From Dactylosporangium siamense (lineage in GTDB: Bacteria > Actinomycetota > Actinomycetes > Mycobacteriales > Micromonosporaceae): 64,000 bases of DNA. The DNA lies in the NCBI RefSeq assembly GCF_016862795.1, contig NZ_BONQ01000026.1, forward strand, positions 1-64,000, written 5' to 3'. Below, piece after piece: positions 1 through 64,000 of this stretch. Numbering within the stretch: the stretch's first letter is position 1; the number at the start of each line of letters is the position of its first letter. The position numbers and the translations under genes were made by a program. The notes beneath the pieces are model-generated. The model was not told where the DNA came from and did no database searches. It saw only the letters and a program-made list of their open reading frames with translations.

Positions 1-43
1 GGCGCGTGCCCGAGGACCGTAGCGAGCCGTGGCCCAGACGCAG

Positions 44-75
44 CCCGACCCGGGCGGTGTGCCACCCGGGTCGGG
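44..75. terminator. Strong hairpin terminator at window start
   Basis: A perfect 11-bp inverted repeat (arms 44-54 and 65-75) encloses a 10-nt loop. It would end a transcript entering from the left; a reading frame closing at TAG 20-22 could be the tail of that gene, but too little of it is present to identify. No U-tract follows, as is usual in actinobacteria. Confidence 0.6.
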
Positions 76-145
76 CCGGGGTCTCCGCGTCGAGGCGACT
101 GGATGTTGTCAAGTGATCACAGATCTCGTTTGGGTCACGGGCATT

Positions 146-213
146 CAACACGTGTTGCGCAAGTTAACACGCCTGTCACATGATTGCCGTCACATCGGGC
201 GCAACTCGTGTTG
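146..213. promoter_or_regulatory. Twin palindromic operators of the LacI regulator
   Basis: CAACACGTGTTG at 146-157 is a perfect 12-bp palindrome, and CAACTCGTGTTG at 202-213 repeats it with one mismatch, 56 bp centre to centre. Both lie just upstream of the LacI-type gene, the second touching its ribosome binding site. Paired sites are typical of LacI-family repression by looping. A possible promoter (TTGCGC 155-160, CATGAT 179-184) lies between them. Autoregulation of the whole sugar operon is inferred. Confidence 0.6.
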
Positions 214-225
214 ATGGAGGTCGGA

Positions 226-1281
226 GTGACGGTTCGGCGCATGGACGTGGCCCGTTTGGCGGGGACGTCGCCGGCGGTGGTGAGCTACGTCCTCAACAAC
301 GGGCCGCGGCCGGTCTCGACCGAGACGCGGGCGAAGGTGCTCGCGGCGATCGAACAGCTCGGCTACCGCCCCAACGGCATCGCGCGGTCGCTGCGGATGA
401 GCCGCACGATGACGCTCGGCCTGGTCGTGCCGGACAACGCGAACCCCTACTTCGCCGAGCTGGCCCGGGCCGTGGAGGAGGAGTCCTTCGCGCAGGGGTA
501 CACGCTGCTCATCGGCAACGCGGCGGAGAGCGACGACCGGCAGACCAGCTACGTCCGCACGTTCCTGGCCCGGCAGGTCGACGGGCTGTTCATCGTCCCG
601 GCGCACGGCCCGGCGGGGTTCCTGCCGGAGCTGCAGCGCTCGCAGACGCCGTGGGTCTCCCTCGACCGGCAGGTGCCGGGGGCCGCCGCTCCCGGGGTCC
701 TGGTCGACAACCGCGGCGGCGCGTACGCCGCGACCCGGCACCTCATCGGGCACGGCCGCGGCCGGGTCGCCTGCATCGGCGGGCCCGAGGACGTGCTGCC
801 GGCCCACGACCGGGTCAGCGGCTGGCGCGACGCGCTCGACGAGGAGGGCGTGAGCCGCCGCGACATGTCCGTCGTGCATTCCGAGTTCGGGCGGCGGGCC
901 GGCTACCGGGCGGCCCGCGAGCTGCTCGCCCGGCCGGACCGGCCGGACGCGGTGTTCGTGGCCTCCGACGAGCAGGCAGTCGGCGTGCTCCGGGCGATCG
1001 GCGAGGCCGGGCTGCGCTGCCCGGACGACGTCGCGGTCGCCTCGTTCGACGGGATTCCCGGCGCCGCGTATTCCACGCCCGCACTCACCACCATGGCCCA
1101 GCCGTTCGCCGCGATCGGCCGGGCCGCCATGACACATCTGCTCGCCCAGCAGGCGGGGACGGCAGGCCCGACGGACGTGCTGCCGGTCGTGCTGGTCCGC
1201 CGCGGCTCGTGCGGGTGCGACGACCCGCCCGGCGGCGACGAAACCGCCGTGGCGGAGCCGAACGAAGGAGAACAAGCATGA
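226..1281 (+). CDS. LacI-family transcriptional regulator
   Basis: Sugar-responsive DNA-binding repressor, 351 residues, normal for the family. The N-terminus carries the LacI helix-turn-helix (MDVARLAGTSPAVVSYVLNN, residues 6-25) and hinge helix, followed by a periplasmic-binding-protein-like effector domain (NPYFAEL, VDGLFIVPA, VASFDGIPGA). I chose GTG 226 because GGAGG (216-220) is correctly spaced; TTG 184 and ATG 214 are upstream alternatives without a better site. It is the first gene of the operon: its stop overlaps the ribokinase ATG (ATGA). Twin palindromes upstream suggest it represses itself and all downstream genes. The inducer is unknown but should be a product of the glycan degraded here. 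Confidence 0.9.
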   Translation: MTVRRMDVARLAGTSPAVVSYVLNNGPRPVSTETRAKVLAAIEQLGYRPNGIARSLRMSRTMTLGLVVPDNANPYFAELARAVEEESFAQGYTLLIGNAAESDDRQTSYVRTFLARQVDGLFIVPAHGPAGFLPELQRSQTPWVSLDRQVPGAAAPGVLVDNRGGAYAATRHLIGHGRGRVACIGGPEDVLPAHDRVSGWRDALDEEGVSRRDMSVVHSEFGRRAGYRAARELLARPDRPDAVFVASDEQAVGVLRAIGEAGLRCPDDVAVASFDGIPGAAYSTPALTTMAQPFAAIGRAAMTHLLAQQAGTAGPTDVLPVVLVRRGSCGCDDPPGGDETAVAEPNEGEQA

Positions 1282-2213
1282 CCCGCGTTGTGGTGGTCGG
1301 CAGCGCCAACCTGGATCTCGGGGTGGCCGTGCCGCACCTGCCCGCACCCGGTGAGACGGTGCTCGGCGACGACGTCGCCGCCCGGCCCGGCGGGAAGGGG
1401 TCCAACCAGGCGGTCGCTGCGCGCCGGCTCGGTGTGGAGACCCGGTTCTTCGCCGCGATCGGCGACGACCGCTTCGGCGACGACGTCCGGGCCGCGCTCG
1501 CCGCGGAAGGCGTACCGCTGGACCACCTCACCACCGTCGAGGGCGTCGCGACCGGGGTGGCCCTCATCGTGGTCGACCCGGAGGGGGAGAACACCATCGT
1601 CGTGGCCCCCGGCGCGAACGCCCGGCTCGCCGACGGTGCCCTGGCGGGGCTGCCCGCCGCGCTGGACCAGGGCACGGTGCTCGTCCTGCAGCTGGAGATC
1701 CCGCCGGCCACCTGCCTCGCTGCCGCGCGGCACGGGCGGGCCGCGGGTGCCCGGGTGCTGCTCAACGCCGCGCCGCTGCCGGACCCGGTGCCGGCGGACA
1801 TGACGGTCCTGCTCCGCGAGGTCGACGTGCTGGTCGTCAACGAGGGTGAGGCGCTCCGCCTGAGCGGGAGCACCGCGGACTGGCCGACGCTCGCCGCCGC
1901 GTTGCGCGGGCTCGGACCCGACGCCGTCGTCATCACCCTCGGCGCGCAGGGCGCGGTGCACGCCGACGCCACCGGCACCGCCACCCACCCGGCCTATCCG
2001 GTCGACGCCGTCGACACGACCGGCGCGGGCGACAGCTTCGTCGGCGCGCTCGCCGCCTCGCTCGCCGAGGGGCTGCCGCTCGCCGAGGCGGTCCGCCGGG
2101 GCTGCGCGGCCGGGGCTCTTGCCACGACCCGGATGGGCGCCCAGTCGGCGCTGCCGACCCGGCCCGAACTCGACAGCTTCCAGAACACCCATGAGGAGCT
2201 CAGCCATGCGTGA
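1278..2213 (+). CDS. rbsK: Ribokinase (PfkB family)
   Basis: Predicted cytoplasmic ATP-dependent kinase that phosphorylates D-ribose or a related pentose at O5; 311 residues. It has the ribokinase substrate motif GGKGSN at 38-43 and the PfkB signature DTTGAGD at 246-252, whose last Asp is the catalytic base. The start ATG overlaps the LacI stop and has AAGGAG upstream. It overlaps rbsD by 8 bp. Pairing of RbsK and RbsD argues that a ribose-like sugar is released in this pathway. PfkB members vary in sugar specificity, so fucose, deoxyribose or another furanose is possible. Confidence 0.9.
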   Translation: MTRVVVVGSANLDLGVAVPHLPAPGETVLGDDVAARPGGKGSNQAVAARRLGVETRFFAAIGDDRFGDDVRAALAAEGVPLDHLTTVEGVATGVALIVVDPEGENTIVVAPGANARLADGALAGLPAALDQGTVLVLQLEIPPATCLAAARHGRAAGARVLLNAAPLPDPVPADMTVLLREVDVLVVNEGEALRLSGSTADWPTLAAALRGLGPDAVVITLGAQGAVHADATGTATHPAYPVDAVDTTGAGDSFVGALAASLAEGLPLAEAVRRGCAAGALATTRMGAQSALPTRPELDSFQNTHEELSHA

Positions 2214-2583
2214 CAGCGGCCTCTGGCACCCCCGGCTGGCCGCCCTGGTCGCCGGCATGGGCCACACCGACATCATCGTCGTCGCCGACGCCGGCCTGCC
2301 GGTCCCGCCCGGCGTCGAGGTCGTGCAGCTCGCCGTCACCCGCGGCGTCCCGGCCTTCCTGCCGGTGCTCGCCGCCATCGCGGCCGAGCTCGTCGTCGAG
2401 GAGGCCACCGTCGCCGACGAGCTGACCGACGAGGGCATCCGGGCCGGGCTGTCCGGCTTCCCGGTGCGGACCGTCCCGCACGAGGACTTCAAGGTCGCCA
2501 CCAGGAAGGCCACGGCGATCGTCCGGACCGGCGAGGCGACCCCGTACGCCAATGTGATCCTGCGGGCGGGGGTGCCGTTCTGA
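2206..2583 (+). CDS. rbsD: RbsD/FucU-type sugar mutarotase (D-ribose pyranase)
   Basis: Protein of 125 residues that should interconvert pyranose and furanose (or anomeric) forms of a sugar, giving the kinase its preferred form. The family hallmark GMGHTDIIVVADAGLPVP is intact, with catalytic His20 and Asp28, and the C-terminal YANVILRAGVPF matches the substrate-binding end of RbsD. ATG 2206 is used, overlapping the ribokinase gene by 8 bp; the next gene starts in its stop codon (TGATG). RbsD and FucU members cannot be separated with certainty by eye; the adjacent ribokinase favours ribose. Confidence 0.88.
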   Translation: MRDSGLWHPRLAALVAGMGHTDIIVVADAGLPVPPGVEVVQLAVTRGVPAFLPVLAAIAAELVVEEATVADELTDEGIRAGLSGFPVRTVPHEDFKVATRKATAIVRTGEATPYANVILRAGVPF

Positions 2584-4631
2584 TGACCGGGTTCCCCAGC
2601 GACTACGAGGAGCGCGTCTACGCCGGCGTGCTCGGCAAGGTCATCGCCGTGTACCTCGGCCGCCCGTACGAGGGCTGGCGCTTCGACCGCATCCAGGCCG
2701 AGCTCGGCGACATCACCGGCTACGTCAACGACCGCACCGACGTCGCGCTCAAGCACCACCTCCTCGTGGTCACCGACGACGACATCAGCGGCACGTTCAT
2801 GTTTCCGCGGGCGCTGCGCGACCACGGGATCGAGCCGACGTCGGCGCAGATCGGCGACACCTGGCTCAACGAGATCCTCGAAGGCCAGTCCGTGCTGTGG
2901 TGGGGCGGCATCGGCAACTCCACCGAGCACACCGCGTACCTCAACCTCAAGGACGGCATCGTCCCGCCGGACAGCGGGTCGATCGCCCGCAACGGCACGG
3001 TCGTCGCCGAGCAGGTCGGCGCGCAGATCTTCGTCGAGGGCTTTGCGATGACCCGGCCCGGCGACCCGGAGGCGGCCGCCGACCTGGTCGAGCGGGCGGC
3101 GCGAGTCAGCCACGACGGCGAGTCGATCCACGCGGCCCGGGTCGTCGCGGCGCTGGTCGCCGGCGCGTTCACCGAGCCGGACACCGACCGGCTGCTGGAC
3201 ACCGCGGCGGGTCTCATCCCGAAGGACAGCCTGATCCACCGGGTCATCGCCGACGTCCGCGAGTGGGTTGCCGCCGACGAGGACTGGAAGACCACCCGGG
3301 CCAGGATCGACGAGCGCTACGGCTACCACTGGTACGGCGGCAACTGCCACGTCGTGCCGAACCACGCCACCGTCATCCACGCGATCGCCCGCAGCCGCGG
3401 CGCGTTCGGCCCGGCGATGACGATCGTCAACACGTCCGGCTGGGACACCGATTCCAACGCCGGCTGCGTCGGCGCGGTCTGCGGGGTCCTGGGCGGCCTG
3501 GACACCATCGACGAATCGGGCAATGACTACCGCAGCCCGATCGCCGAGCGGATGTACCTGCCGAGCACCGACGGCGGATCGACGGTCACCGACGCCGCCC
3601 GGGAGGCCCTCGCCCTCGCCGTACACGGCCGCGCCTGGGCCGGGGAGCCGGCCCGCGACCTCGGGAAGGGTGCGAGGTTCCACTTCGCGCTGCCGGGCAG
3701 CGTGCAGGGCTTCACCGTCCTCGACGGCGAGGGGACCGTCCACAACACCGGCGGCCGCCTCGCGGTGCGGACGGCCGGATGCACCGTCGCGACGCCCACC
3801 TTCATCCCGCCCGAGGCCCGGGCCATGCCGATCTACGGCCTCATCGCGAGCCCCACGCTGTACAGCGGCCAGACGATCCACGCCCGGTTCACCACCACCG
3901 CGCCGGCCAAGCCCGTCGTCGGGGTCTACGCCGGCGAGGAAGCGACGATCCGCTGGATCGAAGGCCCGGCCGCGGACAGCGGCGTGAGCTGGACCGTGCC
4001 GGACACCGGCGGGCAGCCGATCGTCTACGTGGGCCTCCGCTGTGCCGGCGACATCGACATCGACATGCTCACCTGGGACGGCGCGCCGGACCTGACGCTG
4101 ACCCGGCCGGAGGGCTCCACCACCGGCCTCGACTCGCCGCCGGACGCGATGTGGCGCCGCGCCTGGGTCAAGGCCACCGACCGCTGGGACCCGCACTGGC
4201 CTGAGCCGTTCCGCATCGTGCAGAACCGCGGCACCGGCCTGCTGATCCAGGGCGAACGCGGCTGGCGCGACTACACCGCCGAGGCCGACGTCACCCCGCA
4301 CCTGGCGCAGGCCGCCGGGCTCGCCGTCCGGGTGCAGGGCCTCACCCGCTACTACGCCCTGCGCCTGGCCGGTCGCAGCCGGGCCGAGCTGGTCATGCAT
4401 GACACGGTCCTCGCCGCCCGCGACTTCCCGTGGGAGTACGGCACCACCTACCGCCTCTCGGTCCGGGTCACCGGGACCCGGATCACCGCCGCGGTCGACG
4501 GCGACACCCTGTTCGGCCTGCACGACGACACCCTCACCTGCGGCGGCGTCGCCCTCCTGGTCACCCAGGGGCGCAGCGCCACCCACTCCGTTCACATCAC
4601 CCCCGCCGAAATTGTTGAGGAGCCATCATGA
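2583..4631 (+). CDS. ADP-ribosylglycohydrolase-family protein with C-terminal beta-sandwich
   Basis: Large (682 residues) member of the ADP-ribosylglycohydrolase (DraG/ARH) superfamily, whose enzymes use two metal ions to cleave ribosyl bonds. Metal-ligand motifs are visible: TDDDISGT at about 64-71 and GWDTDSNAGCVGAVCG near 286-300. Residues from about 400 onward form an extra beta-rich region (GWRDYTAEADVTPH, LAVRVQGLTRYYALRL) resembling a LamG/DUF1080-like concanavalin fold that often binds or cleaves sugars. No signal peptide is seen, so it should be cytoplasmic. Its place between rbsD and the sugar-binding protein suggests it cleaves an imported riboside or glycoside, not ADP-ribosylated protein. 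That role is inference. Confidence 0.8.
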   Translation: MTGFPSDYEERVYAGVLGKVIAVYLGRPYEGWRFDRIQAELGDITGYVNDRTDVALKHHLLVVTDDDISGTFMFPRALRDHGIEPTSAQIGDTWLNEILEGQSVLWWGGIGNSTEHTAYLNLKDGIVPPDSGSIARNGTVVAEQVGAQIFVEGFAMTRPGDPEAAADLVERAARVSHDGESIHAARVVAALVAGAFTEPDTDRLLDTAAGLIPKDSLIHRVIADVREWVAADEDWKTTRARIDERYGYHWYGGNCHVVPNHATVIHAIARSRGAFGPAMTIVNTSGWDTDSNAGCVGAVCGVLGGLDTIDESGNDYRSPIAERMYLPSTDGGSTVTDAAREALALAVHGRAWAGEPARDLGKGARFHFALPGSVQGFTVLDGEGTVHNTGGRLAVRTAGCTVATPTFIPPEARAMPIYGLIASPTLYSGQTIHARFTTTAPAKPVVGVYAGEEATIRWIEGPAADSGVSWTVPDTGGQPIVYVGLRCAGDIDIDMLTWDGAPDLTLTRPEGSTTGLDSPPDAMWRRAWVKATDRWDPHWPEPFRIVQNRGTGLLIQGERGWRDYTAEADVTPHLAQAAGLAVRVQGLTRYYALRLAGRSRAELVMHDTVLAARDFPWEYGTTYRLSVRVTGTRITAAVDGDTLFGLHDDTLTCGGVALLVTQGRSATHSVHITPAEIVEEPS

Positions 4632-6028
4632 CCGCCTCGTTGAGCCGCCGCAGATTCCTGTCCGGGACCGGCATCGCCGCCCTCGGCCTGACCGCCCCGA
4701 GCCTGCTCGCCGCTTGCGGCGGGGGCAGCGGCGGGTCGGCCGGTGACGGCACCGGCAAGGTCGACCTGTGGCTGGACATCCAGGGCGACGCCAACCAGAA
4801 GTACTTCAACGACAAGGTCGCCGCCGCGTTCGAGCAGGCCAACCCGAAGATCGACCTGAACACCACCTTCTACAAGGGCGACGACCTGCGCCGCCTGGTG
4901 CAGACCGCGCTGCAGTCCCGCTCCGGCCCGGACATCGTGCGTGGGCCGAGCGCCACTCAGACGATCGCCTGGAGCAAGGCGCACGTGCTCGGCGACCTCA
5001 CCCCGTACGCCAAGAAGTTCGGCTGGAAGGACAAGCTGTCCAGCTGGGCCGTGGACGCCTTCACCACCGACGGCAAGCTGTACGCGCTGCCGATGCGGGT
5101 CGACACGATGCTGCTGTACTTCAACAAGACCCTGTTCGAGAAGCAGGGCTGGAAGCAGCCGACCGACCGGGCCTCCCTGGAAGGGCTCGCCGCCGAGGCG
5201 ATGGGCAAGGGCATCGTGCCGTTCGGCTCGTCCAACGTGGACTGGAAGGCCGCCGGCGAGTGGCTGATGACGGTGTTCTGGAACCACTTCTCCGGCCCCG
5301 ACGCGCTGCGCCAGGCGCTCACCGGCGAGATCCAGTTCAGCGACCCGGTGTTCGTCGACGCGGTCGCGCTCGTGAAGAGCTGGTTCGACAAGGGCTGGAT
5401 CGGTGGCGGCGTCGACAAGTACTTCGCCGTCCCGTCGCAGGAGATCGGCGCCAACTTCGGCAAGGGCACCGTCGCGATGATCCCGCAGGGCAACTGGTTC
5501 ATGAATCAGGTCGGCCAGTACTTCGGCGCGAAGGCCAAGAACGAGAACGACTGGGACTGGATGCCGATGCCGGCGCTGCGGTCCGAGGTGAAGTACCCGC
5601 TGTTCGAGATGGGCATCGGCGGCTCCCTCGCGATCAACGAGGCGAGCAAGAACAAGGACGCCGCCGCCGAATACCTCAACTGGTACTACGGCGACAAGAC
5701 CGCCGCGCTGCAGCGGATGGCCGAGGTGCCGACCACGTACAACATCCCGATCGACTTCGGTGACACCGACATCCCGCAGACGATCGACCCCCGCGCCGGC
5801 CGGGTGCTCACCTCGCTCAACAAGGCCGTGAGCACCGGCGACTACGGCTTCGTCACCTGGACCTGGTGGCCGCCGAAGACCGACGTGTTCATCTACGAGG
5901 GCCTCGAGCAGGTGCTGACCGGCAAGCTCACCCCCGCGGACTACTGCAAGCAGCTCGCGCAGCAGTTCAGCACCGAGAAGGCCGACGGCAACCTGCCGCA
6001 GCTGCCCGCCAAGGGACCCGCGAAATGA
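4628..6028 (+). CDS. ABC sugar-transporter substrate-binding lipoprotein
   Basis: Extracellular solute-binding protein (family 1, oligosaccharide type), 466 residues. It begins with a twin-arginine-like signal (SRRRFLSG), a hydrophobic stretch and a lipobox LLAAC with the lipidated Cys at residue 30. The mature protein has the usual bilobal motifs (YALPMRVDTMLLYFNKTLFEK, GKGTVAMIPQGNWF). It captures the glycan fragment outside the membrane for the two following permeases. Start and stop overlap the neighbours by 4 bp. The ligand cannot be read from sequence; sulfatases downstream suggest a sulfated oligosaccharide. Confidence 0.92.
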   Translation: MTASLSRRRFLSGTGIAALGLTAPSLLAACGGGSGGSAGDGTGKVDLWLDIQGDANQKYFNDKVAAAFEQANPKIDLNTTFYKGDDLRRLVQTALQSRSGPDIVRGPSATQTIAWSKAHVLGDLTPYAKKFGWKDKLSSWAVDAFTTDGKLYALPMRVDTMLLYFNKTLFEKQGWKQPTDRASLEGLAAEAMGKGIVPFGSSNVDWKAAGEWLMTVFWNHFSGPDALRQALTGEIQFSDPVFVDAVALVKSWFDKGWIGGGVDKYFAVPSQEIGANFGKGTVAMIPQGNWFMNQVGQYFGAKAKNENDWDWMPMPALRSEVKYPLFEMGIGGSLAINEASKNKDAAAEYLNWYYGDKTAALQRMAEVPTTYNIPIDFGDTDIPQTIDPRAGRVLTSLNKAVSTGDYGFVTWTWWPPKTDVFIYEGLEQVLTGKLTPADYCKQLAQQFSTEKADGNLPQLPAKGPAK

Positions 6029-6921
6029 GTGTCACCGCCGCGCCGGCCAGCACAGGCGCGCGCCGCGCGCGGTGGCGCGCGGCGGTCGTCGGCTGGGCGT
6101 TCCTCGCGCCACTCCTGCTGCTCAACGCTCTCGTCGTGCTCGGGCCGTCGGTGGCCACCGTGTACTACTCGTTCACCGACTGGTCCGGGCTCGGCCCGGC
6201 GACCTTCATCGGCTTCGACAACTACGTCAAGGCGTTCGGCGACGCCAAGGTGCACGAGGCGCTGTGGCACAACCTCGTCTGGTTCGTGCTGTTCCTGAGC
6301 GTGCCGATGGCGATGGGCCTGCTCGGCGCCTACCTGCTGAGCCAGGTGAAGCGCGGCCAGATGCTGTTCCGGGCGCTGTACTTCATCCCGTACGTCATCG
6401 CCAGCGTCGTCAACGCGGCCGTCTGGAAGATGCTGCTGTCGCCGACCAGCGGCGTGCTCGCCCAGCTCGGCATCGACCAGTCCTGGCTCGGCGACACCCG
6501 CACGTCGCTGCTGTCGGTGAACTTCGTCGTCGACTGGCACTGGTGGGGCTTCCTCGCGGTGATCTTCCTGTCCGCGATGCAGGGCGTCGACCCGGAGCTC
6601 TACGACGCGGCGAAGATGGACGGCGCCAGCGCCTGGCAGCAGTACCGCAGCGTCACGCTGCCCGGCATCCGCCCGACCATGGTGTTCATCGTCCTGATGA
6701 CGGTGATCTGGTCGCTGAAAGCGTTCGACTACATCTTCATCATGACCCAGGGCGGTCCGGCCGGGTCCAGCGAGGTCGTGTCGACGCTGATGTACAAGCA
6801 GGCGTTCAACGAGTACTCCGCCGGCTACGCCGCCGCGCTCGGCCTGTCCATGACCCTGGTGACCGCGGTGATCCTCGCGTTCTACCAGTGGATGCGCAAG
6901 AAGGGCTGGGAGGACGCATGA
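6025..6921 (+). CDS. ABC sugar permease, MalF type
   Basis: Inner-membrane permease of a carbohydrate ABC importer, 298 residues with about six transmembrane segments starting at residue 20. The cytoplasmic EAA loop that docks the ATPase is readable (YDAAKMDGASAWQQYRSVTLPG). Start ATG overlaps the binding-protein stop (ATGA). It pairs with the next gene to form the channel. No ATPase is encoded in the operon, so a shared MsiK-like ATPase elsewhere in the genome is likely. Confidence 0.92.
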   Translation: MSVTAAPASTGARRARWRAAVVGWAFLAPLLLLNALVVLGPSVATVYYSFTDWSGLGPATFIGFDNYVKAFGDAKVHEALWHNLVWFVLFLSVPMAMGLLGAYLLSQVKRGQMLFRALYFIPYVIASVVNAAVWKMLLSPTSGVLAQLGIDQSWLGDTRTSLLSVNFVVDWHWWGFLAVIFLSAMQGVDPELYDAAKMDGASAWQQYRSVTLPGIRPTMVFIVLMTVIWSLKAFDYIFIMTQGGPAGSSEVVSTLMYKQAFNEYSAGYAAALGLSMTLVTAVILAFYQWMRKKGWEDA

Positions 6922-7793
6922 GTGCCGCGACGCTGGAGAAGCCGGTCACCGTACAAGACAAGAAGGCCCCTGCCCGCCGGAAGAAGACCAAGGCGCACTA
7001 CTACCTGATCCTGATCGTCCTCGCGCTGTTCGCCGTCGGGCCGCTCGTCGCCGTGGTGTTCAACGCGTTCAAGAACAACGCCGAGATCGGCTCCAACCCC
7101 CTCGCGCCGCCGACGTCGTTCAGCCTCGAGAACTTCACCGAGGCGTGGACCCGTGGCGACTTCGCCACCACCATGCGCAACAGCCTCATCATCTGCCTGG
7201 GCTCGGTCGCCGGTACGTGCGTCATCGCCGGACTCGCCGCGTTCGCCCTGAGCCAGCTGAAAGTGCCGGGCGGCGGGGCGGTCGTCGCCTACCTGTTCCT
7301 CGGCAGCGCACTGCCCGTGCAGCTGTTCCTCGTGCCGCTGTTCTTCCTGTGGACCCAGCTGCACCTCACCGACAACCTGTTCGGCCTGATCCTCATCTAC
7401 TGGGCCACCGACGCGCCGTTCGCCACGCTGCTGCTGCGCTCGTTCCTGCTGAAGATCCCGAAGGACTTCACCGAGGCGGCCCGCCTCGACGGCGCCTCCA
7501 GCTTCCAGATCGCCTGGAAGGTCGTCCTGCCCCTCGCGTGGCCCGGCTTCCTGACCGTCGCGCTCATCGTCGCGCTCTGGTCGTGGAACGAGTTCTTCTG
7601 GGCGATCACCTTCATCCACACCCCCGAACTGCGGCCCGTGTCGACGAGCTTCCTGGCCTTCCAGGACCAGTACTCGACCGACTGGGGCCTGACCAGCGCC
7701 GCGGCCATCTTCATGCTCGGCCCCGTCCTGCTCCTGTTCCTCGTGCTGCAGCGCAAGTTCGTGAGCGGCCTGACCTCCGGAGGCGTCAAGTGA
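6918..7793 (+). CDS. ABC sugar permease, MalG type
   Basis: Second permease, 291 residues, with a basic N-terminal tail (RRKKTK), about six transmembrane helices and the EAA motif EAARLDGASSFQIAWKVVLPLAWPG. It completes the importer with the preceding permease, whose stop overlaps its ATG. Its own stop overlaps the GTG of the sulfatase gene, so import and desulfation are translationally linked. Confidence 0.92.
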   Translation: MSAATLEKPVTVQDKKAPARRKKTKAHYYLILIVLALFAVGPLVAVVFNAFKNNAEIGSNPLAPPTSFSLENFTEAWTRGDFATTMRNSLIICLGSVAGTCVIAGLAAFALSQLKVPGGGAVVAYLFLGSALPVQLFLVPLFFLWTQLHLTDNLFGLILIYWATDAPFATLLLRSFLLKIPKDFTEAARLDGASSFQIAWKVVLPLAWPGFLTVALIVALWSWNEFFWAITFIHTPELRPVSTSFLAFQDQYSTDWGLTSAAAIFMLGPVLLLFLVLQRKFVSGLTSGGVK

Positions 7794-9187
7794 CCCGCCC
7801 GAACATCGTCCTCATCATCGCCGACCAGCTGCGCCGCCAGGCCCTCGGCTGCTACGGCGACCCCAACGTGGCCACCCCGAACATCGACGCGCTCGCCGCC
7901 GCCGGCACTCGCTTCGACGCCGCCTCCTCCACCTACCCGGTCTGCGTGCCCTACAGGTTCACGCTGATGACCGGCGAATACGCGCACACCCGCTTCATCC
8001 CGTCGATCGAGTGGCGGATGTCGCCGGCCGAGCGGACCCTCGCCGACGAGCTCAACGACGCCGGCTACGCCACCGCACTGTTCGGCAAGTGGCACCTGTA
8101 CGGCAACTTCGGCCACTACCCGGGCCACAACGTGGTCAAGGCGTCCCGCACCCCGGTCCCGCGCCCGTTCCAGGGCCGCTTCCAGCGCTTCGCGGGCTTC
8201 GACATCTGCAACGACCCGTGGGACACCTACTACTGGAACGAGGCCGACCCGACCCCGCACCGCATCGACGGCTTCCAGACCGACGGCCTCTTCGACCTCG
8301 CCATCGAGCACCTCGACGCGGTCGACGGCCCCTTCGCCACGGTCCTGTCGGTCGAGCCGCCGCACCCGATCTTCACCGCGCCCGAGCAGTACCTGGAACG
8401 GTGGCGGGACAAGGAGATCGTGCTGCGCGACAACGTCGAGCTCGGCAAGGAGTACAACAAGCGCGGCCCGCACGGGCAGGACCTCATCGACGACCTCCGC
8501 GTCTACTACGCGATGATCGAGAACCTCGACGACAACATCGGCCGCCTCGTCGCCGCGCTCCGCGAACGCGGGCAGCTGGACAACACGGTCATCGCGCTGA
8601 CCGCCGACCACGGCGAGCTGCTCGGCTCACACGGTCTCCTGGCCAAACAGCGGCCGTGGGAGGAGTCGATCGGCATCCCGCTCATCGTCTCCGGTGGCCC
8701 CGCGACCGCCTCGGCCGTCGCCGACCCGGTCTGCACCGAGGACCTCTTCCCGACCCTGCTCGGCCTGGCCGGGATCACCCCCGCCGGCCCGAAGCCCGGG
8801 CTCGACCTCAGCCCGATCGTCCGCGGCGAGAGCACCACCACTGGCCGTGAGGGCGTCCTGCTGGAGTTCGTCGCGGAGATGCGGCCCGGGCTGCCCTTCC
8901 ACGACGAGACCTGGCGCGGGCTGCGCACCGCCCGGTTCAAGTACACCGTGCTCGGCGACGCGCACGGCGGCCGGCCGTGGCAGTTCTTCGACCTCGAAAC
9001 CGACCCCTACGAACAGCGCAACCTCGTCGACGACCCCGCCCACGCGGACGAGGTCGCCCGCCACCACGCCCTGCTGCGGGACAGGCTCGACGAGACGCAT
9101 GACCACTACGTGCTCGCACCCGCCTTCGGGCAGCCGGGCCTGCACGAGTGGGACCCGGAAGCGAAGTTCCAACGCAGATTCGGATGA
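7790..9187 (+). CDS. Type I sulfatase, choline-sulfatase/PMH-like
   Basis: Arylsulfatase-superfamily enzyme of 465 residues. The formylglycine motif CVPYR (Cys52-Arg56) matches CxPxR, so Cys52 should be converted to formylglycine. The first metal motif reads ADQLRRQALGCYGD, with Asp-Gln instead of Asp-Asp, as in choline-sulfatase and phosphonate-monoesterase relatives. Further motifs (GKWHLYG, ALTADHGELLGSHG) complete the active site. There is no signal peptide, so it should act in the cytoplasm on imported sulfated saccharide. GTG 7790 overlaps the permease stop and follows GGAGG (7779-7783). Confidence 0.9.
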   Translation: MTRPNIVLIIADQLRRQALGCYGDPNVATPNIDALAAAGTRFDAASSTYPVCVPYRFTLMTGEYAHTRFIPSIEWRMSPAERTLADELNDAGYATALFGKWHLYGNFGHYPGHNVVKASRTPVPRPFQGRFQRFAGFDICNDPWDTYYWNEADPTPHRIDGFQTDGLFDLAIEHLDAVDGPFATVLSVEPPHPIFTAPEQYLERWRDKEIVLRDNVELGKEYNKRGPHGQDLIDDLRVYYAMIENLDDNIGRLVAALRERGQLDNTVIALTADHGELLGSHGLLAKQRPWEESIGIPLIVSGGPATASAVADPVCTEDLFPTLLGLAGITPAGPKPGLDLSPIVRGESTTTGREGVLLEFVAEMRPGLPFHDETWRGLRTARFKYTVLGDAHGGRPWQFFDLETDPYEQRNLVDDPAHADEVARHHALLRDRLDETHDHYVLAPAFGQPGLHEWDPEAKFQRRFG

Positions 9188-10842
9188 CAACTGCAGAAAG
9201 TGGGTCCGCCATGCCCCTTCGGTCTGTCTATCTCATCGTCGCGGCTCTGGTACTGGCACTGCTGCCCTCGACCGCGGCGCACGCGAACGGCGCGCCATAC
9301 ACCGGCAAGCAGTACGACTACGGCGGCGCGATCACCCAGATCAGCGGCAGCGTCCAGACCGTCGACGACGTCGCGGACAGCATCAAGACCTCGACCGCCG
9401 CGACCGTCAACCAGATCGCCGCGCAGCGGGCCACGCTGCCCTACGGCGACATCTACCCCGCCGCCGGCACCCCCGCCCAGCTGACCACCTACCCCGGGCC
9501 GCCCGCGATGGCCGCGTCCAACCAGTACTCGGCGACCGTCCAGCAGTCCGGCGGCCAGATCTCCTCCTACGTCTACAAGATCCTGGCCCGCAAGACCGAC
9601 ACCAACCGCGAGCTGGACACGTCGTGGACGTCGTTCTCGTTCGCGGGCTCCGTGACGGTCCGGGTCACCCGCAACGCGCCCGGCGCCACCGGGTGCCTCG
9701 TGCGGCCCTACTCGGCCAACGTGGTGACCAGCTTCAGCGGCAGCACCTGCACGTTCACCCTCACCGAGCCGGGCAACCTGTCGGTGGAGTTCCTGCCCGA
9801 CATCCACAACCCGATCCTGCACCCGATGCTGGTCTTCGCCAACCCGCCGGAGGTCGACGTGCCCTCGGCGAGCGACCCGAACGTGCGCTACTTCGCGCCC
9901 GGCATCCACAACGTCGGCGCCGGCCAGCCCATCACCTCCGGGCAGACGATCTACCTCGCCGGCGGCGCGTTCGTCTCCGGCGCGTTCATCGCCACTGGGC
10001 CCGTCTCCAACGTCACCATCAAGGGCCGCGGGGTCATGTCGGGGCTGTTCATGGACACCGGGAACCAGGACCTCAACAAGGACCAGCCCGGCATGATCGA
10101 CATCGCCGACCAGGGCTCGACGAACCTCCTCGTGGAGGGCATCACGTTCGTCGACGCGCCACGCTTCAACGTGCGGGCGCTCGCCCAGTACACCACCATC
10201 CACAACGTCAAGACGATGTCCTGGTGGTACAGCACCGACGGGATGGTCGGCGGCAACAAGAGCCTCCTGGAGAACAACTTCGTCAAGTCCAACGACGACT
10301 CGATCAAGCTCTTCTGGGGCGACACGACCGCCCGCGGCAACACCATCTGGCAGCTGGAGAACGGCGCCCCGTTCATGATCAGCTGGAACATCCACGTGAA
10401 CCCGCAGACGTTCAACGTCTACGACAACGACGTGATCCACGCCGAGCACTACCAGATCGAGAAGTCCGGCATCTTCCGCGCGCTGCACGCCGGCAGCGGC
10501 ACCCTGTCGCGGTACCTCTTCGACGACATCCGCGTCGAGAACGCCACCTGGCGGCTGTTCTACCTCGCCATCGAGGACAACAAGTGGTACGACCCGGCCC
10601 TCGGCCACGGTGAGATCGAACAGGTGATCTTCCGCAACATCTACGCGCACACCACGTACACGAAGCCCAACCTGGTGCAGGGGTACGACGCCAACCACAA
10701 GCTGCGCAACATCAACTTCCAGAACGTGTACGCCAACGGCGTCTGCTTCAACAACGTCCAGGCCGGCAACTTCACCGTCGACCCGGTGACCACCAACGCC
10801 ATCCGCATCTACCGCAGCACCGACGGGAGTTGCCGCACATGA
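9184..10842 (+). CDS. Secreted right-handed beta-helix glycan hydrolase or lyase
   Basis: Protein of about 552 residues with a Sec signal (RSVYLIVAALVLALLPSTAAHA). An N-terminal beta-domain precedes a parallel beta-helix from about residue 230 with repeated turns (NVTIKGRGVMSG, LLVEGITFVDAP, RNINFQNVYANG). The pair STDG ... SNDDSIK resembles the acidic motifs of GH28 polygalacturonases and GH49 dextranases, but the GH28 GHG and RIK motifs are not obvious. It probably cuts the polysaccharide outside the cell before uptake. ATG 9184 (overlapping the sulfatase stop) is used; ATG 9211 would give a more compact signal peptide. The exact family and substrate are not recognised. Confidence 0.7.
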   Translation: MTTAESGSAMPLRSVYLIVAALVLALLPSTAAHANGAPYTGKQYDYGGAITQISGSVQTVDDVADSIKTSTAATVNQIAAQRATLPYGDIYPAAGTPAQLTTYPGPPAMAASNQYSATVQQSGGQISSYVYKILARKTDTNRELDTSWTSFSFAGSVTVRVTRNAPGATGCLVRPYSANVVTSFSGSTCTFTLTEPGNLSVEFLPDIHNPILHPMLVFANPPEVDVPSASDPNVRYFAPGIHNVGAGQPITSGQTIYLAGGAFVSGAFIATGPVSNVTIKGRGVMSGLFMDTGNQDLNKDQPGMIDIADQGSTNLLVEGITFVDAPRFNVRALAQYTTIHNVKTMSWWYSTDGMVGGNKSLLENNFVKSNDDSIKLFWGDTTARGNTIWQLENGAPFMISWNIHVNPQTFNVYDNDVIHAEHYQIEKSGIFRALHAGSGTLSRYLFDDIRVENATWRLFYLAIEDNKWYDPALGHGEIEQVIFRNIYAHTTYTKPNLVQGYDANHKLRNINFQNVYANGVCFNNVQAGNFTVDPVTTNAIRIYRSTDGSCRT

Positions 10843-12335
10843 GCAAACCCAACATCGTGGTCGTCCTCGCCGACGACATGGGCTGGGGGGACCTGGGCTG
10901 CTACGGCTCGAAGATCCCCACCCCGCACATCGACGCGCTCGCTGCCCGCGGGGTCCGCGCCACCGACGCGCACGCCGCCTCGGCGGTCTGCACCCCCAGC
11001 CGGTACGCGCTGATGACCGGCCGGTACGCCTGGCGCGGCCCGCTGAAGAACTTCGTCCTCATGGGGCACGGCCCGGCGCTCATCGAGCCGGACCGCCCGA
11101 CCCTCGCCACGGTGCTGCGCGACGCCGGCTACGCCACCGGCGCGTTCGGCAAGTGGCACCTCGGGCTCGGCTGGCGGCACCAGGACGGCACCGTCCGCGA
11201 CGCGTTCGCCCCCGGCGCCCGGCTGCACGACGACGTCGAGACCGACTTCGGCCGCGACATCGACTACACCGCCGCCGTCACCGGCGGGCCGACCGCGCTG
11301 GGCTTCGACCGCTTCTTCGGCATCGCCGGGTCGCTGGACATGCCGCCGTACACCTTCATCGACCAGGACCGCACGCTCGGCATTCCGGACCGGGAGAAGG
11401 AGGTCTACCTCACCGAGCAGCGCCCCGGCCTGCAGGTCGAGGGATTCCGGGAGGACGAGATCGACGTGCGGTTCGCCGCCGAGGCGGTCGCCTGGATCCG
11501 CACGGTGCCCACCAACCAGCCGTTCCTGTGCTACGTCGCGCCCTCGGCCCCGCACCGGCCCAACGTGCCGCACGAGGGCCTGCGCGGCCGGTCCGGGCTC
11601 GGCGACCGCGCCGACGGCGTCTGCCTGGTCGACGACATGGTCGGGCAGGTGGTCGCCGCCATCGACGAGCGTGGACAGCGCGACAATACGCTGGTGATCG
11701 TCACCAGCGACAACGGTGCGCCGCTCATCTTCACCGACGACGGCGACGTGACCGTGCACAAGCCCAACGGCGACTGGCGCGGCCAGAAGGGCGACCTGTG
11801 GGACGGCGGGCACCGTGAGCCGTTCGTCGCCGCCTGGCCGGGCCACCTGCCCGAGGGCACGGTCTTCGACGCGCCGGTGTGCCTCACCGACGTGCTGCCG
11901 ACCGCCGCCGCGGCGGCCGGTGTCCCGCTGCCCGGCGGCGCCGCCGAGGACGGCCTCGACCTGCTCGGCGCGCTCGCCGGGACGGCCGAGCCGCCGCCGG
12001 CGAACCGGCCGATCGTGCACCACAGCCTCGGCGGGCGGTTCGCGCTGCGCGCCGGGCGGTGGAAGGCGGTGTTCGCGCCCGGGTCCGGCGGCGGCTTCTC
12101 CGAGCCGTCGATCTCCAACCTGTTCGCGTCCGGGTCGGGCAAGGCGCACGCCAACCCGCCGTGGGACGCGTCGCATCCCGACGGGCAGCTCTACGACGTG
12201 TCCGTCGACCCGGGAGAGACCATGAACCTGTGGGACGCCTCGCCCAACGTGGTTTCGTCGTTGTACCAGCAGCTGCGGACGATCTGCCGGGACGAGGACA
12301 GCGGCCTGCCGTTCGACGTTTCTCTGAAAGGCTGA
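10839..12335 (+). CDS. Type I sulfatase, classical CTPSR type
   Basis: Second formylglycine-dependent sulfatase, 498 residues. The N-terminal ADDMGWGDLGCYG supplies the metal-binding Asp pair, and CTPSR at 51-55 is the canonical modification motif with Cys51. GKWHLGLG and VTSDNGAPL are further conserved blocks. No signal peptide is present. ATG 10839 overlaps the preceding stop (ATGA). It differs clearly from the first sulfatase, so the two probably remove sulfate from different positions or sugars of one substrate. Confidence 0.93.
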   Translation: MSKPNIVVVLADDMGWGDLGCYGSKIPTPHIDALAARGVRATDAHAASAVCTPSRYALMTGRYAWRGPLKNFVLMGHGPALIEPDRPTLATVLRDAGYATGAFGKWHLGLGWRHQDGTVRDAFAPGARLHDDVETDFGRDIDYTAAVTGGPTALGFDRFFGIAGSLDMPPYTFIDQDRTLGIPDREKEVYLTEQRPGLQVEGFREDEIDVRFAAEAVAWIRTVPTNQPFLCYVAPSAPHRPNVPHEGLRGRSGLGDRADGVCLVDDMVGQVVAAIDERGQRDNTLVIVTSDNGAPLIFTDDGDVTVHKPNGDWRGQKGDLWDGGHREPFVAAWPGHLPEGTVFDAPVCLTDVLPTAAAAAGVPLPGGAAEDGLDLLGALAGTAEPPPANRPIVHHSLGGRFALRAGRWKAVFAPGSGGGFSEPSISNLFASGSGKAHANPPWDASHPDGQLYDVSVDPGETMNLWDASPNVVSSLYQQLRTICRDEDSGLPFDVSLKG

Positions 12336-12339
12336 ACCC

Positions 12340-13296
12340 ATGACGTCCGCGTGTTGCTCCCCATCCGGTGGTGGTCGTTCGTCCGAGGCGCCGGCGCTGC
12401 CCGTGCGGGTCGTCGACCCGCGCGAGGCGGCCCGCGGCACGGTGCTCGTCCAGGCCGGGCCGTTCCGGATGGGCAGCGACGACCCGGACGTCTTCCCGGA
12501 CGACGGCGAGGGACCCGTGCGTGAGGTGTCCCTCGCCGCCTTCCGGATCGACCCGAAGGCCGTGACCAACGCGCAGTTCGCCACGTTCGTCAAGGCCACC
12601 GGCTATCTCACCGACGCGGAACGCTTCAACTGGTCGTTCGTGTTCCACCTGTTCGTCCAGGGCGAGGCGGCCCGCCGGGTGCTGCGCGGCACGGTGCCCG
12701 GCGCGCCGTGGTGGCTGCCGGTGGAGGGCGCGTCCTGGCGGGCCCCCGAGGGCCCCGGCTCCGACGTCGCGAAGCGGGCCAACCACCCGGTCGTGCACGT
12801 GTCGTGGAACGACGCGACCGCCTACGCGACCTGGGCCGGCAAGCGGCTGCCGACCGAGGCGGAATGGGAGAAGGCCGCCCGCGGCGGCCTGGACCAGGCC
12901 AGGTTCCCGTGGGGCGACGACTTCACCCCGCGCGGGCAGCACCGGTGCAACACCTGGCAGGGAGAGTTCCCGCACACGAACACCGGCGCCGACGGCTACC
13001 TCGGCACCGCGCCGGTGACCGCGTTCCGGCCCAACGGCCTCGGCCTGTACAACACCAGCGGCAACGTCTGGGAATGGTGCGCCGACTGGTTCAGCCCCGA
13101 CTGGCACGCCACCGAAGGCCCGCTCACCCGCACCGACCCGCAGGGCCCGCCAACCGGCACGAACCGGGTGATGCGCGGCGGGTCCTACCTGTGCCACGAG
13201 TCCTACTGCAACAGGTACCGAGTCTCGGCCCGCACCTCCTCCACCCCCGACAGCACCACGGGCCACGCCGGCTTCCGCTGCGCCACCGACGCCTAG
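12340..13296 (+). CDS. Formylglycine-generating enzyme (SUMF1 family)
   Basis: Copper-dependent oxidase of 318 residues that converts the active-site Cys of type I sulfatases to formylglycine. The FGE fold is readable: MGSDD, HPVVHVSWNDATAYATWAGKRLPTEAEWE, NVWEWCADWF and the C-terminal RGGSYLCHESYCNRYRVSAR, which carries both catalytic cysteines (Cys285, Cys290), so this is a true FGE and not a catalytically dead SUMF relative. The N-terminus has an extra CC pair (residues 5-6). It begins 4 bp after the sulfatase gene, with GAAAGG upstream. It should activate both sulfatases of the operon in the cytoplasm. Confidence 0.94.
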   Translation: MTSACCSPSGGGRSSEAPALPVRVVDPREAARGTVLVQAGPFRMGSDDPDVFPDDGEGPVREVSLAAFRIDPKAVTNAQFATFVKATGYLTDAERFNWSFVFHLFVQGEAARRVLRGTVPGAPWWLPVEGASWRAPEGPGSDVAKRANHPVVHVSWNDATAYATWAGKRLPTEAEWEKAARGGLDQARFPWGDDFTPRGQHRCNTWQGEFPHTNTGADGYLGTAPVTAFRPNGLGLYNTSGNVWEWCADWFSPDWHATEGPLTRTDPQGPPTGTNRVMRGGSYLCHESYCNRYRVSARTSSTPDSTTGHAGFRCATDA

Positions 13297-13386
13297 GCGT
13301 CCGTCTCGTCCGGCCAGCCCCAGTACCTGACCAGGGTGCGTATGGGAGGTGACGAAGCCGCTGCTTAGGAAGCGGGCGGCGTGGGC

Positions 13387-13683
13387 TTACCAGCTCGGCG
13401 GGATCGATGGTGTCGCACCGTGAGCCGTTGCCGCGGCCCGCCACCGCCGGACGATCACCTCGCGGGTGCGGCGGGTCTCGACGTCGAGGCGAGCCGGTCT
13501 GCGGTACGACGAGCTCGGATGCACCGGCTGCGTGGCGCCGCCGGCCTGGACGAACGCGCTGAGAAAACGGCGGTCGAGCACCGGCCACCGCCAGGGCTTC
13601 CGCTTATCGATCTTGCCGATGAGCCGATCGGCGGACCTCTCGGGATCGAACTGGTGCGGCTGTGGAGTAGGGGTCTTCGGCAT
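13387..13683 (-). CDS. Hypothetical 98-residue basic protein
   Basis: Not recognised. The product is rich in Arg, Pro and Trp (IDKRKPWRWPVLDRRFLSAF; later a run of RRTREVIVRRW). The ATG is preceded by GAAAGGA at good spacing, which favours a real gene over chance. It stands alone between the sulfatase operon and the arsenic region. Its disordered, basic character would fit a nucleic-acid-associated small protein, but nothing proves that. Confidence 0.45.
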   Translation of the reverse strand: MPKTPTPQPHQFDPERSADRLIGKIDKRKPWRWPVLDRRFLSAFVQAGGATQPVHPSSSYRRPARLDVETRRTREVIVRRWRAAATAHGATPSIPPSW

Positions 13684-13824
13684 GGGGCGGTCCTTTCGGC
13701 AGGGGCGCGTCCGGCCCGGGATTCGCGCTGTTCCCTTCCTTATCGGACGGAAGCCGCGCGAACTGTCGAACGACCGCGGTTCAGCGGTGGTGGCGGCGGT
13801 TGTGGTCGTGCTGGCGCTGTTGGG

Positions 13825-15081
13825 CTATGGCTTGTTGGTGTACGCACTGTCAGGGTTCGTGGCGTCGACCGTGGCGCGGGCGGTGGTGGCGTGTGGCGGG
13901 GCCGACGTGGCGCGGGCGAGGATGCCGGCCACGGCGATGAGGCTGCACGCGCCGATCGCGCACAGCACCGGCGTGTAGCCGCCGGCGCTGGTGTACAGGG
14001 CGGCGGCGGCAAGCGGTGCGCCCGCCTTGGCGAGGGTGACGGGCGCGGCGAGGGTGCCGGCGATGCTGGCATAGGCGGTGGTGCCGTAGCGGTCGGCGAG
14101 CAGCGCCGGGGTGGCGAGGCTGGCGACGCCGAACCCGATGCCGAACCCGGTGACGGCAACGACCGCGCCCGCCCGTGTGCCGCCGGCGAAGGGCAGGCTC
14201 AGCGCGGCGGCGGCCTGCACGGTGAAGACGACCGCGACGACGCGGTGCAGCCGGACGCGACGCTGGGCGCCGGTCAGGATGAGCCGCCCGGTCACGGACA
14301 GCACACCGAGGAGCCCGGCGACGGTGGCGGCGAAGGTGGCCGGATGCCCGGCCTGGACGAGGAACCCGACGAGGTGGACGGTCATGGCGCTCATCGCGGC
14401 GCCGTGCGCGACGAACGCGACCGCGAGGCACCAGAACCTGCCGTCGCGGATCGCCGTGCTGCGGTCGGCGACGTGGGACTGTCTGGTGGACGGGGTGGGT
14501 GGACGGCGCACGACGAGGGCGTGCAGGGGCACGGCGACGGTGGCGTACACGGCCGCGAGGACGAGCAGGGTGCCGCGCCAGCCGTGCCGGTGTTCGAGGA
14601 GACCGGTGAGCGGCATGAAGATGGTGCTGGCGAACCCGGCAACGACGATCATCGTCAGCAGCGCCTTCGACCGGCGGGCCGGGTCGAACCACGACACGAT
14701 GACCGCCGTGGCCGGCTCGTACAGTGCCGCGCCCATCGCCAGTCCGAGCCCGACGAACACGGCGTACAGCTGCCAAACGGTGCGGACCTGGGAGCCGGCG
14801 GCGAGCAGCGCGGCGCCGGACGCCGATCCGGTCGTCATGAGCGCACGTCCGCCGTGCCGGTCCAGCCAACGTCCGGCCGGCACCGCGACCGCCGCCGAGG
14901 CGAGCAGGGCGGTGGTGATGGCGCCGGTGACCGCGGTCGTCGTGGTGTGCAGGTCGGCGGCGATCGGGTGGAGCAGGACGGCGAACGTGTAGTAGAGGCA
15001 GCCGTAGCCGGCGGTCTGCGTGACCGCGAACGCGGCGACGATCCGCCAGCCGGCTCGCGCGTCAGGAGCCGCCGGCGGCAT
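13825..15081 (-). CDS. MFS transporter of the arsenic region
   Basis: Major facilitator superfamily permease of 418 residues with about 12 transmembrane helices and the loop motif GRWLDRHGGRALM after helix 2. ATG 15081 is chosen because it overlaps the stop of the FAD oxidoreductase (TGATG), making the two a translational unit; a TTG at 15093 is possible. In ars clusters MFS pumps export organoarsenicals or other arsenic metabolites. Since no ArsB or Acr3 is present, this pump is a candidate exit route. Substrate is inferred from context only. Confidence 0.75.
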   Translation of the reverse strand: MPPAAPDARAGWRIVAAFAVTQTAGYGCLYYTFAVLLHPIAADLHTTTTAVTGAITTALLASAAVAVPAGRWLDRHGGRALMTTGSASGAALLAAGSQVRTVWQLYAVFVGLGLAMGAALYEPATAVIVSWFDPARRSKALLTMIVVAGFASTIFMPLTGLLEHRHGWRGTLLVLAAVYATVAVPLHALVVRRPPTPSTRQSHVADRSTAIRDGRFWCLAVAFVAHGAAMSAMTVHLVGFLVQAGHPATFAATVAGLLGVLSVTGRLILTGAQRRVRLHRVVAVVFTVQAAAALSLPFAGGTRAGAVVAVTGFGIGFGVASLATPALLADRYGTTAYASIAGTLAAPVTLAKAGAPLAAAALYTSAGGYTPVLCAIGACSLIAVAGILARATSAPPHATTARATVDATNPDSAYTNKP

Positions 15082-16460
15082 CAGCTGCAGCAACCGCCGC
15101 TCTGCTCACCCGTGGCGGACGGCGTCGCCGACACGAGCGTCAGCGGCGTGGACAGCAGCCCACCGGCGAGCCCGCGTCCCGTTTCGGACGGTGTACCGCA
15201 ACAGGCAGTGCCGCCCGTCTCCGCTTCGACGACCGGGTTGCTGTTGCAGACCCCGGTCTCCGGCAGGTCCAGCTGGACGTCGCGGGCCGCCGCCCAGTCC
15301 CCGGCCAGGGCGGCAACGACGGAGCGGGCCTGCTCGTAGCCGGTGGCCAGGAGGAACGTCGGGGCGCGGCCGTAGCTCTTCATGCCGATGGCGTAGAACC
15401 CGGTCTCCGGGTGGGCGAGCTCGTCGACGCCGTGCGGCGGGACCGTGCCGCAGGAGTGCTGGTTCGGGTCGATGAGCGGGGCGAGCGCCCGGGTCGAGCC
15501 GAGGATCGGGTCGAGATCCAGGCGCAGCTCGGACACGAAGCCGTGGTCGGGACGGAACCCGGTCGCGGCGACGATCCGGTCGACCACCACGGCGCGCACG
15601 CCGTCGGAGACCTCGACCCCGCCTTCGGGCCGGACGGTGAGCGTCCGCGCGGAGAACCCGGTGATGAGCCGGATCCGGCCGGCGTCGACGTGCTCGCGCA
15701 GCCGGGTGCCGATCGCGCCGCGGGCCGGCAGTGCGTCGGCGGTCTCGCCGCCGTAGGTCCGGACCGGGGTTGCCGCCCGGATCGCCCAGATGACCTCGGC
15801 GCCGGGGACCTGCGTGGCGAGGTCGGCCAGGACGAGCAGCGTGTTGGCGGCGGAGTGCCCGGCGCCCACGACCAGGGTGCGCTTTCCCGCGAACCGGTCC
15901 CGGTCCGCACCGAGGACGTCGGGCAGGGCGGGCTCGACGAACGCGGCGGCCTCGGCCTCCCCGTGGGCGGGAATGCCGGACGCGCCGAGCACGTTGGGCG
16001 CGGACCACGTGCCCGACGCGTCGATGACGGCCTGCGCGAGGACGTCGGTGCCGTCGGCCAGCCGGACCAGGAACGGCACCTGGTCACGCCCGGCGGTCCG
16101 CAGCCGGTCGAGGCCGAGCCGGGTCACGGCCACGACCCGCGACCCGTAGCGCACGTGCGGCTTCAGCGCGGGCAGGTCGGCCAGGGGCTGCAGGTAGTCG
16201 GCGGCGAGCTCACCGCCGGTCGGCGGGCGCTCCGGGGAGGGCTCGACCCAGCCGGCGTCCGCGAGCAGGCGACGGGATGCGGCGTCGACGGTGTACCGCC
16301 ACGGCGAGAACAACCGCACGTGCGCCCATTGCCGGACCGCCGCGGCCGGGCCGTCACCGGCCTCCAGGACGGCGAACGGCAGACCGCGCTCGTGCAGGTG
16401 GGCGGCGGCGGCCAGGCCGACCGGGCCGGCACCGATGACGACGACAGGCAAAGTGCTCAT
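15081..16460 (-). CDS. FAD/NAD(P)-dependent oxidoreductase (ArsO-like) with Cys-pair tail
   Basis: Flavoprotein of 459 residues. The N-terminal FAD fingerprint is GAGPVGLAAAAHL, and a second Rossmann motif VVGAGHSAANTLLVL lies in the middle, as in flavin-containing monooxygenase-like and ArsO-like proteins. The C-terminal 60 residues are unusual: Cys405, a CC pair at 420-421 and a final GGCCS ending the protein. Such vicinal thiols bind trivalent arsenic in many ars proteins. It is encoded between the ArsN-like gene and the MFS gene on one strand. A role in arsenic redox chemistry is likely but the reaction is unknown. Confidence 0.75.
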   Translation of the reverse strand: MSTLPVVVIGAGPVGLAAAAHLHERGLPFAVLEAGDGPAAAVRQWAHVRLFSPWRYTVDAASRRLLADAGWVEPSPERPPTGGELAADYLQPLADLPALKPHVRYGSRVVAVTRLGLDRLRTAGRDQVPFLVRLADGTDVLAQAVIDASGTWSAPNVLGASGIPAHGEAEAAAFVEPALPDVLGADRDRFAGKRTLVVGAGHSAANTLLVLADLATQVPGAEVIWAIRAATPVRTYGGETADALPARGAIGTRLREHVDAGRIRLITGFSARTLTVRPEGGVEVSDGVRAVVVDRIVAATGFRPDHGFVSELRLDLDPILGSTRALAPLIDPNQHSCGTVPPHGVDELAHPETGFYAIGMKSYGRAPTFLLATGYEQARSVVAALAGDWAAARDVQLDLPETGVCNSNPVVEAETGGTACCGTPSETGRGLAGGLLSTPLTLVSATPSATGEQSGGCCS

Positions 16461-16532
16461 CAGATGGTTCCTTGTCTCGACAGAATTCGAAATATTTGGG
16501 CGGACTGTGCCCAGCTGGCACGACGGGCTGGT

Positions 16533-17039
16533 TCAGGAGACGTGCGGGCTGCGGCGTTCGACGAGGACGACGTCACGCCAGCGGTTGCCCTGAACGGCGT
16601 GGCGGCCGACGCGTTCGCGGACGCCGACCTCACGGAAGCCGGCGGCGCGGTGCAGGGCGCGGCTGGCGGCGTTCTCCGGAAAGACGCCGGACTGAATGGT
16701 CCAGATCCCGGCCGTCTCGGTCGAGGCGATCAGCGCGTCGAGCAGCGCCCGGCCGGCCCCGCGACCCTGCGCGGCCGGGTCGACGTAGACGGAGTGTTCG
16801 ACGACTCCGGCGTACACCTGCCGCGCCGAGACCGCGGAGACGGCGACCCAGCCGAGGACGGTGCCGCCGGGGTCCACGGCGACGTGCCGGTGCTCCGGCA
16901 GTCTGCCCGCGTCGAACACCGCCCAGGTGGGGGCGGTCACCTCGAAGCTGGCGTTGCCGTCGTCCAGGCCCGCCTGGTAGATCGCCAGGACCGCCGCGCT
17001 GTCGTCGGTGGTCATCGGCCGGATCACGACGCCGCTCAT
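16533..17039 (-). CDS. GNAT N-acetyltransferase, PAT/ArsN1-like
   Basis: Acetyltransferase of 168 residues related to phosphinothricin acetyltransferase. Family landmarks are NASFE, GWVAVSAVSARQVYAGVVEHSVYV, the acetyl-CoA loop GRGAGRALLDALI and the C-terminal GFREVGVRERVGRH. Relatives in ars operons (ArsN1) acetylate the organoarsenical antibiotic arsinothricin, a phosphinothricin analogue, so detoxification of that compound or of phosphinothricin is a strong possibility. ATG 17039 is preferred because of ATGA coupling to the leader ORF; ATG 17078 lacks a ribosome binding site. Confidence 0.78.
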   Translation of the reverse strand: MSGVVIRPMTTDDSAAVLAIYQAGLDDGNASFEVTAPTWAVFDAGRLPEHRHVAVDPGGTVLGWVAVSAVSARQVYAGVVEHSVYVDPAAQGRGAGRALLDALIASTETAGIWTIQSGVFPENAASRALHRAAGFREVGVRERVGRHAVQGNRWRDVVLVERRSPHVS

Positions 17040-17059
17040 GAGCAGCCGCCGTTGGTCAT
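17036..17059 (-). CDS. Seven-codon leader ORF before arsN1-like gene
   Basis: ATG 17059 opens a seven-codon frame (MTNGGCS) preceded by AGGAG at good spacing. Its TGA overlaps the ATG of the acetyltransferase in the 4-bp form ATGA, so ribosomes ending here could restart on the next gene. It includes one Cys codon. Whether the peptide matters or only serves translational coupling cannot be told. Confidence 0.35.
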   Translation of the reverse strand: MTNGGCS

Positions 17060-17094
17060 GGTGCGCTCCTGAAGTCATACGGTTCGGGACTGCC

Positions 17095-17142
17095 TTGACG
17101 TCTGCCGAATCAACATTTGCACGCTGATTTGAGATCTGTCAA
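17095..17142. promoter_or_regulatory. Divergent ars promoter/operator
   Basis: The 73-bp gap between the leader ORF and arsR contains nested inverted repeats: TTGAC/GTCAA (17095-17099, 17138-17142) and AATCA/TGATT (17108-17112, 17125-17129). The inner pair resembles ArsR boxes of the ATCAA-N-TTGAT kind. It would let ArsR control both directions. Confidence 0.45.
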
Positions 17143-17151
17143 CCTAGAGAC

Positions 17152-17520
17152 ATGTCGAAACAAGCGGTGGCGCTCACGCTCACCGACCTCAACGCGGACA
17201 CCCCGTGCTGCCCGCCGATCGCGCAGCGCCGCATCCCCGCGGAGAGTGCCGCCGTGCTCGCGCCGGCGTTCAAGGCCCTCGGCGACCCCGTGCGGCTGCA
17301 GCTGATGTCGATGATCGCGTCGGCGCCCGATGGGGAGATCTGCGTCTGCGATCTGACGCCGGCGTTCGAGCTGTCCGGACCGACGATCTCGCATCACCTG
17401 AAGACCCTGCGCGATGCGGGTCTGGTCGACTCCGACCGGCGCGGCACCTGGGTCTACTACCGGGCCCGGCCCACCATCATGCGCCAGCTCGCGGCACTGC
17501 TCACGGTGGAGGCGACGTAG
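17152..17520 (+). CDS. arsR: ArsR-family arsenite-responsive repressor
   Basis: Winged-helix repressor of 122 residues. The classical metalloid site CVCDL is present (Cys64, Cys66) in the DNA-binding region, plus an N-terminal CC pair (Cys19-Cys20) reminiscent of the corynebacterial ArsR type. The recognition helix reads LSGPTISHHLKTLRDAGLV. Arsenite or antimonite binding should release it from DNA. It is divergent from the acetyltransferase-flavoprotein-MFS genes and probably controls them and itself. Confidence 0.9.
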   Translation: MSKQAVALTLTDLNADTPCCPPIAQRRIPAESAAVLAPAFKALGDPVRLQLMSMIASAPDGEICVCDLTPAFELSGPTISHHLKTLRDAGLVDSDRRGTWVYYRARPTIMRQLAALLTVEAT

Positions 17521-17522
17521 AG

Positions 17523-17537
17523 TAGGATAACTACCTA
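17523..17537 (+). promoter_or_regulatory. PadR promoter with short inverted repeat
   Basis: TAGGATAACTACCTA forms a TAGG/CCTA inverted repeat ending at the A of the padR start codon. TAGGAT would also serve as a -10 box for a leaderless padR transcript. Autorepression is inferred; no -35 box is clear. Confidence 0.4.
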
Positions 17538-17881
17538 TGAAGGCTGAGGCGCAGGCACTCAAGGGGCACCTCGATGTGCTGCTGCTGGCCGCCCTCGAAC
17601 CCGGCCCGCGGCACGGGTATGCGGTCAAGGAGGCCCTCCGCGAGGGCAGCGGCGGCCGGTTCGACCTGCCCACCGGCACGGTCTACCCCGCGCTGCACCG
17701 CCTGGAGGCCGCCGGCCTGATCAGCGGCACCTGGTCACACACCGACGGACGCCGGCGCCGCACCTACGAGCTCACCGAGGCCGGCCAGCGGAAACTCGCC
17801 GGCGACCGGGTCAACTGGCACGAGTTCGCCGCCGCCGTCACCACCCTGCTGGACAGGCAGCCGTGGCCGGCCACCGGCTGA
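17537..17881 (+). CDS. PadR-family transcriptional regulator
   Basis: DNA-binding protein of 114 residues with the typical winged helix: LLAALEPGPRHGYAVKEALRE, then PTGTVYPALHRLEAAGLI and the wing RRRRTYELTEAGQRKL. It has no ribosome binding site and probably gives a leaderless message. It overlaps the next membrane-protein gene by 19 bp, a common PadR plus membrane-protein pairing that usually controls a transport or envelope function. Its position inside the arsenic region may be incidental. Confidence 0.87.
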   Translation: MKAEAQALKGHLDVLLLAALEPGPRHGYAVKEALREGSGGRFDLPTGTVYPALHRLEAAGLISGTWSHTDGRRRRTYELTEAGQRKLAGDRVNWHEFAAAVTTLLDRQPWPATG

Positions 17882-18438
17882 TCGACGCCGCCGTCACCGA
17901 CCTCGCCCGGCACCTGCCCGCCGACGCGGTCGACGAGCTCGCCGACGGCCTGACCGAGACCTACCTGCAGCACCTCTCAACGGGCCTGGACCCCGACGCC
18001 GCGGCCCGCGCCGCCATCGCCGAGTTCGGCGAACCGCACGTGGTCATCGCGGCATTCGTGCGCCAGTCACCCGGCCGGCGCGCCGCGCAGGCACTGGTCG
18101 CCTCGGGACCCGCGGTCGGCGGCTGCTGGGCGGTGGCAATGGTCACCGGCCACGCCTGGAACTGGCCCGTGCCGGCACCCGTCCGGCTGGCGCTCGGCCT
18201 CGGCTTCCTGGCCGTCGTCAGCGCACTGGCGCTCGCCGCCACCGCGCGTCACAGCTACCGCCGCACCAGGATCACCGGTGCCGCCGGTCTCGGCCTCATG
18301 ACCCTCGACGCCGTCGTCGTCGTGGGGGCCGCCCTGCTGTCGCTGACGGTCACCTGGCCGCTCGCCATCGCCACGGCCGCCAGCCTCACCCGCCTGATCC
18401 TGACCGCTCGGGTCGTGCCCCGCCTCCTCACCGGCTGA
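17863..18438 (+). CDS. PadR-partner membrane protein
   Basis: Protein of 191 residues. The first 65 residues form the short helical permease-prefix/HAAS-like domain seen next to PadR (VDELADGLTETYLQHL ... AIAEFGEPHVVIAAFV). About four transmembrane helices follow (from residue 75). GTG 17863 overlaps padR. Likely a regulatory or signalling membrane partner. Its end overlaps the end of arsC on the other strand by 11 bp. Confidence 0.7.
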   Translation: MAGHRLIDAAVTDLARHLPADAVDELADGLTETYLQHLSTGLDPDAAARAAIAEFGEPHVVIAAFVRQSPGRRAAQALVASGPAVGGCWAVAMVTGHAWNWPVPAPVRLALGLGFLAVVSALALAATARHSYRRTRITGAAGLGLMTLDAVVVVGAALLSLTVTWPLAIATAASLTRLILTARVVPRLLTG

Positions 18439-18868
18439 CCCGCTCCCAACTGGTGGCGGTGCGGGTCTTGACGGGCAGTTCGGTGAGCAGCTGCTCGACC
18501 CGCACTTTGATGGCGTCGCGGATCGGGCGGACGGCGTCGATGCCCTGCCCGGCGGGGTCGTCGAACTTCCAGTCCAGGTAGCGCTTGCCGGGGAACACTG
18601 GGCAGACGTCGCCGCAGCCCATCGTGATCAGTACGTCGGACGCCTCGGCGGTCTCGTAGTCGAGCTTGCGTGGGGTGTTGGCGGTGATGTCGATGCCGAC
18701 CTCACGCATCGCCTCGACCGCGACCGGGTTGATCTGCGACGCGGGCTCGCTGCCGGCGGAGCGGACCTCGACGGTGTCGCCGGCGAGGTGCCGGAGCCAA
18801 CCGGCGGCCATCTGGGAACGGCCGGCGTTGTGGACGCAGACGAACAGGACGCTGGGCTTGTCGCTCAT
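18428..18868 (-). CDS. arsC: Arsenate reductase, LMW-PTP type
   Basis: Reduces arsenate to arsenite in the cytoplasm; 146 residues. The P-loop CVHNAGRS (Cys11-Arg17) is the nucleophilic arsenate site, and MGCGDVCPVFPG supplies the two further redox cysteines of the thioredoxin- or mycothiol-coupled class. ATG overlaps the aquaporin stop (ATGA), so the pair is co-translated. It converges with the PadR-partner gene. Confidence 0.93.
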   Translation of the reverse strand: MSDKPSVLFVCVHNAGRSQMAAGWLRHLAGDTVEVRSAGSEPASQINPVAVEAMREVGIDITANTPRKLDYETAEASDVLITMGCGDVCPVFPGKRYLDWKFDDPAGQGIDAVRPIRDAIKVRVEQLLTELPVKTRTATSWERVSR

Positions 18869-19674
18869 GATGATTCGGTTCCTCCGAGCTGGTCGGCTGT
18901 CAGGACGTGGCCGGCGACGACCTGGTCGGCGGCGGGGCCGGCCTCCGGGTACAGCGCAAGGAGCAGCCCGGCCCCGACCACGAGCCCGGCAAGCTGGGCG
19001 GCGACGAAGCCCGGCACCGACGCGGGTGCGATGCCGGCGAACGTGTCGGTGAACGCCCGGCCGACGGTGACGGCCGGGTTGGCGAAGCTGGTGGAGGACG
19101 TGAACCAGTACGCGGCGCCGATGTACGCACCGACGGCCGCGGGCGCGACCGGCGACCGGCCGGAGCGGGCCAGGGCGAAGATGAGCAGGATCAGCCCTGC
19201 GGTGGCGACGACCTCACCCAGCCACAGGTGACCGGCCGAGCGGTCCTTGCCGGAGAAGCCCACGGCCCGCAGGTCGAACATCAGGTTCGCCAGGACGGAC
19301 CCGGTGATCGCGCCCGCGGTCTGCGCCGCCACGTAGCCGCCGAGGTCCCGCGCGCTCAGCCCGCTGCCGGTCCGGCGGCCGAGGAACCAGTCCGCGGCGG
19401 ACACCACCGGGTTGAGATGCGCGCCGGAGACCGGGCCGAAGGTCAGGATCAGCGCGCCGAGCGCGAACGCCGTCGCCACCGAGTTCTCCAGCAACTGCAG
19501 CCCGACATCGTCCGGCGACAGCGTGGTGGCCATGACCCCGGAGCCGACGACGGCGGTGACGAGCAGCGCGGTGCCGACGAACTCGGCGAGGAACCGTCGC
19601 CACGGTGCCGGGTGGGTCATCGAGCACGTGCTCCTGGCGCTGCTCGTCGCTACGGCGGGAGCGGCGTCAGTCAC
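18865..19674 (-). CDS. Aquaglyceroporin (MIP family), AqpS-like
   Basis: Membrane channel of 269 residues with six helices and the two pore motifs HLNPVVSAA (NPV variant) and FANPAVTVG (NPA). In some rhizobial ars operons an aquaglyceroporin replaces the arsenite pump and lets arsenite made by ArsC leave the cell. The same arrangement holds here: ArsR-ArsC, channel, ArsC. GTG 19674 overlaps the fusion gene; ATG 19620, with AGGAG upstream, is a good alternative start. Confidence 0.88.
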   Translation of the reverse strand: MTDAAPAVATSSARSTCSMTHPAPWRRFLAEFVGTALLVTAVVGSGVMATTLSPDDVGLQLLENSVATAFALGALILTFGPVSGAHLNPVVSAADWFLGRRTGSGLSARDLGGYVAAQTAGAITGSVLANLMFDLRAVGFSGKDRSAGHLWLGEVVATAGLILLIFALARSGRSPVAPAAVGAYIGAAYWFTSSTSFANPAVTVGRAFTDTFAGIAPASVPGFVAAQLAGLVVGAGLLLALYPEAGPAADQVVAGHVLTADQLGGTESS

Positions 19675-20350
19675 GACGTGGTCCGGGCTCGAGGGCCGGG
19701 GCGAGGCGGTCGATGCGGGCGGCGAGGTCGGCGAACGTCGCCTCGAACGCGGCGTCGGTGTCCGCGGGCGCCGGGACGGACCAGTGCAGCCGCGGTCGCA
19801 CGCCCTGGGTGAGGTCCTCGTGGGCGTTGTCGCAGACGGCGACGACCAGATCGGTGTCGTGGACGACGTCGGCGACGTGCGCGGTGCCGGTGGCGTCGAT
19901 GACCAGCCCGTGCCGGCGGGCCACGGCGACGGCGCGGGGGTTGACCCGCGCCACCGGGTGGGTGCCGGCCGACGCGCCTGGGATCACGGCCCTGTGCGTC
20001 CAGAGCGCCGCGGCGAGCTGGGAGCGGGCGGAGTTGTGCGTGCACACGAAGACCACCCGCGACACGTCGGTCAGGACGGGCGACGCGAGGGAGGCGAGTG
20101 CTCCGGGCTCGAGGCGGAGATACGTGCGGCGCCGGTCGCCCTCGGATCGGGACCGGACCAGCAGACCGGCCTCGTCGAGGACCTTGACGTGGTGGGCGAC
20201 GAGGTTCGTGGGCAGATCGAGCGCGCGGGCGATCTCGCCCGGTGACGCATCGCCGAGTGTGAGCGTGTCGACGATGGCCAGGCGTGCCGGGTCACCGAGG
20301 GCGGCGTGAATCCGGGCGCGCCGCTCCACCGACGAAGACTCAGTGCTCAT
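19667..20350 (-). CDS. ArsR-ArsC fusion: repressor fused to arsenate reductase domain
   Basis: Two-domain protein of 227 residues. Residues 1-90 are an ArsR-type winged helix (LGDPARLAIVDTL, PTNLVAHHVKVLDEAGLL) without the CVC metal site. Residues 97-227 are a low-molecular-weight phosphatase/arsenate reductase domain with the P-loop CTHNSARS (Cys103-Arg109). It heads the aquaporin-arsC operon. The fusion could sense arsenate or arsenite through its catalytic domain. Such fusions are known in actinobacteria, but the mechanism is not established. Confidence 0.88.
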   Translation of the reverse strand: MSTESSSVERRARIHAALGDPARLAIVDTLTLGDASPGEIARALDLPTNLVAHHVKVLDEAGLLVRSRSEGDRRRTYLRLEPGALASLASPVLTDVSRVVFVCTHNSARSQLAAALWTHRAVIPGASAGTHPVARVNPRAVAVARRHGLVIDATGTAHVADVVHDTDLVVAVCDNAHEDLTQGVRPRLHWSVPAPADTDAAFEATFADLAARIDRLAPALEPGPRRD

Positions 20351-20369
20351 TGACTCAATGATTACTGAG
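20339..20369. promoter_or_regulatory. Operator over the start codon of the ArsR-ArsC gene
   Basis: CATTGA-C-TCAATG (20348-20360) is a perfect inverted repeat that includes the start codon, nested inside CTCAGT/ACTGAG (20339-20344, 20364-20369). This is a good ArsR-family operator and implies autorepression. Confidence 0.55.
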
Positions 20370-20519
20370 CCTTCCCGCCCGCGTCAAGGGAACATCGTCA
20401 AGTTCGAGCCGGTGGTTGGCCCCGGCCGTACGCGACGCGTATCCGGAAAATATATGGAGCCCGAACGATGGCACCGTCGGGGCCGCGTCACGTGGTCCCT
20501 CAAGACGGGGAGGTGCTCC

Positions 20520-21182
20520 ATGCCAGAGTTGACGGCAAGGCGACGCGTCTGGCGCGTCGTGCCGATGGCCGTGGTCGCAACGGTCGCGACGGTCGCCGCA
20601 CTGTTCGTCGCGCCGCAGGCGGTCGCCGCGCCGGCCGGGCCCGCCGCTGCGGCGGCGGCGCAGATGCCGGCCGGGCTCTACAAGGTCGACCCGCCGGCCG
20701 GCGCCGCCGCCAGTGGCGTCGGCACGACGGCGGTCATCATCGCCGGACCCATCAAGAACGCGGATTCGGCCAGGTGCATCGGTATCGCCGCGGGCAGGGC
20801 CGGAGTCTGGACCTGCTCCGGCAACTCCGACCAGTTCTGGCACTTCGCGACGGATCAGCCTCATTACTGCGGGAGCTCCTACCCGTACTACTGCTGGTAC
20901 TCGCTGAGGAACGGCGACGGCAAGTGCCTGGCACTGGAGGGCAACAACACCTACGCCGGAACTCGCGCGCTCGGCTTCAACTGCGAGGAGTACAGCCCCG
21001 GCCAGTTCTGGCGGCCGTTCCTTCCGGACGCCGACGGCAACGAGCTGATCGGCAGCCTGGCCGGCTACTACACCTCCTCGAGCTGGGTGCTCGGCGTCGA
21101 AGGCGGCCACCGGGAGAACGGTTCGGCGATCATCCTGTGGTGGTCGGACGGCACCCAGAACCAGCGTTGGAACCTGCCGTAG
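20520..21182 (+). CDS. Secreted ricin-B-lectin-like protein
   Basis: Exported protein of 220 residues. ATG 20520 follows GGGGAGG; a long N-terminal signal peptide (RRRVWRVVPMAVVATVATVAALFVAP...AVAA) is followed by an Ala-rich linker. The mature part holds about one beta-trefoil: ADSARCIGIAAGRAGVWTC, GKCLALEGNNTYAGTRALGFNC and the final WWSDGTQNQRWNLP, the Q-x-W signature of carbohydrate-binding ricin domains. Single-gene transcript ending in a strong hairpin. Probable sugar-binding secreted protein; ligand unknown. Confidence 0.75.
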   Translation: MPELTARRRVWRVVPMAVVATVATVAALFVAPQAVAAPAGPAAAAAAQMPAGLYKVDPPAGAAASGVGTTAVIIAGPIKNADSARCIGIAAGRAGVWTCSGNSDQFWHFATDQPHYCGSSYPYYCWYSLRNGDGKCLALEGNNTYAGTRALGFNCEEYSPGQFWRPFLPDADGNELIGSLAGYYTSSSWVLGVEGGHRENGSAIILWWSDGTQNQRWNLP

Positions 21183-21216
21183 TGCGCGTTCGCGCGGTGC
21201 GGCGCATGCGCTGACC

Positions 21217-21255
21217 CGATGCCCCTGATCGGCTTCCGGCCGGTCAGGGGCATCG
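21217..21255 (+). terminator. Terminator of the lectin gene
   Basis: Arms 21217-21232 and 21240-21255 pair over 16 bp with a single G-U, leaving a 7-nt loop. It follows the lectin stop by about 35 bp. Confidence 0.8.
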
Positions 21256-21359
21256 ACAAGCCATGTCGGGATGTCACCTGATCGTCTGATCTCAATCGGC
21301 CTCCGAGTCATTAGCATCGTCGCGGTCGCGGCTGTCCGCCGCGTGGAAACGGAGATGCA

Positions 21360-21803
21360 ATGCAAGAGAAGCTTCAGACCCGTGCGTTCGATCAGGTGGC
21401 GCCGATGCTGCAGCCCGGCGAGCAGCCGCTCGTGGCGACGCGGGCCATGGTCGGGAAGTTCTCGGCCGGTCGCCTCGGGGCGGTCGTGAGCCAGGCGCTG
21501 GTCGTGGAGGGCGCCGGGCTGCTGGGCGCGGCGCTGGCCTCGACCGGCAAGCAGTTCGTCGTGCTCACCAACCACCGCATGATCTTCCTGTCGCAGACGT
21601 TCATGGGCGGGCCCGGCAAGAACGTCCTGGGCGAGGTCCCCCGGGCACAGCTCTCGCTGGCCGAGGTCAAGATGGGCATCGTGAGCCTGCTGCGCCTCTC
21701 GTTCGGCACCCCGGGCGACGGTGTCGCGCTCACCTTCCCGCGGGTGGACAAGAAGAACGCCGAGTCGCTGGCCGCCGCACTGCAGCAGGTCCCGACCGCC
21801 TGA
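21360..21803 (+). CDS. Hypothetical PH-like protein
   Basis: 147-residue soluble protein. Its core (QFVVLTNHRMIFLSQTFMGGPGK, followed by PRAQLSLAEVKMG and LTFPRVDKKNAESLAAAL) looks like a bacterial pleckstrin-homology-like domain, which typically has a 'vLTnrRLl' strand. ATG 21360 follows GGAG. Alone on its strand and ending at a shared bidirectional terminator. Function unknown. Confidence 0.65.
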   Translation: MQEKLQTRAFDQVAPMLQPGEQPLVATRAMVGKFSAGRLGAVVSQALVVEGAGLLGAALASTGKQFVVLTNHRMIFLSQTFMGGPGKNVLGEVPRAQLSLAEVKMGIVSLLRLSFGTPGDGVALTFPRVDKKNAESLAAALQQVPTA

Positions 21804-21809
21804 CGACTG

Positions 21810-21852
21810 GTCCGCTGCCGCCGATCGCATGCGCCGATCAGCGGCAGCGGAC
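21810..21852. terminator. Bidirectional terminator
   Basis: Perfect 12-bp inverted repeat (21810-21821, 21841-21852) with a 19-nt loop between two convergent genes. Confidence 0.7.
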
Positions 21853-21859
21853 GTCTCGC

Positions 21860-22300
21860 TCAGACCCCGACGCCTGGCGAGCGCGCGTCATTCAGAAGGA
21901 ACCAGTAGTTCACCGTCGGTCCCTGCGTTGCCAGACCTGCCCCCATCGACTCGTACAGACGGCGTGCGGCCAGGTTGCCTTCGCCCGTGGTGAGGAACAT
22001 CTTGCCGGCGCCGAGTCGCACACCGGCCTCCATGAACGACCGGAGCAGCCCGCGGCCGATGCCCTGGCGCCGGCAGGACTCGGCGACTTCAAGGTGGTGC
22101 AGGCACAGCATGCTGGTCCCGTCCGGCCTGGCCAGCAGATATCCCCAGCACCAGCCCTGGACTTCCCGAGCGTCCACAGCGACGAACGCGATGGTCTCTG
22201 GTGATCGCACGAACGCGGCAACGCCGGCAGCAGCGCCGGTGAAGCGCCGAGCCGCCCTCTCGACAACGTCCACAGTGCCTGGCGAGGCGCGAAGGATCAC
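21860..22300 (-). CDS. GNAT N-acetyltransferase
   Basis: 146-residue acetyltransferase of the aminoglycoside 3-N-acetyltransferase-like GNAT group. Strand beta4 and the acetyl-CoA loop read LHHLEVAESCRRQGIGRGLLRSFMEAG, and the C-terminal LAARRLYESMGA is typical. GTG 22300 has AGGA upstream. It follows the metallo-hydrolase gene by 18 bp and is probably in the same HxlR-controlled operon. Substrate unknown. Confidence 0.8.
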   Translation of the reverse strand: MILRASPGTVDVVERAARRFTGAAAGVAAFVRSPETIAFVAVDAREVQGWCWGYLLARPDGTSMLCLHHLEVAESCRRQGIGRGLLRSFMEAGVRLGAGKMFLTTGEGNLAARRLYESMGAGLATQGPTVNYWFLLNDARSPGVGV

Positions 22301-22318
22301 GGTGGCATCCTGAAAAAG

Positions 22319-23158
22319 TCAGCGCGTCACGGTTGCCGCACCGCCGCGGTTGATGCGTTCGGCGAGGCGGTGGGCCTGCCCGTTGTGCACGTCGCCGACC
22401 CACTCCCAGTCGGGCTTGGCCGACGGGCCGATCCGCGGGTCCTCGGGGGTACGGCCGTCGCGCAGGGCGAGCACGTACGCCCGGTCCAGCTCGATCCGTG
22501 CCTGCACCTGAAGGCCGACCGACCCGTGGCCGGGGACGACGGCATCGACGCCGCCCACCACGCCTTCCAGCAGCCGCAACGCGGCGAGGTAGCCCTCGAC
22601 CGGGTCGGCGGTGCCGTGCAGGTCGAGCATCGGGATCAGGACGTCGGAGAGCATGTCGCCGGCGACGAGGACCCGGCGTTCCTCGATGAACAGCGCGGCG
22701 TGGCCGGGGGCGTGCGCCTGGTGTTCGATGATCTGGACCCGCGGGCCGTCCCAGGGGACCAGCGCCGTCCCGGTGGGCAGGGCGGTGATGAGGCCATACA
22801 GGTCCAGCGGGACCGTGTCGGCGATGCCGGTCTCGGCCAGGTGCTCGATGATGTTGGCCTTCGCGTCCGGGTCGGACAGCTCATCGCGGACGGCGGCCTC
22901 GCAGCGGGCCGTGCCATACCGCGGAGCGTCGCCGAACTGGGCGTGCCAGAGCAGGTGGTCCCAGTGTGGATGGGTCGAGAAGCCCGCCACGACGGGCCGG
23001 CCCAGCTCGCGGAGGTCGCTCGCGAGGCAGGTCATCTCGTGCTCCTGCACGCCGGGGTCGATGAGCAGCACGCCGGCCCGGCCCTGCACGACGACGGCGT
23101 TGCTCTGGACGAACTCGCTCTCGTGGACCAGCACACCGTCCGCGACCTGCGTCAGCAC
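22319..23158 (-). CDS. MBL-fold metallo-hydrolase
   Basis: Zinc hydrolase of 279 residues. Metal motif HPHWDH replaces the usual HxHxDH, with later ligands in QAHAPGHAAL, VAGDMLSD and VPGHGS. Members include glyoxalase II-like enzymes, lactonases and beta-lactamases; this one resembles small-molecule esterase/lactonase types. GTG 23158 follows AAGGGAG and overlaps the reductase gene by 7 bp, so the two are co-translated. Confidence 0.85.
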   Translation of the reverse strand: MLTQVADGVLVHESEFVQSNAVVVQGRAGVLLIDPGVQEHEMTCLASDLRELGRPVVAGFSTHPHWDHLLWHAQFGDAPRYGTARCEAAVRDELSDPDAKANIIEHLAETGIADTVPLDLYGLITALPTGTALVPWDGPRVQIIEHQAHAPGHAALFIEERRVLVAGDMLSDVLIPMLDLHGTADPVEGYLAALRLLEGVVGGVDAVVPGHGSVGLQVQARIELDRAYVLALRDGRTPEDPRIGPSAKPDWEWVGDVHNGQAHRLAERINRGGAATVTR

Positions 23159-23751
23159 GGGTTCGTCTCCCTTGCGTCCTGGATGGCGTAACGATGCATC
23201 GTGACGCCCTGCTGCAACGATCGCTGCTCGAGCAGCTCGAGGTCGATCGGCATCTCGTAGTCGTCGAACAGCGGCCGGCCGAAGCCGAGGAAGGCCGGGT
23301 GGGTCCAGAGCATCAGCTCGTCGAGCAGCCCGGCCCGCAGCAGCTGCGTGGCCAGCGCCGCGCCGCCGACGCTTATGGTGCCGTCGGTCCCGGCCCGCAG
23401 GGCGGCGAGCTGATCGATCGCGTCGTCCCCGCCGATGACCCGGGTGTTGTGGTCGGCGGTGTGGCGGGTGCGGGAGACGAGCACCTTGGGCTTGGCGGTC
23501 CAGATCTCACCGTACTCATGCATGTAGTCCGGCAGCGACGGGTCCTCGTGCGCCCGCGGCCAGAACTCCTCCATGACCTCGTAGAAGACCCGGCCGTGGA
23601 CCATCAGCGCGAGGTCCCGGGCCAGCGCGTTGGCCGCGCGGTGGAACTCCTCGTCGATGCGCAGCCACTCGCCGGCGCCGTTGTCGCCGGGTACCTGCTC
23701 GATCCGCAGGTCGAGGGACACGTTCATCGAGTAGATGCAGCGGCCCATCAT
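23152..23751 (-). CDS. RibD C-terminal / dihydrofolate-reductase-like protein
   Basis: 199-residue NADPH-dependent reductase fold of the YwjB/RibD-C group: GRCIYSMNVSLDL at the N-terminus, LMVHGRVFYEVM, then ISVGGAALATQLLRAGLLDELMLWTHPAFLGFGRPLF. These proteins reduce undefined heterocyclic or carbonyl substrates. Two tandem ATG codons (23751, 23748) are possible starts after GGGGAG. First gene of an operon facing the HxlR regulator across a perfect palindrome. Confidence 0.83.
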   Translation of the reverse strand: MMGRCIYSMNVSLDLRIEQVPGDNGAGEWLRIDEEFHRAANALARDLALMVHGRVFYEVMEEFWPRAHEDPSLPDYMHEYGEIWTAKPKVLVSRTRHTADHNTRVIGGDDAIDQLAALRAGTDGTISVGGAALATQLLRAGLLDELMLWTHPAFLGFGRPLFDDYEMPIDLELLEQRSLQQGVTMHRYAIQDARETNPC

Positions 23752-23764
23752 CTCCCCCGTCCCC

Positions 23765-23789
23765 TAGTGATTGCGTTCTGCAATCACTA
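23765..23789. promoter_or_regulatory. HxlR operator palindrome
   Basis: TAGTGATTGC and GCAATCACTA form a perfect 10-bp inverted repeat with a 5-nt spacer in the 71-bp divergent gap. Placement and symmetry fit a dimeric HxlR repressor controlling both directions. Confidence 0.7.
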
Positions 23790-23822
23790 TATTGGGGGCG
23801 AGGTACCTGTCAAGGAGGAACG

Positions 23823-24296
23823 GTGGAACCACGGTCCGGGTGTCCGATCAACGCCGCTGTCGAGGTGCTCGGCGACCGCTGGTCGCTCCTCGTGCTCCGC
23901 GACGTCATCTTCGGCGACCGCCGCTACTTCCGGGCGCTGCTCACCGGGTCGGCCGAGGGCATCGCCTCCAACATCCTCGCCGACCGCCTCGTGCGGCTCG
24001 TCGAGGCGGGGATCCTCACCCGCGGCACCGCCTCCCGCGGCCAGCGCGCCCGCTACAGCCTCACCGAGGCCGGCATCCAGACCCTGCCGATCATCCACGC
24101 CCTCGGCAACTGGGGCCTCGACTGGCGGCCCGGCAGCGACGAGCTGCGCAGCCGGCAGCAGCTCATGCGCGACGAGGGCCCGGCGTTCCTCGACGAGCTC
24201 ATGGACGACCTGCGCGTCCGCCACCTCGACGCCCCGCCGAAGCCGCACGACGGGCCGGGCCCCTTCGAGCGCCTCGACGCCACGACGTCAATGTGA
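23823..24296 (+). CDS. HxlR-family redox/aldehyde-type regulator
   Basis: 157-residue winged-helix regulator. The N-terminal CPINAAVEVLGDRWSLLVLRDV is the HxlR signature with its conserved Cys near residue 7, which in the family can sense electrophiles or oxidants. GTG 23823 follows AGGAGG. It faces the RibD-like, MBL and GNAT genes and likely regulates them through the palindrome at 23765-23789. An extra 40-residue charged C-terminal tail is present. Confidence 0.88.
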   Translation: MEPRSGCPINAAVEVLGDRWSLLVLRDVIFGDRRYFRALLTGSAEGIASNILADRLVRLVEAGILTRGTASRGQRARYSLTEAGIQTLPIIHALGNWGLDWRPGSDELRSRQQLMRDEGPAFLDELMDDLRVRHLDAPPKPHDGPGPFERLDATTSM

Positions 24297-24304
24297 TGCC
24301 GTTC

Positions 24305-24577
24305 TCAGCGGCGGCGGTACTGCTCGAGCCAGCCGATGGCCGTCTCCAGCGGGCTGGCCTCGAGCCGGCACGGCCGCCGTTGCGCTGAGCGGCCACGGGA
24401 GATGAGCCCGGCCCGCTCCAGCACCTTCAGGTGTTTCGAGATCGCCGGCTGGCTCATGGCGAACGGCGCGGCGAGCTCCGTCATCGTGGCCTCGCCCTCC
24501 GCCAGCCGGGCCAGCATCGCCCGTCGCGTCGGATCGGCGAGGGCGGCGAACGTCGCGTCCAGCGGCTCGGCGCTCAT
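24305..24577 (-). CDS. Small ArsR/GntR-like winged-helix regulator
   Basis: 90-residue ArsR-family protein (ALADPTRRAMLARLAEGEATMTELA, MSQPAISKHLKVLERAGLI) with no metal-binding cysteine motif, so it responds to another signal or to a partner protein. It overlaps the DUF998 membrane gene in ATGA form and is the second gene of that pair. Confidence 0.87.
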   Translation of the reverse strand: MSAEPLDATFAALADPTRRAMLARLAEGEATMTELAAPFAMSQPAISKHLKVLERAGLISRGRSAQRRPCRLEASPLETAIGWLEQYRRR

Positions 24578-25230
24578 GCCTGCGTGCGCAGGCGCACCGC
24601 CATCGCCGTGAGCCAGGCCGAGGTGGCGACCGCCACGCCGAGCAGCGGGATGCCGCCGTTGCCGGTGGCCGACAGGGCCATCCCCGCGACCAGCAGGACG
24701 GGCGTGCCGAGTCCGGTCGCGGCGCAGTACCGTGCCCAGGCCCGCTGGTTGCGGGCACGGAACTGCCGGGCGTACCCGAAGCAGGCCACGATCACCGCGA
24801 GGACCAGTCCGAAGAACGCCAGGGAGTGCAGGCCGGCGTGCCAGCTCATGGTGGCCGCGGCGCCGCCGGGGGTGCCGGGCGGGAAGCCGTCCGCCGGGTC
24901 GGGCTTGCAGCAGCCGGCGGCGATGAACAGCACGCCGTAGGTGCCGATGAGCAGCGGTGCCCAGGTGTTGTGCCGCAGCCGCCGCACCCCGGCGGCGAAC
25001 GCGACGGCCAGCAGGCCGGTCACCACGAAGGTGGCGAACTGGATCCAGCCATTGTCGCCGAGCAGCAGCAGGCTGACGGCGTGGCGGTTGAGCGAGAACC
25101 CGTCGCGGGTGAACGCCTGGATCAGGGATGCACCGATGAACAGCGGGCCGGCGACGACGCCGCACGTGACAAGGCGTCTGGTGCCGGTGTCACCGCCGGT
25201 GATCTGGTGACTGACGGAGGTGGCGGCCAT
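24574..25230 (-). CDS. DUF998 membrane protein
   Basis: 218 residues with six to seven transmembrane helices. CGVVAGPLFIGASLIQAFTRDGFSLNRHAVSLLLLGDNGWIQFATFVVTGLL is typical of DUF998 proteins, of unknown function. The loop with CCKPDPADGFPPGTP is also characteristic. It precedes and overlaps an ArsR-type regulator, a common DUF998 pairing. Confidence 0.8.
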   Translation of the reverse strand: MAATSVSHQITGGDTGTRRLVTCGVVAGPLFIGASLIQAFTRDGFSLNRHAVSLLLLGDNGWIQFATFVVTGLLAVAFAAGVRRLRHNTWAPLLIGTYGVLFIAAGCCKPDPADGFPPGTPGGAAATMSWHAGLHSLAFFGLVLAVIVACFGYARQFRARNQRAWARYCAATGLGTPVLLVAGMALSATGNGGIPLLGVAVATSAWLTAMAVRLRTQA

Positions 25231-25306
25231 GCCGGGCTCCTCGCCGCTTCAGCTGGGGAACATCTGGTTAACGCTTCCCCACGGATGGATCCGGGGGATT
25301 TCTGAC

Positions 25307-25505
25307 TCAGGCCGCACGAAACCCACTCCCGGAGGAGGGGACTGCATGTCTCACGCCATCAACACCAGCACGGTCACGCTCTACCGCGGCCAGAATGACT
25401 CTGGCGGCATTCACGTCGCGGTCCAGCTGAAGTCCGCAGGACTCGCAGAGGAACGTGCGCGCCGAGCGGGACGCACCGATGGGAGCGATCGAGACGGGCG
25501 ACTAC
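25307..25505 (-). pseudogene. C-terminal fragment of an IS605/IS1341-type TnpB
   Basis: One minus-strand frame reads TFLCESCGLQLDRDVNAARVILA, matching the second half of the TnpB zinc ribbon and the last RuvC Asp (DRDVNAA), followed by a short tail to TGA 25307. Everything upstream of the ribbon is gone and a stop lies just before it. It is a dead remnant of an insertion sequence carrying a TnpB nuclease. Confidence 0.6.
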
Positions 25506-25592
25506 GTGCAGCTGTCTGTCGTGGTGGCCCGCAGTTCCGGAGCCGACCGCTCCGCCGGCGCCGTAGATGACGGCGTTCCGGTCCGCGAGCAT
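25374..25592 (-). pseudogene. Truncated SDR oxidoreductase start fused to transposon debris
   Basis: ATG 25592, overlapping the previous stop (TGATG), opens MLADRNAVIYGAGGAVGS, the first strand and glycine-rich NAD(P) loop of a short-chain dehydrogenase. After about 20 residues similarity stops and the frame runs out of frame through the TnpB remnant to a stop at 25374. The gene was probably the next member of the TIGR03086/SRPBCC operon, destroyed by the insertion element and later decay. Confidence 0.5.
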
Positions 25593-26164
25593 CACGAGTG
25601 TCTCCCCCAAGCCGGATCGCGGCCGATGAACCCCAGCAACTTCGTCTGCGCGTCCGCGTCGGGGCGGACCGGGACGCGGGGACCGTACTGTCCGGACGAC
25701 CGGATGACCTCCTCCATCGACTCCATCCCGGTGAACAGGTTGGCGCACTCCTGCGGATCCAGCCGGTCGTCCTGGCCGGTGGCACGGGCGAGGTCCCAGG
25801 TGTGCATGAAGACGTCCGTCGCGTAGAACTGGTCGATCGCGCGGTCCAGCGGGAGCTCGCCGATGTACGGGTGACGGAACACCCGGACGGGACCCGGCTC
25901 GTCGAGCACTGCCTGCACGGCGTCGCAGTGGTGCAGCCACGCGGCGACCGGGTCGTCGTCCACCGCCGGTCCGGGTGGCAGCTTGATGCCGGTGCCCTCG
26001 GCGAGGAAGTGGGGGAACCAGTCGATGAGGTGCCGCACGACATCGCGGGCGACCCAGCCGTCGACCGGCGACGGCGCGTCCCACTGCCGGGTGCCGTGGA
26101 CCCGTTGCGTGAACTCCCGGCAGATCTCCCGGTGCCGCTCGGCGGGAAGCTCAGACAGTGCCAT
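25592..26164 (-). CDS. TIGR03086/DinB-like metal-binding protein
   Basis: 190-residue protein of the mycothiol-dependent maleylpyruvate isomerase-like group. Helical DinB fold with WVARDVVRHLIDWFPHFL and DVFMHTWDLARATGQDDRL, whose His residues are the usual metal ligands. These enzymes use mycothiol as a cofactor in actinobacteria. It overlaps the SRPBCC gene by 14 bp and belongs to an ArsR-regulated operon. Confidence 0.82.
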   Translation of the reverse strand: MALSELPAERHREICREFTQRVHGTRQWDAPSPVDGWVARDVVRHLIDWFPHFLAEGTGIKLPPGPAVDDDPVAAWLHHCDAVQAVLDEPGPVRVFRHPYIGELPLDRAIDQFYATDVFMHTWDLARATGQDDRLDPQECANLFTGMESMEEVIRSSGQYGPRVPVRPDADAQTKLLGFIGRDPAWGRHS

Positions 26165-26633
26165 CGGCCAGCATCCGGTCGAGTTTGGCGTAACCGGCGT
26201 TCAGGCCGGTCCGCATACCGGTGCGCAGCCGCGCGTCGCGGCGCTCGAAACTGTCCACGAGGGACTGTGTGTGCAGCCGGGTGCGACCGGGGCCGAGGGC
26301 TTCGAACCGCAGCGTCTCCAGCGCCACGGCCTCGGGGTTGCCCTCGAACGTGGACGTCTGCACGATGCGGTCGGGGCCGACGTCGTGGAAGCAGCCGCGG
26401 AAGGCGTACACCTCGCCGTTTCCTTCCGACGCGTACCGCCAGCTGCCGCCGCTGCGCGCGTCCCAGTGCTCGATGCGGGCCCGGGTGTCGGCCGGCCCGA
26501 TCCACTGCACGAACAGCTTCGGGTCGGTGTGGGCGCGCAGCAGCTGCTCGGGTGTGGCCGCGAAGTCTCGGGTGATCCGGATGACCGGCACCGTCGGGTC
26601 GGCCTCGATCGTTGTCTCGGCAATGGTGGTCAT
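26151..26633 (-). CDS. SRPBCC/AHSA1-domain protein
   Basis: 160-residue START-like fold protein with the AHSA1 core: ITRDFAATPEQLLRAHTDPKLFVQWIGP, then FEALGPGRTRLHTQSL. Such proteins bind hydrophobic ligands and are often encoded with ArsR-type regulators, as here. ATG 26633 overlaps the regulator stop (ATGA). Ligand unknown. Confidence 0.87.
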   Translation of the reverse strand: MTTIAETTIEADPTVPVIRITRDFAATPEQLLRAHTDPKLFVQWIGPADTRARIEHWDARSGGSWRYASEGNGEVYAFRGCFHDVGPDRIVQTSTFEGNPEAVALETLRFEALGPGRTRLHTQSLVDSFERRDARLRTGMRTGLNAGYAKLDRMLADGTV

Positions 26634-27010
26634 GCCGTGCTTCCGTCCTGTTCGTCGGTGTCGTTCGGCGTCGCTTCGTTCGTGGTCGCTTCGTTCATCT
26701 CGGCCAGCACCGCGTCGAGGCGGCGGTAGCGGGCCTCGGCCTGGCGGCGGTATCGCTCGATCCACTGGTCCATCAGGTCGAACACCTCCGTCTCCAGGCG
26801 CACCGGCCGCGGCTGCGGCGCCGGTGGCCGGCTCACCAGCCCCGCGTCCTCGAGCACGCGCAGGTGCTTGTACACCGCCTGCAGCGTCATCTCGTAGGGC
26901 TCGGCGAGCTGGTTCACGGTCGCGTCGCCGCCGGCGAGCCGCGCCACCATGTCCCGCCGGGTCGGGTCCGCGAGTGCGGCGAAGACCCGGGACAGCGTGT
27001 CCGCAACCAT
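26630..27010 (-). CDS. ArsR-family regulator of the SRPBCC operon
   Basis: 126-residue winged-helix repressor (SRVFAALADPTRRDMVARLAGGDATVNQLAEPYEMTLQAVYKHLRVLEDAGLV) lacking arsenic-binding cysteines. The C-terminal helix (MDQWIERYRRQAEARYRRLDAVLAEM) probably dimerises. ATG 27010 is used. Two matching operators lie immediately upstream, so autorepression of the regulator-SRPBCC-TIGR03086 operon is likely. Confidence 0.88.
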   Translation of the reverse strand: MVADTLSRVFAALADPTRRDMVARLAGGDATVNQLAEPYEMTLQAVYKHLRVLEDAGLVSRPPAPQPRPVRLETEVFDLMDQWIERYRRQAEARYRRLDAVLAEMNEATTNEATPNDTDEQDGSTA

Positions 27011-27020
27011 CAAGTACCTC

Positions 27021-27085
27021 GTTTCAACCCATTGGTTGAAACGGACGATAGCCCGCCGACACCAGGCCGTCAACCACGAGGTTGA
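27021..27085. promoter_or_regulatory. Tandem ArsR-type operators
   Basis: GTTTCAACC-CATT-GGTTGAAAC (27021-27042) is a perfect 9-bp inverted repeat with a 4-bp spacer. A second site TCAACC-ACGA-GGTTGA (27070-27085) has the same half-sites and spacer length, 46 bp away. Both are upstream of the ArsR-type gene, the first 10 bp before its ATG. Confidence 0.65.
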
Positions 27086-27101
27086 AAGCGCTGATCAGCA
27101 T

Positions 27102-27232
27102 GGCTACGCCCGGAATCTCCCGGAGGCTCACGTGGTGAAGGGCTCACCGTGCGCCCGTACGGCGCCCACGGTGTGGCTGCGGGCACGCCCGCGAGCGCGC
27201 AGGTCGTCCGCGACCTGCTCGCCGCGGGCTGA
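27102..27232 (+). pseudogene. Possible remnant of an F420-dependent NADP reductase-like gene
   Basis: GYARNLPEAHVVKG in one frame and, after a frameshift, AAGTPASAQVVRDLLAAG resemble pieces of NADPH:F420 oxidoreductase-like proteins (LPGARVVKAFN and the following Rossmann end). No start, no intact frame. It is divergent from the ArsR-type gene across the tandem operators, so it may once have been regulated by it. Tentative. Confidence 0.35.
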
Positions 27233-27242
27233 GACCCCTGGC

Positions 27243-27671
27243 TCAGCCGGTCGGGGTCAGGCCGGTCGAGGCGCGGAACGAGCCGTCCATCTCGAAGGGC
27301 ACCGACTCGTGCTCGTGCGTCACCAGCCAGCGGCCGTCGACGCGGCGCAGGCCCAGCGTCACCCGGAACCACAGGGTGAAGCCCTCCGTGGAGCCGCGCG
27401 GCACGGCGGTCAGGCGGTCGAGGCTGGTCGCGAATGCCACGTCGCCGTCCGCGGTGATCTCCAGCTGGGTGACCTCGCGGCGCGGCGGCGCCTCGAAGCC
27501 GGCCATCCAGGCGTCCAGCGCTGCCGGGGTCTGCCCGTCGACGGGCTGGCGCAGCGGCGGAGCGAGGCTGAACTCGACGTAGCCGGGCGCGTAGTGCGAC
27601 AGGATGGCCTTGGCGTCACCTTCCTGCAGCAGCGCGGCCTTGCCCTCGATGACTTCCCGGATCTCCTCCAT
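27243..27671 (-). CDS. SnoaL/SgcJ-like NTF2-fold protein
   Basis: 142-residue cone-shaped NTF2-like protein: AALLQEGDAKAILSHYAPGYVEF at the N-terminus and WFRVTLGLRRVDGRWLVTHEHESVPFE at the C-terminus are typical of DUF4440/SgcJ proteins. ATG 27671 follows AAGGA. It diverges from the YCII-ECF42 genes across a symmetrical promoter, so it is a likely ECF42 target. Ligand or reaction unknown. Confidence 0.8.
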   Translation of the reverse strand: MEEIREVIEGKAALLQEGDAKAILSHYAPGYVEFSLAPPLRQPVDGQTPAALDAWMAGFEAPPRREVTQLEITADGDVAFATSLDRLTAVPRGSTEGFTLWFRVTLGLRRVDGRWLVTHEHESVPFEMDGSFRASTGLTPTG

Positions 27672-27697
27672 GACATTTCCTTCCCTTCTCTTTGCCT

Positions 27698-27734
27698 GGG
27701 ATGTCGAAGCTGGGCCGGCCGGTTTCGACATCCC
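27698..27734. promoter_or_regulatory. Mirror-image ECF42-type promoter
   Basis: GGGATGTCGAA (27698-27708) and TTCGACATCCC (27724-27734) form a perfect 11-bp inverted repeat with a 15-nt spacer. Each arm contains TGTCGA, which I recall as the ECF42 -35 element; the CGACA of the opposite arm falls at -10 spacing. The one site could therefore drive the SnoaL-like gene leftward and YCII-ECF42 rightward. Confidence 0.55.
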
Positions 27735-27758
27735 GGCAAGAGAGAATGGAGAGCAGTC

Positions 27759-28130
27759 ATGAAGTACCTGATCCTGATCCAGTCCAACCCGCAGTCCCTC
27801 GCCGTCTGGGAGACCCTGACCGAGCAGCAGCAGACCGACTTCGGCATTGGTCACGTCCGGCTCTCCGACGAGATGCGGGAGGCCGGCGTGCTCGTCGTCA
27901 GCGAAGGCCTCGGCGACCCGGCCCTGGCCACCCAGGTCTCGGTGCGCGACGGCAAGACGATCACGTCGGACGGGCCGTACGCCGAGGTCAAGGAGCACCT
28001 GGCCGGCTTCTACCTGATCGACGTCGCGGATCTCGACGAGGCGGTCGCGTGGGCCGCGAAGGCGCCGGACGCCGCGCTCACCCGGGTCGAGGTGCGCCCG
28101 ATCCTTGATCTGAGCACGTGGGAGGTATGA
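27759..28130 (+). CDS. YCII-related (DGPF) protein
   Basis: 123-residue ferredoxin-like-fold protein with the motifs MKYLILIQSN, TSDGPYAEVKEHLAGFYLIDVADLDEAVAWAAKAP and VEVRPI of the DGPF/YCII family. These small proteins accompany ECF42 sigma factors and may be their regulators or targets. The stop overlaps the sigma-factor ATG (ATGA). ATG 27759 lies 25 bp after the symmetrical promoter. Confidence 0.92.
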   Translation: MKYLILIQSNPQSLAVWETLTEQQQTDFGIGHVRLSDEMREAGVLVVSEGLGDPALATQVSVRDGKTITSDGPYAEVKEHLAGFYLIDVADLDEAVAWAAKAPDAALTRVEVRPILDLSTWEV

Positions 28131-29326
28131 CCGGGCTGCCGGACCTGCTGCGCGAGTGCGCGCCGCGGGTCCTGGCCGCCGTGGTGCGCCGTTACGGCGA
28201 CTTCGAGGCCTGCGAGGACGCGGTGCAGGAGGCGCTGATCACCGCCGCCCGGCAGTGGCCGGAAACCGGCGTCCCGGAGCACCCGCGGAACTGGCTGATC
28301 ACCGTGGCCGGTCGCCGGCGGGTGGAGCTGCTGCGCAACGAGACGGCCCGCCGGCGCCGCGAGGAGGCGATCCAGCACGAGCCCGCGCCGGAGGTCCGCG
28401 GCGACGACGAGCTGGCGTTGCTGCTGCTGTGCTGCCACGCCGCGCTGAGCGTGCCGGCACAGATCACGCTCACCCTGCGAGCGGTCGGCGGGCTCAGCAC
28501 CGCGGAGATCGCCCGGGCACTGCTGCTGCCGGAGGCCACCGTCGGCCAGCGGATCAGCCGGGCCAAGCAGCGGATCCGCGACACCGGCACCCGGTTCGAA
28601 CTGCCCGCGCCGGACGAGCTCGGCGAGCGACTCACCGCGGTCCGGCACGTGCTGTACCTCATCTTCAACGAGGGCTACACGGCCAGCTCCGGCGACACGC
28701 TGAACCGGGTGGAGCTGACCCGGGAGGCGATCCGGCTGACCCGGCAGCTGCACCGGCGCCTGCCGCACGACGGTGAGGTGGCCGGACTGCTCGCGTTGAT
28801 GCTGCTCACCGACGCGCGCCGGCCCTCGCGGACCGGGCCGGACGGCACCCTGGTCCCGCTCGCCGAGCAGGACCGGGACCGCTGGGACGCGGCCGCGATC
28901 GCCGAGGGCGTCGCGATCATCACCCACGCGCTGGCGCACGCCCCGATCGGCCCGTTCCAGCTGCAGGCCGCGATCGCGGCGGTGCACGACGAGGCCGCAC
29001 GCGCCGAGGACACCGACTGGCCGCAGATCCTCGCCCTGTACGGGATGCTGCACGCCCTCGCCCCGAGCCCGATGGTCACGCTGAACCGGATCGTCGCCCG
29101 GGCCATGGTCGACGGCCCGGAGGCCGGGCTCGCCGCGCTGGACCAGGTCGCCGGGGACCCGGTGCTGGCCCGGCACCACCGGACCGCGGCGGTGCGGGCC
29201 CACCTGCTGGAGCTGGCCGGCGACCAGGCCGGGGCGCGGGAGCAGTACCGGCTGGCGGCCCGGCGCACGCTCAGCCGGCCGGAGCAGCGTTACCTGGAGT
29301 CCCGGGCCGCGCGGCTGCACCTATGA
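28127..29326 (+). CDS. ECF42-group RNA polymerase sigma factor
   Basis: 399-residue sigma factor. Region 2 (RRYGDFEACEDAVQEALITAARQWPETGVPEHPRNWL) and region 4 (LPEATVGQRISRAKQRI) occupy the first 170 residues. A long C-terminal extension (YLIFNEGYTASSGD and TPR-like helices ... VTLNRIVARAMVDGPEAGLAALD) is diagnostic of ECF42, where it controls activity without a classical anti-sigma factor. GTG 28118 is an alternative start. Coupled to the YCII gene. Confidence 0.92.
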   Translation: MTGLPDLLRECAPRVLAAVVRRYGDFEACEDAVQEALITAARQWPETGVPEHPRNWLITVAGRRRVELLRNETARRRREEAIQHEPAPEVRGDDELALLLLCCHAALSVPAQITLTLRAVGGLSTAEIARALLLPEATVGQRISRAKQRIRDTGTRFELPAPDELGERLTAVRHVLYLIFNEGYTASSGDTLNRVELTREAIRLTRQLHRRLPHDGEVAGLLALMLLTDARRPSRTGPDGTLVPLAEQDRDRWDAAAIAEGVAIITHALAHAPIGPFQLQAAIAAVHDEAARAEDTDWPQILALYGMLHALAPSPMVTLNRIVARAMVDGPEAGLAALDQVAGDPVLARHHRTAAVRAHLLELAGDQAGAREQYRLAARRTLSRPEQRYLESRAARLHL

Positions 29327-29395
29327 CATTTGTACTGCTGATCCCACGACGAACGGGCCGATGATGATCGGGGTCCGGATGCGAAGGTGAAAGGC

Positions 29396-29902
29396 ATGAC
29401 AATGACGGCAGATGTGGTGCGGCTCCGGCCTCCCCTGCACAGGGCCAGCCCCCGCGCCCTGTGGTACTGGGCGGCGAGGGCCGCAGTGCTGTGGGTCGTG
29501 CTGCTCGCGCCGCAGGCGGCCTGGTGGTTCATCGACGGCGACGGCTCGCGCCTCCCCCACCTGGTCGTCGGCGCGGTATGGCTGGTGCTGGCCGCCGCGC
29601 ACCTGCTGGTGATGCCGCAGTGGCGCTACCGGGTGCACCGCTGGGAGGCCACCGACACCGCAGTGTACACCCAGACGGGCTGGCTCAGCCAGGAACGGCG
29701 GATCGCGCCGATCTCCCGTGTGCAGACCGTGGACAGCGAACGCGGGCCGATCGAGCAGCTGTTCAAGCTGGCGAACGTGACCGTGACCACCGCGTCGGCG
29801 GCCGGTCCCCTCAAGATCGAAGGCCTGGCCGCGAAGGTCGCCGACCAGCTGGTCGCCGACCTGACCGCCCGGGTCGGCCAGAGCACCGGGGACGCGACGT
29901 GA
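29396..29902 (+). CDS. bPH2-domain membrane protein, YdbS-like
   Basis: 168 residues: two transmembrane helices (about 28-80) followed by one bacterial PH domain (AVYTQTGWLSQERRIAPISRVQTVDSERGPIEQLFKLANVTVTTAS). The RIAPISRVQTV segment is the family signature. GAAGG precedes ATG 29396. It overlaps the next gene by GTGA and forms a YdbS/YdbT-type pair, thought to act at the membrane in antibiotic or envelope stress resistance. Confidence 0.87.
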   Translation: MTMTADVVRLRPPLHRASPRALWYWAARAAVLWVVLLAPQAAWWFIDGDGSRLPHLVVGAVWLVLAAAHLLVMPQWRYRVHRWEATDTAVYTQTGWLSQERRIAPISRVQTVDSERGPIEQLFKLANVTVTTASAAGPLKIEGLAAKVADQLVADLTARVGQSTGDAT

Positions 29903-31413
29903 CCACCGCTCCTCTGGTGGCAGACGCGGACGTCGAGGAGCGCTGGCGCCGGCTGAGCCCGCGGATGCTGGCGGTGCACCCGGTAATGGAGCTGCGACGG
30001 CTGATCTTCCCGCTGGTCGCGGTGGTGGTCGGGCTGCGCAGCGGGGCCGGCGGCGAAGGCGGCTGGTGGGCGCTGGGCATCGGCGGCATCGGCATCGTGA
30101 TCGGCTTCCTGCGCTACTTCACCACCTCGTTCCGGATCACCCCGGACTCGGTGCAGGTGCGCCGGGGCCTGCTCCGCCGCCGGACACTGACCGTGCCGCG
30201 GGACAGGATCCGCACCGTGGACGTCACGTCGCACGTGCTGCACCGGATCTTCGGCCTGGCCCGGGTCACCGTCGGCACCGGCAAGACCGACAAGAAGAAC
30301 GACGGCGTGAAGCTCGACGGGCTCAGCGCCGCCGCCGCCGAGAACCTGCACCGCGAGCTGCTGCACCGGCCCATGCCCGGCGTCGAGTCGGCGCCGTCGC
30401 AGCCCGTCTCCGAGACCTTGCTGGCGGCCCTGCGCCCGGCCTGGATCCGGTACGGCCCGTTCACGCTGTCCGGCCTGGTCACGATCGGTGTGCTGGTCGG
30501 CATCGGGTCCCGCCTGGTCAACGAGGGCCACGTCGACCTCACGAAGATCGGCTTCGTGCACGACTCGATCGACTACCTGCGCAACCAGCCGCTGCCGGTG
30601 GCGATCCTCCTCGTGACCGCCGCGGTGGCCGGGTTCACCGCGATCGCGTCCACCGCCGGCTACGTGCTGGCCTTCTGGAACTTCCGGCTGAGCCGGCACA
30701 GCAGCGGCACCCTGCACGTGCGGCGTGGCCTGCTCACCACCCGCAACACCACCATCGAGGAGCGCCGGCTGCGCGGTGTGGAGCTCAGCGAGCCGCTGCT
30801 GCTGCGGGCGGTGCGCGGCGCCCGGGTCCTGGCCATCGCCACCGGCCTGCGGGTCGGCCGGGGCGCCGAGCGCGGCGGCTCGATCCTGCTGCCACCCGGG
30901 CCCCGGGCCGTCGCGGTGGACGTGGCCGGCACGGTCATCGGCGACGCGGACCCGCTGACCGTCCCGCTGACCCGTCACGGTCCCCGGGCCCGCCTGCGCA
31001 GGTTCACCCGCGCCGGCACGGGCAGCACGATCCTGATCCTGATCGTCCTGGCGTTCGTGCTGCTCGCCGGTGCCCCCTGGTGGGCGTTCTGGACGGCGGT
31101 GTCGCTGCTGCCACTCGGCGCGCTCCTGGCCTTGGACCGGGCCGGGTCCCTCGGTCACGCCCTCACCGCCGGCTGGCTGGTCAGCCGGCACGGCAGCCTG
31201 GTCCGCCGCCGCTACGTCCTGCGCACCGACGCGGTCATCGGCTGGAACCTGACCATGTCGGTGTTCCAGCGTCGAGCCGGCCTGACCACACTGGTGGCCA
31301 CCACGGCCGGCGGCCGGCAGGGGTACCCCATCCTCGACGTCCCCGACGCGGAGGCGATCCGGGTCGCCCGCACCGCCACTCCCAACCTGCTGGAGCAGTT
31401 CCTCGCCGACTGA
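29899..31413 (+). CDS. Multi-bPH2 membrane protein, YdbT-like
   Basis: 504 residues with paired transmembrane helices alternating with three bPH2 domains: around 85-150 (VQVRRGLLRRRTLTVPRDRIRTVDV), 270-345 (LHVRRGLLTTRNTTIEERRLRGVEL) and 430-500. Each domain has the 'R(I/L)R(T/G)V' signature. GTG 29899 overlaps the partner gene. A perfect hairpin follows the stop. Membrane-anchored; molecular role unknown. Confidence 0.87.
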   Translation: MTTAPLVADADVEERWRRLSPRMLAVHPVMELRRLIFPLVAVVVGLRSGAGGEGGWWALGIGGIGIVIGFLRYFTTSFRITPDSVQVRRGLLRRRTLTVPRDRIRTVDVTSHVLHRIFGLARVTVGTGKTDKKNDGVKLDGLSAAAAENLHRELLHRPMPGVESAPSQPVSETLLAALRPAWIRYGPFTLSGLVTIGVLVGIGSRLVNEGHVDLTKIGFVHDSIDYLRNQPLPVAILLVTAAVAGFTAIASTAGYVLAFWNFRLSRHSSGTLHVRRGLLTTRNTTIEERRLRGVELSEPLLLRAVRGARVLAIATGLRVGRGAERGGSILLPPGPRAVAVDVAGTVIGDADPLTVPLTRHGPRARLRRFTRAGTGSTILILIVLAFVLLAGAPWWAFWTAVSLLPLGALLALDRAGSLGHALTAGWLVSRHGSLVRRRYVLRTDAVIGWNLTMSVFQRRAGLTTLVATTAGGRQGYPILDVPDAEAIRVARTATPNLLEQFLAD

Positions 31414-31427
31414 CGTTCCGCGACGGT

Positions 31428-31451
31428 CCCGGCCTCCTGCGAGAGGCCGGG
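31428..31451 (+). terminator. Terminator of the bPH2 pair
   Basis: CCCGGCCTC/GAGGCCGGG, a perfect 9-bp stem with a 6-nt loop, 15 bp after the stop codon. Confidence 0.75.
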
Positions 31452-31479
31452 CTGCCGCTTCAACCGCGATTGGGGCCAC

Positions 31480-32169
31480 TCACCACTGCGCACGCCGCCA
31501 GGACGGCCCGGCGTACGCGGGCGGATCCTCACAGCCAGCGTCGATGTTGTGCCATTGCGCGGGCCATTCGGCGGCGGGTCCGGCAAGCATCGCCCGCACC
31601 ACGGCGGCGCTCTCGTCGGGTCGCTGCGGATCCCAGGGGGCGTGGACCCAGATCTGATACTCGTCCGGCTCCTCGAGCCACACCTCGAGCTCGCCGGTAC
31701 CGATCACGCCAACCCTGACACCCTCGATCCCTGGCGGCAGGGCGAGGTCGGCGAGGATGAGCCGGCCGGCCCGGTGCATCGCCTTCTCCCAGCCGCGGTC
31801 GACCTCGAGGCGCGCAACCTCGGCGTCGTAGGCCGCGGCATCGAACACGACCGTGCGCGACTCGCCCACCTGGCGAACGCCGCGCCGGTCCCGCAGCTCC
31901 CAGCGCACCAGGCCGCCCTCGCGGCGGACGCGCGCTTCGATGGCGCTGCAGTCCGGGCCACAGCTCGGACAGCAGGCAACCGTCGCGGTGGTGACGTGAT
32001 CGGTCGCCGCGAAGCGGTTCACCGGCACCAGCACGTCCCACGGTCCCGGGCCGTCCTGGCCGTCGGTGTGGCTGACGTCGACGCCGTCGATACGAACGAT
32101 CACGCGCAGCTGCTCGGGGGACCGCACGAGCAACGCCGGCTCAATACCCAACGACAGCTCCGACAGCAC
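31480..32169 (-). CDS. Hypothetical protein with a Cys cluster
   Basis: 229 residues, not recognised. Residues near 65-75 read ACCPSCGPDCSAIEARV, a compact set of four cysteines that could bind zinc. The rest is mixed alpha/beta with acidic, Trp-rich sections (EEPDEYQIWVHAPWDPQRP). GTG 32169 is used. Proteins with a similar layout occur singly in actinobacteria; no function can be assigned. Confidence 0.6.
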   Translation of the reverse strand: MLSELSLGIEPALLVRSPEQLRVIVRIDGVDVSHTDGQDGPGPWDVLVPVNRFAATDHVTTATVACCPSCGPDCSAIEARVRREGGLVRWELRDRRGVRQVGESRTVVFDAAAYDAEVARLEVDRGWEKAMHRAGRLILADLALPPGIEGVRVGVIGTGELEVWLEEPDEYQIWVHAPWDPQRPDESAAVVRAMLAGPAAEWPAQWHNIDAGCEDPPAYAGPSWRRAQW

Positions 32170-32251
32170 ACCCAGATCCTATGGGCCGGATGCTGGATCT
32201 GGCGCACCAGAGGCGCGGTGCGGTGTTCTCCGTGTGCGGCGCTGTTTGCGG

Positions 32252-33031
32252 TCAGAGGAGCATGCGGGCGATCGCGGCGACGCCGACCACGACGATCAGC
32301 GCGCGCATCGCCACCGGGGGCAGCCGCCGGCCGAAGTGCGCGCCGGCCACGCCGCCGAGGGTCGCTCCGGTGGCGATCAGCCCGACCACCTTCCAGTCGA
32401 CGGACCCGGCGGAGATCAGCAGGAAGATGGCCGCGGCCACCACGTTCACGGCTGTGGTCAGCAGGTTCTTCAGGCCCGTGACGGACTGGATGTCGTCGGA
32501 GGTCAGCACGCTCATCAGGCCGACGAGCAGGACGCCCTGGGCGGCGCCGAAATAGCCGCCGTAGATGCCGAGCACGTACACGCCGGCGACGACGCCGGCG
32601 AGCCGGGGACCGGTCAGCGTTGCGAGGTGCCCGTGGCCGTCGCCGGTGTCGCGTCCGCGGGTGATGCGCCGCTGCAGCGCCGGGCCCCACACGACCATGA
32701 CCAGGCCGAGCGCGATCAGGCCGGGGACGATCAGCTGGAACGCGGCGGCCGGCAGGACCAGCAGCAGGATCGCGCCGGTCATGCCGCCGAGCAGTGACGC
32801 GGGCAGCAGGCGGCGCAGCACACCGCCACGCCCGCGCAGCTCACGCCGGTAGCCGAAGGTGCCGGTGAGCCCGCCGCCGACCAGGCCGATGTTGTTGGAG
32901 ACGTTCGCGACCAGCGGCGGATAACCGAACAGCAGCAACGTCGGAAACGTCACCAGCGTGCCGGAGCCGACCACCACGTTGATCATTCCGGCCCAGAACC
33001 CGGCCGCCAGCACCGCGATCGCTTCTACCAC
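32252..33031 (-). CDS. TauE/SafE-family membrane exporter
   Basis: 259-residue permease with about eight helices and the two internal repeats of the sulfite/organosulfonate exporter family. Signatures are GFWAGMINVVVGSGTLVTFPTLL and GVYVLGIYGGYFGAAQGVLLV. GTG 33031 is the start. It might export sulfite or another anion; a link with sulfate released by the distant sulfatase operon is possible but not shown. Confidence 0.85.
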   Translation of the reverse strand: MVEAIAVLAAGFWAGMINVVVGSGTLVTFPTLLLFGYPPLVANVSNNIGLVGGGLTGTFGYRRELRGRGGVLRRLLPASLLGGMTGAILLLVLPAAAFQLIVPGLIALGLVMVVWGPALQRRITRGRDTGDGHGHLATLTGPRLAGVVAGVYVLGIYGGYFGAAQGVLLVGLMSVLTSDDIQSVTGLKNLLTTAVNVVAAAIFLLISAGSVDWKVVGLIATGATLGGVAGAHFGRRLPPVAMRALIVVVGVAAIARMLL

Positions 33032-33170
33032 GGCACCAATGATCGTCCTTCCGACTGGCCATGCCAGCGGGCTGTGACGTTCAACCCTCGCGGCCGGGCG
33101 GCGGGCACCATCACACGATGGACCGGGGCATCGTTTCCGTGCCGGAGCCGTTTGTCACTGAACCCGGCGG

Positions 33171-33185
33171 TCACTATTTTAGTGA
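33171..33185. promoter_or_regulatory. Short palindrome in an AT-richer gap
   Basis: TCACTA-TTT-TAGTGA lies in the 277-bp gap 33032-33308, which holds no gene I can support and is visibly richer in A and T than the flanks. It could be an operator or a weak terminator. Confidence 0.3.
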
Positions 33186-33308
33186 GCCGACGACAAGTAT
33201 ATCGACCGTCCGGGAATCGAAGGACGCCGGTGCACGTGCATATTGGGGTTTCATAATCCTTGCCCCGTCACGGAAATTCTCCGGAGTGCCTTCGGACAGG
33301 ATGTCCGG

Positions 33309-34127
33309 CTAACGACGGGACGGCCGGCGGCCCTGCACGCTGAGCGTGCGGCCGACCTCGCCCAGGAGGAACTGCATCTCCGGCTGCAGGTTCGTCACCA
33401 TGAACTGGAGCCTGGCGCGGAACTCGTCGACGGGGACGGTGCTGTCCCTGGAAATCTCCAGGTCAAGGTTGGTGACGAGCATGAAACCGGCATTTACCGC
33501 CGTTTCATAGTATTGGCGAACGTCGTCGCCCGGCCGGAACTGGTGGTAGCCGTTCTCGACCAGGTAGCGCTGCGTGACGGTCGGGCCGGCCGCGACGTGT
33601 GGATCTGTCGGCATGTATGTGTTCCGGCGGACCCGCTCCAGCAGGCCGCGCTGCTCCATCCGGGTCCGGACCTGGTCGGGCCCGTGCGTGGCCCAGAAAT
33701 TGATCCAGTCCCGGACCGGGTAGAGGGCCGGGCGCCGGTTGAGCTCTTGCCATGCGTGCTGCTCAAAAGCTGTCGGCGACACCTGCGGAGGCCGACCCGC
33801 CGAGGAGTCGGGCTGGTCGGCGAGCGGCGAGGTCCGGCAGGGGGCCAGCGCCCCGTCGGGGGTGATCTCGACGTGGCCGGCGAACCACAGTTCGGCGATC
33901 AACGCCCCGCCGAGCGCCACGTTGAACAGGGACCCGGCGATCAACGTCTCGGGCTTGTACTGGCTGTGGAACAGGAACCAGACCTGGTCACCGAGCGGCA
34001 GGCGGCTCTGCGGCTGCACGACGCGCCTCCCCAACTGGTATTGAATTCCGGGAATGGTCAACATTTGGGCCCGAAACGTCGACAGCGAACCGTAGCCGAT
34101 CGCATACCAGTTCTCAAACTGAGCCAT
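33309..34127 (-). CDS. GPP34 (GOLPH3/VPS74-like) phosphoprotein-family protein
   Basis: 272 residues. The core SLFNVALGGALIAELWFAGHVEITPDG matches the 'L..al.GalLaELal.GrV' signature of bacterial GPP34 proteins, followed by VRTRMEQRGLLERVRRNTYMP. Eukaryotic members bind phosphoinositides at the Golgi; bacterial roles are unknown. It is less GC-rich and longer than typical copies, with a distinct N- and C-terminus (GYGSLSTFRAQMLTIPG). Divergent from the amino-acid permease. Confidence 0.65.
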   Translation of the reverse strand: MAQFENWYAIGYGSLSTFRAQMLTIPGIQYQLGRRVVQPQSRLPLGDQVWFLFHSQYKPETLIAGSLFNVALGGALIAELWFAGHVEITPDGALAPCRTSPLADQPDSSAGRPPQVSPTAFEQHAWQELNRRPALYPVRDWINFWATHGPDQVRTRMEQRGLLERVRRNTYMPTDPHVAAGPTVTQRYLVENGYHQFRPGDDVRQYYETAVNAGFMLVTNLDLEISRDSTVPVDEFRARLQFMVTNLQPEMQFLLGEVGRTLSVQGRRPSRR

Positions 34128-34196
34128 ACCCTACCGACGGACACTACCGTCGGTCATGTTTCTTCCCGGTTAACGACTGTCGTCGTTCATTCGGTA

Positions 34197-34225
34197 TTGA
34201 AGTACTTCTAAGCCGGGGCTATGGT
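34197..34225 (+). promoter_or_regulatory. Promoter of the amino-acid permease gene
   Basis: TTGAAG (34197-34202) and TATGGT (34220-34225) are separated by 17 bp, a good housekeeping-type promoter 32 bp before the permease ATG. Confidence 0.6.
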
Positions 34226-34257
34226 GCCTTGTCAACAATCATGACGATGGGATCTCA

Positions 34258-35811
34258 ATGACAACCATGCAAGGGCAACTGCCCGATGCACCCGGGATGG
34301 CGGGCCGGAGTCTGGGGACCGGCAAGCTTGTGTTCTTCGTCGTCAGTGCGTCGGCGCCGATGACCGTCCTCGCCGGTGGGGTGGTGGTCACCCTCGCGGT
34401 GACCGGCAACGTCGGCACCCCGCTGTCGTTCCTGTTGCTGGGCGTGGCGTTGGCGCTGTTCGTGGTCGGCTACGCCGCGATGACCCGCTACATCGACAAC
34501 GCCGGCGCGTTCTACTCCTACATCGCCCAGGGTCTCTCCGGCGCCTGGGGCGTATCCGCCTCGGCCGTGGCGTTCGTCGCGTACAACACCATCCAGATCG
34601 GCCTCTACGGGCTGTTCGGCGCGATGATGAACCTGTTCGCCGCGGCGCACTGGGGGCTGACCTGGTCCTGGTGGGTGTGGTCGCTGCTGCTGTGGGCGAT
34701 CATCGCCGTCCTCGGCGTGCTCAACATCGACCTCTCCGCGAAGGTCGTCGGCGTGCTGCTCATCGCCGAGGTCGCCGCGGTGCTGCTGTTCGACACCGCC
34801 GCGCTCGGGCACCCGGCCGGCGACACCGTCTCGTTCGCCGGGCTCGACCCGGGCAACCTCTTCGGTCCCGGCCTGGGCGGGGTCCTCGCGTTCGGCATCG
34901 CCGCGTTCGTCGGCATCGAGTCCGCCGCGGTGTACAGCGAGGAGACCCGCAACCCGCAGCGCACCGTTGCCCGCGCCACCTACATCGGCGTGGCGATCAC
35001 CGCGGTCCTCTACGCCTTGTCGTCGTGGGCGATGACGGTCACCGTCGGCCCGGACCAGGTCGTCGCGACCGCCCAGGATCCGGAGGGCGGCCTGCCTTTC
35101 AGCGTCATCGCCCAGCACATCGGCGAGGGTTTCGCGACCACGGCGAACGTCCTGTTCCTGACCTCGATCATCGCGGCGATGCTGTCGTTCCACGCGGTCG
35201 TCGCCCGGTACACCTTCAGCCTGGGCCACGAGCGGGTCCTGCCGGCGTGGACGGCGAAGACGAGCCGGCGCACGGCGGCGCCGGTCGCCGGCTCCCTGCT
35301 GCAGACCGCGCTGGCAGCTGTCATCGTCGCCCTGTTCGCCGTCCTGAACCGTGACCCGATCGCCGAGTTGTTCACGTGGCTCAGCTACGTCGCCGCCGTG
35401 GGCGTCATCCTGCTCATGCTCACCACGTCGGTGGCCGTCATCGGCTTCTTCAACCGGCGCGGCGGCGGCCCGGAGTCGCTGTGGCAGCGGCTCATCGCCC
35501 CGGCCCTGGCCACCCTCGCGCTGGCCTTCATCCTGGTCGTCACGGCAGTCAACTCCGACTCGGTCCTGGGGGCCGAGGCCGGGTCGGCGCTGACCTACGT
35601 GCTGCCCGGCATCATCATCGTCGCCGCGGTCATCGGCCTCATCTGGGGCTACGTCGTCAAGAGCACCCGCCGCGACGTGTACGACGGCATCGGCCGCGGC
35701 GGCAGCGCCACCGGTCTGTCCGGTCTCTCCGGCCTGTCCGGACTGCCCGGCCTGGCCAGCCCGATCCCACAAGGGTCCGGCCCGGCCGAACACTCCTCCC
35801 CGGTGCGGTGA
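34258..35811 (+). CDS. APC-family amino acid/amine permease
   Basis: 517-residue transporter with about 12 helices. APC landmarks are FFVVSASAPMTVLAGG in helix 1 and FGIAAFVGIESAAVYSEETRNPQRTVARATY in helix 6 and the loop after it. The C-terminal tail carries a short GLS-repeat (GLSGLSGLSGLPGLA). It stands just before a copper amine oxidase gene, suggesting uptake of an amine that the oxidase degrades. A strong terminator between them implies partial read-through or separate control. Confidence 0.9.
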   Translation: MTTMQGQLPDAPGMAGRSLGTGKLVFFVVSASAPMTVLAGGVVVTLAVTGNVGTPLSFLLLGVALALFVVGYAAMTRYIDNAGAFYSYIAQGLSGAWGVSASAVAFVAYNTIQIGLYGLFGAMMNLFAAAHWGLTWSWWVWSLLLWAIIAVLGVLNIDLSAKVVGVLLIAEVAAVLLFDTAALGHPAGDTVSFAGLDPGNLFGPGLGGVLAFGIAAFVGIESAAVYSEETRNPQRTVARATYIGVAITAVLYALSSWAMTVTVGPDQVVATAQDPEGGLPFSVIAQHIGEGFATTANVLFLTSIIAAMLSFHAVVARYTFSLGHERVLPAWTAKTSRRTAAPVAGSLLQTALAAVIVALFAVLNRDPIAELFTWLSYVAAVGVILLMLTTSVAVIGFFNRRGGGPESLWQRLIAPALATLALAFILVVTAVNSDSVLGAEAGSALTYVLPGIIIVAAVIGLIWGYVVKSTRRDVYDGIGRGGSATGLSGLSGLSGLPGLASPIPQGSGPAEHSSPVR

Positions 35812-35854
35812 CCGTTCCTTCCGCGACCCGACCCTGATGCACCACCCCACGATG

Positions 35855-35887
35855 ACGGCGGACCCGGAACATCTCCGGGTCCGCCGT
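35855..35887 (+). terminator. Strong hairpin between permease and amine oxidase
   Basis: A perfect stem of about 14 bp (35855-35868 with 35874-35887) and a 5-nt loop, 44 bp after the permease stop and 53 bp before the oxidase start. Confidence 0.8.
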
Positions 35888-35940
35888 GACCGTCTCCCCC
35901 TCGCAGCGCCCCGTTCAGCAGCATGGAAGAAGGCCCGAGC

Positions 35941-37914
35941 ATGACTGCCGCACCGACCGCACCGACCTCGCCCACCACCGCCCCGGCGGTGACCCACCCC
36001 CTCGACCGGCTCACCGCCGACGAGATCGTCGCCGCGCGGGCGATCCTCGACACGGCCGGGCTGCTCGCCCCGACCACCCGCTTCGCGTACCTCGGCCTGG
36101 ACGAACCGGCGAAGGCCGAGGTGCTCGCGTTCACCGCCGGCACCACCCCACGGCGGAGCGTGCGGGCCGTGCTGCTGGACGTCGCGACCGGCGTCGCGGA
36201 GACCGTCGTGGTGTCAGTCACCGACGCCGCCGTCACCCAGCGCACCCCGATCGACCCGATCACCGACGGACAGCCGCCGATCCTGCTCGAGGAGTTCATC
36301 GCCGTCGACGAGATCGTCAAGGCCGACCCGGGCTGGGTCGCCGCGATGGCGAGACGGGGCCTGACCGACCTCAGCCTGTTGCGTCCCTGCCCGCTGTCCG
36401 CCGGAGTGTTCGACCTGCCCGGTGAGGAAGGCCGCCGGCTGCTGCGGGTGTTGTCCTTCGTCGCGAACCGTGACGACGACCACTGCTGGGCGCACCCCGT
36501 CGACGGTGTCGTCGCCCACGTCGACCTCACCGCCCGGCAGGTCGTCAAGCTCATCGACGCCGCCGACCTGCCCATCCCGGCCGAAGAGGGCAACTTCGAC
36601 GACCCCGCCTACACCGGCCCGGCCCGCCAGACCCTCAAACCGATCGAGATCACCCAGCCGGCCGGGCCCTCGTACACCGTCGACGGCAACGTGGTCAGCT
36701 GGGAAGGCTGGACGTTCCGGGTCGGGTTCGACGCCCGCGAGGGCCTCATCCTGCACCAGCTCGCCATCCAGGGCCGCCCGGTCATCTACCGCGCCTCGGT
36801 CGCCGAGATGGTCGTCCCCTACGCCGACCCGTCACCGATCAGATACTGGCAGAACTACTTCGACACCGGCGAATACCTGCTGGGCGCCCAGGTCAACAGC
36901 CTCGAGCTCGGCTGCGACTGCCTCGGCGAGATCCACTACTTCGACGCCGACCTCGCCGACGGCAACGGCAACGCGGACACCAGACCCAACGCGATCTGCA
37001 TGCACGAAGAAGACGCCGGCGTGCTGTGGAAGCACACCGACCTGTTCACCGAGTCCCGCGAGGTCCGCCGTCAACGCCGCCTCGTCATCTCGTTCTGGGC
37101 CACCGTCGGCAACTACGACTACGGCTTCTACTGGTACCTGTACCTCGACGGCACCATCGAGCTCAAGACCCAGGCCACCGGCGTCATGTTCACGTCCTCG
37201 TACACCCGGGACACCCCGTGGGCCACGCAGGTCGCCCCCGGCCTCGGCGCCCCCGCCCACCAGCACCTGTTCTGCGCCCGCCTCGACATGACCGTCGACG
37301 GCGTCGCCAACACCGTCGACGAGATCGACATCCGCCCCGACCCGATCGGCCCGGACAACCCCTACGGCAACGCCTTCAGCCGCACGTACACCCGCATCAG
37401 CAGCGAGGCGGACAGCGCCCGCGACGCCAACCCCGGCGCCGGCCGGGTCTGGCGCATCGGGAGCGCCGACCGCGCCAACCGCCTCGGCCAGCCCACCGCC
37501 TACGTCCTCACGCCGCAAGGCCAGCCCATCCTCCTCGCCGACCCCAGCTCCTCCATCGCCCGCCGCGCGGCGTTCGCCACCAAGCACCTCTGGGTCACCC
37601 GGTATGACCCGGCCGAACGCTTCCCCGCCGGTGACCTCGTCAACCAGCACCCCGGCCACGCCGGCATCCCCACCTACGTCCGGCCGGACCGCCCTCTGGA
37701 CGGCCAGGACGTGGTCCTCTGGCACACCTTCGGCCTGACCCACTTCCCCCGCACCGAGGACTGGCCCGTCATGCCCACCGACAGCGCCGGCTTCACGCTC
37801 AAGCCCTACGGCTTCTTCGACCGCAACCCCACGCTCGACCTCCCCGCCTCCACGGCCACCCATTGCGCGCCAACCACCAGCACCGAACACACCGCCAACG
37901 GCGGCTGCCACTGA
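35941..37914 (+). CDS. Copper-containing amine oxidase
   Basis: 657-residue enzyme oxidising primary amines to aldehydes with release of ammonia and hydrogen peroxide. TVGNYDYGFYW contains the Tyr (residue 392) that self-processes to topaquinone. The catalytic base is Asp308 in YFDTGEY. Copper ligands are His440 and His442 (HQHLF) and His601 (THFPRTEDWP). The start ATG 35941 follows AAGAAGG. No signal peptide, so it is cytoplasmic. The C-terminus ends in Thr-rich, Cys-containing sequence (TANGGCH). It probably works with the upstream permease. Confidence 0.95.
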   Translation: MTAAPTAPTSPTTAPAVTHPLDRLTADEIVAARAILDTAGLLAPTTRFAYLGLDEPAKAEVLAFTAGTTPRRSVRAVLLDVATGVAETVVVSVTDAAVTQRTPIDPITDGQPPILLEEFIAVDEIVKADPGWVAAMARRGLTDLSLLRPCPLSAGVFDLPGEEGRRLLRVLSFVANRDDDHCWAHPVDGVVAHVDLTARQVVKLIDAADLPIPAEEGNFDDPAYTGPARQTLKPIEITQPAGPSYTVDGNVVSWEGWTFRVGFDAREGLILHQLAIQGRPVIYRASVAEMVVPYADPSPIRYWQNYFDTGEYLLGAQVNSLELGCDCLGEIHYFDADLADGNGNADTRPNAICMHEEDAGVLWKHTDLFTESREVRRQRRLVISFWATVGNYDYGFYWYLYLDGTIELKTQATGVMFTSSYTRDTPWATQVAPGLGAPAHQHLFCARLDMTVDGVANTVDEIDIRPDPIGPDNPYGNAFSRTYTRISSEADSARDANPGAGRVWRIGSADRANRLGQPTAYVLTPQGQPILLADPSSSIARRAAFATKHLWVTRYDPAERFPAGDLVNQHPGHAGIPTYVRPDRPLDGQDVVLWHTFGLTHFPRTEDWPVMPTDSAGFTLKPYGFFDRNPTLDLPASTATHCAPTTSTEHTANGGCH

Positions 37915-37925
37915 CCGGCGGCACC

Positions 37926-37954
37926 GGCCCGGACCGCCACTGCCGGTCCGGGCC
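37926..37954 (+). terminator. Terminator of the amine oxidase gene
   Basis: GGCCCGGACCG/CGGTCCGGGCC, a perfect 11-bp stem with a 7-nt loop, 11 bp after the stop. Confidence 0.8.
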
Positions 37955-38035
37955 TTCGCGGTCAAATACGCGAGATGCGACCTGAACTCGGGCTGCGGCG
38001 GCTTGAATAGGGGTAATACGACCCTAAGGTGAAGA

Positions 38036-38788
38036 ATGTACCGATCACGTGCCACCATGCCTGTCCTCGTAGCGCTGACCACCCTCGTCGCCCTGTCGTC
38101 GGCGCTCCTCGGCGCTCATCCCGCCCTGGCGGATGTCCCGGCCGCCGCGCAACCCACGGACACCGTGCTGGTCACCGGCACCGGCGAGGTCTCCGGCGAA
38201 CCCGACACGCTCACCGCCGACTTCGCCGTGGAGACCAGCGCGGCCGCGGTCGACGAAGCCCTGAACCGGGCCAACACCGCGGCCACCCGGATGCGCGACG
38301 CACTGATCAGCGCCGGGCTGACCAGAGCCGACCTGCAGACGTCGAACGTCACCGTCACGTCACAACGCACCGACGACGGCAAGATCACCGGATACACCGC
38401 CGCCCAGGGGCTCACCGCGACCATCCACGACCTGGCGCGGGCCGGGACCCTCATGTCCGGGGCCATCGCGGCCGGCGGCGACGCCGCGCGACTGAACGGC
38501 GTGTGGTACTCGATCGAGGACGACACGGCACTGCTCACCGAGGCGCGCAAGCGGGCCTTCGCCGACGCCAGGACCAAGGCCGAGCTGTACGCCCGGGAGG
38601 CGGGCAGGTCACTCGGCCGGGTCATCATGGTGAGCGAGGTGGTTCCCGGCGACATGAGCGCGGGCGGACCGGACTTCAGAGCCGGCCTCGACACACCGGT
38701 GCCGACCGAACCCGGCCAGCAGCGGCTGACCGCGACCATCACCGTTGCATGGGCCCTGCAGCCGGCACCGACAACCGCGCGGAGCTGA
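38036..38788 (+). CDS. Secreted SIMPL-domain (DUF541) protein
   Basis: 250 residues with a signal peptide (MPVLVALTTLVALSSALLGAHPALA) and a SIMPL domain: VLVTGTGEVSGEPDTLTADFAVETSA, LNRANTAATRMRDALISAGLTRADLQTSNVTV and ADARTKAELYAREAGRSLGRVIMVSE. Family members are exported or periplasmic and tied to oxidative stress. Its last 50 bp overlap the end of a convergent membrane-protein gene. Confidence 0.87.
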   Translation: MYRSRATMPVLVALTTLVALSSALLGAHPALADVPAAAQPTDTVLVTGTGEVSGEPDTLTADFAVETSAAAVDEALNRANTAATRMRDALISAGLTRADLQTSNVTVTSQRTDDGKITGYTAAQGLTATIHDLARAGTLMSGAIAAGGDAARLNGVWYSIEDDTALLTEARKRAFADARTKAELYAREAGRSLGRVIMVSEVVPGDMSAGGPDFRAGLDTPVPTEPGQQRLTATITVAWALQPAPTTARS

Positions 38789-40193
38789 CGGCTGCGGGGA
38801 GCCGCCTCGCCGCGACCACCCCGGCGGCGACGGTGAGCACCGTGACCACGATGAGGTACCCGCGGTCCAGCGGGCTGTCCGCGTTGCCGATCACGCCGAA
38901 GACGGTGTGCCCGGCGAGCGCCCCGGTGCACGCCGCCACGACGTGGCGCGAGGTCCAGCCGCCGTCCACGCCCCAGCGGCGCAGCGCGACGAGCGTGGCG
39001 GCGGCCACGGCGGCCGCGCCGGCCATCGGCAGCAGCGCCCAGGCGCCGTGGGTGAACAGCGGCTGCCGCGCACCCGCGAAGGGCCAGATCGCGCCAAGGA
39101 ACACCAGCGCCACCACCGCCGTGAGGACGCCCAGGACGGTGGGCCGGGGCGGGGCGGCGGGGCGTGCCGGGCGGACCCGCACCCGCAGGGCGAGCGTCAC
39201 CAGCACGGCGATCCCGGCGGCGATGCCCAGGACGGCGGGCAGCGGCAGATTGTACCCCGGGTCCTCGCCGGGCGGCACCGCAACCCGCAGCAGCGCGGCG
39301 CCGAGCAGGGTGACGACGCCGGCCGCGATGACGCCGCCGCGACGCAGGTACGCCGCCGTGCCGTGGCGGGTGAAGCACAGCTCGGTCAGCGCGATCGGAA
39401 CGACGATGCTGAAGACCGCGTGGTAGACGAGGTTCAGCTCCGTGTAGGCGGTGTTGACACCGAACAGCCGCGGCGCCCAGTCGGCGGCGTGGTACAGGTG
39501 CGGGCTGGTCAGGCTCTGCAGGGCCAGCCCCTCCTCCAGCAGACCGTAGGCGACGCCCATGAGCAGCAGGTTCGGGTAGCCGCCGCCGGTGCGGCGGACC
39601 ACCTCGCGCACGAACAGGGCACCCGCGCCGTAGACCGGGGCGAAGACCAGCCAGGCCCAGGCCAGCCGCAGCGGCACCGTGCCCAGCGTGACCTCGGCGG
39701 CGACCGGTGCGAGGACGGCCAGCAGCAGCGCGGCGCGACGGTTGCGCGGGCGCGGGTCGGGCACCGGCGGGAACGCGGCGCGGACCACGGGCCGGTTGAC
39801 GGCGGCGATGAGCGCGGCGAGGACGGCGAGCTGAACCCCCTGGACGACGCGCAGCCACCACGGATACTCGCCCGACACGAACAGCCAGCCGACGGCGACG
39901 AACCCCAGGCCCGACACGATGCGGACCCGGCGGTAGGCACGGTACGCGCCCGCCAGCAGCTGACGGGCCACCCAGACGTACAGCCCGGCGACGACGAGGA
40001 TCGGGATCGGCCGCGTCCACAAGGTGCGGGCGAGCGCCTCCGGGTCCGCGTCCGGGTGACGGTTTCGCTGGTACGCCAGCACGTCGCCGTGCAGCACCAG
40101 GGTCAGCGCCGCGGAGGCCACGCCGAGGGCGAGACCGGCGACGAGCAGACCGACGACGACGCGAACGGCCCGGCGTTGCTGCGGTGTCATCAT
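38739..40193 (-). CDS. Large polytopic membrane protein
   Basis: 484 residues with about 12 predicted transmembrane helices. A central motif YGLLEEGLALQSLTSPHLYHAADWA and NLVYHAVFSIVVPIALTELCF recalls CPBP-like or 'DUF' integral proteins but is not diagnostic. The N-terminal 150 residues (LHGDVLAYQRNRHPDADPEALARTLW) look like a separate four-helix unit, so a fusion is possible. No function assigned. It lies upstream of, and on the same strand as, the two-component genes' neighbour region. Confidence 0.6.
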   Translation of the reverse strand: MMTPQQRRAVRVVVGLLVAGLALGVASAALTLVLHGDVLAYQRNRHPDADPEALARTLWTRPIPILVVAGLYVWVARQLLAGAYRAYRRVRIVSGLGFVAVGWLFVSGEYPWWLRVVQGVQLAVLAALIAAVNRPVVRAAFPPVPDPRPRNRRAALLLAVLAPVAAEVTLGTVPLRLAWAWLVFAPVYGAGALFVREVVRRTGGGYPNLLLMGVAYGLLEEGLALQSLTSPHLYHAADWAPRLFGVNTAYTELNLVYHAVFSIVVPIALTELCFTRHGTAAYLRRGGVIAAGVVTLLGAALLRVAVPPGEDPGYNLPLPAVLGIAAGIAVLVTLALRVRVRPARPAAPPRPTVLGVLTAVVALVFLGAIWPFAGARQPLFTHGAWALLPMAGAAAVAAATLVALRRWGVDGGWTSRHVVAACTGALAGHTVFGVIGNADSPLDRGYLIVVTVLTVAAGVVAARRLPAAVSSARLSVPAAGPMQR

Positions 40194-40260
40194 GACATCG
40201 ACGCTAGGAACGCGGCGGCGAGCGCACGTCCGACCGGCGGCTGGTCCCGCGCCTACGACT

Positions 40261-40926
40261 TCAGGATGACGGCCGGGGCCGGACCAGACCGAGGTCGTAG
40301 GCGAGCACCACGGCCTGGACCCGGTCGCGGACGCCGAGCTTGCGAAGGATCGACGACACGTGGGTCTTGACCGTCGCCTCGGTCACGACCAGCCGTTCGG
40401 CGATCTCGGCGTTGGCGGCGCCCCGGGCCAGCAGCATCAGCACCTCCCGCTCCCGCTCGGTGAGCTGCTCCAGGGCACCGTGCGCGGCCGGCGGCGTCGC
40501 GTCGATGGCCGCGAACCGGTCCAGCAGCCGCCTGGTCGCGCTCGGCGCCAGCAGGGCGTCGCCGCGGGCCACGATCCGGATCGCCTCGACCAGATCGGCG
40601 GGGCGGACGTCCTTGAGCAGGAAGCCGCTGGCGCCGGCCCGCAGCGCCGCGTACAGGGCCTCGTCGAGGTCGTACGTGGTGAGGATGATGACCCGTGGGG
40701 CGCCGGGCCGCCCGGTCAGCTGCGCGGTGGCGGCGACGCCGTCGAGACCCGGCATCCGCACGTCCATGAGCACCACGTCGGGCCGGGTCTGCTCGACCAG
40801 CCGGATCGCGTGCGCGCCGTCGAAGGCCTCACCGACCACCTCGAGGTCGTCACGGGCCTCGAGGATCATCCGGAAGCCGGAGCGCACGAGCGCCTGGTCG
40901 TCGGCGATCAGCACCTTGATCGTCAC
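40261..40926 (-). CDS. NarL/LuxR-type response regulator
   Basis: 221 residues: a receiver domain with phospho-acceptor Asp55 (VLMDVRMPG) and Asp9-Asp10, followed by a LuxR helix-turn-helix (LTEREREVLMLLARGAANAEIAERLVVTEATVKTHVSSIL). GTG 40926 follows GGAGG and overlaps the stop of a mini-ORF (GTGA). It is the cognate partner of the kinase encoded upstream. Confidence 0.94.
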   Translation of the reverse strand: MTIKVLIADDQALVRSGFRMILEARDDLEVVGEAFDGAHAIRLVEQTRPDVVLMDVRMPGLDGVAATAQLTGRPGAPRVIILTTYDLDEALYAALRAGASGFLLKDVRPADLVEAIRIVARGDALLAPSATRRLLDRFAAIDATPPAAHGALEQLTEREREVLMLLARGAANAEIAERLVVTEATVKTHVSSILRKLGVRDRVQAVVLAYDLGLVRPRPSS

Positions 40927-41009
40927 GTCGTCACCTCCGCCGCGCTCATCGGGTGTGTTCCCTCGTCATCGTCCGGTTTGGGTGCCGTCATCGTCCGCGC
41001 TGCGCTCAT
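40923..41009 (-). CDS. Bridging mini-ORF 2 (28 codons)
   Basis: ATG 41009 overlaps the stop of mini-ORF 1 (ATGA), and its TGA overlaps the response-regulator GTG (GTGA). The 28-residue product is acidic in the middle (KPDDDEGTHP). No homologue recognised; it may serve only to carry ribosomes from kinase to regulator. Confidence 0.3.
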   Translation of the reverse strand: MSAARTMTAPKPDDDEGTHPMSAAEVTT

Positions 41010-41082
41010 CGGGTTGCTTCCGCGTCATCGCTCGTCGGGTTTGCTTCCGCGTCATCGCTCATGGGGTTTGCTCCCGCGTCGG
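40943..41082. repeat. 27-bp imperfect tandem repeat after the kinase gene
   Basis: Units starting CGCTCAT or CGCTCGT and ending CGTCAT occur at 40943-40969, 41003-41028, 41029-41055 and 41056-41082. The last one encodes the end of the kinase including its stop. Unit length is a multiple of three, so added units keep reading frames in phase. Confidence 0.6.
41006..41062 (-). CDS. Bridging mini-ORF 1 (18 codons)
   Basis: ATG 41062 overlaps the kinase stop (ATGA). The 18-residue product is two copies of a 9-residue unit (SDDAEANPT, SDDAEATR) written by a 27-bp DNA repeat. Probably a product of repeat expansion at the end of the kinase gene. Confidence 0.3.
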   Translation of the reverse strand: MSDDAEANPTSDDAEATR

Positions 41083-42300
41083 CAGTCGTGCCGCCACCTC
41101 GAACCCGCCGCCGGGCGCCGGTCCGGCCCGCAACGTGCCGCCGAGCAGCGCGGCGCGCTCCCGCATGCCGGCGATGCCCCGTCCGGTTCCGGCGTGTGCC
41201 TTGTCGGTTCCGGCCCGCGCCCTGTCTGCTCCGGCGCGCGCGTTGTCGGTTCCAACGCGCGTTTTGTCGGTTCCAACGCGCGTTTTGTCGGTTCCGGCGC
41301 CGCCACGGCCGTCGTCGCGGACTTCGACGGACACCTCGGCGGGTCCGCTGCGGATCACCACCTCGGCCCTGCCCGCGCCGGCGTGCCGAAGCGCGTTGGT
41401 GAGGGCCTCCTGGATGATCCGGTACGCCGACAGCTGCACGGCCAGCGGCACGTGCCCGGCGTCGGTGCCCTCCCGGCGTACCGTCACGGGCAGCCCGGCG
41501 GCGCTCACCGTCTCGGCGAGCCGCTCGACATCATCGAGGCCGGGCTGCGGCGCCGCCTGCGTCCCGGTGTCGCCCTCATCGTCGGCCCGCACGGTGCGCA
41601 GGAACCAGCGCAGCTCAGCAAGAGCCTCCCGCCCGGCCTGCTCGGTGCGCCGCAGGGCCTCACGGGCCCGCGCCGGGTCGACGTCGAACACGTCGTCGGC
41701 CGCGGCCGCCTGCACGACCATGACCGACACGGTGTGGGACAGCACGTCGTGCAGCTCACGCGCGATCCGGGCGCGCTCCTCCAGCACAGCCTGCCGCTGC
41801 TCGGCCAGCCGCCGCGCACCGCGGGCCCGCACCAGCGCGCCCCAGCTCCAGGCGAGCACGACCCCGCCGAGCCACAGCCCGGCCATCGCCCAATGCCCGC
41901 GGACAACGGCCGGTCCGCAGGCGGCGAACGCCGCGAGACCCAGCCCCCAGAGCGTCTCGGCGGCGGGCCGCAGCCACGCGTACGTGCACACCACGACGAA
42001 CACGAGACCCGGCCCCACGCCCGGATACAGCACCTGCAGCCCGGCGGCGGCCACGAGCACGACGACAATCCCGAGCCGGTGCCGGACCCCGAGCCACCAG
42101 AACCCGGCGGCCTGCGCCAGCACCAGCAGCACCGCCACAACCCGCCCGGCGGCCCCCGTCACGACCAGCGGCGCGGGCGCGAGCAGCGGCACCGACACGA
42201 CGACGGCCCCCACGGCGGCGACGGCCCGCCAGCGCCGCGAGAACCGCACGGCGAACGCATCCCCCATGCCGCCGTACCCTACCCGGGCCACCGCCTGCAC
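41059..42300 (-). CDS. DesK/NarX-type sensor histidine kinase with repeat-expanded ATP lid
   Basis: 413-residue membrane kinase. About five to six transmembrane helices (30-155) precede the HisKA_3 motif ARIARELHDVLSHTVSVMV with phospho-acceptor His184, and a HATPase domain with N box QEALTNALRHA, G1 DDGRGG and G2 GRGIAGMRERAALLGG. Between G1 and G2 five heptads (GTDKTRV twice, then GTDNARA, GADRARA, GTDKAHA; residues 336-370) are inserted into the ATP lid, which is short in relatives. GTG 42300 or ATG 42267 may be the start. Pairs with the response regulator. Confidence 0.9.
   Translation of the reverse strand: MQAVARVGYGGMGDAFAVRFSRRWRAVAAVGAVVVSVPLLAPAPLVVTGAAGRVVAVLLVLAQAAGFWWLGVRHRLGIVVVLVAAAGLQVLYPGVGPGLVFVVVCTYAWLRPAAETLWGLGLAAFAACGPAVVRGHWAMAGLWLGGVVLAWSWGALVRARGARRLAEQRQAVLEERARIARELHDVLSHTVSVMVVQAAAADDVFDVDPARAREALRRTEQAGREALAELRWFLRTVRADDEGDTGTQAAPQPGLDDVERLAETVSAAGLPVTVRREGTDAGHVPLAVQLSAYRIIQEALTNALRHAGAGRAEVVIRSGPAEVSVEVRDDGRGGAGTDKTRVGTDKTRVGTDNARAGADRARAGTDKAHAGTGRGIAGMRERAALLGGTLRAGPAPGGGFEVAARLPTREQTP
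41188..41295. repeat. 21-bp tandem repeat inside the kinase gene
   Basis: About five 21-bp units encode the heptad insertion of the kinase; the two units at the left-hand end of the protein repeat are identical. Unit length keeps the frame open. Confidence 0.7.
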
Positions 42301-42405
42301 TCATCCTCAAGTCGTAGGCGCAAGACCCGTCTCGCGACGGACGTCCCCGATCCCGCGGATTCGTACGGTTAGTGCATCATCACAGCCGTTCACCAGGGGG
42401 ATTCG

Positions 42406-42612
42406 ATGACCACGAACGAAAACGCGTGGAGCGGGACCGTCGCGAAGAAGTCGCGGGCGCTGTTCGACGGCTCCAACCTGTACCGGCGCCTGAAGGTCCG
42501 GCTCGACGACGGTACACATCTGGACGTCAAGGTCGACCGGAAGCTGTGGAGCCAACTCCAGGTGGGCGACCGGGTCGTCAAAGCCGCAGGCGGGCAGCCC
42601 CACCGCGGCTGA
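42406..42612 (+). CDS. Small hypothetical protein (68 residues)
   Basis: Beta-rich small protein (SGTVAKKSRALFDGSNLYRRLKVRLDDGTHLDVKVDRKLWSQLQVGDRVVKAAGG) resembling a single OB/SH3-like barrel; it looks like a conserved actinobacterial small DUF. ATG 42406 follows AGGGGG. Divergent from the kinase gene. Function unknown. Confidence 0.6.
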   Translation: MTTNENAWSGTVAKKSRALFDGSNLYRRLKVRLDDGTHLDVKVDRKLWSQLQVGDRVVKAAGGQPHRG

Positions 42613-42659
42613 CCCATGGAGCCGGGCGGTGGACGGCGGCCGTCGTGGAGGATGGCACG

Positions 42660-43154
42660 GTGATCACACTGCCGCATGAGGGCTCCGGGTTGTCCAAAGC
42701 CACCTGGACGGACGCTGACTTCGCACACATGGGCTGGCACGACTGCCGGGTGCACGCCATCAGCGTCGGCGAGTACGACGACGCAACGCTCCCGCCCGCT
42801 CGGCTGCTACTGGATCTCGACTACATCGTGCGCTGGGTCGAGCCGGCCGGGAGCGCTCAGCCGTTCAGCTTCTGGATCTCGCCGGCGACCCTCGTGTTCG
42901 AACAAGCCTGGAACATCACGGGCCGACTCGGACCGCTGCACGACCTGATGGAGATCGCCGACCTGCACCGACTCGCCTCGCCGGACGGCCAGCCGGACCA
43001 CGAATGGCACCTCGAGGGCCAGAACTTCGACCTACGCCTCCGCGCGCACCGGTACACGCAGTATCTGCGCCAACCGCCACAGCACGTCGGGCGACAGATC
43101 CTGACCTTGGCCGAACGCGGCGGACCAAGCTTCGCCGAGCAGTCATTCGGGTAG
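42660..43154 (+). CDS. Hypothetical protein with MGWHD motif
   Basis: 164 residues starting at GTG 42660 after GGAGG. The segment DADFAHMGWHDCRVHAISVGE, followed by LLLDLDYIVRW and FWISPATLVFEQAWNI, is a recurrent architecture in single-domain bacterial proteins often found among immunity-type genes. No enzyme motif. Exact family not recognised. Confidence 0.6.
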   Translation: MITLPHEGSGLSKATWTDADFAHMGWHDCRVHAISVGEYDDATLPPARLLLDLDYIVRWVEPAGSAQPFSFWISPATLVFEQAWNITGRLGPLHDLMEIADLHRLASPDGQPDHEWHLEGQNFDLRLRAHRYTQYLRQPPQHVGRQILTLAERGGPSFAEQSFG

Positions 43155-43307
43155 CGGCGGCGCGGTCTTCAGCCGCGTGACGCGCGTTCCGACAGCGTCG
43201 ACGCGGCTTCGCTCCGCATTTCCAACGGCATCGGGCCAACACGGCCGGGCGGCTCGGCTACGGTGATGACGTATGTCCACTGGTCGATGAGTCCGACGGG
43301 GTGCGTG

Positions 43308-44096
43308 ATGCAGCAGCAGGACCGGGCGGTCTGGCGTGGCTATGCGGCGATCCTCCTTGCCGTGGCGGCGGTCCCGGCGATCGTGGGTCGGCTCGCCGAC
43401 GTCGGCTGGTTGCTCGCCATCGGTCAGGGCTGCGCCGTCGGGGCGGTGATCCTGTGGGGCGTTTCGCGGGTGGTGCGGCGCCGGTACCCCACGCAGAACC
43501 TGCTGCTGGCGGCCTCCGAGGCCGGCGAGCACCGCGCCATGCGGGGCCACGCCATGATGCACAAACAGGCAGGCGACACCGACTCGGCCGCGCGGCTGCT
43601 GCAATCCGCCGCGGACCGGGGCGACGTCGAGTCGATGTGGGAGATGGGACGGCTGACCGAGGAGCGTGACGGCATCCCGGCCGCTGAGACCTGGTTCCGG
43701 ACCGCCGCCGACCACCAGCACCTCGTCGGCCGGGCCATGTTCCGCACCGGCGGCCTGTACAACCCGGACGGCAACGCCGCGCCGCTGCAGCGGCTGGCCC
43801 CGGCCGTCGCACCGCCCACCCCACCCCCGGCGCCGACCCTCTACGGCATACCGGTCGGCACGCTGGCCATGACCGCGATCCTGTGCCAGGCGGGCGCCGG
43901 CGTGGCCCTGGCAGCGGCCGGCGGACCGTGGTGGTGGGCGCTCGCCGCGTACGCGCTGACCGCGTTCGTCTGGGGCGTCTGGCGCGACCACGCCCGCGAC
44001 CTGCCGAACCTGCCGACACTCGCGCTCCTCACGATGATCGTCGCAGCGCCCGCCAGCGCCGGACTCGCAGTCTGGGCCCTGACGCGTGCGAGCTGA
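43308..44096 (+). CDS. Membrane protein with Sel1-like repeats
   Basis: About 262 residues: two N-terminal helices, a central soluble part with Sel1/TPR-like repeats (EHRAMRGHAMMHKQAGDTDSAARLLQSAADRGDVESMWEMGRLTEE ...), a Pro-rich linker (APAVAPPTPPPAPT) and four C-terminal residues stretches forming two to three further helices. The start is uncertain (43263, 43287 or 43308). Likely a scaffold at the membrane; role unknown. Confidence 0.6.
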   Translation: MQQQDRAVWRGYAAILLAVAAVPAIVGRLADVGWLLAIGQGCAVGAVILWGVSRVVRRRYPTQNLLLAASEAGEHRAMRGHAMMHKQAGDTDSAARLLQSAADRGDVESMWEMGRLTEERDGIPAAETWFRTAADHQHLVGRAMFRTGGLYNPDGNAAPLQRLAPAVAPPTPPPAPTLYGIPVGTLAMTAILCQAGAGVALAAAGGPWWWALAAYALTAFVWGVWRDHARDLPNLPTLALLTMIVAAPASAGLAVWALTRAS

Positions 44097-44169
44097 CACC
44101 ATCGTCCCGTACTTCAGCCGTCTTCGTTGCACCGTGGAACTGCCGGGTCTCTGAAAGGGGAGTCATCTG

Positions 44170-44703
44170 GTGGGCATTGACGTCATCGTCGTGAACGGCG
44201 GGTCAAGTTCGGGGAAGTCCGGCATTGTCCGTTGTCTCAAGGCGATCCTTCCCCAGCCGTGGATCAATTTGGGTGTCGACGACCTGGTCGACCGCCTGCC
44301 GCCCGCCCTCCTCGAGTCCGGCTCCGGTATCTCCTTCGGGCAGGGCGGCGAAGTAGTCCTCGGCGAGGGCTGGCGAGCAATCGAGACAGCCTGGACAACG
44401 GGTGTCGCCGCCATGGCCCGAGCGGGCGCACGGATCATCATCGATGACGTCTTCCTCGACGGCAGGACCTCGCAGGAGCGCCTCCGCGGCCACCTCGACG
44501 GTCTGGAGGTGTTGTGGGTCGGTGTGCACTGCGCGCCAGAGGCCGCCGCAGCGCGGGAGTTCGCCCGGGGCGACCGAGCACCCGGGATGGCCGCGCTACA
44601 GGCTGAAACCGTGCACAAGGGCGTCGCTTACGACGTCGAGGTTGATACCACACACGCCGAATCGTTGGACTGCGCCCGCACCATCGCTCAGCACGTGCAT
44701 TGA
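44170..44703 (+). CDS. Chloramphenicol phosphotransferase-like kinase
   Basis: 177 residues of the CPT family of P-loop kinases. Walker A is NGGSSSGKSG at the N-terminus, followed by a catalytic-Asp region (LGVDDLVDRLPP) and RIIIDDVFLDG. CPT enzymes phosphorylate a hydroxyl of chloramphenicol; many homologues have unknown small-molecule targets. GTG 44170 follows AGGGGAG. Monocistronic. Confidence 0.85.
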   Translation: MGIDVIVVNGGSSSGKSGIVRCLKAILPQPWINLGVDDLVDRLPPALLESGSGISFGQGGEVVLGEGWRAIETAWTTGVAAMARAGARIIIDDVFLDGRTSQERLRGHLDGLEVLWVGVHCAPEAAAAREFARGDRAPGMAALQAETVHKGVAYDVEVDTTHAESLDCARTIAQHVH

Positions 44704-44738
44704 CGTCGATCGGAGCCTTATGGGGTCCCGGCGGCAAT

Positions 44739-45353
44739 CTACAGAGTTGAAGTCCAGGTCGAAAACTTGGCGGCGAACTCCCAGTATGCCGCGGCGTACG
44801 CGTCGGTCCTGCCGGCCTCACGCGCCAGCCTTTCATCTATCAGTTGCCTAGCTCTGGAATGGTTTCCATCCAAGGCCGCAACAATGGGGAGCAGGAACCA
44901 GCGGTCGTTATCGGTAAGCAGACCGGATTGTTCAATGTCCCTGGAGAGCACGCGCCAGTCGGCCCAGCGATCAATGAATGGCAGTCCGTGGTCGCGCACA
45001 TTCCGGGCGAGGCGCTCCGCTGTCGCGTTGAGATCCGTTCCTGCGCGAAACCTCCATTGTGCGACGGTCCTCCGAGATACGAGATTTTCCAAGGGTTGCG
45101 AAAGAGTGGGGATCGGTGCGGTGCCTCTGAGCAGCTCGATGAACGCCTTCTCCACAGGGATGTGGCGAACGCCGACGACCGGGTTGACTTGGACTTCGGC
45201 CGGCAGGCCGGACGTTTCGCGCCTGAGACCGAGCCAACCTGTTACCGCGTCGTCCGCACGAGGCTGGAGGAGGATGCCGCGAAGCTTCGCCGTGAAGCCG
45301 TACTTTCGCAGCGCCGCGGCGCAGGCATCCTGGCTGGCCTTGAGAAGGTTCAC
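44739..45353 (-). CDS. DUF4304-like hypothetical protein
   Basis: About 204 residues from GTG 45353, preceded by GGAGAGG. The N-terminus (ACAAALRKYGFTAKLRGILLQPRADDAVTGWLGLRRE ... VQVNPVVGVRHIPVEKA) resembles the fold of DUF4304-type proteins, while the C-terminus is helical. The DNA here is noticeably less GC-rich than the flanks, suggesting recent transfer. Function unknown. Confidence 0.55.
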   Translation of the reverse strand: MNLLKASQDACAAALRKYGFTAKLRGILLQPRADDAVTGWLGLRRETSGLPAEVQVNPVVGVRHIPVEKAFIELLRGTAPIPTLSQPLENLVSRRTVAQWRFRAGTDLNATAERLARNVRDHGLPFIDRWADWRVLSRDIEQSGLLTDNDRWFLLPIVAALDGNHSRARQLIDERLAREAGRTDAYAAAYWEFAAKFSTWTSTL

Positions 45354-45698
45354 TTCGTTGCCTCTCCGTTGGGCGCTCAGCAGAAAGGTAGCGGCCGTAG
45401 CCGGCGATCGAAACTTCGGTCGGCGGCGGCTCGCTGACCGAACTGCACGGATCGGTCCATCCGAACACTCGATGAGTGCTCGGTCGTCGGATGGGATCGG
45501 TGAGGGTCGTAGCGGCGGGAGCGTGCAGAAGTGCAGGCAGCGACTGTGATATGAACCCGCACGGTACCTGAGACGTCGATGACCACGCCGCCGATCCTCG
45601 GTCGGCGATCTTGGATCCGGATCCGCCGGATTCACGCCGTCGTCAATGGCGATCGACGCCGGTGCCGCACGCCGCCGGCTCCGGCGAGGTACCGTGCG

Positions 45699-46265
45699 GT
45701 GGTGGTTTGGCAGGCCTTCGAGGCGGCGTGGCACGACAGCGGATGCCATGCCCTCGCTGGTCTGGCCACGGCCTGTCCGGGCGAGCGGTTGTACGCCGCG
45801 GCGTTCCACCTCTTCTACGCCGACGGCACCGTGATCCTCCCGCCCGCGCTGGCCGCCAACTCCGAGACGGCCGTGCACCACAACGACGGATACTCGACGC
45901 GGTTCACGCCGCCGGAGTGGCGGTGGGACGTGCTGGACGCCGCGAGCGATGCGATGCGGCCGTGGTACCAGCGCCTCACCGAGGAGTACCTGGCCCCCGC
46001 CACCGATGATGCCGAACGTGACCTGGCGCTGGAGTCGCTCTGGACGGCTCATGACGCCGCCATGGCCCGGGTCTGCAAGGCGATGACCACGACCGCACGT
46101 CTGGGCGGCATCCACAGCTCACTCCCGGCCACGTTCGTCGTCGTCATTCTGGAGGGTCAGCGGGGAGACGAGGAGGCGGACCTGATCCGCGCGAGCGTCG
46201 ACCCCCTTGTGCTCACGACCGTTCCCGAACTCGCCGAGCACCTGCGAGAAACCGAAGAGGCGTGA
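45699..46265 (+). CDS. DUF4303-family protein
   Basis: 188 residues from GTG 45699 with GAGGT upstream. The pattern LYAAAFHLFYADGTVILPPALAANSE, RWTPPEWRWDVLDAASDAMRPWYQRL-type block, and FVVVILEGQRGDEEADLIRASVDP fits DUF4303 proteins, often encoded with polymorphic-toxin immunity genes. An upstream ATG 45579 would add 40 Arg-rich residues that look unreal. Function unknown. Confidence 0.65.
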   Translation: MVVWQAFEAAWHDSGCHALAGLATACPGERLYAAAFHLFYADGTVILPPALAANSETAVHHNDGYSTRFTPPEWRWDVLDAASDAMRPWYQRLTEEYLAPATDDAERDLALESLWTAHDAAMARVCKAMTTTARLGGIHSSLPATFVVVILEGQRGDEEADLIRASVDPLVLTTVPELAEHLRETEEA

Positions 46266-46534
46266 CCCCACTACCGGCTCAACGGCCGCCGGTACCGAAA
46301 CCGACACGCACATCTGGCACCGACCGCGCGCAACGGCTCGCTGGCGACGGTCTCGCTGCGGCGAGTCGGTCCACCGAACCGGGCGTGCCCGTGCCGGAAG
46401 GCGGAACCGAATCGTCGACCACCGCCACAGTGTGCTCCGCGGGCCGAACCGCTGATGACATTCCGGGCCCGGATGCGCGACCAACGAGAGGGGTGCCGCA
46501 TCCGCTGCTGCCGTGCGGCGAGCGCTACGCACCC

Positions 46535-48388
46535 TCACCGCACGTCGGGTCGCCCAGCTTCCTGAGGCGCCGAAGGTGGTGCGTCGGTGCGGTTCCCCTG
46601 GGAGTTGAAGCGGGCCGACCGTGACAGCGCGCGCGGGACGCGGAAACCGATGCCGGTCTCGAAAATCTGGGCGACGTCGTCCGTGGTGATGCCACCGCCG
46701 GTGAACCGCTCGACCGCCACCAATCCCTTCTCCGTTCGGTCGCCGGGTTCGGCGAAGTCGAGCCCGGCGAGAGCTGCGGCGACCCGCGGCGGGACCGCCT
46801 CGTCACGTCCCCAGGGTTCGAACGAGGCGAGCAGTTGGCCGCCGTCGGCGAAGGAGAGCCGGGTTACCGCGTTGACGTTCCAGAACATGCTGGCCGCACG
46901 GCCAGAGACTGACGCGGCGCACAGCACCGCCGCATTCGAGCCGCGGTAGCCGTTGTCCTCAACGACCAGGACCGCGTCGCCCGTGTCCAGCGCGGTGACC
47001 CACGTTTCGGTGGCGCCGGGCGACGACAGATCGCGCCGTATGCCGTCGATCGGTTCGGGTCGGTTCGGATCGGCGCCGAAAGCACGCAGCACCTGTTCCA
47101 GCGTTGCGCCGATGACAACCGTGACCGTCGCCGCCACCGACAGCGGGCTGCGACGCACCCACCGGTAGGCGTGTTCGGGGCGCGGCGGCCGGACCGGCTC
47201 GGGCTCGCCGCGCATCCGGTGGCCGAGCCGGTCGGTGCGCTTGTGCACGGTTTCCGCCGCAGCCGGCGCCGCCCAGACGATGAGCTTGTAGCGCTCGGAT
47301 TCGGTGTCGAGGTCATCGCGGCCACGGGCGTGCACCCGCACCCGGTAGTCGCCGGGCCACGGCGGGGTCTGCCGGCGCAGCCTCGGACTGCTCGTGCCGT
47401 CCGGCGCGATCACCGACGCGCGGCCCTCGGCCGCGGGCCAGCTGACCTCGACGATCTCCTCCCACCCTGACTCGACCTCGGCCGGTGCCTGCGCGAGCAC
47501 GGCCAGCTCGACGTGCACCGAGCCCTGCGCGACTCCGGTCCGGATCACGGCGCCGCCGTCGGTCACGGCCACCAACCCGTTACCGGCGAAGTCGGATTGC
47601 CCGACGACCCCGTGTTCAGTCAACCCGAACCGGTTCCCGGCCACGCCGACCGAGCCGTACATGCCGCGCGGCAGGAGGTATTCCGCGCGGACCTTGGCGA
47701 GCAGCGCCGCCGCGTAGGCCGGCGGCATGGAACCGTCCCGTAGCAGCAGTGCCGCCGCACCAGCCCCGAGGCCGACGATGGCAGCGGCACGCTCCACGAC
47801 CACCGGTGGGGCCGCCTGATCGACCACGGCACCGGCAACCGCCACAGCCAGGGCGAGATGGGCGGCGCCGTGGCGGGCAGCGATCGCGGGCTCGTCCGTC
47901 ACGGCCGGCGGGATCGTGAGCAACCGCGTGACCGCCGGGTGTGCCGCGATCCCTGTTGCCAGGGCAACCGTGCGGTCGGCCAGTCCTGGATGCAGCCGCT
48001 CCAACAGCGCGGCGGCGGACGTCGCCTCGCTGTCATGCCCGCCAGTTGCCACCCACGCGTACCCACCCGGCGCAAGACCCGGCAGATCCGCTACGAGGCT
48101 CGGCGCGCCGCTCCAATCGTGACCGGCGACGACGAGCTCCAGCGCGCCGAGCAAACGCTCCACCAGTAAGGGTCCCAGCGCTCGCAGCGCGGTCAGGCAC
48201 GCGGGCTCGCTGTCGGCCGTACCGCGGACGACCTGCACGCCTGGAGAGGGCAGATCCGCCTCGTCCGGCGCGCCCAGCCGCCCCAACGTCCGGGCGGGCG
48301 TGACGGGAACCCACTGGGTGAGCACCGGGATCACCGCCGCGACGAAGGCCGCAAGCTCATCGCTCGGTAGGTCCGGTACATCACTCAT
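46535..48388 (-). CDS. 617-residue protein with C-terminal DUF6461-like domain
   Basis: Three parts can be seen. Residues 1-215 are helical and Ala-rich. Residues 240-370 are beta-rich (YGSVGVAGNRFGLTEHGVVGQSDFAGNGLVAVTDGGAVIRTG ... YKLIVWAAP), a fold found as a stand-alone actinobacterial protein. Residues 400-560 match DUF6461 (YRWVRRSPLSVAATVTVVIGATLEQVLRAFGADP; FWNVNAVTRLSFADGGQLLASFEP). The combination looks like a fusion of separate families. It faces the SARP/AAA regulator across a 295-bp gap with no other gene. Function unknown. Confidence 0.6.
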   Translation of the reverse strand: MSDVPDLPSDELAAFVAAVIPVLTQWVPVTPARTLGRLGAPDEADLPSPGVQVVRGTADSEPACLTALRALGPLLVERLLGALELVVAGHDWSGAPSLVADLPGLAPGGYAWVATGGHDSEATSAAALLERLHPGLADRTVALATGIAAHPAVTRLLTIPPAVTDEPAIAARHGAAHLALAVAVAGAVVDQAAPPVVVERAAAIVGLGAGAAALLLRDGSMPPAYAAALLAKVRAEYLLPRGMYGSVGVAGNRFGLTEHGVVGQSDFAGNGLVAVTDGGAVIRTGVAQGSVHVELAVLAQAPAEVESGWEEIVEVSWPAAEGRASVIAPDGTSSPRLRRQTPPWPGDYRVRVHARGRDDLDTESERYKLIVWAAPAAAETVHKRTDRLGHRMRGEPEPVRPPRPEHAYRWVRRSPLSVAATVTVVIGATLEQVLRAFGADPNRPEPIDGIRRDLSSPGATETWVTALDTGDAVLVVEDNGYRGSNAAVLCAASVSGRAASMFWNVNAVTRLSFADGGQLLASFEPWGRDEAVPPRVAAALAGLDFAEPGDRTEKGLVAVERFTGGGITTDDVAQIFETGIGFRVPRALSRSARFNSQGNRTDAPPSAPQEAGRPDVR

Positions 48389-48637
48389 CGTCCGCCCCGT
48401 CGCCCGATCCCGTTGGCCCGTACGCTACCGGTCTCATCCAAACGCGCCGATTCCGTCCGGGCCGCAGGCGCTATGTCCTCAGCACGGCTGGCTGCGCCTC
48501 GGGTCGGGGCCGACTGCGGCAATTGCTGCCTTCGCCCGACCGCCGCAAGGTCACGACCTGCCGACCAGATCGTGGAATGACGACGCAAGCGACAGCGACT
48601 GTGGACCTGGCAGGTTCCGCGCTGCTGGAGTACGATC

Positions 48638-48666
48638 TTGACGGTTTTCAGCTGGCGATCTGTTGT
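48638..48666 (+). promoter_or_regulatory. Possible promoter of the SARP/AAA gene
   Basis: TTGACG (48638-48643) and TGTTGT (48661-48666) with 17-bp spacing, 18 bp before GTG 48684. The 295-bp gap 48389-48683 has no other support for a gene. Confidence 0.35.
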
Positions 48667-48683
48667 GTCACCCGGGAGTCGGC

Positions 48684-51600
48684 GTGGCCCTGCCCGTTCA
48701 TCCCAGCCGGCCGGGCAACGAAGATCGGCCGGTCGGTAGCACTCTCGTGCGCCTTCAGGTCCTTGGTCCGTTGCGGGTGTGGTGCGACGGTGTCGAAGTG
48801 GATGCCGGCCCACGGCAACAGGCCTATCTGCTGGCCTTGCTCCTGGCCCGGGTGGGCAGGCCGGTCAGCACCAGCGAGCTGATGGACCTGATCTGGGACG
48901 ACGAGGCCCCCAGCAGTGCGCTCAACGTCATCCATAAGTACGTCGGCGCGCTGCGCCGGCTGCTCGAACCCGCGGTCCCCGCCCGTACACACGGTTCCTA
49001 CCTGCACCGCCGCGGAAACGCCTACCTGTTCACCGCAGCCCCCGGCACCCTGGATCTCGTCACCTTCCGGGAACTCGTCGAGACGGCCAAGGAAGCCCTC
49101 GCACAGCAACGCCTTGAAACGGCGCTCGATCGCTATGTCGAATCGCTCGGCGTCTGGCGGGGCCGTGCGGGCGACGGGTTCACGCACAGGTCAACCGCGC
49201 TGCCGATCTTCGCCGCCATCGACGATGAGTTCTACGCCGCGTGCACTGCAGCGGCCGGACTGGCCGTGTCGCTGCGCCGACCGGCACGGGTGCTGGCGGC
49301 GTTGCAGATGGCCGCATCGATGGCGCCGTTCCACGAACCCGTCCAGGCCAGCCTCATCTCCACCCTCGGGGCGGCGGGACGTCAGGCGGAGGCGCTGTCG
49401 CTGTTCCGCGAGGTCCGCGCCCGCCTTGCCGACGAGCTCGGTATCGATCCTGGCCCGGAGCTGCAAGCCGCGCACCTGCGAGTGCTGTCGCAGCCCTCGG
49501 CGTCGCCGCTCGTGGCGCGTACGGACGGCTGGGGTGACGGCGCGTCGGCGCGAACGGCAGCTGGGCTGGTCGGCCGGGCCGAGGAACTCGCCCTACTGCG
49601 GCAAGCCGTCGAGATGGCATTCAGCGGCAGCCCAGCGCTCCGCATCGTCGAAGGCGAGCCGGGCGTGGGCAAGACCCGCCTGGTGCGAGAGATCGCCGCC
49701 GAAGCGAGTCAGCGTGGCGCGCTGGTCGTGTGGGGTTCGTGTCTGGAAGGCGACGGAACACCGTCGATGTGGCCCTGGGAACAGACGCTCCGCCCGATTC
49801 TCGACAGCCTGCCCGCGCCGTTGCGGGAGAAGTGGCTCGCCAGTGAGGTCGGCGGCCTCCTCGAATCGCGAGACGACGATTATGCGGCCGCGCCGGCGAT
49901 TCTCGACAGCGGTGCGCAGTTCCGACTGTTCGAGCAGGTCGTCACCGTCGTCGGGCAGGCCTCGGCGCCACGGCCCATGCTGCTGATCGTCGATGACCTG
50001 CAGTGGGCCGACGCCGCCTCGCTCCAGCTGTTCGGCCACCTGGCGGGCCGCTTACCCGCCGGCACGGTGATCATCGGTGCGCTGCGCGATCGCGCGCCCA
50101 CACCCGGCTCCGGCCTGTCGCGGGTGCTGGCTGAGGCCAGCCGGCAGCCCGGCCACCGCAGGATCCGGCTCGGCCCGCTCGGCTTGACCGACGTGACCGA
50201 GCTCATCCGCCGCGAGACCGGCCACGATCCCGGTGCCGAGGTCGCCCGCGACATCCATGTCCGCACCGCCGGCAACCCGTTCTTCGTCCAGGAGCTGTCC
50301 CGGCTGCTCAGCGACGGCGGCTCGCTCGGCGACGGCGGCGCATCAACACGGACCGGAGTGCCGGCCACCGTGCGAGACGTCGTCCGCGATCGGATGACCG
50401 GTCTCGACGACAGCGCTCACGGCCTGCTGCGCATCGCCGCGGTCATCGGCCGCGACGTGGACCTCGACCTGCTCGCCCGCGCGATCGGCGTCGACATCGC
50501 GGACTGCCTCGAACGCCTCGAACCGCTGCAAGCACTCGGTCTCCTGGAGACCAAGCCGGACGACCCGTTCTCGTGGCGCTTCGCGCACGACCTGGTCCGC
50601 GAGTCGGTCACCGAGACCACTGCGCGGCAGCAGGCCGTCCAGCTGCATCTGCGCGTCGCCGACGCCCTCGAACACATTCATGCGGACGACGAGTCCGTCG
50701 CCGAACGCCTCGCCTACCACCTGCGGGGCGCCGGCCCCCTCGCCGACCCGGGTCGCACCGCGAAGGCACTGGCGCGCGCCGGTCGCCGCGCGGCGACCAA
50801 GCTCGCGTTCGCAGCCGCCTATCGGAACCTGGAATCGGCCGTCCAGATCGCCCGGACGGCGGGGCTGCTGGAGCTGGAACTGTCCGTCCTGTCGCTGCTC
50901 AACCTCCTCGCCGTCGAGCCCCCGGGAATGGGCGGCTCGTCGTTCGATCTGCTGGAACGGGGCGCATATCTCGCCGGCAGACTCGGCCGCGAGACGGCCG
51001 CCGCCGAGTTCCTCTTCTTTCGAATGACCGGGGCCTACGTCAACACCGGGAAAGACCGTGGGATGTGGGCTCGCCGGCTGCATGAGCAAGGCCAGGCGTC
51101 CGCGGACCCGATCATCCAGGCGTACGGCCGGCAGGCCTGGGGCCTGTACAATTGGGACATCGGCGACATCGGCGCGGCGTACCAGTGTTTCAGCTGGCTA
51201 GGCCGCACCACGGTGGACGGCGTTGCCTCGCTGCTCGCGAACTCGGCCGACCCGCACCCAGGGCCGGCTCAGGAAAGTCTGTACCACCTCGCCGGCCAGG
51301 TCGGGGGTGCCCCGATTCGACGTCGCCACGACCTCGGACGTTGGCGGATCCCGGACGAGTGGTTCGGCTATCTGGCCGTGATCACCGCGCTGCAGGGCGA
51401 TGTCGAGACGGCGCGGTCCCTGCTCGGCACGGTGTACCAGGCCGAGGGAGACACTTTCGAGATGTCGGGCTGGACCCGCTACCAGACCATGGCCGCCTCG
51501 ATGGCCGGCGACGCGGCCTGGGCGATGCACGCGACCGAGCGGTGGGTCGCGGCCGACGCCGACCTTCCCGGCGTCGCGCAGGAAACCTACATACGGCTGG

Positions 51601-52010
51601 ACTGGTACTGGGCCCGCGCCCTCACCGGCGACGACCCGGCCGGCAACGCGGCCAAGGCCGAGGATCTCCTGGCCGCGACCTTGCGTGACCCGCCACGATG
51701 GGGCCTCGCCTACTGGTACGGACTGGTCGCCGAGATGTGGCTGGCAGCCGAGACACCCGACAAGGCCGCGACCGCCCTCGACCAGGCCGACCAGGCCATC
51801 AAGGCCCACGGCCAGCGCTATGCCGAAGGACTCCTGCTGTTGCTGCGCGCGCGCCTGCTGCACGCCCGCGGCGAACCCGTCGACGTCGTGCGAGCCGCCG
51901 CCGACGAAGCCCGGGTCCGATCCGGCGAACGGGGGGCCCACCTCTTCGCCCGCCGCGCCGAAAGGTTCCTGGCCGATCTCGAGACGCAGACCGGCGTGGC
52001 AACCGGATGA
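48684..52010 (+). CDS. Large SARP-BTAD/AAA ATPase transcriptional regulator
   Basis: 1108-residue regulator of the AfsR/SARP type. N-terminal winged helix (VRLQVLGPLRVWCDG ... STSELMDLIWDDEAPSSALNVIHKYVGALRRLLEP) and BTAD helices run to about 255. An AAA/STAND ATPase follows with Walker A GEPGVGKT (324-331) and Walker B LLIVDDLQWAD (near 434), then a helical TPR-like C-terminal half. No C-terminal LuxR domain is present. GTG 48684 after GGGAG is used; GTG 48747 is possible. Such proteins activate secondary-metabolite or stress genes, but no pathway is adjacent. Confidence 0.88.
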   Translation: MALPVHPSRPGNEDRPVGSTLVRLQVLGPLRVWCDGVEVDAGPRQQAYLLALLLARVGRPVSTSELMDLIWDDEAPSSALNVIHKYVGALRRLLEPAVPARTHGSYLHRRGNAYLFTAAPGTLDLVTFRELVETAKEALAQQRLETALDRYVESLGVWRGRAGDGFTHRSTALPIFAAIDDEFYAACTAAAGLAVSLRRPARVLAALQMAASMAPFHEPVQASLISTLGAAGRQAEALSLFREVRARLADELGIDPGPELQAAHLRVLSQPSASPLVARTDGWGDGASARTAAGLVGRAEELALLRQAVEMAFSGSPALRIVEGEPGVGKTRLVREIAAEASQRGALVVWGSCLEGDGTPSMWPWEQTLRPILDSLPAPLREKWLASEVGGLLESRDDDYAAAPAILDSGAQFRLFEQVVTVVGQASAPRPMLLIVDDLQWADAASLQLFGHLAGRLPAGTVIIGALRDRAPTPGSGLSRVLAEASRQPGHRRIRLGPLGLTDVTELIRRETGHDPGAEVARDIHVRTAGNPFFVQELSRLLSDGGSLGDGGASTRTGVPATVRDVVRDRMTGLDDSAHGLLRIAAVIGRDVDLDLLARAIGVDIADCLERLEPLQALGLLETKPDDPFSWRFAHDLVRESVTETTARQQAVQLHLRVADALEHIHADDESVAERLAYHLRGAGPLADPGRTAKALARAGRRAATKLAFAAAYRNLESAVQIARTAGLLELELSVLSLLNLLAVEPPGMGGSSFDLLERGAYLAGRLGRETAAAEFLFFRMTGAYVNTGKDRGMWARRLHEQGQASADPIIQAYGRQAWGLYNWDIGDIGAAYQCFSWLGRTTVDGVASLLANSADPHPGPAQESLYHLAGQVGGAPIRRRHDLGRWRIPDEWFGYLAVITALQGDVETARSLLGTVYQAEGDTFEMSGWTRYQTMAASMAGDAAWAMHATERWVAADADLPGVAQETYIRLDWYWARALTGDDPAGNAAKAEDLLAATLRDPPRWGLAYWYGLVAEMWLAAETPDKAATALDQADQAIKAHGQRYAEGLLLLLRARLLHARGEPVDVVRAAADEARVRSGERGAHLFARRAERFLADLETQTGVATG

Positions 52011-52127
52011 AGGGCCGACTACGCGTCTCGGAGCAGGCCTGGCCGGCCAGGCTGACCGTGGTGTCCAGATCGTCGGCGGCGCCTGATTCGCATCGCCGAT
52101 CTCATCAAGCCGGTGGATGATCGTCTG

Positions 52128-52592
52128 ATGGGCATTGAGGTACGGCGGCTCCGACCAGGCGCCGAGGCGGAGTTCGTGAGCGGGTTGCAGTGGCTCTTCG
52201 AACCGCCCGGTAGTCGTCCACCGGGCTGGGACCACGACCGGGCCGTCCAACGTACCGCGCAGATCCTCGCCGACGAGCACGTGGCACTGTTCGCCGCCCG
52301 CTCGCACGAGGACCAGGTGGTCGGCGTGGTGAGCGTCTACCTCGACATCATCTCCGTGCGTTTCGGGCGTCGAGCCTCGATCGAGGACCTCGCCGTGCAC
52401 CCCGGATGGCGCTCCCAAGGCGTCGGAGCACGCCTGCTGACGGCCGCCAGGGCGTGGGCGCAGGAACACGGCGCCGACTACGTCTTCCTGGAGTCCGGCG
52501 TCGCGCGGGCCGAGGCGCATCGCTTCTACCTCCGCGAAGGCGCGACCCACGCGGCGGCATCGTTCCGGTGGACCATCGGAGAGCCCCGCTGA
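52128..52592 (+). CDS. GNAT N-acetyltransferase
   Basis: 154 residues with the GNAT core SIEDLAVHPGWRSQGVGARLLTAARAWAQEHGADYVFLESG and ARAEAHRFYLREGA. ATG 52128 is used (GTG 52113 is possible). The N-terminal half (GLQWLFEPPGSRPPGWDHDRAVQ) is unusual for the family and may bind the substrate. Monocistronic. Substrate unknown. Confidence 0.82.
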   Translation: MGIEVRRLRPGAEAEFVSGLQWLFEPPGSRPPGWDHDRAVQRTAQILADEHVALFAARSHEDQVVGVVSVYLDIISVRFGRRASIEDLAVHPGWRSQGVGARLLTAARAWAQEHGADYVFLESGVARAEAHRFYLREGATHAAASFRWTIGEPR

Positions 52593-52764
52593 CGAATGAC
52601 GAGCGCGGGCTCGCCGGCTACCGAGGATGCAGTCCGACCAGCGTCGTGGTGCGGCCCCGTGACGCGCAGATGATCGTCACCCTTCGTGTGCCGCCGATAG
52701 TGCAACAACGTCCGGCAGTCGCCGCATGCCCGGTCCAAGGAGTGCAAGCGGGTCCGGGACGTGC

Positions 52765-54021
52765 TCAGCGACGCTCCAGGGTGAACACCTCGGCCTTGCT
52801 GCCCCGGCAGGTGTCCTGCATGATCTGGACGCCGCGCTCCTGTTTCTGTTCGAGCACACCGATACAGAATTTGCTGCCGGCCACCGACCGCAGCCGGTAC
52901 CCGGCGGCCGGGGTGGTCACCGGTTCGAGCGTGAACCGCTGGTCGGCGGCTCCGGTGCAGGTCTGTGCGGCGAGCAGCAGACCTTCCTCCGTCCCCTGGT
53001 AGTCGACGTCGGCGCAGCCGGTGCCGTCGCGACCGGCGACCAGGATCCGGTAGACGTTGGAGGCGACCGGTTCGATGGTGAACTGCGGCAGCGACGAGCC
53101 GCAGGTGTGCTGGCCGAGCACCGTGCGTCCGGAGTTCACGAACAGCTCCGGCCCCTCGCCGAGACACAGCCCGGTGTGCGCGACGTGGATCACGTAACGG
53201 CCGGCGATCGCCGCCGGCGCCGTCGTGCTCGGTGTGCTCCGCGGCGGCGTCCGGGTGCCGCCGGGAACGGGGAGACCCGGACCGGTCGCGGTGCCCGACG
53301 GCGGCACCGATGCGCTCGAACTCGTCGACGGGGCGTCGGCGGACGGGATCGGGCCCGCCGGTGCGGCCAGCGACGGCGGGTCCGGCCGGGGATCGCGCTG
53401 CGGGATCGCCCAGACGGCGACCAGCGTGGCCATCAACGCGACCAGGGCCATGCTCGCGACCGCCAGGGCGGCCGGCAACCACCGCCTTTCCCGGCCGGCC
53501 AGGATCGGCTCGCCGGGCGGCGGGCCCACGGGCGGCAACGGCAGTGGTGGTGGCGCGTCGATCTCGCCGGGAACGTCTTCGCCGAGGTACCGCCGCGCGG
53601 CGAGGACGTGGTGGTGGTCCGCGCCGAGCGCAGCCGGCCCGTGCTGGCTGAGCAGCTGGAAGTTGCGGCCGGCCTCGTAGAAGTTGCCCAGTTCGTGCGC
53701 GAGCACCGCCAGCTCGTGGGTCGCCAGCAGCAACTGCGGATGGTTGGCGCCGTGGGTGCGGCAGCCGGCCTCCAGCATCGACTCCAGCACCCGCCGGGCT
53801 TCGGGGAGCGCGCCAAGCTCGCGGAGCACGGCGGCCAGCCGGGCCTGCGCGGCCAGCACCTCGAGGTCGTCGGGTCCGAGCGTGGCGCGCGCGGCGTCGA
53901 CCGCGTCGACGAGCAGATCGCGGGCGCCCGCGAGGTTGCCGGCAGCGGCCTCGGCGTCGGCCGCGTGCACCGCAGTGGATAGCTCAGGCACGCCGATATG
54001 CTGCCGGGTCGGCCAGCACAT
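52765..54021 (-). CDS. TPR - transmembrane - ricin-lectin protein
   Basis: 418 residues. TPR-like helices (AADAEAAAGNLAGARDLLVDAVDAARATLGPDDLEVL ...) fill residues 1-150; a Pro-rich linker leads to one transmembrane helix near 190-215 and a long Ser/Thr/Pro spacer; the C-terminal 130 residues are a ricin-type beta-trefoil (GLCLGEGP, GCADVDYQGTEEGLLLAAQTCTGAADQRFTLEP, EVFTLERR). ATG 54021 follows GAGGG. Topology predicts TPRs inside and the lectin outside, a layout seen in actinobacterial membrane sensors or adhesins. Ligand unknown. Confidence 0.75.
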   Translation of the reverse strand: MCWPTRQHIGVPELSTAVHAADAEAAAGNLAGARDLLVDAVDAARATLGPDDLEVLAAQARLAAVLRELGALPEARRVLESMLEAGCRTHGANHPQLLLATHELAVLAHELGNFYEAGRNFQLLSQHGPAALGADHHHVLAARRYLGEDVPGEIDAPPPLPLPPVGPPPGEPILAGRERRWLPAALAVASMALVALMATLVAVWAIPQRDPRPDPPSLAAPAGPIPSADAPSTSSSASVPPSGTATGPGLPVPGGTRTPPRSTPSTTAPAAIAGRYVIHVAHTGLCLGEGPELFVNSGRTVLGQHTCGSSLPQFTIEPVASNVYRILVAGRDGTGCADVDYQGTEEGLLLAAQTCTGAADQRFTLEPVTTPAAGYRLRSVAGSKFCIGVLEQKQERGVQIMQDTCRGSKAEVFTLERR

Positions 54022-54178
54022 TGCCAACCCTCGTCACTACGGCTCGCGCTCTACCTGGTGCGCCGGCTCGTCGTGGCGAGCGGTGTTCGAGCCCCGTTCC
54101 CGGTAGCACCGCGACGAGCTCCACCAGGGCACTGCGCGAGCAGACCGCGAGGTCAGTCCTGCGACATCCCGGCCGCGC

Positions 54179-54841
54179 TCAGACCACCTCGGCCGGGATC
54201 GGGTCGAACGACGTCCCGTCCGCTGGACCCACCTCCTGCAACCGCCCGTCCCGCACCAGGTACACGAAATTGTGCCGGGTCCGCGCGGCGAAGTCGGCCC
54301 GCTGCTCGTCGGTCCAGTCGTCGCGGTGGGTGCGAGGGTACTCGGCGTGGTCCGGTTCGGTCAGCAGCCGGACCACGTGGACAGCGTTGGCGCGCACCTC
54401 GATGCGCCACCGATCGTCGGGCCACTCGCCCCTGGCCTCGATGACGCCGTCGACGACGTGGTCGAAGGTGAACCTGTCCAGCGCGGGTGGATACACCCGG
54501 CCCGCCACGGGCTCGACCCGCTCCCGCGCGACGGTGGCGCCCGGCTGCAGGAACGTGTGCACCAGGTACCCCATCCAGAGATCGGCCTCGTAGAACTTCT
54601 CGTTCCCGTTCCAGGCGATCGCGGTGCCGTCGGCGGTCGGTGCCCACCAGCACCAGTATCCGGGCTTGCCCGGGTCCGGATCCCCGGTGCCCTCGATCTC
54701 GTCGCCGTACCCGAGGGCGTAGGGGCCGGTGGACCGGGGCTCGTGCCTGGTCTCGGCGAACGCCAGCAGGTATTCGACCTCGTGCCGTTTCAGCGCAGGC
54801 GTGATCGTCACCTGGCCGGTGAACTTGGTCTCGTAACCCAC
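54179..54841 (-). CDS. Hypothetical protein, conserved in actinobacteria
   Basis: 220 residues from GTG 54841, preceded by GGGGA. Begins YETKFTGQVTITPALKRHEVEYLLAFAETRHEPRSTGPYALGYGDEIEG and continues with Trp-rich beta strands (YWCWWAPTADGTAIAWNGNEKFYEADLWMGYLV), a pattern I associate with small proteins of unknown function that occur next to phage- or toxin-related genes. No enzyme motif. Second half is acidic. Confidence 0.55.
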   Translation of the reverse strand: MGYETKFTGQVTITPALKRHEVEYLLAFAETRHEPRSTGPYALGYGDEIEGTGDPDPGKPGYWCWWAPTADGTAIAWNGNEKFYEADLWMGYLVHTFLQPGATVARERVEPVAGRVYPPALDRFTFDHVVDGVIEARGEWPDDRWRIEVRANAVHVVRLLTEPDHAEYPRTHRDDWTDEQRADFAARTRHNFVYLVRDGRLQEVGPADGTSFDPIPAEVV

Positions 54842-54888
54842 GGCGGTCCCCGTCCTTCCATGAATCGTCGTACGTGTATACCAAGGCG

Positions 54889-55569
54889 TCACGGAATGAT
54901 GGTGGAGGCCTGCGTCTGGGCACGGATCAGGAGGTCCAGCAGCGCGTCGCGGGCCGCGACTCGATCGGCGGGCAGGCTGCGGACGATGTTGATCGCCTCG
55001 GCGAGCTCCGGGCCCGGGCCCTCGTCGAGCATGAGCAATGCGATGGCGACCTTGCGGGGAAGGCGGTGCCACACGGCGACGCCCCAGTCCTGGGCCTCGG
55101 CACGAAGCGTGGCGATGAGCGTCCCGCGGTGCTGGAGGGCGACGAGTTCCGGGATCACGACGGTGGTCAGCTCGGCGCGCAGCACCTCGGCGCACACGTC
55201 GGCTGAGGCGGCGTCCCGGACCACCCAACCATCGCGCCCGAGGACCGGGTGCCGCCGGCCGGCACATCTACGTTCCGGGTGGCACTGCTTGTCGAACAGG
55301 CCGTCGTGGAAGCGGGGCGTCCTCGGTGCCCTGTCGAGCAGGAATCGGGTGCTGAACCGCCACCACGGCTGCGGCACCAACGCCAGGTTCACCTCGAACC
55401 GCACCTCGTCGGCCGTGTTCCACCGCGACGACGCGAGCTGCACCACCGCGAAGTCGCCTCGGCCGGACAGCAGGCGCCAGGTCGGCGCCGTGCCGGTGAA
55501 CCCCGCTTCGCGCAGCACCGGGCCGACGCTTTCCCGCAGCATCGCGCGGAAGGACTCCTGTGCGGTCAC
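54889..55569 (-). CDS. DUF4304-family protein
   Basis: 226 residues. FRAMLRESVGPVLREAGFTGTAPTWRLLSGRGDFAVVQLASSRWNTADEVRFEVNLALVP is characteristic of DUF4304, alpha/beta proteins of unknown function often found near immunity genes. GTG 55569 is the start. Ends 48 bp before the neighbouring gene on the same strand. Confidence 0.8.
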   Translation of the reverse strand: MTAQESFRAMLRESVGPVLREAGFTGTAPTWRLLSGRGDFAVVQLASSRWNTADEVRFEVNLALVPQPWWRFSTRFLLDRAPRTPRFHDGLFDKQCHPERRCAGRRHPVLGRDGWVVRDAASADVCAEVLRAELTTVVIPELVALQHRGTLIATLRAEAQDWGVAVWHRLPRKVAIALLMLDEGPGPELAEAINIVRSLPADRVAARDALLDLLIRAQTQASTIIP

Positions 55570-55637
55570 CCGCCAAGCACAGCAGACGCCGCGAATGGCG
55601 GTAACCCGGATCTCGGATCGGCAGGACGAGAACAGCG

Positions 55638-56399
55638 ATGTCCGGCACCGGTAAGCTTTGGCCAGTGGGGTGGGAGACGCTCGGGCAATGGGGTGAAGAC
55701 GCCGCTCGTATCGAACCGCTCGCCGGCGGGGTCGCCAACGACGTGTGGAGCGTGCGCGTCAACGGGCAGCTCGCGGTCGGTCGGCTCGGCACCAGAAGCG
55801 ACGCCGATCTCGCGTGGGAGACCGGACTCATGCGACACCTCGACCGCGAAGGCTTGACCGTGCCGGTGCCGATCCCGACTGCGGACGGCCGGCTGTTCGC
55901 CGACGGTCTGGTGGTGATGACCTACCTGGAGGGCGGACCGCCGGAGACGCCGGCCGACTGGCGTCGCGTGGCCGGCGCGCTCCGCGAGCTGCACCGGTTG
56001 ACCCAGGGCTGGCCGCAGCGCCCAGGTTGGCGGTCCTCGACCGACCTCCTGCACGCCGAGACCGGGACGAGGATCGACCTCGGCGCGATGCCCCCTGAGA
56101 GCGTTGCCCGATGCCGGGCAGCGTGGGCGCGGCTCACCGGACGGCAGACCTGCGTCGTGCACGGCAACCCCAACAACCCCGGCAACGTCCGCATGACCGC
56201 GAGCCAGGTCGCACTGATCGACTGGGACGAGTCGCACGTCGACGTCCCCGACCTCGACCTCGTGCTGCCCGGCAACGCCGCCGACCTCGACGACGGCGCG
56301 CACGACACCGCCGCGCAAGCGTCCGCCGCGTGGGAGGCCGCCGTCTGCTGGAAGGACGACTACGCGGTCAGGCGGCTCGCCGAAGTTCGAGCGGTCTGA
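55638..56399 (+). CDS. APH-like phosphotransferase with altered catalytic Asp
   Basis: 253 residues with aminoglycoside-phosphotransferase fold: ATP-binding N-lobe, linker VVMTYLEGGPP, catalytic loop CVVHGNPNNPGNVRM and metal-binding IDWDES. In the family the loop reads HGDxxxxN, with the Asp acting as base; here it is Asn (about residue 175), which should weaken or abolish transfer. The second Asp (IDWD) is intact. It may be a degenerate or non-catalytic member, or act on a different substrate. ATG 55638 is used although no ribosome binding site is clear. Confidence 0.75.
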   Translation: MSGTGKLWPVGWETLGQWGEDAARIEPLAGGVANDVWSVRVNGQLAVGRLGTRSDADLAWETGLMRHLDREGLTVPVPIPTADGRLFADGLVVMTYLEGGPPETPADWRRVAGALRELHRLTQGWPQRPGWRSSTDLLHAETGTRIDLGAMPPESVARCRAAWARLTGRQTCVVHGNPNNPGNVRMTASQVALIDWDESHVDVPDLDLVLPGNAADLDDGAHDTAAQASAAWEAAVCWKDDYAVRRLAEVRAV

Positions 56400-56448
56400 C
56401 ACCGCGCTGCTTTCCTGCCGGTCCGGTCCGCGAGTGCTGGGCCGCGCT

Positions 56449-56883
56449 TCAGGTCCCGACCCGGCAGTACAGGTGTGCGCTGTCGTCTCGGGCCTCCCGG
56501 GCCAGCCAGGCAAACTGGCCGAGCAGGTCCGCCAAGGCGTCGACGTCCTCCTGGTCGACGAGCGCGTGAAGCCGCGCCCACGATGCCGCCACCATGATCA
56601 GTTTCCCGGTCGTCGCCCCGGCAAGCGCGTCGCGCAGCTCGTCGTCGAGGGCCAGCACCAGGTTGTGGTTGTCATGCAGGCTCGCGACGATGCGCGGGGC
56701 GTGCCCCCGTTCGGAGATCGTGCCGTCGCCGGCACCGGTCAGCAACGCCTCGACGCTGACGAGGTCGTGCGGGTCGAGTCCCTTCAGTTCCAGGAGCAAC
56801 AGGTCGCCGTCCAGCCCGTCCTCGATCATGGCCGCGGCCTCGCCATCGGAGCAGGCGACGAAGTAGTCGTACAACACACTCAC
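56449..56883 (-). CDS. Hypothetical 144-residue protein
   Basis: Not recognised. MSVLYDYFVACSDGEAAAMIEDGLDGD... followed by KGLDPHDLVSVEALLTGAG and DQEDVDALADLLGQFAWLAREARD resembles a family of small acidic proteins of Streptomyces-like genomes. Alpha-rich and soluble, GTG 56883 start. Divergent from the Sel1-like gene. Confidence 0.55.
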   Translation of the reverse strand: MSVLYDYFVACSDGEAAAMIEDGLDGDLLLLELKGLDPHDLVSVEALLTGAGDGTISERGHAPRIVASLHDNHNLVLALDDELRDALAGATTGKLIMVAASWARLHALVDQEDVDALADLLGQFAWLAREARDDSAHLYCRVGT

Positions 56884-56936
56884 CGATCGATCCTGTCAGA
56901 CCCACCGCACGCATTCACACCTGCTTTCATGTCCGG

Positions 56937-57518
56937 ATGGAGGACGCAGAGCGATGGTTCCGGCGCGGCGATGAGCTGGCCGATGAGGGCGGCCCGGCCG
57001 AGGCCGAGGCGGAGGCGCTGTTGCGGGCGGCGGTGACGGCAGGGCATGGCCCGGCCCGGGTGCGGCTGGCCGCGTTTCTGACCTGCCAGTACTCCGCTGC
57101 CGACGCGGAGTCTCACGCGGAGGCGCTGCGGCTGCTGGGCGAGGCGGTGGCGTCCGACGTCCCCGGTGCGCGAAACCTGCTCGGCGTGACGCTCTGGGAC
57201 GATGGCGCGTTGGACGACGCCGAGCACTTCCTGCGGGCCGCCGTCGCGGAGGGGGACCTGGACGCGCAGGTGAACCTGGCTGGGTTGTTGCACGCGAAGG
57301 GCGCCGACGCCGAGGCGTTCGCACTGCTGAGGCAGGCCGCGGAACGCGGCGACGGGCCGGCCTACTGGATCGTGATGCGGCTGCTGCCGCCGGACGGCCG
57401 GGCGGCGCGGGAGGTGACCAGAGCCTACGAGTCGGCAACCCATCCGCAGGAGCGGCCGGTGTGCGTGCTCATCCACGACGACGACTGGCAACTCGACGCG
57501 TCGGTGCTCCCTGACTGA
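56937..57518 (+). CDS. Sel1/TPR-repeat protein
   Basis: 193 residues of helical repeats (AERWFRRGDELADEGGPAEAEALLRAAVTAGHGPARVRLAAFL-like units, then NLLGVTLWDDGALDDAEHFLRAAVAEGDLDAQVNLAGLL). Protein-protein interaction scaffold; partners unknown. A second Sel1-like protein is encoded at 43308-44096. ATG 56937 is used. Precedes the HTH gene by 19 bp. Confidence 0.72.
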   Translation: MEDAERWFRRGDELADEGGPAEAEAEALLRAAVTAGHGPARVRLAAFLTCQYSAADAESHAEALRLLGEAVASDVPGARNLLGVTLWDDGALDDAEHFLRAAVAEGDLDAQVNLAGLLHAKGADAEAFALLRQAAERGDGPAYWIVMRLLPPDGRAAREVTRAYESATHPQERPVCVLIHDDDWQLDASVLPD

Positions 57519-57537
57519 GAGGCCTCATGATTGACCC

Positions 57538-58347
57538 GTGACCGATCGCGGCTTCGTCGTGCCCGAGCCGCTGCCGTTCGCGGCGGCCCTGACCAGGTTG
57601 TTGGCGAACCGGTCGCTCGACGTCTCGGACCTTGCCAGGTCCGCGGGACTCCGAACGGACCGGGTTGCGGCGCTGCTCGCCGGCGCGACACCCGATGCCT
57701 GGCAGCTGCGGCACATGGCGGCGGCGCTGCATCTGCACGCCGCCGACCTGTTCGCGATCGCCGGCCGTCCGGTCCCCGCCGACCTGCTCCCCCTCGAACG
57801 CCCGCACCCGTCCCGGACGTTCGCCGACATCGCCATGGATGCGCACCAGCTCGACGACGCCGGCCGCGACGAGGTCCGCGCGTTCATCCACGCGCTGCCA
57901 ACCGGCACCGCCGACCTGACCCGATCATGGGTCACGGACCGCCGCCACGATCGGTTCCGCGGCGTGGGTGGGCTGGTCGGCCGGTTCCTGGCCCACCGCA
58001 ACATCCTGTCGAACCAGGTCCGGTGCCTGGCTCACCTCACCCACGCCGACATGTACGTGTCCCAGTCGACGATCTACATGCTCACTGTGGGTCGAGTGCC
58101 ATACCGTCCGCGATACGTGCTGGGCCTGGCGACGCTGCTGGCGATGCGCGCCGACGATCTCGCAGCTGTGCTCCGCGCACCTCTGCCCACCGGGTCGCCG
58201 GCCCCGTGCCGGCACGCGTTGGACGCCGCGGCCCTGCTTCCGTTGCTGGTCCGGTACCCCGCTGCCCAGGTGGCCAAGGTCGCCGACCTGACCCGCCGCC
58301 TCACCGAGGACCACAACCGCGCGGCACACCGGTACCCCTGGGCCTGA
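57538..58347 (+). CDS. XRE-like regulator with two helix-turn-helix units
   Basis: 269 residues. The first HTH (ALTRLLANRSLDVSDLARSAGLRTDRVAALLAG) is followed by an LHLHAADLFAIAG segment; a second, similar unit lies near 165-215 (YVSQSTIYMLTVGRVPYRPRYVLGLATLLAMRADDLAAVL). GTG 57538 overlaps the stop of a four-codon ORF (ATG 57527, MIDP) that has GAGAGG in front, so translation may be coupled to it. Target unknown. Confidence 0.7.
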   Translation: MTDRGFVVPEPLPFAAALTRLLANRSLDVSDLARSAGLRTDRVAALLAGATPDAWQLRHMAAALHLHAADLFAIAGRPVPADLLPLERPHPSRTFADIAMDAHQLDDAGRDEVRAFIHALPTGTADLTRSWVTDRRHDRFRGVGGLVGRFLAHRNILSNQVRCLAHLTHADMYVSQSTIYMLTVGRVPYRPRYVLGLATLLAMRADDLAAVLRAPLPTGSPAPCRHALDAAALLPLLVRYPAAQVAKVADLTRRLTEDHNRAAHRYPWA

Positions 58348-58432
58348 AACCGGGCCTGCGCCGTCGTGGAAGTCCTGGTGTCACCTGGCCCATCGCGGGC
58401 AATCGTCAGCGACCCTCGCCGAGGAGACGGGC

Positions 58433-59809
58433 TCAGCTCGCCAGCGCGAACCGCTCCGCGTGGATCTGCAGCGGCGGCACCTTGAGCTGACGCAGGCTCT
58501 TCAGCACCGCGTCGGTCATCGCCGGCGGGCCGCATACGAACACGTCCCGCTCCAGGATGTCCGGGACGAGGCGCACCAGGTTCTCCGGGGCGAACGGGAT
58601 GTTCGGCGGGTTGCCCACGCCGGTGCGGCCCGAGAGCATGTGGACCTGCGCGCCCTTCATCCGCGCGAGCTGCTCCATCTCCGCGAGCAGCACCGCGTCG
58701 GCAGGGCTCTGCACGCGGTACAACACCGAAATCGGACCGGAAAGCTCCTCGAGCAGCGACCGGATCGGCGTGACCCCGACCCCGCCGGCGATCAGCACCG
58801 TGCCTTCCCGGGTCTTGTGGATGCTGGTGAAGGCGCCGTACGGCCCCTCGGCGAAGACCCGCGTCCCGACCGGCACGTTGCGCAGCCCGGCGCTGGTCTC
58901 GCCGACGGCCTTCGCGGTGAGGCGCAGCGCGTTGTGGCCGGGCGCCGCCGACAGCGAGAACGGGTTGGCCTTCCACCAGCTGTTGTAGCCGACGAACCGC
59001 CAGATGAAGAACTGCCCGGCGCGCGCACCCAGCTTGTCGAGGTCCTTGCCGGTCAGGTGGACGGAGACGACGTTGTCCGCCTCGGGCACGACCGCGGCGA
59101 CCCGCAGTCGCATCCGGGCGTTGCGGCGCAGCGGGATGATGATCCGGCCGATGATCAGGGAGAGGCCGGCGAAGGCCCAGAGGCTCCACCAGTACACGGC
59201 GGACCCGGTGGTGGCGGTGAACGTGGAGGCCTCGTACATCTGGTGGATCAGCGCCAGCACGATCGCCACGTAGAGCAGCACGTGCACGGCGTGCCAGAGC
59301 TCGTAGGAGAGCTTGCGGCGGGCGAGACGCACGGAGACGCCGGCGGCGACCGCGATGATGCCGACGGCGATGAAGCCGATCATGGTCGGGCCCATGCCGA
59401 TGAGGTTGGACGCCTGCTGCAGGAAGGTGCTGTTGTACGCCTGGGCGTAACCGAGCATCACGAACGTGGGGTGCAGCAGCACCAGCCAGAACAGCGAGAA
59501 GCCGGTCCACCGGTGCCAGGAGGTCAGCCGGTCCATGCCGAGCCGGCGGTCGAGCCACGGCAGCCGGGCGATGAGCACCAGCTGCAGCAGCATGGCGAGG
59601 GCCGCGTGCAGGCCGAGGAACTTCCCGGTCGCGTGCAGCGCGTTCTTCGCCGGGTCGGTGGCGAAGAACAGCACCTCGATGATGATCAGGTTGAGGATCA
59701 CCGCCCCCCACAACGCTGCCATGGCCTGGACCCGCGGATGCGCGAGTGCGGAGCCGTCGCCGCTCCTGGTCGCGACCGGTCCTGTCACGCTCTGATTCGC
59801 AGCCGTCAC
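58433..59809 (-). CDS. Ferric-reductase-like flavohaem oxidoreductase
   Basis: 458-residue membrane enzyme. The N-terminal six-helix ferric-reductase domain has haem-ligating His residues (LGLHAALAMLLQ, SWHRWTGFSLFWLVLLHPTFVML, ELWHAVHVLLYVAIVLALIHQM). The C-terminal ferredoxin-NADP reductase part binds FAD and NAD(P)H (FFIWRFVGYN...NPFSLSAAPG, LIAGGVGVTPIRSLLEEL, VFVCGPPAMTDAV). It moves electrons from NAD(P)H across the membrane, for iron or other acceptor reduction. GTG 59809 follows AAGGGGAG. Confidence 0.9.
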   Translation of the reverse strand: MTAANQSVTGPVATRSGDGSALAHPRVQAMAALWGAVILNLIIIEVLFFATDPAKNALHATGKFLGLHAALAMLLQLVLIARLPWLDRRLGMDRLTSWHRWTGFSLFWLVLLHPTFVMLGYAQAYNSTFLQQASNLIGMGPTMIGFIAVGIIAVAAGVSVRLARRKLSYELWHAVHVLLYVAIVLALIHQMYEASTFTATTGSAVYWWSLWAFAGLSLIIGRIIIPLRRNARMRLRVAAVVPEADNVVSVHLTGKDLDKLGARAGQFFIWRFVGYNSWWKANPFSLSAAPGHNALRLTAKAVGETSAGLRNVPVGTRVFAEGPYGAFTSIHKTREGTVLIAGGVGVTPIRSLLEELSGPISVLYRVQSPADAVLLAEMEQLARMKGAQVHMLSGRTGVGNPPNIPFAPENLVRLVPDILERDVFVCGPPAMTDAVLKSLRQLKVPPLQIHAERFALAS

Positions 59810-59912
59810 GGCGTTCTCCCCTTGTGTCCACGATGCGCAGACGATGCCTTGGTACAGGTACGCATGCGGGGCCGGGCCGGTTCAATCAGGCGAACGGGGG
59901 GATACTGCGCCG

Positions 59913-60932
59913 GTGACCGGTTCCGCATCGCCGCAGCTGCTTCGACCTCGTGCGCTGAGGCCTGGCGATCTCGTCGTCATCGCTTCGCTGTCCGGGCCGT
60001 TGCCCGCGGAGCACGAACGCAACGTCGACCAGGCGGTGATCGTGCTCGAGCGGATGGGATTCCGCGTGCGTCGGGCGTCGCTGCTGCGGGTGGGACGGCA
60101 GCGGTGGTGGAGCGCGGCGGCACCGGCGGAGATCGCCGCGGAGCTCAACGGTCTGCTTCGTGACCCTGAGGTTCGTGCGATCATCGCGAATGACGGCGGC
60201 CAGACGGCGTTCGGGTACCTCGACCTGATCGATGTCGAGGCGATCAGGGCCGACCCGAAGCCGATCCTCGGCTACAGCGACATCTCCCTGCTGCATCTGG
60301 TGCTCTACGCACGCACGGGCCTGGTCGGGTTCCACGCCGACATGGCCGTGCCTGGCTTCGGCGGGCACTGGCAGACCGCGCCGGCGACGCGCCAGGCGGA
60401 ACTCGAAGATCTGTATTCGCGGTTGCTGACCGATACCGAGGCGATCGGTGCGCTCCCCGCTGGTTCGTCGTGGGAGTGCTGGCGGGCCGGGCGGGCCGAG
60501 GGCCGGCTGATCGGCGGGGTGATCAACCGCATCGCGCTGGTGCAGGCGACGCGCTTCGCGGTGCCGCTGGAGTGGTTCGACGGTGCCGTGTTGTTCTGGG
60601 AGGAGATGGGCGGTCAGGCATCGTACGTGTGGAGCTATCTGCAGGTGTTGCGGCACTGCGGCATCCTCGACCGGATCTCCGGCATGGTCGTCGGTGTGCC
60701 GCGGGAGATCGCCGGGCTCGAGTCGCCCGAGGCGTCCCCGACGCTGTCCGAGATCGTCCTGGACGTGATCGGCGACCGTGACATCCCGGTGCTGGGCAAC
60801 GTCGACTTCGGGCACGCCGGGCCGAATCTGCCGATGCCCGTCGGCATCCGGGTCGGCCTCGATGCGCAGCAGCGGACGTTGTCGCTGCTCGAACCGGCAG
60901 TGCGGCCGAGCTCGGGCGCTGGCGACAACTGA
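59913..60932 (+). CDS. LD-carboxypeptidase (peptidase family S66)
   Basis: 339 residues. Family S66 Ser nucleophile lies in GYSDISLLHL (Ser122); the remaining triad residues should be the Glu of FWEEMG and the His of FGHAGPNLPMPVGIRV. LD-carboxypeptidases trim the terminal D-Ala of peptidoglycan tetrapeptides; MccF-like members confer resistance to microcin-type inhibitors. This protein is similar in length to both. GTG 59913 is the start. Role in recycling or antibiotic resistance is not resolved. Confidence 0.88.
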   Translation: MTGSASPQLLRPRALRPGDLVVIASLSGPLPAEHERNVDQAVIVLERMGFRVRRASLLRVGRQRWWSAAAPAEIAAELNGLLRDPEVRAIIANDGGQTAFGYLDLIDVEAIRADPKPILGYSDISLLHLVLYARTGLVGFHADMAVPGFGGHWQTAPATRQAELEDLYSRLLTDTEAIGALPAGSSWECWRAGRAEGRLIGGVINRIALVQATRFAVPLEWFDGAVLFWEEMGGQASYVWSYLQVLRHCGILDRISGMVVGVPREIAGLESPEASPTLSEIVLDVIGDRDIPVLGNVDFGHAGPNLPMPVGIRVGLDAQQRTLSLLEPAVRPSSGAGDN

Positions 60933-60969
60933 GTTGTACCTGTCTGGATGCACTGGAACGCTTGCGCGC

Positions 60970-61419
60970 ATGACACAGAGCGCGACATCGGCGGCGCAGG
61001 GGTGCATCTTCTGCGCCGTTGCGGCCCGGCAGGCCGAGGCCAGTGTGGTGTACGAGGACGAGGCCGTCGTGGCCTTCATGGACCTGAGCCCCGTCACGCC
61101 CGGGCATCTTCTCGTCGTGCCGCGCAAGCACGCGGTGGGCCTCGAAGACCTCGACAAAGCCACGGGCGCTCACGTCTGGTCGGTCGGTCATGACATGGCA
61201 CGAGCCTTGCGACGCTCAACCATGCCCTGCGAGGGAATCAACGTCCTCCTCTGTGACGGCGAAGTCGCCTTCCAGACGGTCCCCCACTTCCACCTCCACG
61301 TCATCCCTCGCTACGCGGGAGACGGCTGGACCATCAAGGTCACGCCGCCGGAACGCGAGCGGTCGCTCCTCGACCGCGACGCGCAGGCGATCAGAGACGC
61401 CATCGCGTCGACGGACTGA
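60970..61419 (+). CDS. HIT-family nucleotide hydrolase
   Basis: 149 residues with the zinc motif CIFCAV at residues 11-16 and the histidine triad HFHLHVIPR near 107-113. HIT proteins cleave phosphoanhydride bonds of nucleotides such as AMP derivatives. ATG 60970 lies 38 bp after the preceding stop; co-transcription is plausible. No membrane or signal segment. Confidence 0.93.
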   Translation: MTQSATSAAQGCIFCAVAARQAEASVVYEDEAVVAFMDLSPVTPGHLLVVPRKHAVGLEDLDKATGAHVWSVGHDMARALRRSTMPCEGINVLLCDGEVAFQTVPHFHLHVIPRYAGDGWTIKVTPPERERSLLDRDAQAIRDAIASTD

Positions 61420-61427
61420 CGAAGGCC

Positions 61428-62672
61428 CTAGTGGTGGTTCGTGATCACGCCCAGCAGGGGTTCGGGCTCGCCGGCGACCCGCTGGCAGGGTTCGGCGGTG
61501 GTCGGGCATCGCCGCACCACACTCGCTCGCTCGTCGGCCAGGATCAGTTGCGCATCGTCCTGCCATGTCCCGAAGTCGATGTCGTGGCGGCTGACCGGTT
61601 CGGCGTTGCCCGCCTGGAGTTGCGTGGTGCGGAACAGCCACGTCCCGGTCGGGGACACCGACACGGCGACCCAGGTGCCGCGCGGCGAGAAGTGGCCGTG
61701 GGTCAGGCTCACGCCCGGTCCGCACACCTTCTTCCCGGCCGCTGACAACGCATCGCCGATCGGCACGACCGACACGCAGTGCGTCGCGTCCGGCCCGAAG
61801 CCCTGCTGGGTCGCCAGGAGGGCGAGTTTGCCGTCGGCGGAGACGTCCCGCAGGTCGAGGTCCGGCGACGTGGTCGAGGTGCCGGTCGTGAGATTCCAGA
61901 TCACCACCCCGCTGAAGCCGGGACCGCTGTCGCCCAGCGTCATGAAGCGCGCCACCAGCCGGTCGCCGCGGAGCCACAGGTCCTCCAGCTGCGAGCCGCC
62001 CGCCCGTGGCCGGACGTCGACGCGGTGCCGCACCACCAACGACGGCAGCTCGAAAACGTAGATGTCGTTACCGACCTGCGCCCCCATGGACCGGCCGTCG
62101 GCGGCGAACCCCACCTGAGCGCCCTTGAGCGCCGGTTGGAAGCCCTTCAGCTGACCGGCGTCGGTGAGGAACTCGATCGACGGCAGGTCCGTCGTGCCGC
62201 CGGAGCTGACGACCCAACCCCCGGCCACGCCGGTCGCGCGAGTGACGGTGCCTCCGCCGGGGTTCGGGATGGTCACCAGACGGCCCGACGCCGTCCGGAT
62301 CGTGTTGCCGGTCAGGAGGACGTCGACGCCGGCCGGGGCCGGGTCTGCCGTCGGCGTGGGGTCGGACTGCCCCGTGCCGGTGGGGCCGGGCTGCCCCGTG
62401 CCGGTGGGGTCGGACTGCCCCGTGCCGGTGGGGCCGGGTGACGCCACGGGATCGTGGCGCTGGCCCGACGGACCGGCACCAACCGCCACCGCGGTGACGG
62501 TGAGAACCGCGGCCAGCGCCGCCGCTGCGGCCACGACGGTCGCGGCCCGGCGCCGGCGCAGCGCGGACCGGCCGTGCCGGATCAGCTCATCGGCGTCCAC
62601 CAGCTGGGGTGCGAGGTGCTCGACGCTCCGCGTGATGGTCGCCCGGAACTGCGATTCGAAGGAGGTGTTCAC
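61428..62672 (-). CDS. Single-pass membrane protein with beta-propeller-like domain
   Basis: 414 residues. N-terminal cytoplasmic helix region (MNTSFESQFRATITRSVEHLAPQLVDADELIRHGRSALRRRR), one transmembrane helix (about 44-66), a Pro-Thr-Gly-Gln linker with tandem repeats, and an extracellular domain of WD40-like beta repeats (NDIYVFELPSLVVRH, GKLALLATQQG, VAVSVSPTGTWLF). It is co-encoded with a SigE-type sigma factor in a GTGA overlap, so the N-terminus may act as an anti-sigma or sensor. Function inferred from context. Confidence 0.72.
   Translation of the reverse strand: MNTSFESQFRATITRSVEHLAPQLVDADELIRHGRSALRRRRAATVVAAAAALAAVLTVTAVAVGAGPSGQRHDPVASPGPTGTGQSDPTGTGQPGPTGTGQSDPTPTADPAPAGVDVLLTGNTIRTASGRLVTIPNPGGGTVTRATGVAGGWVVSSGGTTDLPSIEFLTDAGQLKGFQPALKGAQVGFAADGRSMGAQVGNDIYVFELPSLVVRHRVDVRPRAGGSQLEDLWLRGDRLVARFMTLGDSGPGFSGVVIWNLTTGTSTTSPDLDLRDVSADGKLALLATQQGFGPDATHCVSVVPIGDALSAAGKKVCGPGVSLTHGHFSPRGTWVAVSVSPTGTWLFRTTQLQAGNAEPVSRHDIDFGTWQDDAQLILADERASVVRRCPTTAEPCQRVAGEPEPLLGVITNHH
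62371..62440. repeat. 24-bp tandem repeat encoding the linker
   Basis: Three copies of a 24-bp unit encode the PTGTGQ(S/P)D-like linker repeats of the preceding membrane protein. Low-complexity spacer; copy number could vary between strains. Confidence 0.6.
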
Positions 62673-63169
62673 AGCGAGTTGATCTCCTCACCGATCCGGT
62701 GGCGGAGCGCGGACAACCCGCGCGTGGCGTAGCTGCTGACCGCGCTGCGGGAGATGCCGAGCATCTCGGCGACGTCCGCCTCGCTCATGTCGTCGTAGTA
62801 GCGCAGCACGAGCACCGCCCGTTGCCGGGCCGGCAGCGTCAGCAACAGCCGGCGCATCTCGTCCGCGTCGGCCAGCTCACCGCTGGCATCGGCGACGGCG
62901 CTGTCGGGCAATGACACCGCCGGCCGTTCGGCCGACCACCGGCGCCGCCACCACGACGTGGCCGTCGTGGCCATGACGCGCCGAACGTATGCCTCGGTCG
63001 CGCCGGGGTCCTTGATCCGATCCCACGCGATGTACGTCTTGACCAACGCGGTCTGGAGGAGATCCTCCGCCCTGCCCCGGTCGCCCACCAGCAGATACGC
63101 GGTGCACAGCAGCGCCGCGGAGCGCGCCACCACGAACTCCCGGTATCGCTGTTCCCCCGACTGATCCAT
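62669..63169 (-). CDS. SigE-family ECF RNA polymerase sigma factor
   Basis: 166 residues: region 2 (YREFVVARSAALLCTAYLLVGDRGRAEDLLQTALVKTYIAWDRI) and region 4 (LTLPARQRAVLVLRYYDDMSEADVAEMLGISRSAVSSYATRGLSALR). This SigE-type group of ECF factors is usual in actinobacteria. ATG 63169 follows AGGGGAG. Its stop overlaps the membrane-protein gene (GTGA), so the two form a regulatory pair. Confidence 0.92.
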   Translation of the reverse strand: MDQSGEQRYREFVVARSAALLCTAYLLVGDRGRAEDLLQTALVKTYIAWDRIKDPGATEAYVRRVMATTATSWWRRRWSAERPAVSLPDSAVADASGELADADEMRRLLLTLPARQRAVLVLRYYDDMSEADVAEMLGISRSAVSSYATRGLSALRHRIGEEINSL

Positions 63170-63189
63170 GTCGCTCCCCTGGTGACCTG

Positions 63190-63855
63190 TTACGGGGTGG
63201 ACGCGGCGGACGGCCCCCGACCCTGCGACCTGCACCTGTCGGCTACCGGACACTGTGTGGCTTCGTCGAGATCGTCTCGCAGACGCGCGACGTCGAGGTA
63301 TTGGTGGCAGCGCCATCCGGCCGCACGTGCCGCAGCCACGTTCGCCGGGCTGTCGTCGATGAGGATGATCTCTTCGCTGGAAGCGCCGAGGCGACCGGAC
63401 ACCGCCGTGAAAGCGGCCGGGTCCGGCTTGCGGTGACGGAGCCGGTAACTGAAGAACAGGTGGTCGAACCGGGCGAAGACCTCGGGGTACCGACGGGTCA
63501 GCGCCTGCTCCTCCAGCGGTCCGTTGTTGGTGAACAGCGCCAGCACGCGGTCGCCGCGGTGCCGGTCGAGGACCTCGATGACGGCCGGGTCCGGCCGGAA
63601 GGCACTGCACCATGCGTCGTCGAGGTCGTCGTCGCTGCCGGCGAAGCCGAGGATGGTGCGTATCCGGGTGCGCACCAGCGCCGCGGAGCCGTGGTGTCCT
63701 CGATCGCAGTCGGCGCTGAAGCCGGACAGCCACAGCAGTGCGTGGATCCGCTCCGGGTCCAGGGCGCATGCCTGGGCGAGCCGGTCGAGCCGGCGGGCGT
63801 GATCGAACCGGCACACCACGCCGCCGAGGTCGACGACGAGGTGCCCGGCGCTCAC
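63190..63855 (-). CDS. HAD-superfamily hydrolase
   Basis: 221-residue phosphatase-like protein. Motif I is VVDLGGVVCRFD, motif II LFTNNG, motif III RKPDPAAF and motif IV IILIDDSPANVAAARAAG. The second Asp of motif I is Gly, as in many DLGGV-type HAD members, which may lower phosphatase activity. GTG 63855 overlaps the stop of the upstream decarboxylase fragment (GTGA), so it is translationally coupled to it. The substrate is unknown. Confidence 0.87.
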   Translation of the reverse strand: MSAGHLVVDLGGVVCRFDHARRLDRLAQACALDPERIHALLWLSGFSADCDRGHHGSAALVRTRIRTILGFAGSDDDLDDAWCSAFRPDPAVIEVLDRHRGDRVLALFTNNGPLEEQALTRRYPEVFARFDHLFFSYRLRHRKPDPAAFTAVSGRLGASSEEIILIDDSPANVAAARAAGWRCHQYLDVARLRDDLDEATQCPVADRCRSQGRGPSAASTP

Positions 63856-64000
63856 GGGCGGATCTCCGCCGCGGCCCGGATCTCGTCGAGCAGCAGGACC
63901 AGGTCGTCCTCGGTGGTCGCCGGATTGAGCAGGCAGGCGCGGAGGGCCTCGGCCCCGGCCAGTTGGGTGCCTGTCAGGAAGGCTCGCCCGCGGTGCTGGA
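63852..64000 (-). CDS. PLP-dependent decarboxylase, C-terminal end (partial)
   Basis: The 49 visible codons read QHRGRAFLTGTQLAGAEALRACLLNPATTEDDLVLLLDEIR..., matching the C-terminus of group II pyridoxal-phosphate decarboxylases (L-amino-acid decarboxylases such as tyrosine or aspartate types). The rest lies beyond the window. It overlaps the HAD gene by 4 bp, so both are in one operon. Confidence 0.7.
   Translation of the reverse strand, partial: QHRGRAFLTGTQLAGAEALRACLLNPATTEDDLVLLLDEIRAAAEIRP

Follow-up and report, generated by a model that had tools for sequence, protein, structure and literature searches.

The direction in which a promoter is read is usually fixed because its −35 and −10 elements differ. 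A palindrome lying between two divergent genes of Dactylosporangium siamense raises the question of whether one short site can instead be read by a sigma factor in both directions. The site is found in the 64,000-nucleotide stretch of contig NZ_BONQ01000026.1 that we analyzed, referred to here as the window.

The palindrome and its surroundings

GGGATGTCGAA (27698–27708) and TTCGACATCCC (27724–27734), separated by 15 nt, form a perfect 11-bp inverted repeat, exactly as given in a preliminary description of this DNA, and the placement proposed there, between a SnoaL-like gene and YCII-ECF42 genes, agrees with Pfam (PF13474, PF03795, and PF20239). The divergent gene on the minus strand (27243–27671, start at 27671) encodes a SnoaL_3 (PF13474)/NTF2-like protein of 142 aa. 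On the plus strand, a YCII-domain gene (PF03795; 27759–28130, 123 aa) overlaps the start of a gene for a 399-aa sigma factor (28127–29326). This protein combines Sigma70_r2 and Sigma70_r4_2 domains with a long C-terminal extension (DUF6596, PF20239), and its gene adjoins the YCII gene, features that are typical of the ECF42 group; the extension of ECF42 sigma factors has been described as TPR-like (PMC8999054, PMC6180224). In NCBIfam, only the general sigma70-ECF superfamily scored above cutoff, and the closest named relative, from Dactylosporangium vinaceum, is 87% identical. The 12.7-Mb host genome contains 27 YCII and 21 DUF6596 matches, that is, many paralogous ECF42-type operons in one genome.

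Two promoters are predicted within the palindrome (27698–27734): a rightward promoter on the plus strand (27702–27729), with its −35 TGTCGA at 27702–27707 and its −10 GTTTCGAC at 27722–27729, and a leftward promoter on the minus strand (27703–27730), with its −35 TGTCGA at 27730–27725 and its −10 GCTTCGAC at 27710–27703. The −35 is intact in both directions, and the leftward −10 is a slightly better fit than the rightward one. A 29-bp site can hold two complete promoters because the ECF42 −35 (TGTCGA) and −10 (TCGAC) are near reverse complements. When mismatches are permitted, the repeat widens to two 32-nt arms (27682–27713 and 27719–27750) that are 78% complementary. Mirror symmetry extending far past the promoter into both 5′ leaders is seen in the window (27682–27750) and in the related loci L186 (perfect arms of 24) and L193, a few cases in which one side looks like a copy of the other.

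Symmetry alone is weak evidence, since repeats of this length sit at eight distinct places in the window (14 hits, compared with a mean of 2.2 and a maximum of 6 in 30 simulated windows), and palindrome length was rejected as an argument. What distinguishes the site is how well it matches a matrix of ECF42 promoters from other loci, not the repeat itself. Instead of a promoter, a perfectly symmetric site could be an operator bound by a dimeric regulator, and an ArsR-type gene (start 27010) lies downstream of SnoaL; however, the letters and spacing of the palindrome match the −35 and −10 of a promoter family present in other phyla, a separate, different palindrome accompanies the ArsR-type gene, and we regard the operator reading as highly improbable. 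That second palindrome, GTTTCAACC-n4-GGTTGAAAC at 27021–27042, is just upstream of the ArsR-type gene and is probably the operator for the regulator encoded there; a further TCAACC-n4-GGTTGA copy is found at 27070–27085.

We give equally little credence to the idea that the repeat forms an RNA hairpin or terminator and thereby keeps the two operons insulated from each other. The intergenic region does have a strong predicted RNA fold (−50.8 kcal/mol, z −6.6), but a terminator scan, an Rfam search, and folding left a hairpin, a terminator, or a known RNA family unsupported: there was no terminator-like site and no Rfam match at the gathering score, the element lies between gene starts rather than gene ends, and perfect arms of at least 10, measured outward starting at the inner edge of the core, are present in only 15 of the 51 related loci described below.

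Fit to ECF42-type promoters

The promoter matrix was derived from 79 genome loci (L075–L153), of which 33 were used and 46 dropped under a strict rule demanding, in the expected zone, TGTCGA with C[GT][AT]C 17–18 nt beyond it, its training sites thus having been picked for TGTCGA. The matrix consensus is ATGTCGA-N13-GCT[C/T]CGAC. A looser rule, demanding only GTC at the −35 together with a −10 match, yielded sites in 48 of the 79 loci, the first −35 base being T in 46 of the 48. TGTCAA replaces TGTCGA in 10 of these 48 sites (L101, L109, L110, L116, L127, L133, L135, L142, L145, and L146), which suggests subgroup-specific −35 recognition.

The window palindrome contains the elements of an ECF42-dependent promoter (a TGTCGA-like −35, 17–18 nt, and a CG[A/T]C −10), and the complete motif is present on both strands of one DNA stretch, the symmetry that marks bidirectional promoters, here seen at the level of sequence. 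It ranks first on each strand of the 64 kb, with 18.2 bits on the plus strand and 21.5 bits on the minus strand, the runners-up reaching 14.5 and 13.0. The mean best score of 40 simulated single strands was 14.4, with at least 18.2 reached in four and at least 21.5 in none. Together with the retention of both arms in relatives described below, these ranks support the earlier proposal of a TGTCGA −35 on each strand with the −10 supplied by the opposite arm. TGTCGA had been put forward as the ECF42 −35, and it is indeed close to the TGTCGG-N17-CGTC of promoters of the Sinorhizobium meliloti ECF42 sigma factor RpoE10 (PMC6180224); the motif of the palindrome also precedes ECF42-type operons in other bacteria. 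A search of 27400–28000 revealed no sigma-70-type promoter.

A genome scan with a loose motif had been proposed, and a scan of this kind proved unselective: TGTCGA-N15-20-CGACA gave 84 matches versus 27 for the reversed control pattern, and the loose motif therefore does not define a regulon. In the window, the loose pattern TGTCGA-N14-22-CGWCA has two hits, which are the single site on both strands, with 1.3 expected by chance. The strict motif gave eight genome matches versus three for the control, two of the eight being the window palindrome. A strict ECF42-type motif elsewhere in the host genome (L245, G000:C136:1956–1982, minus strand), with an ATG ~40–50 nt further on, is possibly another ECF42 sigma target.

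Conservation and direction bias in relatives

The YCII protein was searched in 354 genomes of the family, 64 of which matched at E ≤ 1e-28, and from each of these we read the best locus. Divergent SnoaL was detected by tblastn in 49 of the 64 loci and, with L159 and L165 from other families of the order, this gave a set of 51 relatives, whose common ancestry means that the counts below are not independent samples. SnoaL was undetected in 15 loci: L158, L160, L162–L164, L192 (contig ends), L198, L207, L231, and L233–L238.

Both arms carry GTCGAAnC in 45 of the 51 relatives, the full core being missing from one or both arms in six. Across the 51 loci, the columns of this core (arm positions 1–6 and 8) hold 1.68–2.00 bits of information, the spacer columns are intermediate at 0.46–1.40, and the flanks, from 7 to 20 bp beyond the hexamers, have 0.04–0.75. 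In the 33 control promoters, A and C never occur together at the mirrored −10 positions, and the right arm never contains TTCGACA. A score of 12 bits or more is reached rightward in 50/51, leftward in 50/51, and both ways in 49/51 relatives; at 16.2 bits, the lowest control score, the numbers are 35, 46, and 32, and the opposite strands of the controls score from −12.5 to 10.2. Mirrored covariation is modest, the first hexamer position (position 0) being paired in 23/51 relatives versus 25.0 expected, with eight mirrored double changes at positions −1 to 6 (four at −1, three at 0, and one at 6). Because the covariation argument is weak, our reading relies on the fact that both arms are conserved, and their retention alongside the gene pair in most relatives suggests that one site serves both genes.

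The two directions are not equally well preserved. TGTCGA is found leftward in 41/51 relatives, rightward in 23/51, and both ways in 19/51, the window being among the 19, and the mean score is 22.2 bits leftward versus 17.4 bits rightward. CGTCGA rightward is combined with TGTCGA leftward in 22 relatives; three have CGTCGA both ways, three have TGTCGA rightward with CGTCGA leftward, and L201 has TGTCGA rightward with TGTAGA leftward. The first rightward −35 base is thus C in 25/51 relatives, versus the T of nearly all sites elsewhere, and rightward activity may be weak in those 25 because of it. A single base pair provides both the first −35 base of one strand and the base that follows the −10 of the other; a T in the first role suits the −35 and places an A in the second. 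Such an A is absent from all 33 controls and is present after the CGTC −10 of S. meliloti SMb20475 (PMC6180224). We infer that this outer base pair may decide how strongly each direction is used. Bias in favor of the payload gene would agree with the behavior of S. meliloti RpoE10, which raised expression of SMc01149-SMc01148 and not of its own YCII-rpoE10 operon (PMC6180224).

The same bias could mean that the site is effectively a one-way ECF42 promoter for SnoaL, its rightward half a by-product of a near-palindromic motif and the YCII-sigma genes mainly transcribed from elsewhere. The leftward advantage in mean score and in TGTCGA frequency speaks for this, as does the failure of RpoE10 to raise its own operon, and we nevertheless think it unlikely: TGTCGA is intact both ways in the 19 relatives that include the window and only rightward in three others plus L201, a motif faces the YCII-sigma genes at general ECF42 loci (33/79 under the strict rule and 48/79 under the looser one), and one locus retained the rightward half after its divergent gene was lost. 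In that locus, L198, whose YCII protein is 85% identical, a same-direction ORF encoding a membrane-protein-like product occupies the place of SnoaL, the leftward half is destroyed (3.9 bits), and the rightward half is kept (12.1 bits). L207 also has a same-direction ORF upstream and an altered leftward −10 (10.6 bits), the same change affecting the rightward −35. These two loci speak for damage to the leftward half once the divergent gene is absent, a pattern contradicted by L238, which has a good leftward half (20.4 bits) despite a same-direction upstream gene identified with a crude gene caller. This GC-based caller missed the window SnoaL and was used only where named; its tally of general ECF42 loci (30 codirectional and 18 divergent of 48) carries no weight here. 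L231 and L237, which have same-direction ORFs, lack a site.

A tree built from 64 sigma proteins places 26 of the 29 reciprocal sites in one clade of 31 rows with support of 100/100, the exceptions being L113, L006, and L007, and the reciprocal label needs at least seven changes on the tree. Among the 26, L129 only weakly exceeds the reciprocal threshold (10.2), probably by chance; L007 (14.3) and L006 (13.3) exceed it as well, and both are distant paralogues. L006 (G000:C49:36689–40021) is a paralogous YCII locus of the D. siamense genome with a weaker near-palindromic site (13.9/13.3 bits), and its divergent ORF resembles RibD/dihydrofolate reductase by eye. The divergent gene varies within the clade, being either SnoaL or SMP-30/gluconolactonase-like: a symmetric site faces SMP-30-like genes in L160 (Pfam), L234 (sequence likeness), and L233, and in L236, which has an SMP-30-like Pfam match, the site is good leftward only. 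In L166, whose sigma gene is not in the tree, a symmetric site faces an MFS transporter gene. L163 and L165 combine a symmetric site with a YCII gene and lack an adjacent ECF42 gene, and it is therefore suggested that the sigma factor may act at a distance on a target reachable in trans. Among the matches listed, the nearest sigma gene in genome G022 is ~23 kb away on the same contig, and the 12 listed for genome G060 are all on other contigs; the closest sigma relatives in G022 and G042 (L249 and L248) have their own symmetric sites upstream.

The mapped start of S. meliloti SMc01149 lies 8 nt past the −10, as counted on the printed letters (PMC6180224). In 10/51 relatives, the SnoaL ATG follows TCGACA at a distance of exactly 7 nt and CGAC at 8 nt, and because the latter equals the mapped spacing, a leaderless SnoaL mRNA with the A of the ATG as +1 is predicted for them. 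The distance from TCGACA is 8 nt in L199 and 27–75 nt in the remaining 40. Placed by the same 8-nt rule, the window starts would be at 27738 (A) on the plus strand and at 27694 or 27693 on the minus strand, ~44 bp apart, with predicted leaders of ~21 nt on the YCII side and ~23 nt on the SnoaL side.

Proposed reading and known systems

We consider it probable that the palindrome acts as a single reciprocal bidirectional promoter for an ECF42-type sigma factor, most likely the product of the gene immediately to its right. In one orientation, the holoenzyme would take TGTCGA of the left arm as −35 and CGAC of the right arm as −10 and start the YCII-sigma transcript at ~27738; in the other, the same arms would swap roles, with the SnoaL start at ~27694. 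The two binding modes should exclude one another, and one sigma factor would therefore coactivate both operons, with small asymmetries, chiefly in the outer base pairs, determining the ratio. The bidirectional ECF42 promoter proposed in the preliminary description is well supported by sequence comparison. Its "autoregulated switch" goes further than the evidence: RpoE10 did not activate its own operon in the experiments reported (PMC6180224), which is evidence against routine autoregulation, and at the window locus autoregulation is no more than a possibility.

On balance, we also favor the existence of a conserved class of reciprocal promoters, in which an ECF42 clade has firmly tied the operon of its sigma factor to a divergently transcribed payload gene (SnoaL, SMP-30-like, or another), and one outer base pair serves as the direction dial. 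With −35 and −10 nearly interchangeable, one polymerase-sized site would coregulate two operons in an evolvable ratio, a natural and simple system for studying the choice of polymerase orientation and the origin of bidirectional promoters. The divergent gene joins the predicted targets of the poorly understood ECF42 sigma factors. A literature search of partial coverage for ECF or palindromic bidirectional promoters returned none relevant by title or start of abstract, which does not establish absence from print.

Within the ECF42 group, the promoters of S. venezuelae are a further case beside those of S. meliloti. The S. meliloti RpoE10 targets SMc01149 and SMb20475 have in common with the window site a TGTCG-type −35, 17 nt, and a CG[A/T]C −10, and the YCII gene precedes the sigma gene in both systems (PMC6180224). 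The RpoE10 promoters listed there are one-way, whereas the window site carries a full promoter on each strand because its −10 is the reverse complement of its −35. Symmetry-based bidirectional promoters of bacteria (Warman/Grainger; PMC12825309, PMC10268837) are similar in having a pseudosymmetric site and divergent starts, and mutually exclusive polymerase binding has been described for them (PMC12825309). Their symmetric housekeeping −10 is common to both directions, with starts mostly 18 bp apart and also 10 or 23 bp apart (PMC12825309, PMC10268837), whereas in the window −35 and −10 swap roles, the sigma factor is of ECF type, and the predicted starts are ~44 bp apart, which places the site outside a class with a shared −10 and starts 10–23 bp apart; ECF is not mentioned anywhere in the main text of PMC12825309. 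The back-to-back ECF42 promoters at L081 and L126 likewise face the YCII-sigma genes and the opposite direction, but they are two separate sites side by side, whereas the window has one shared site.
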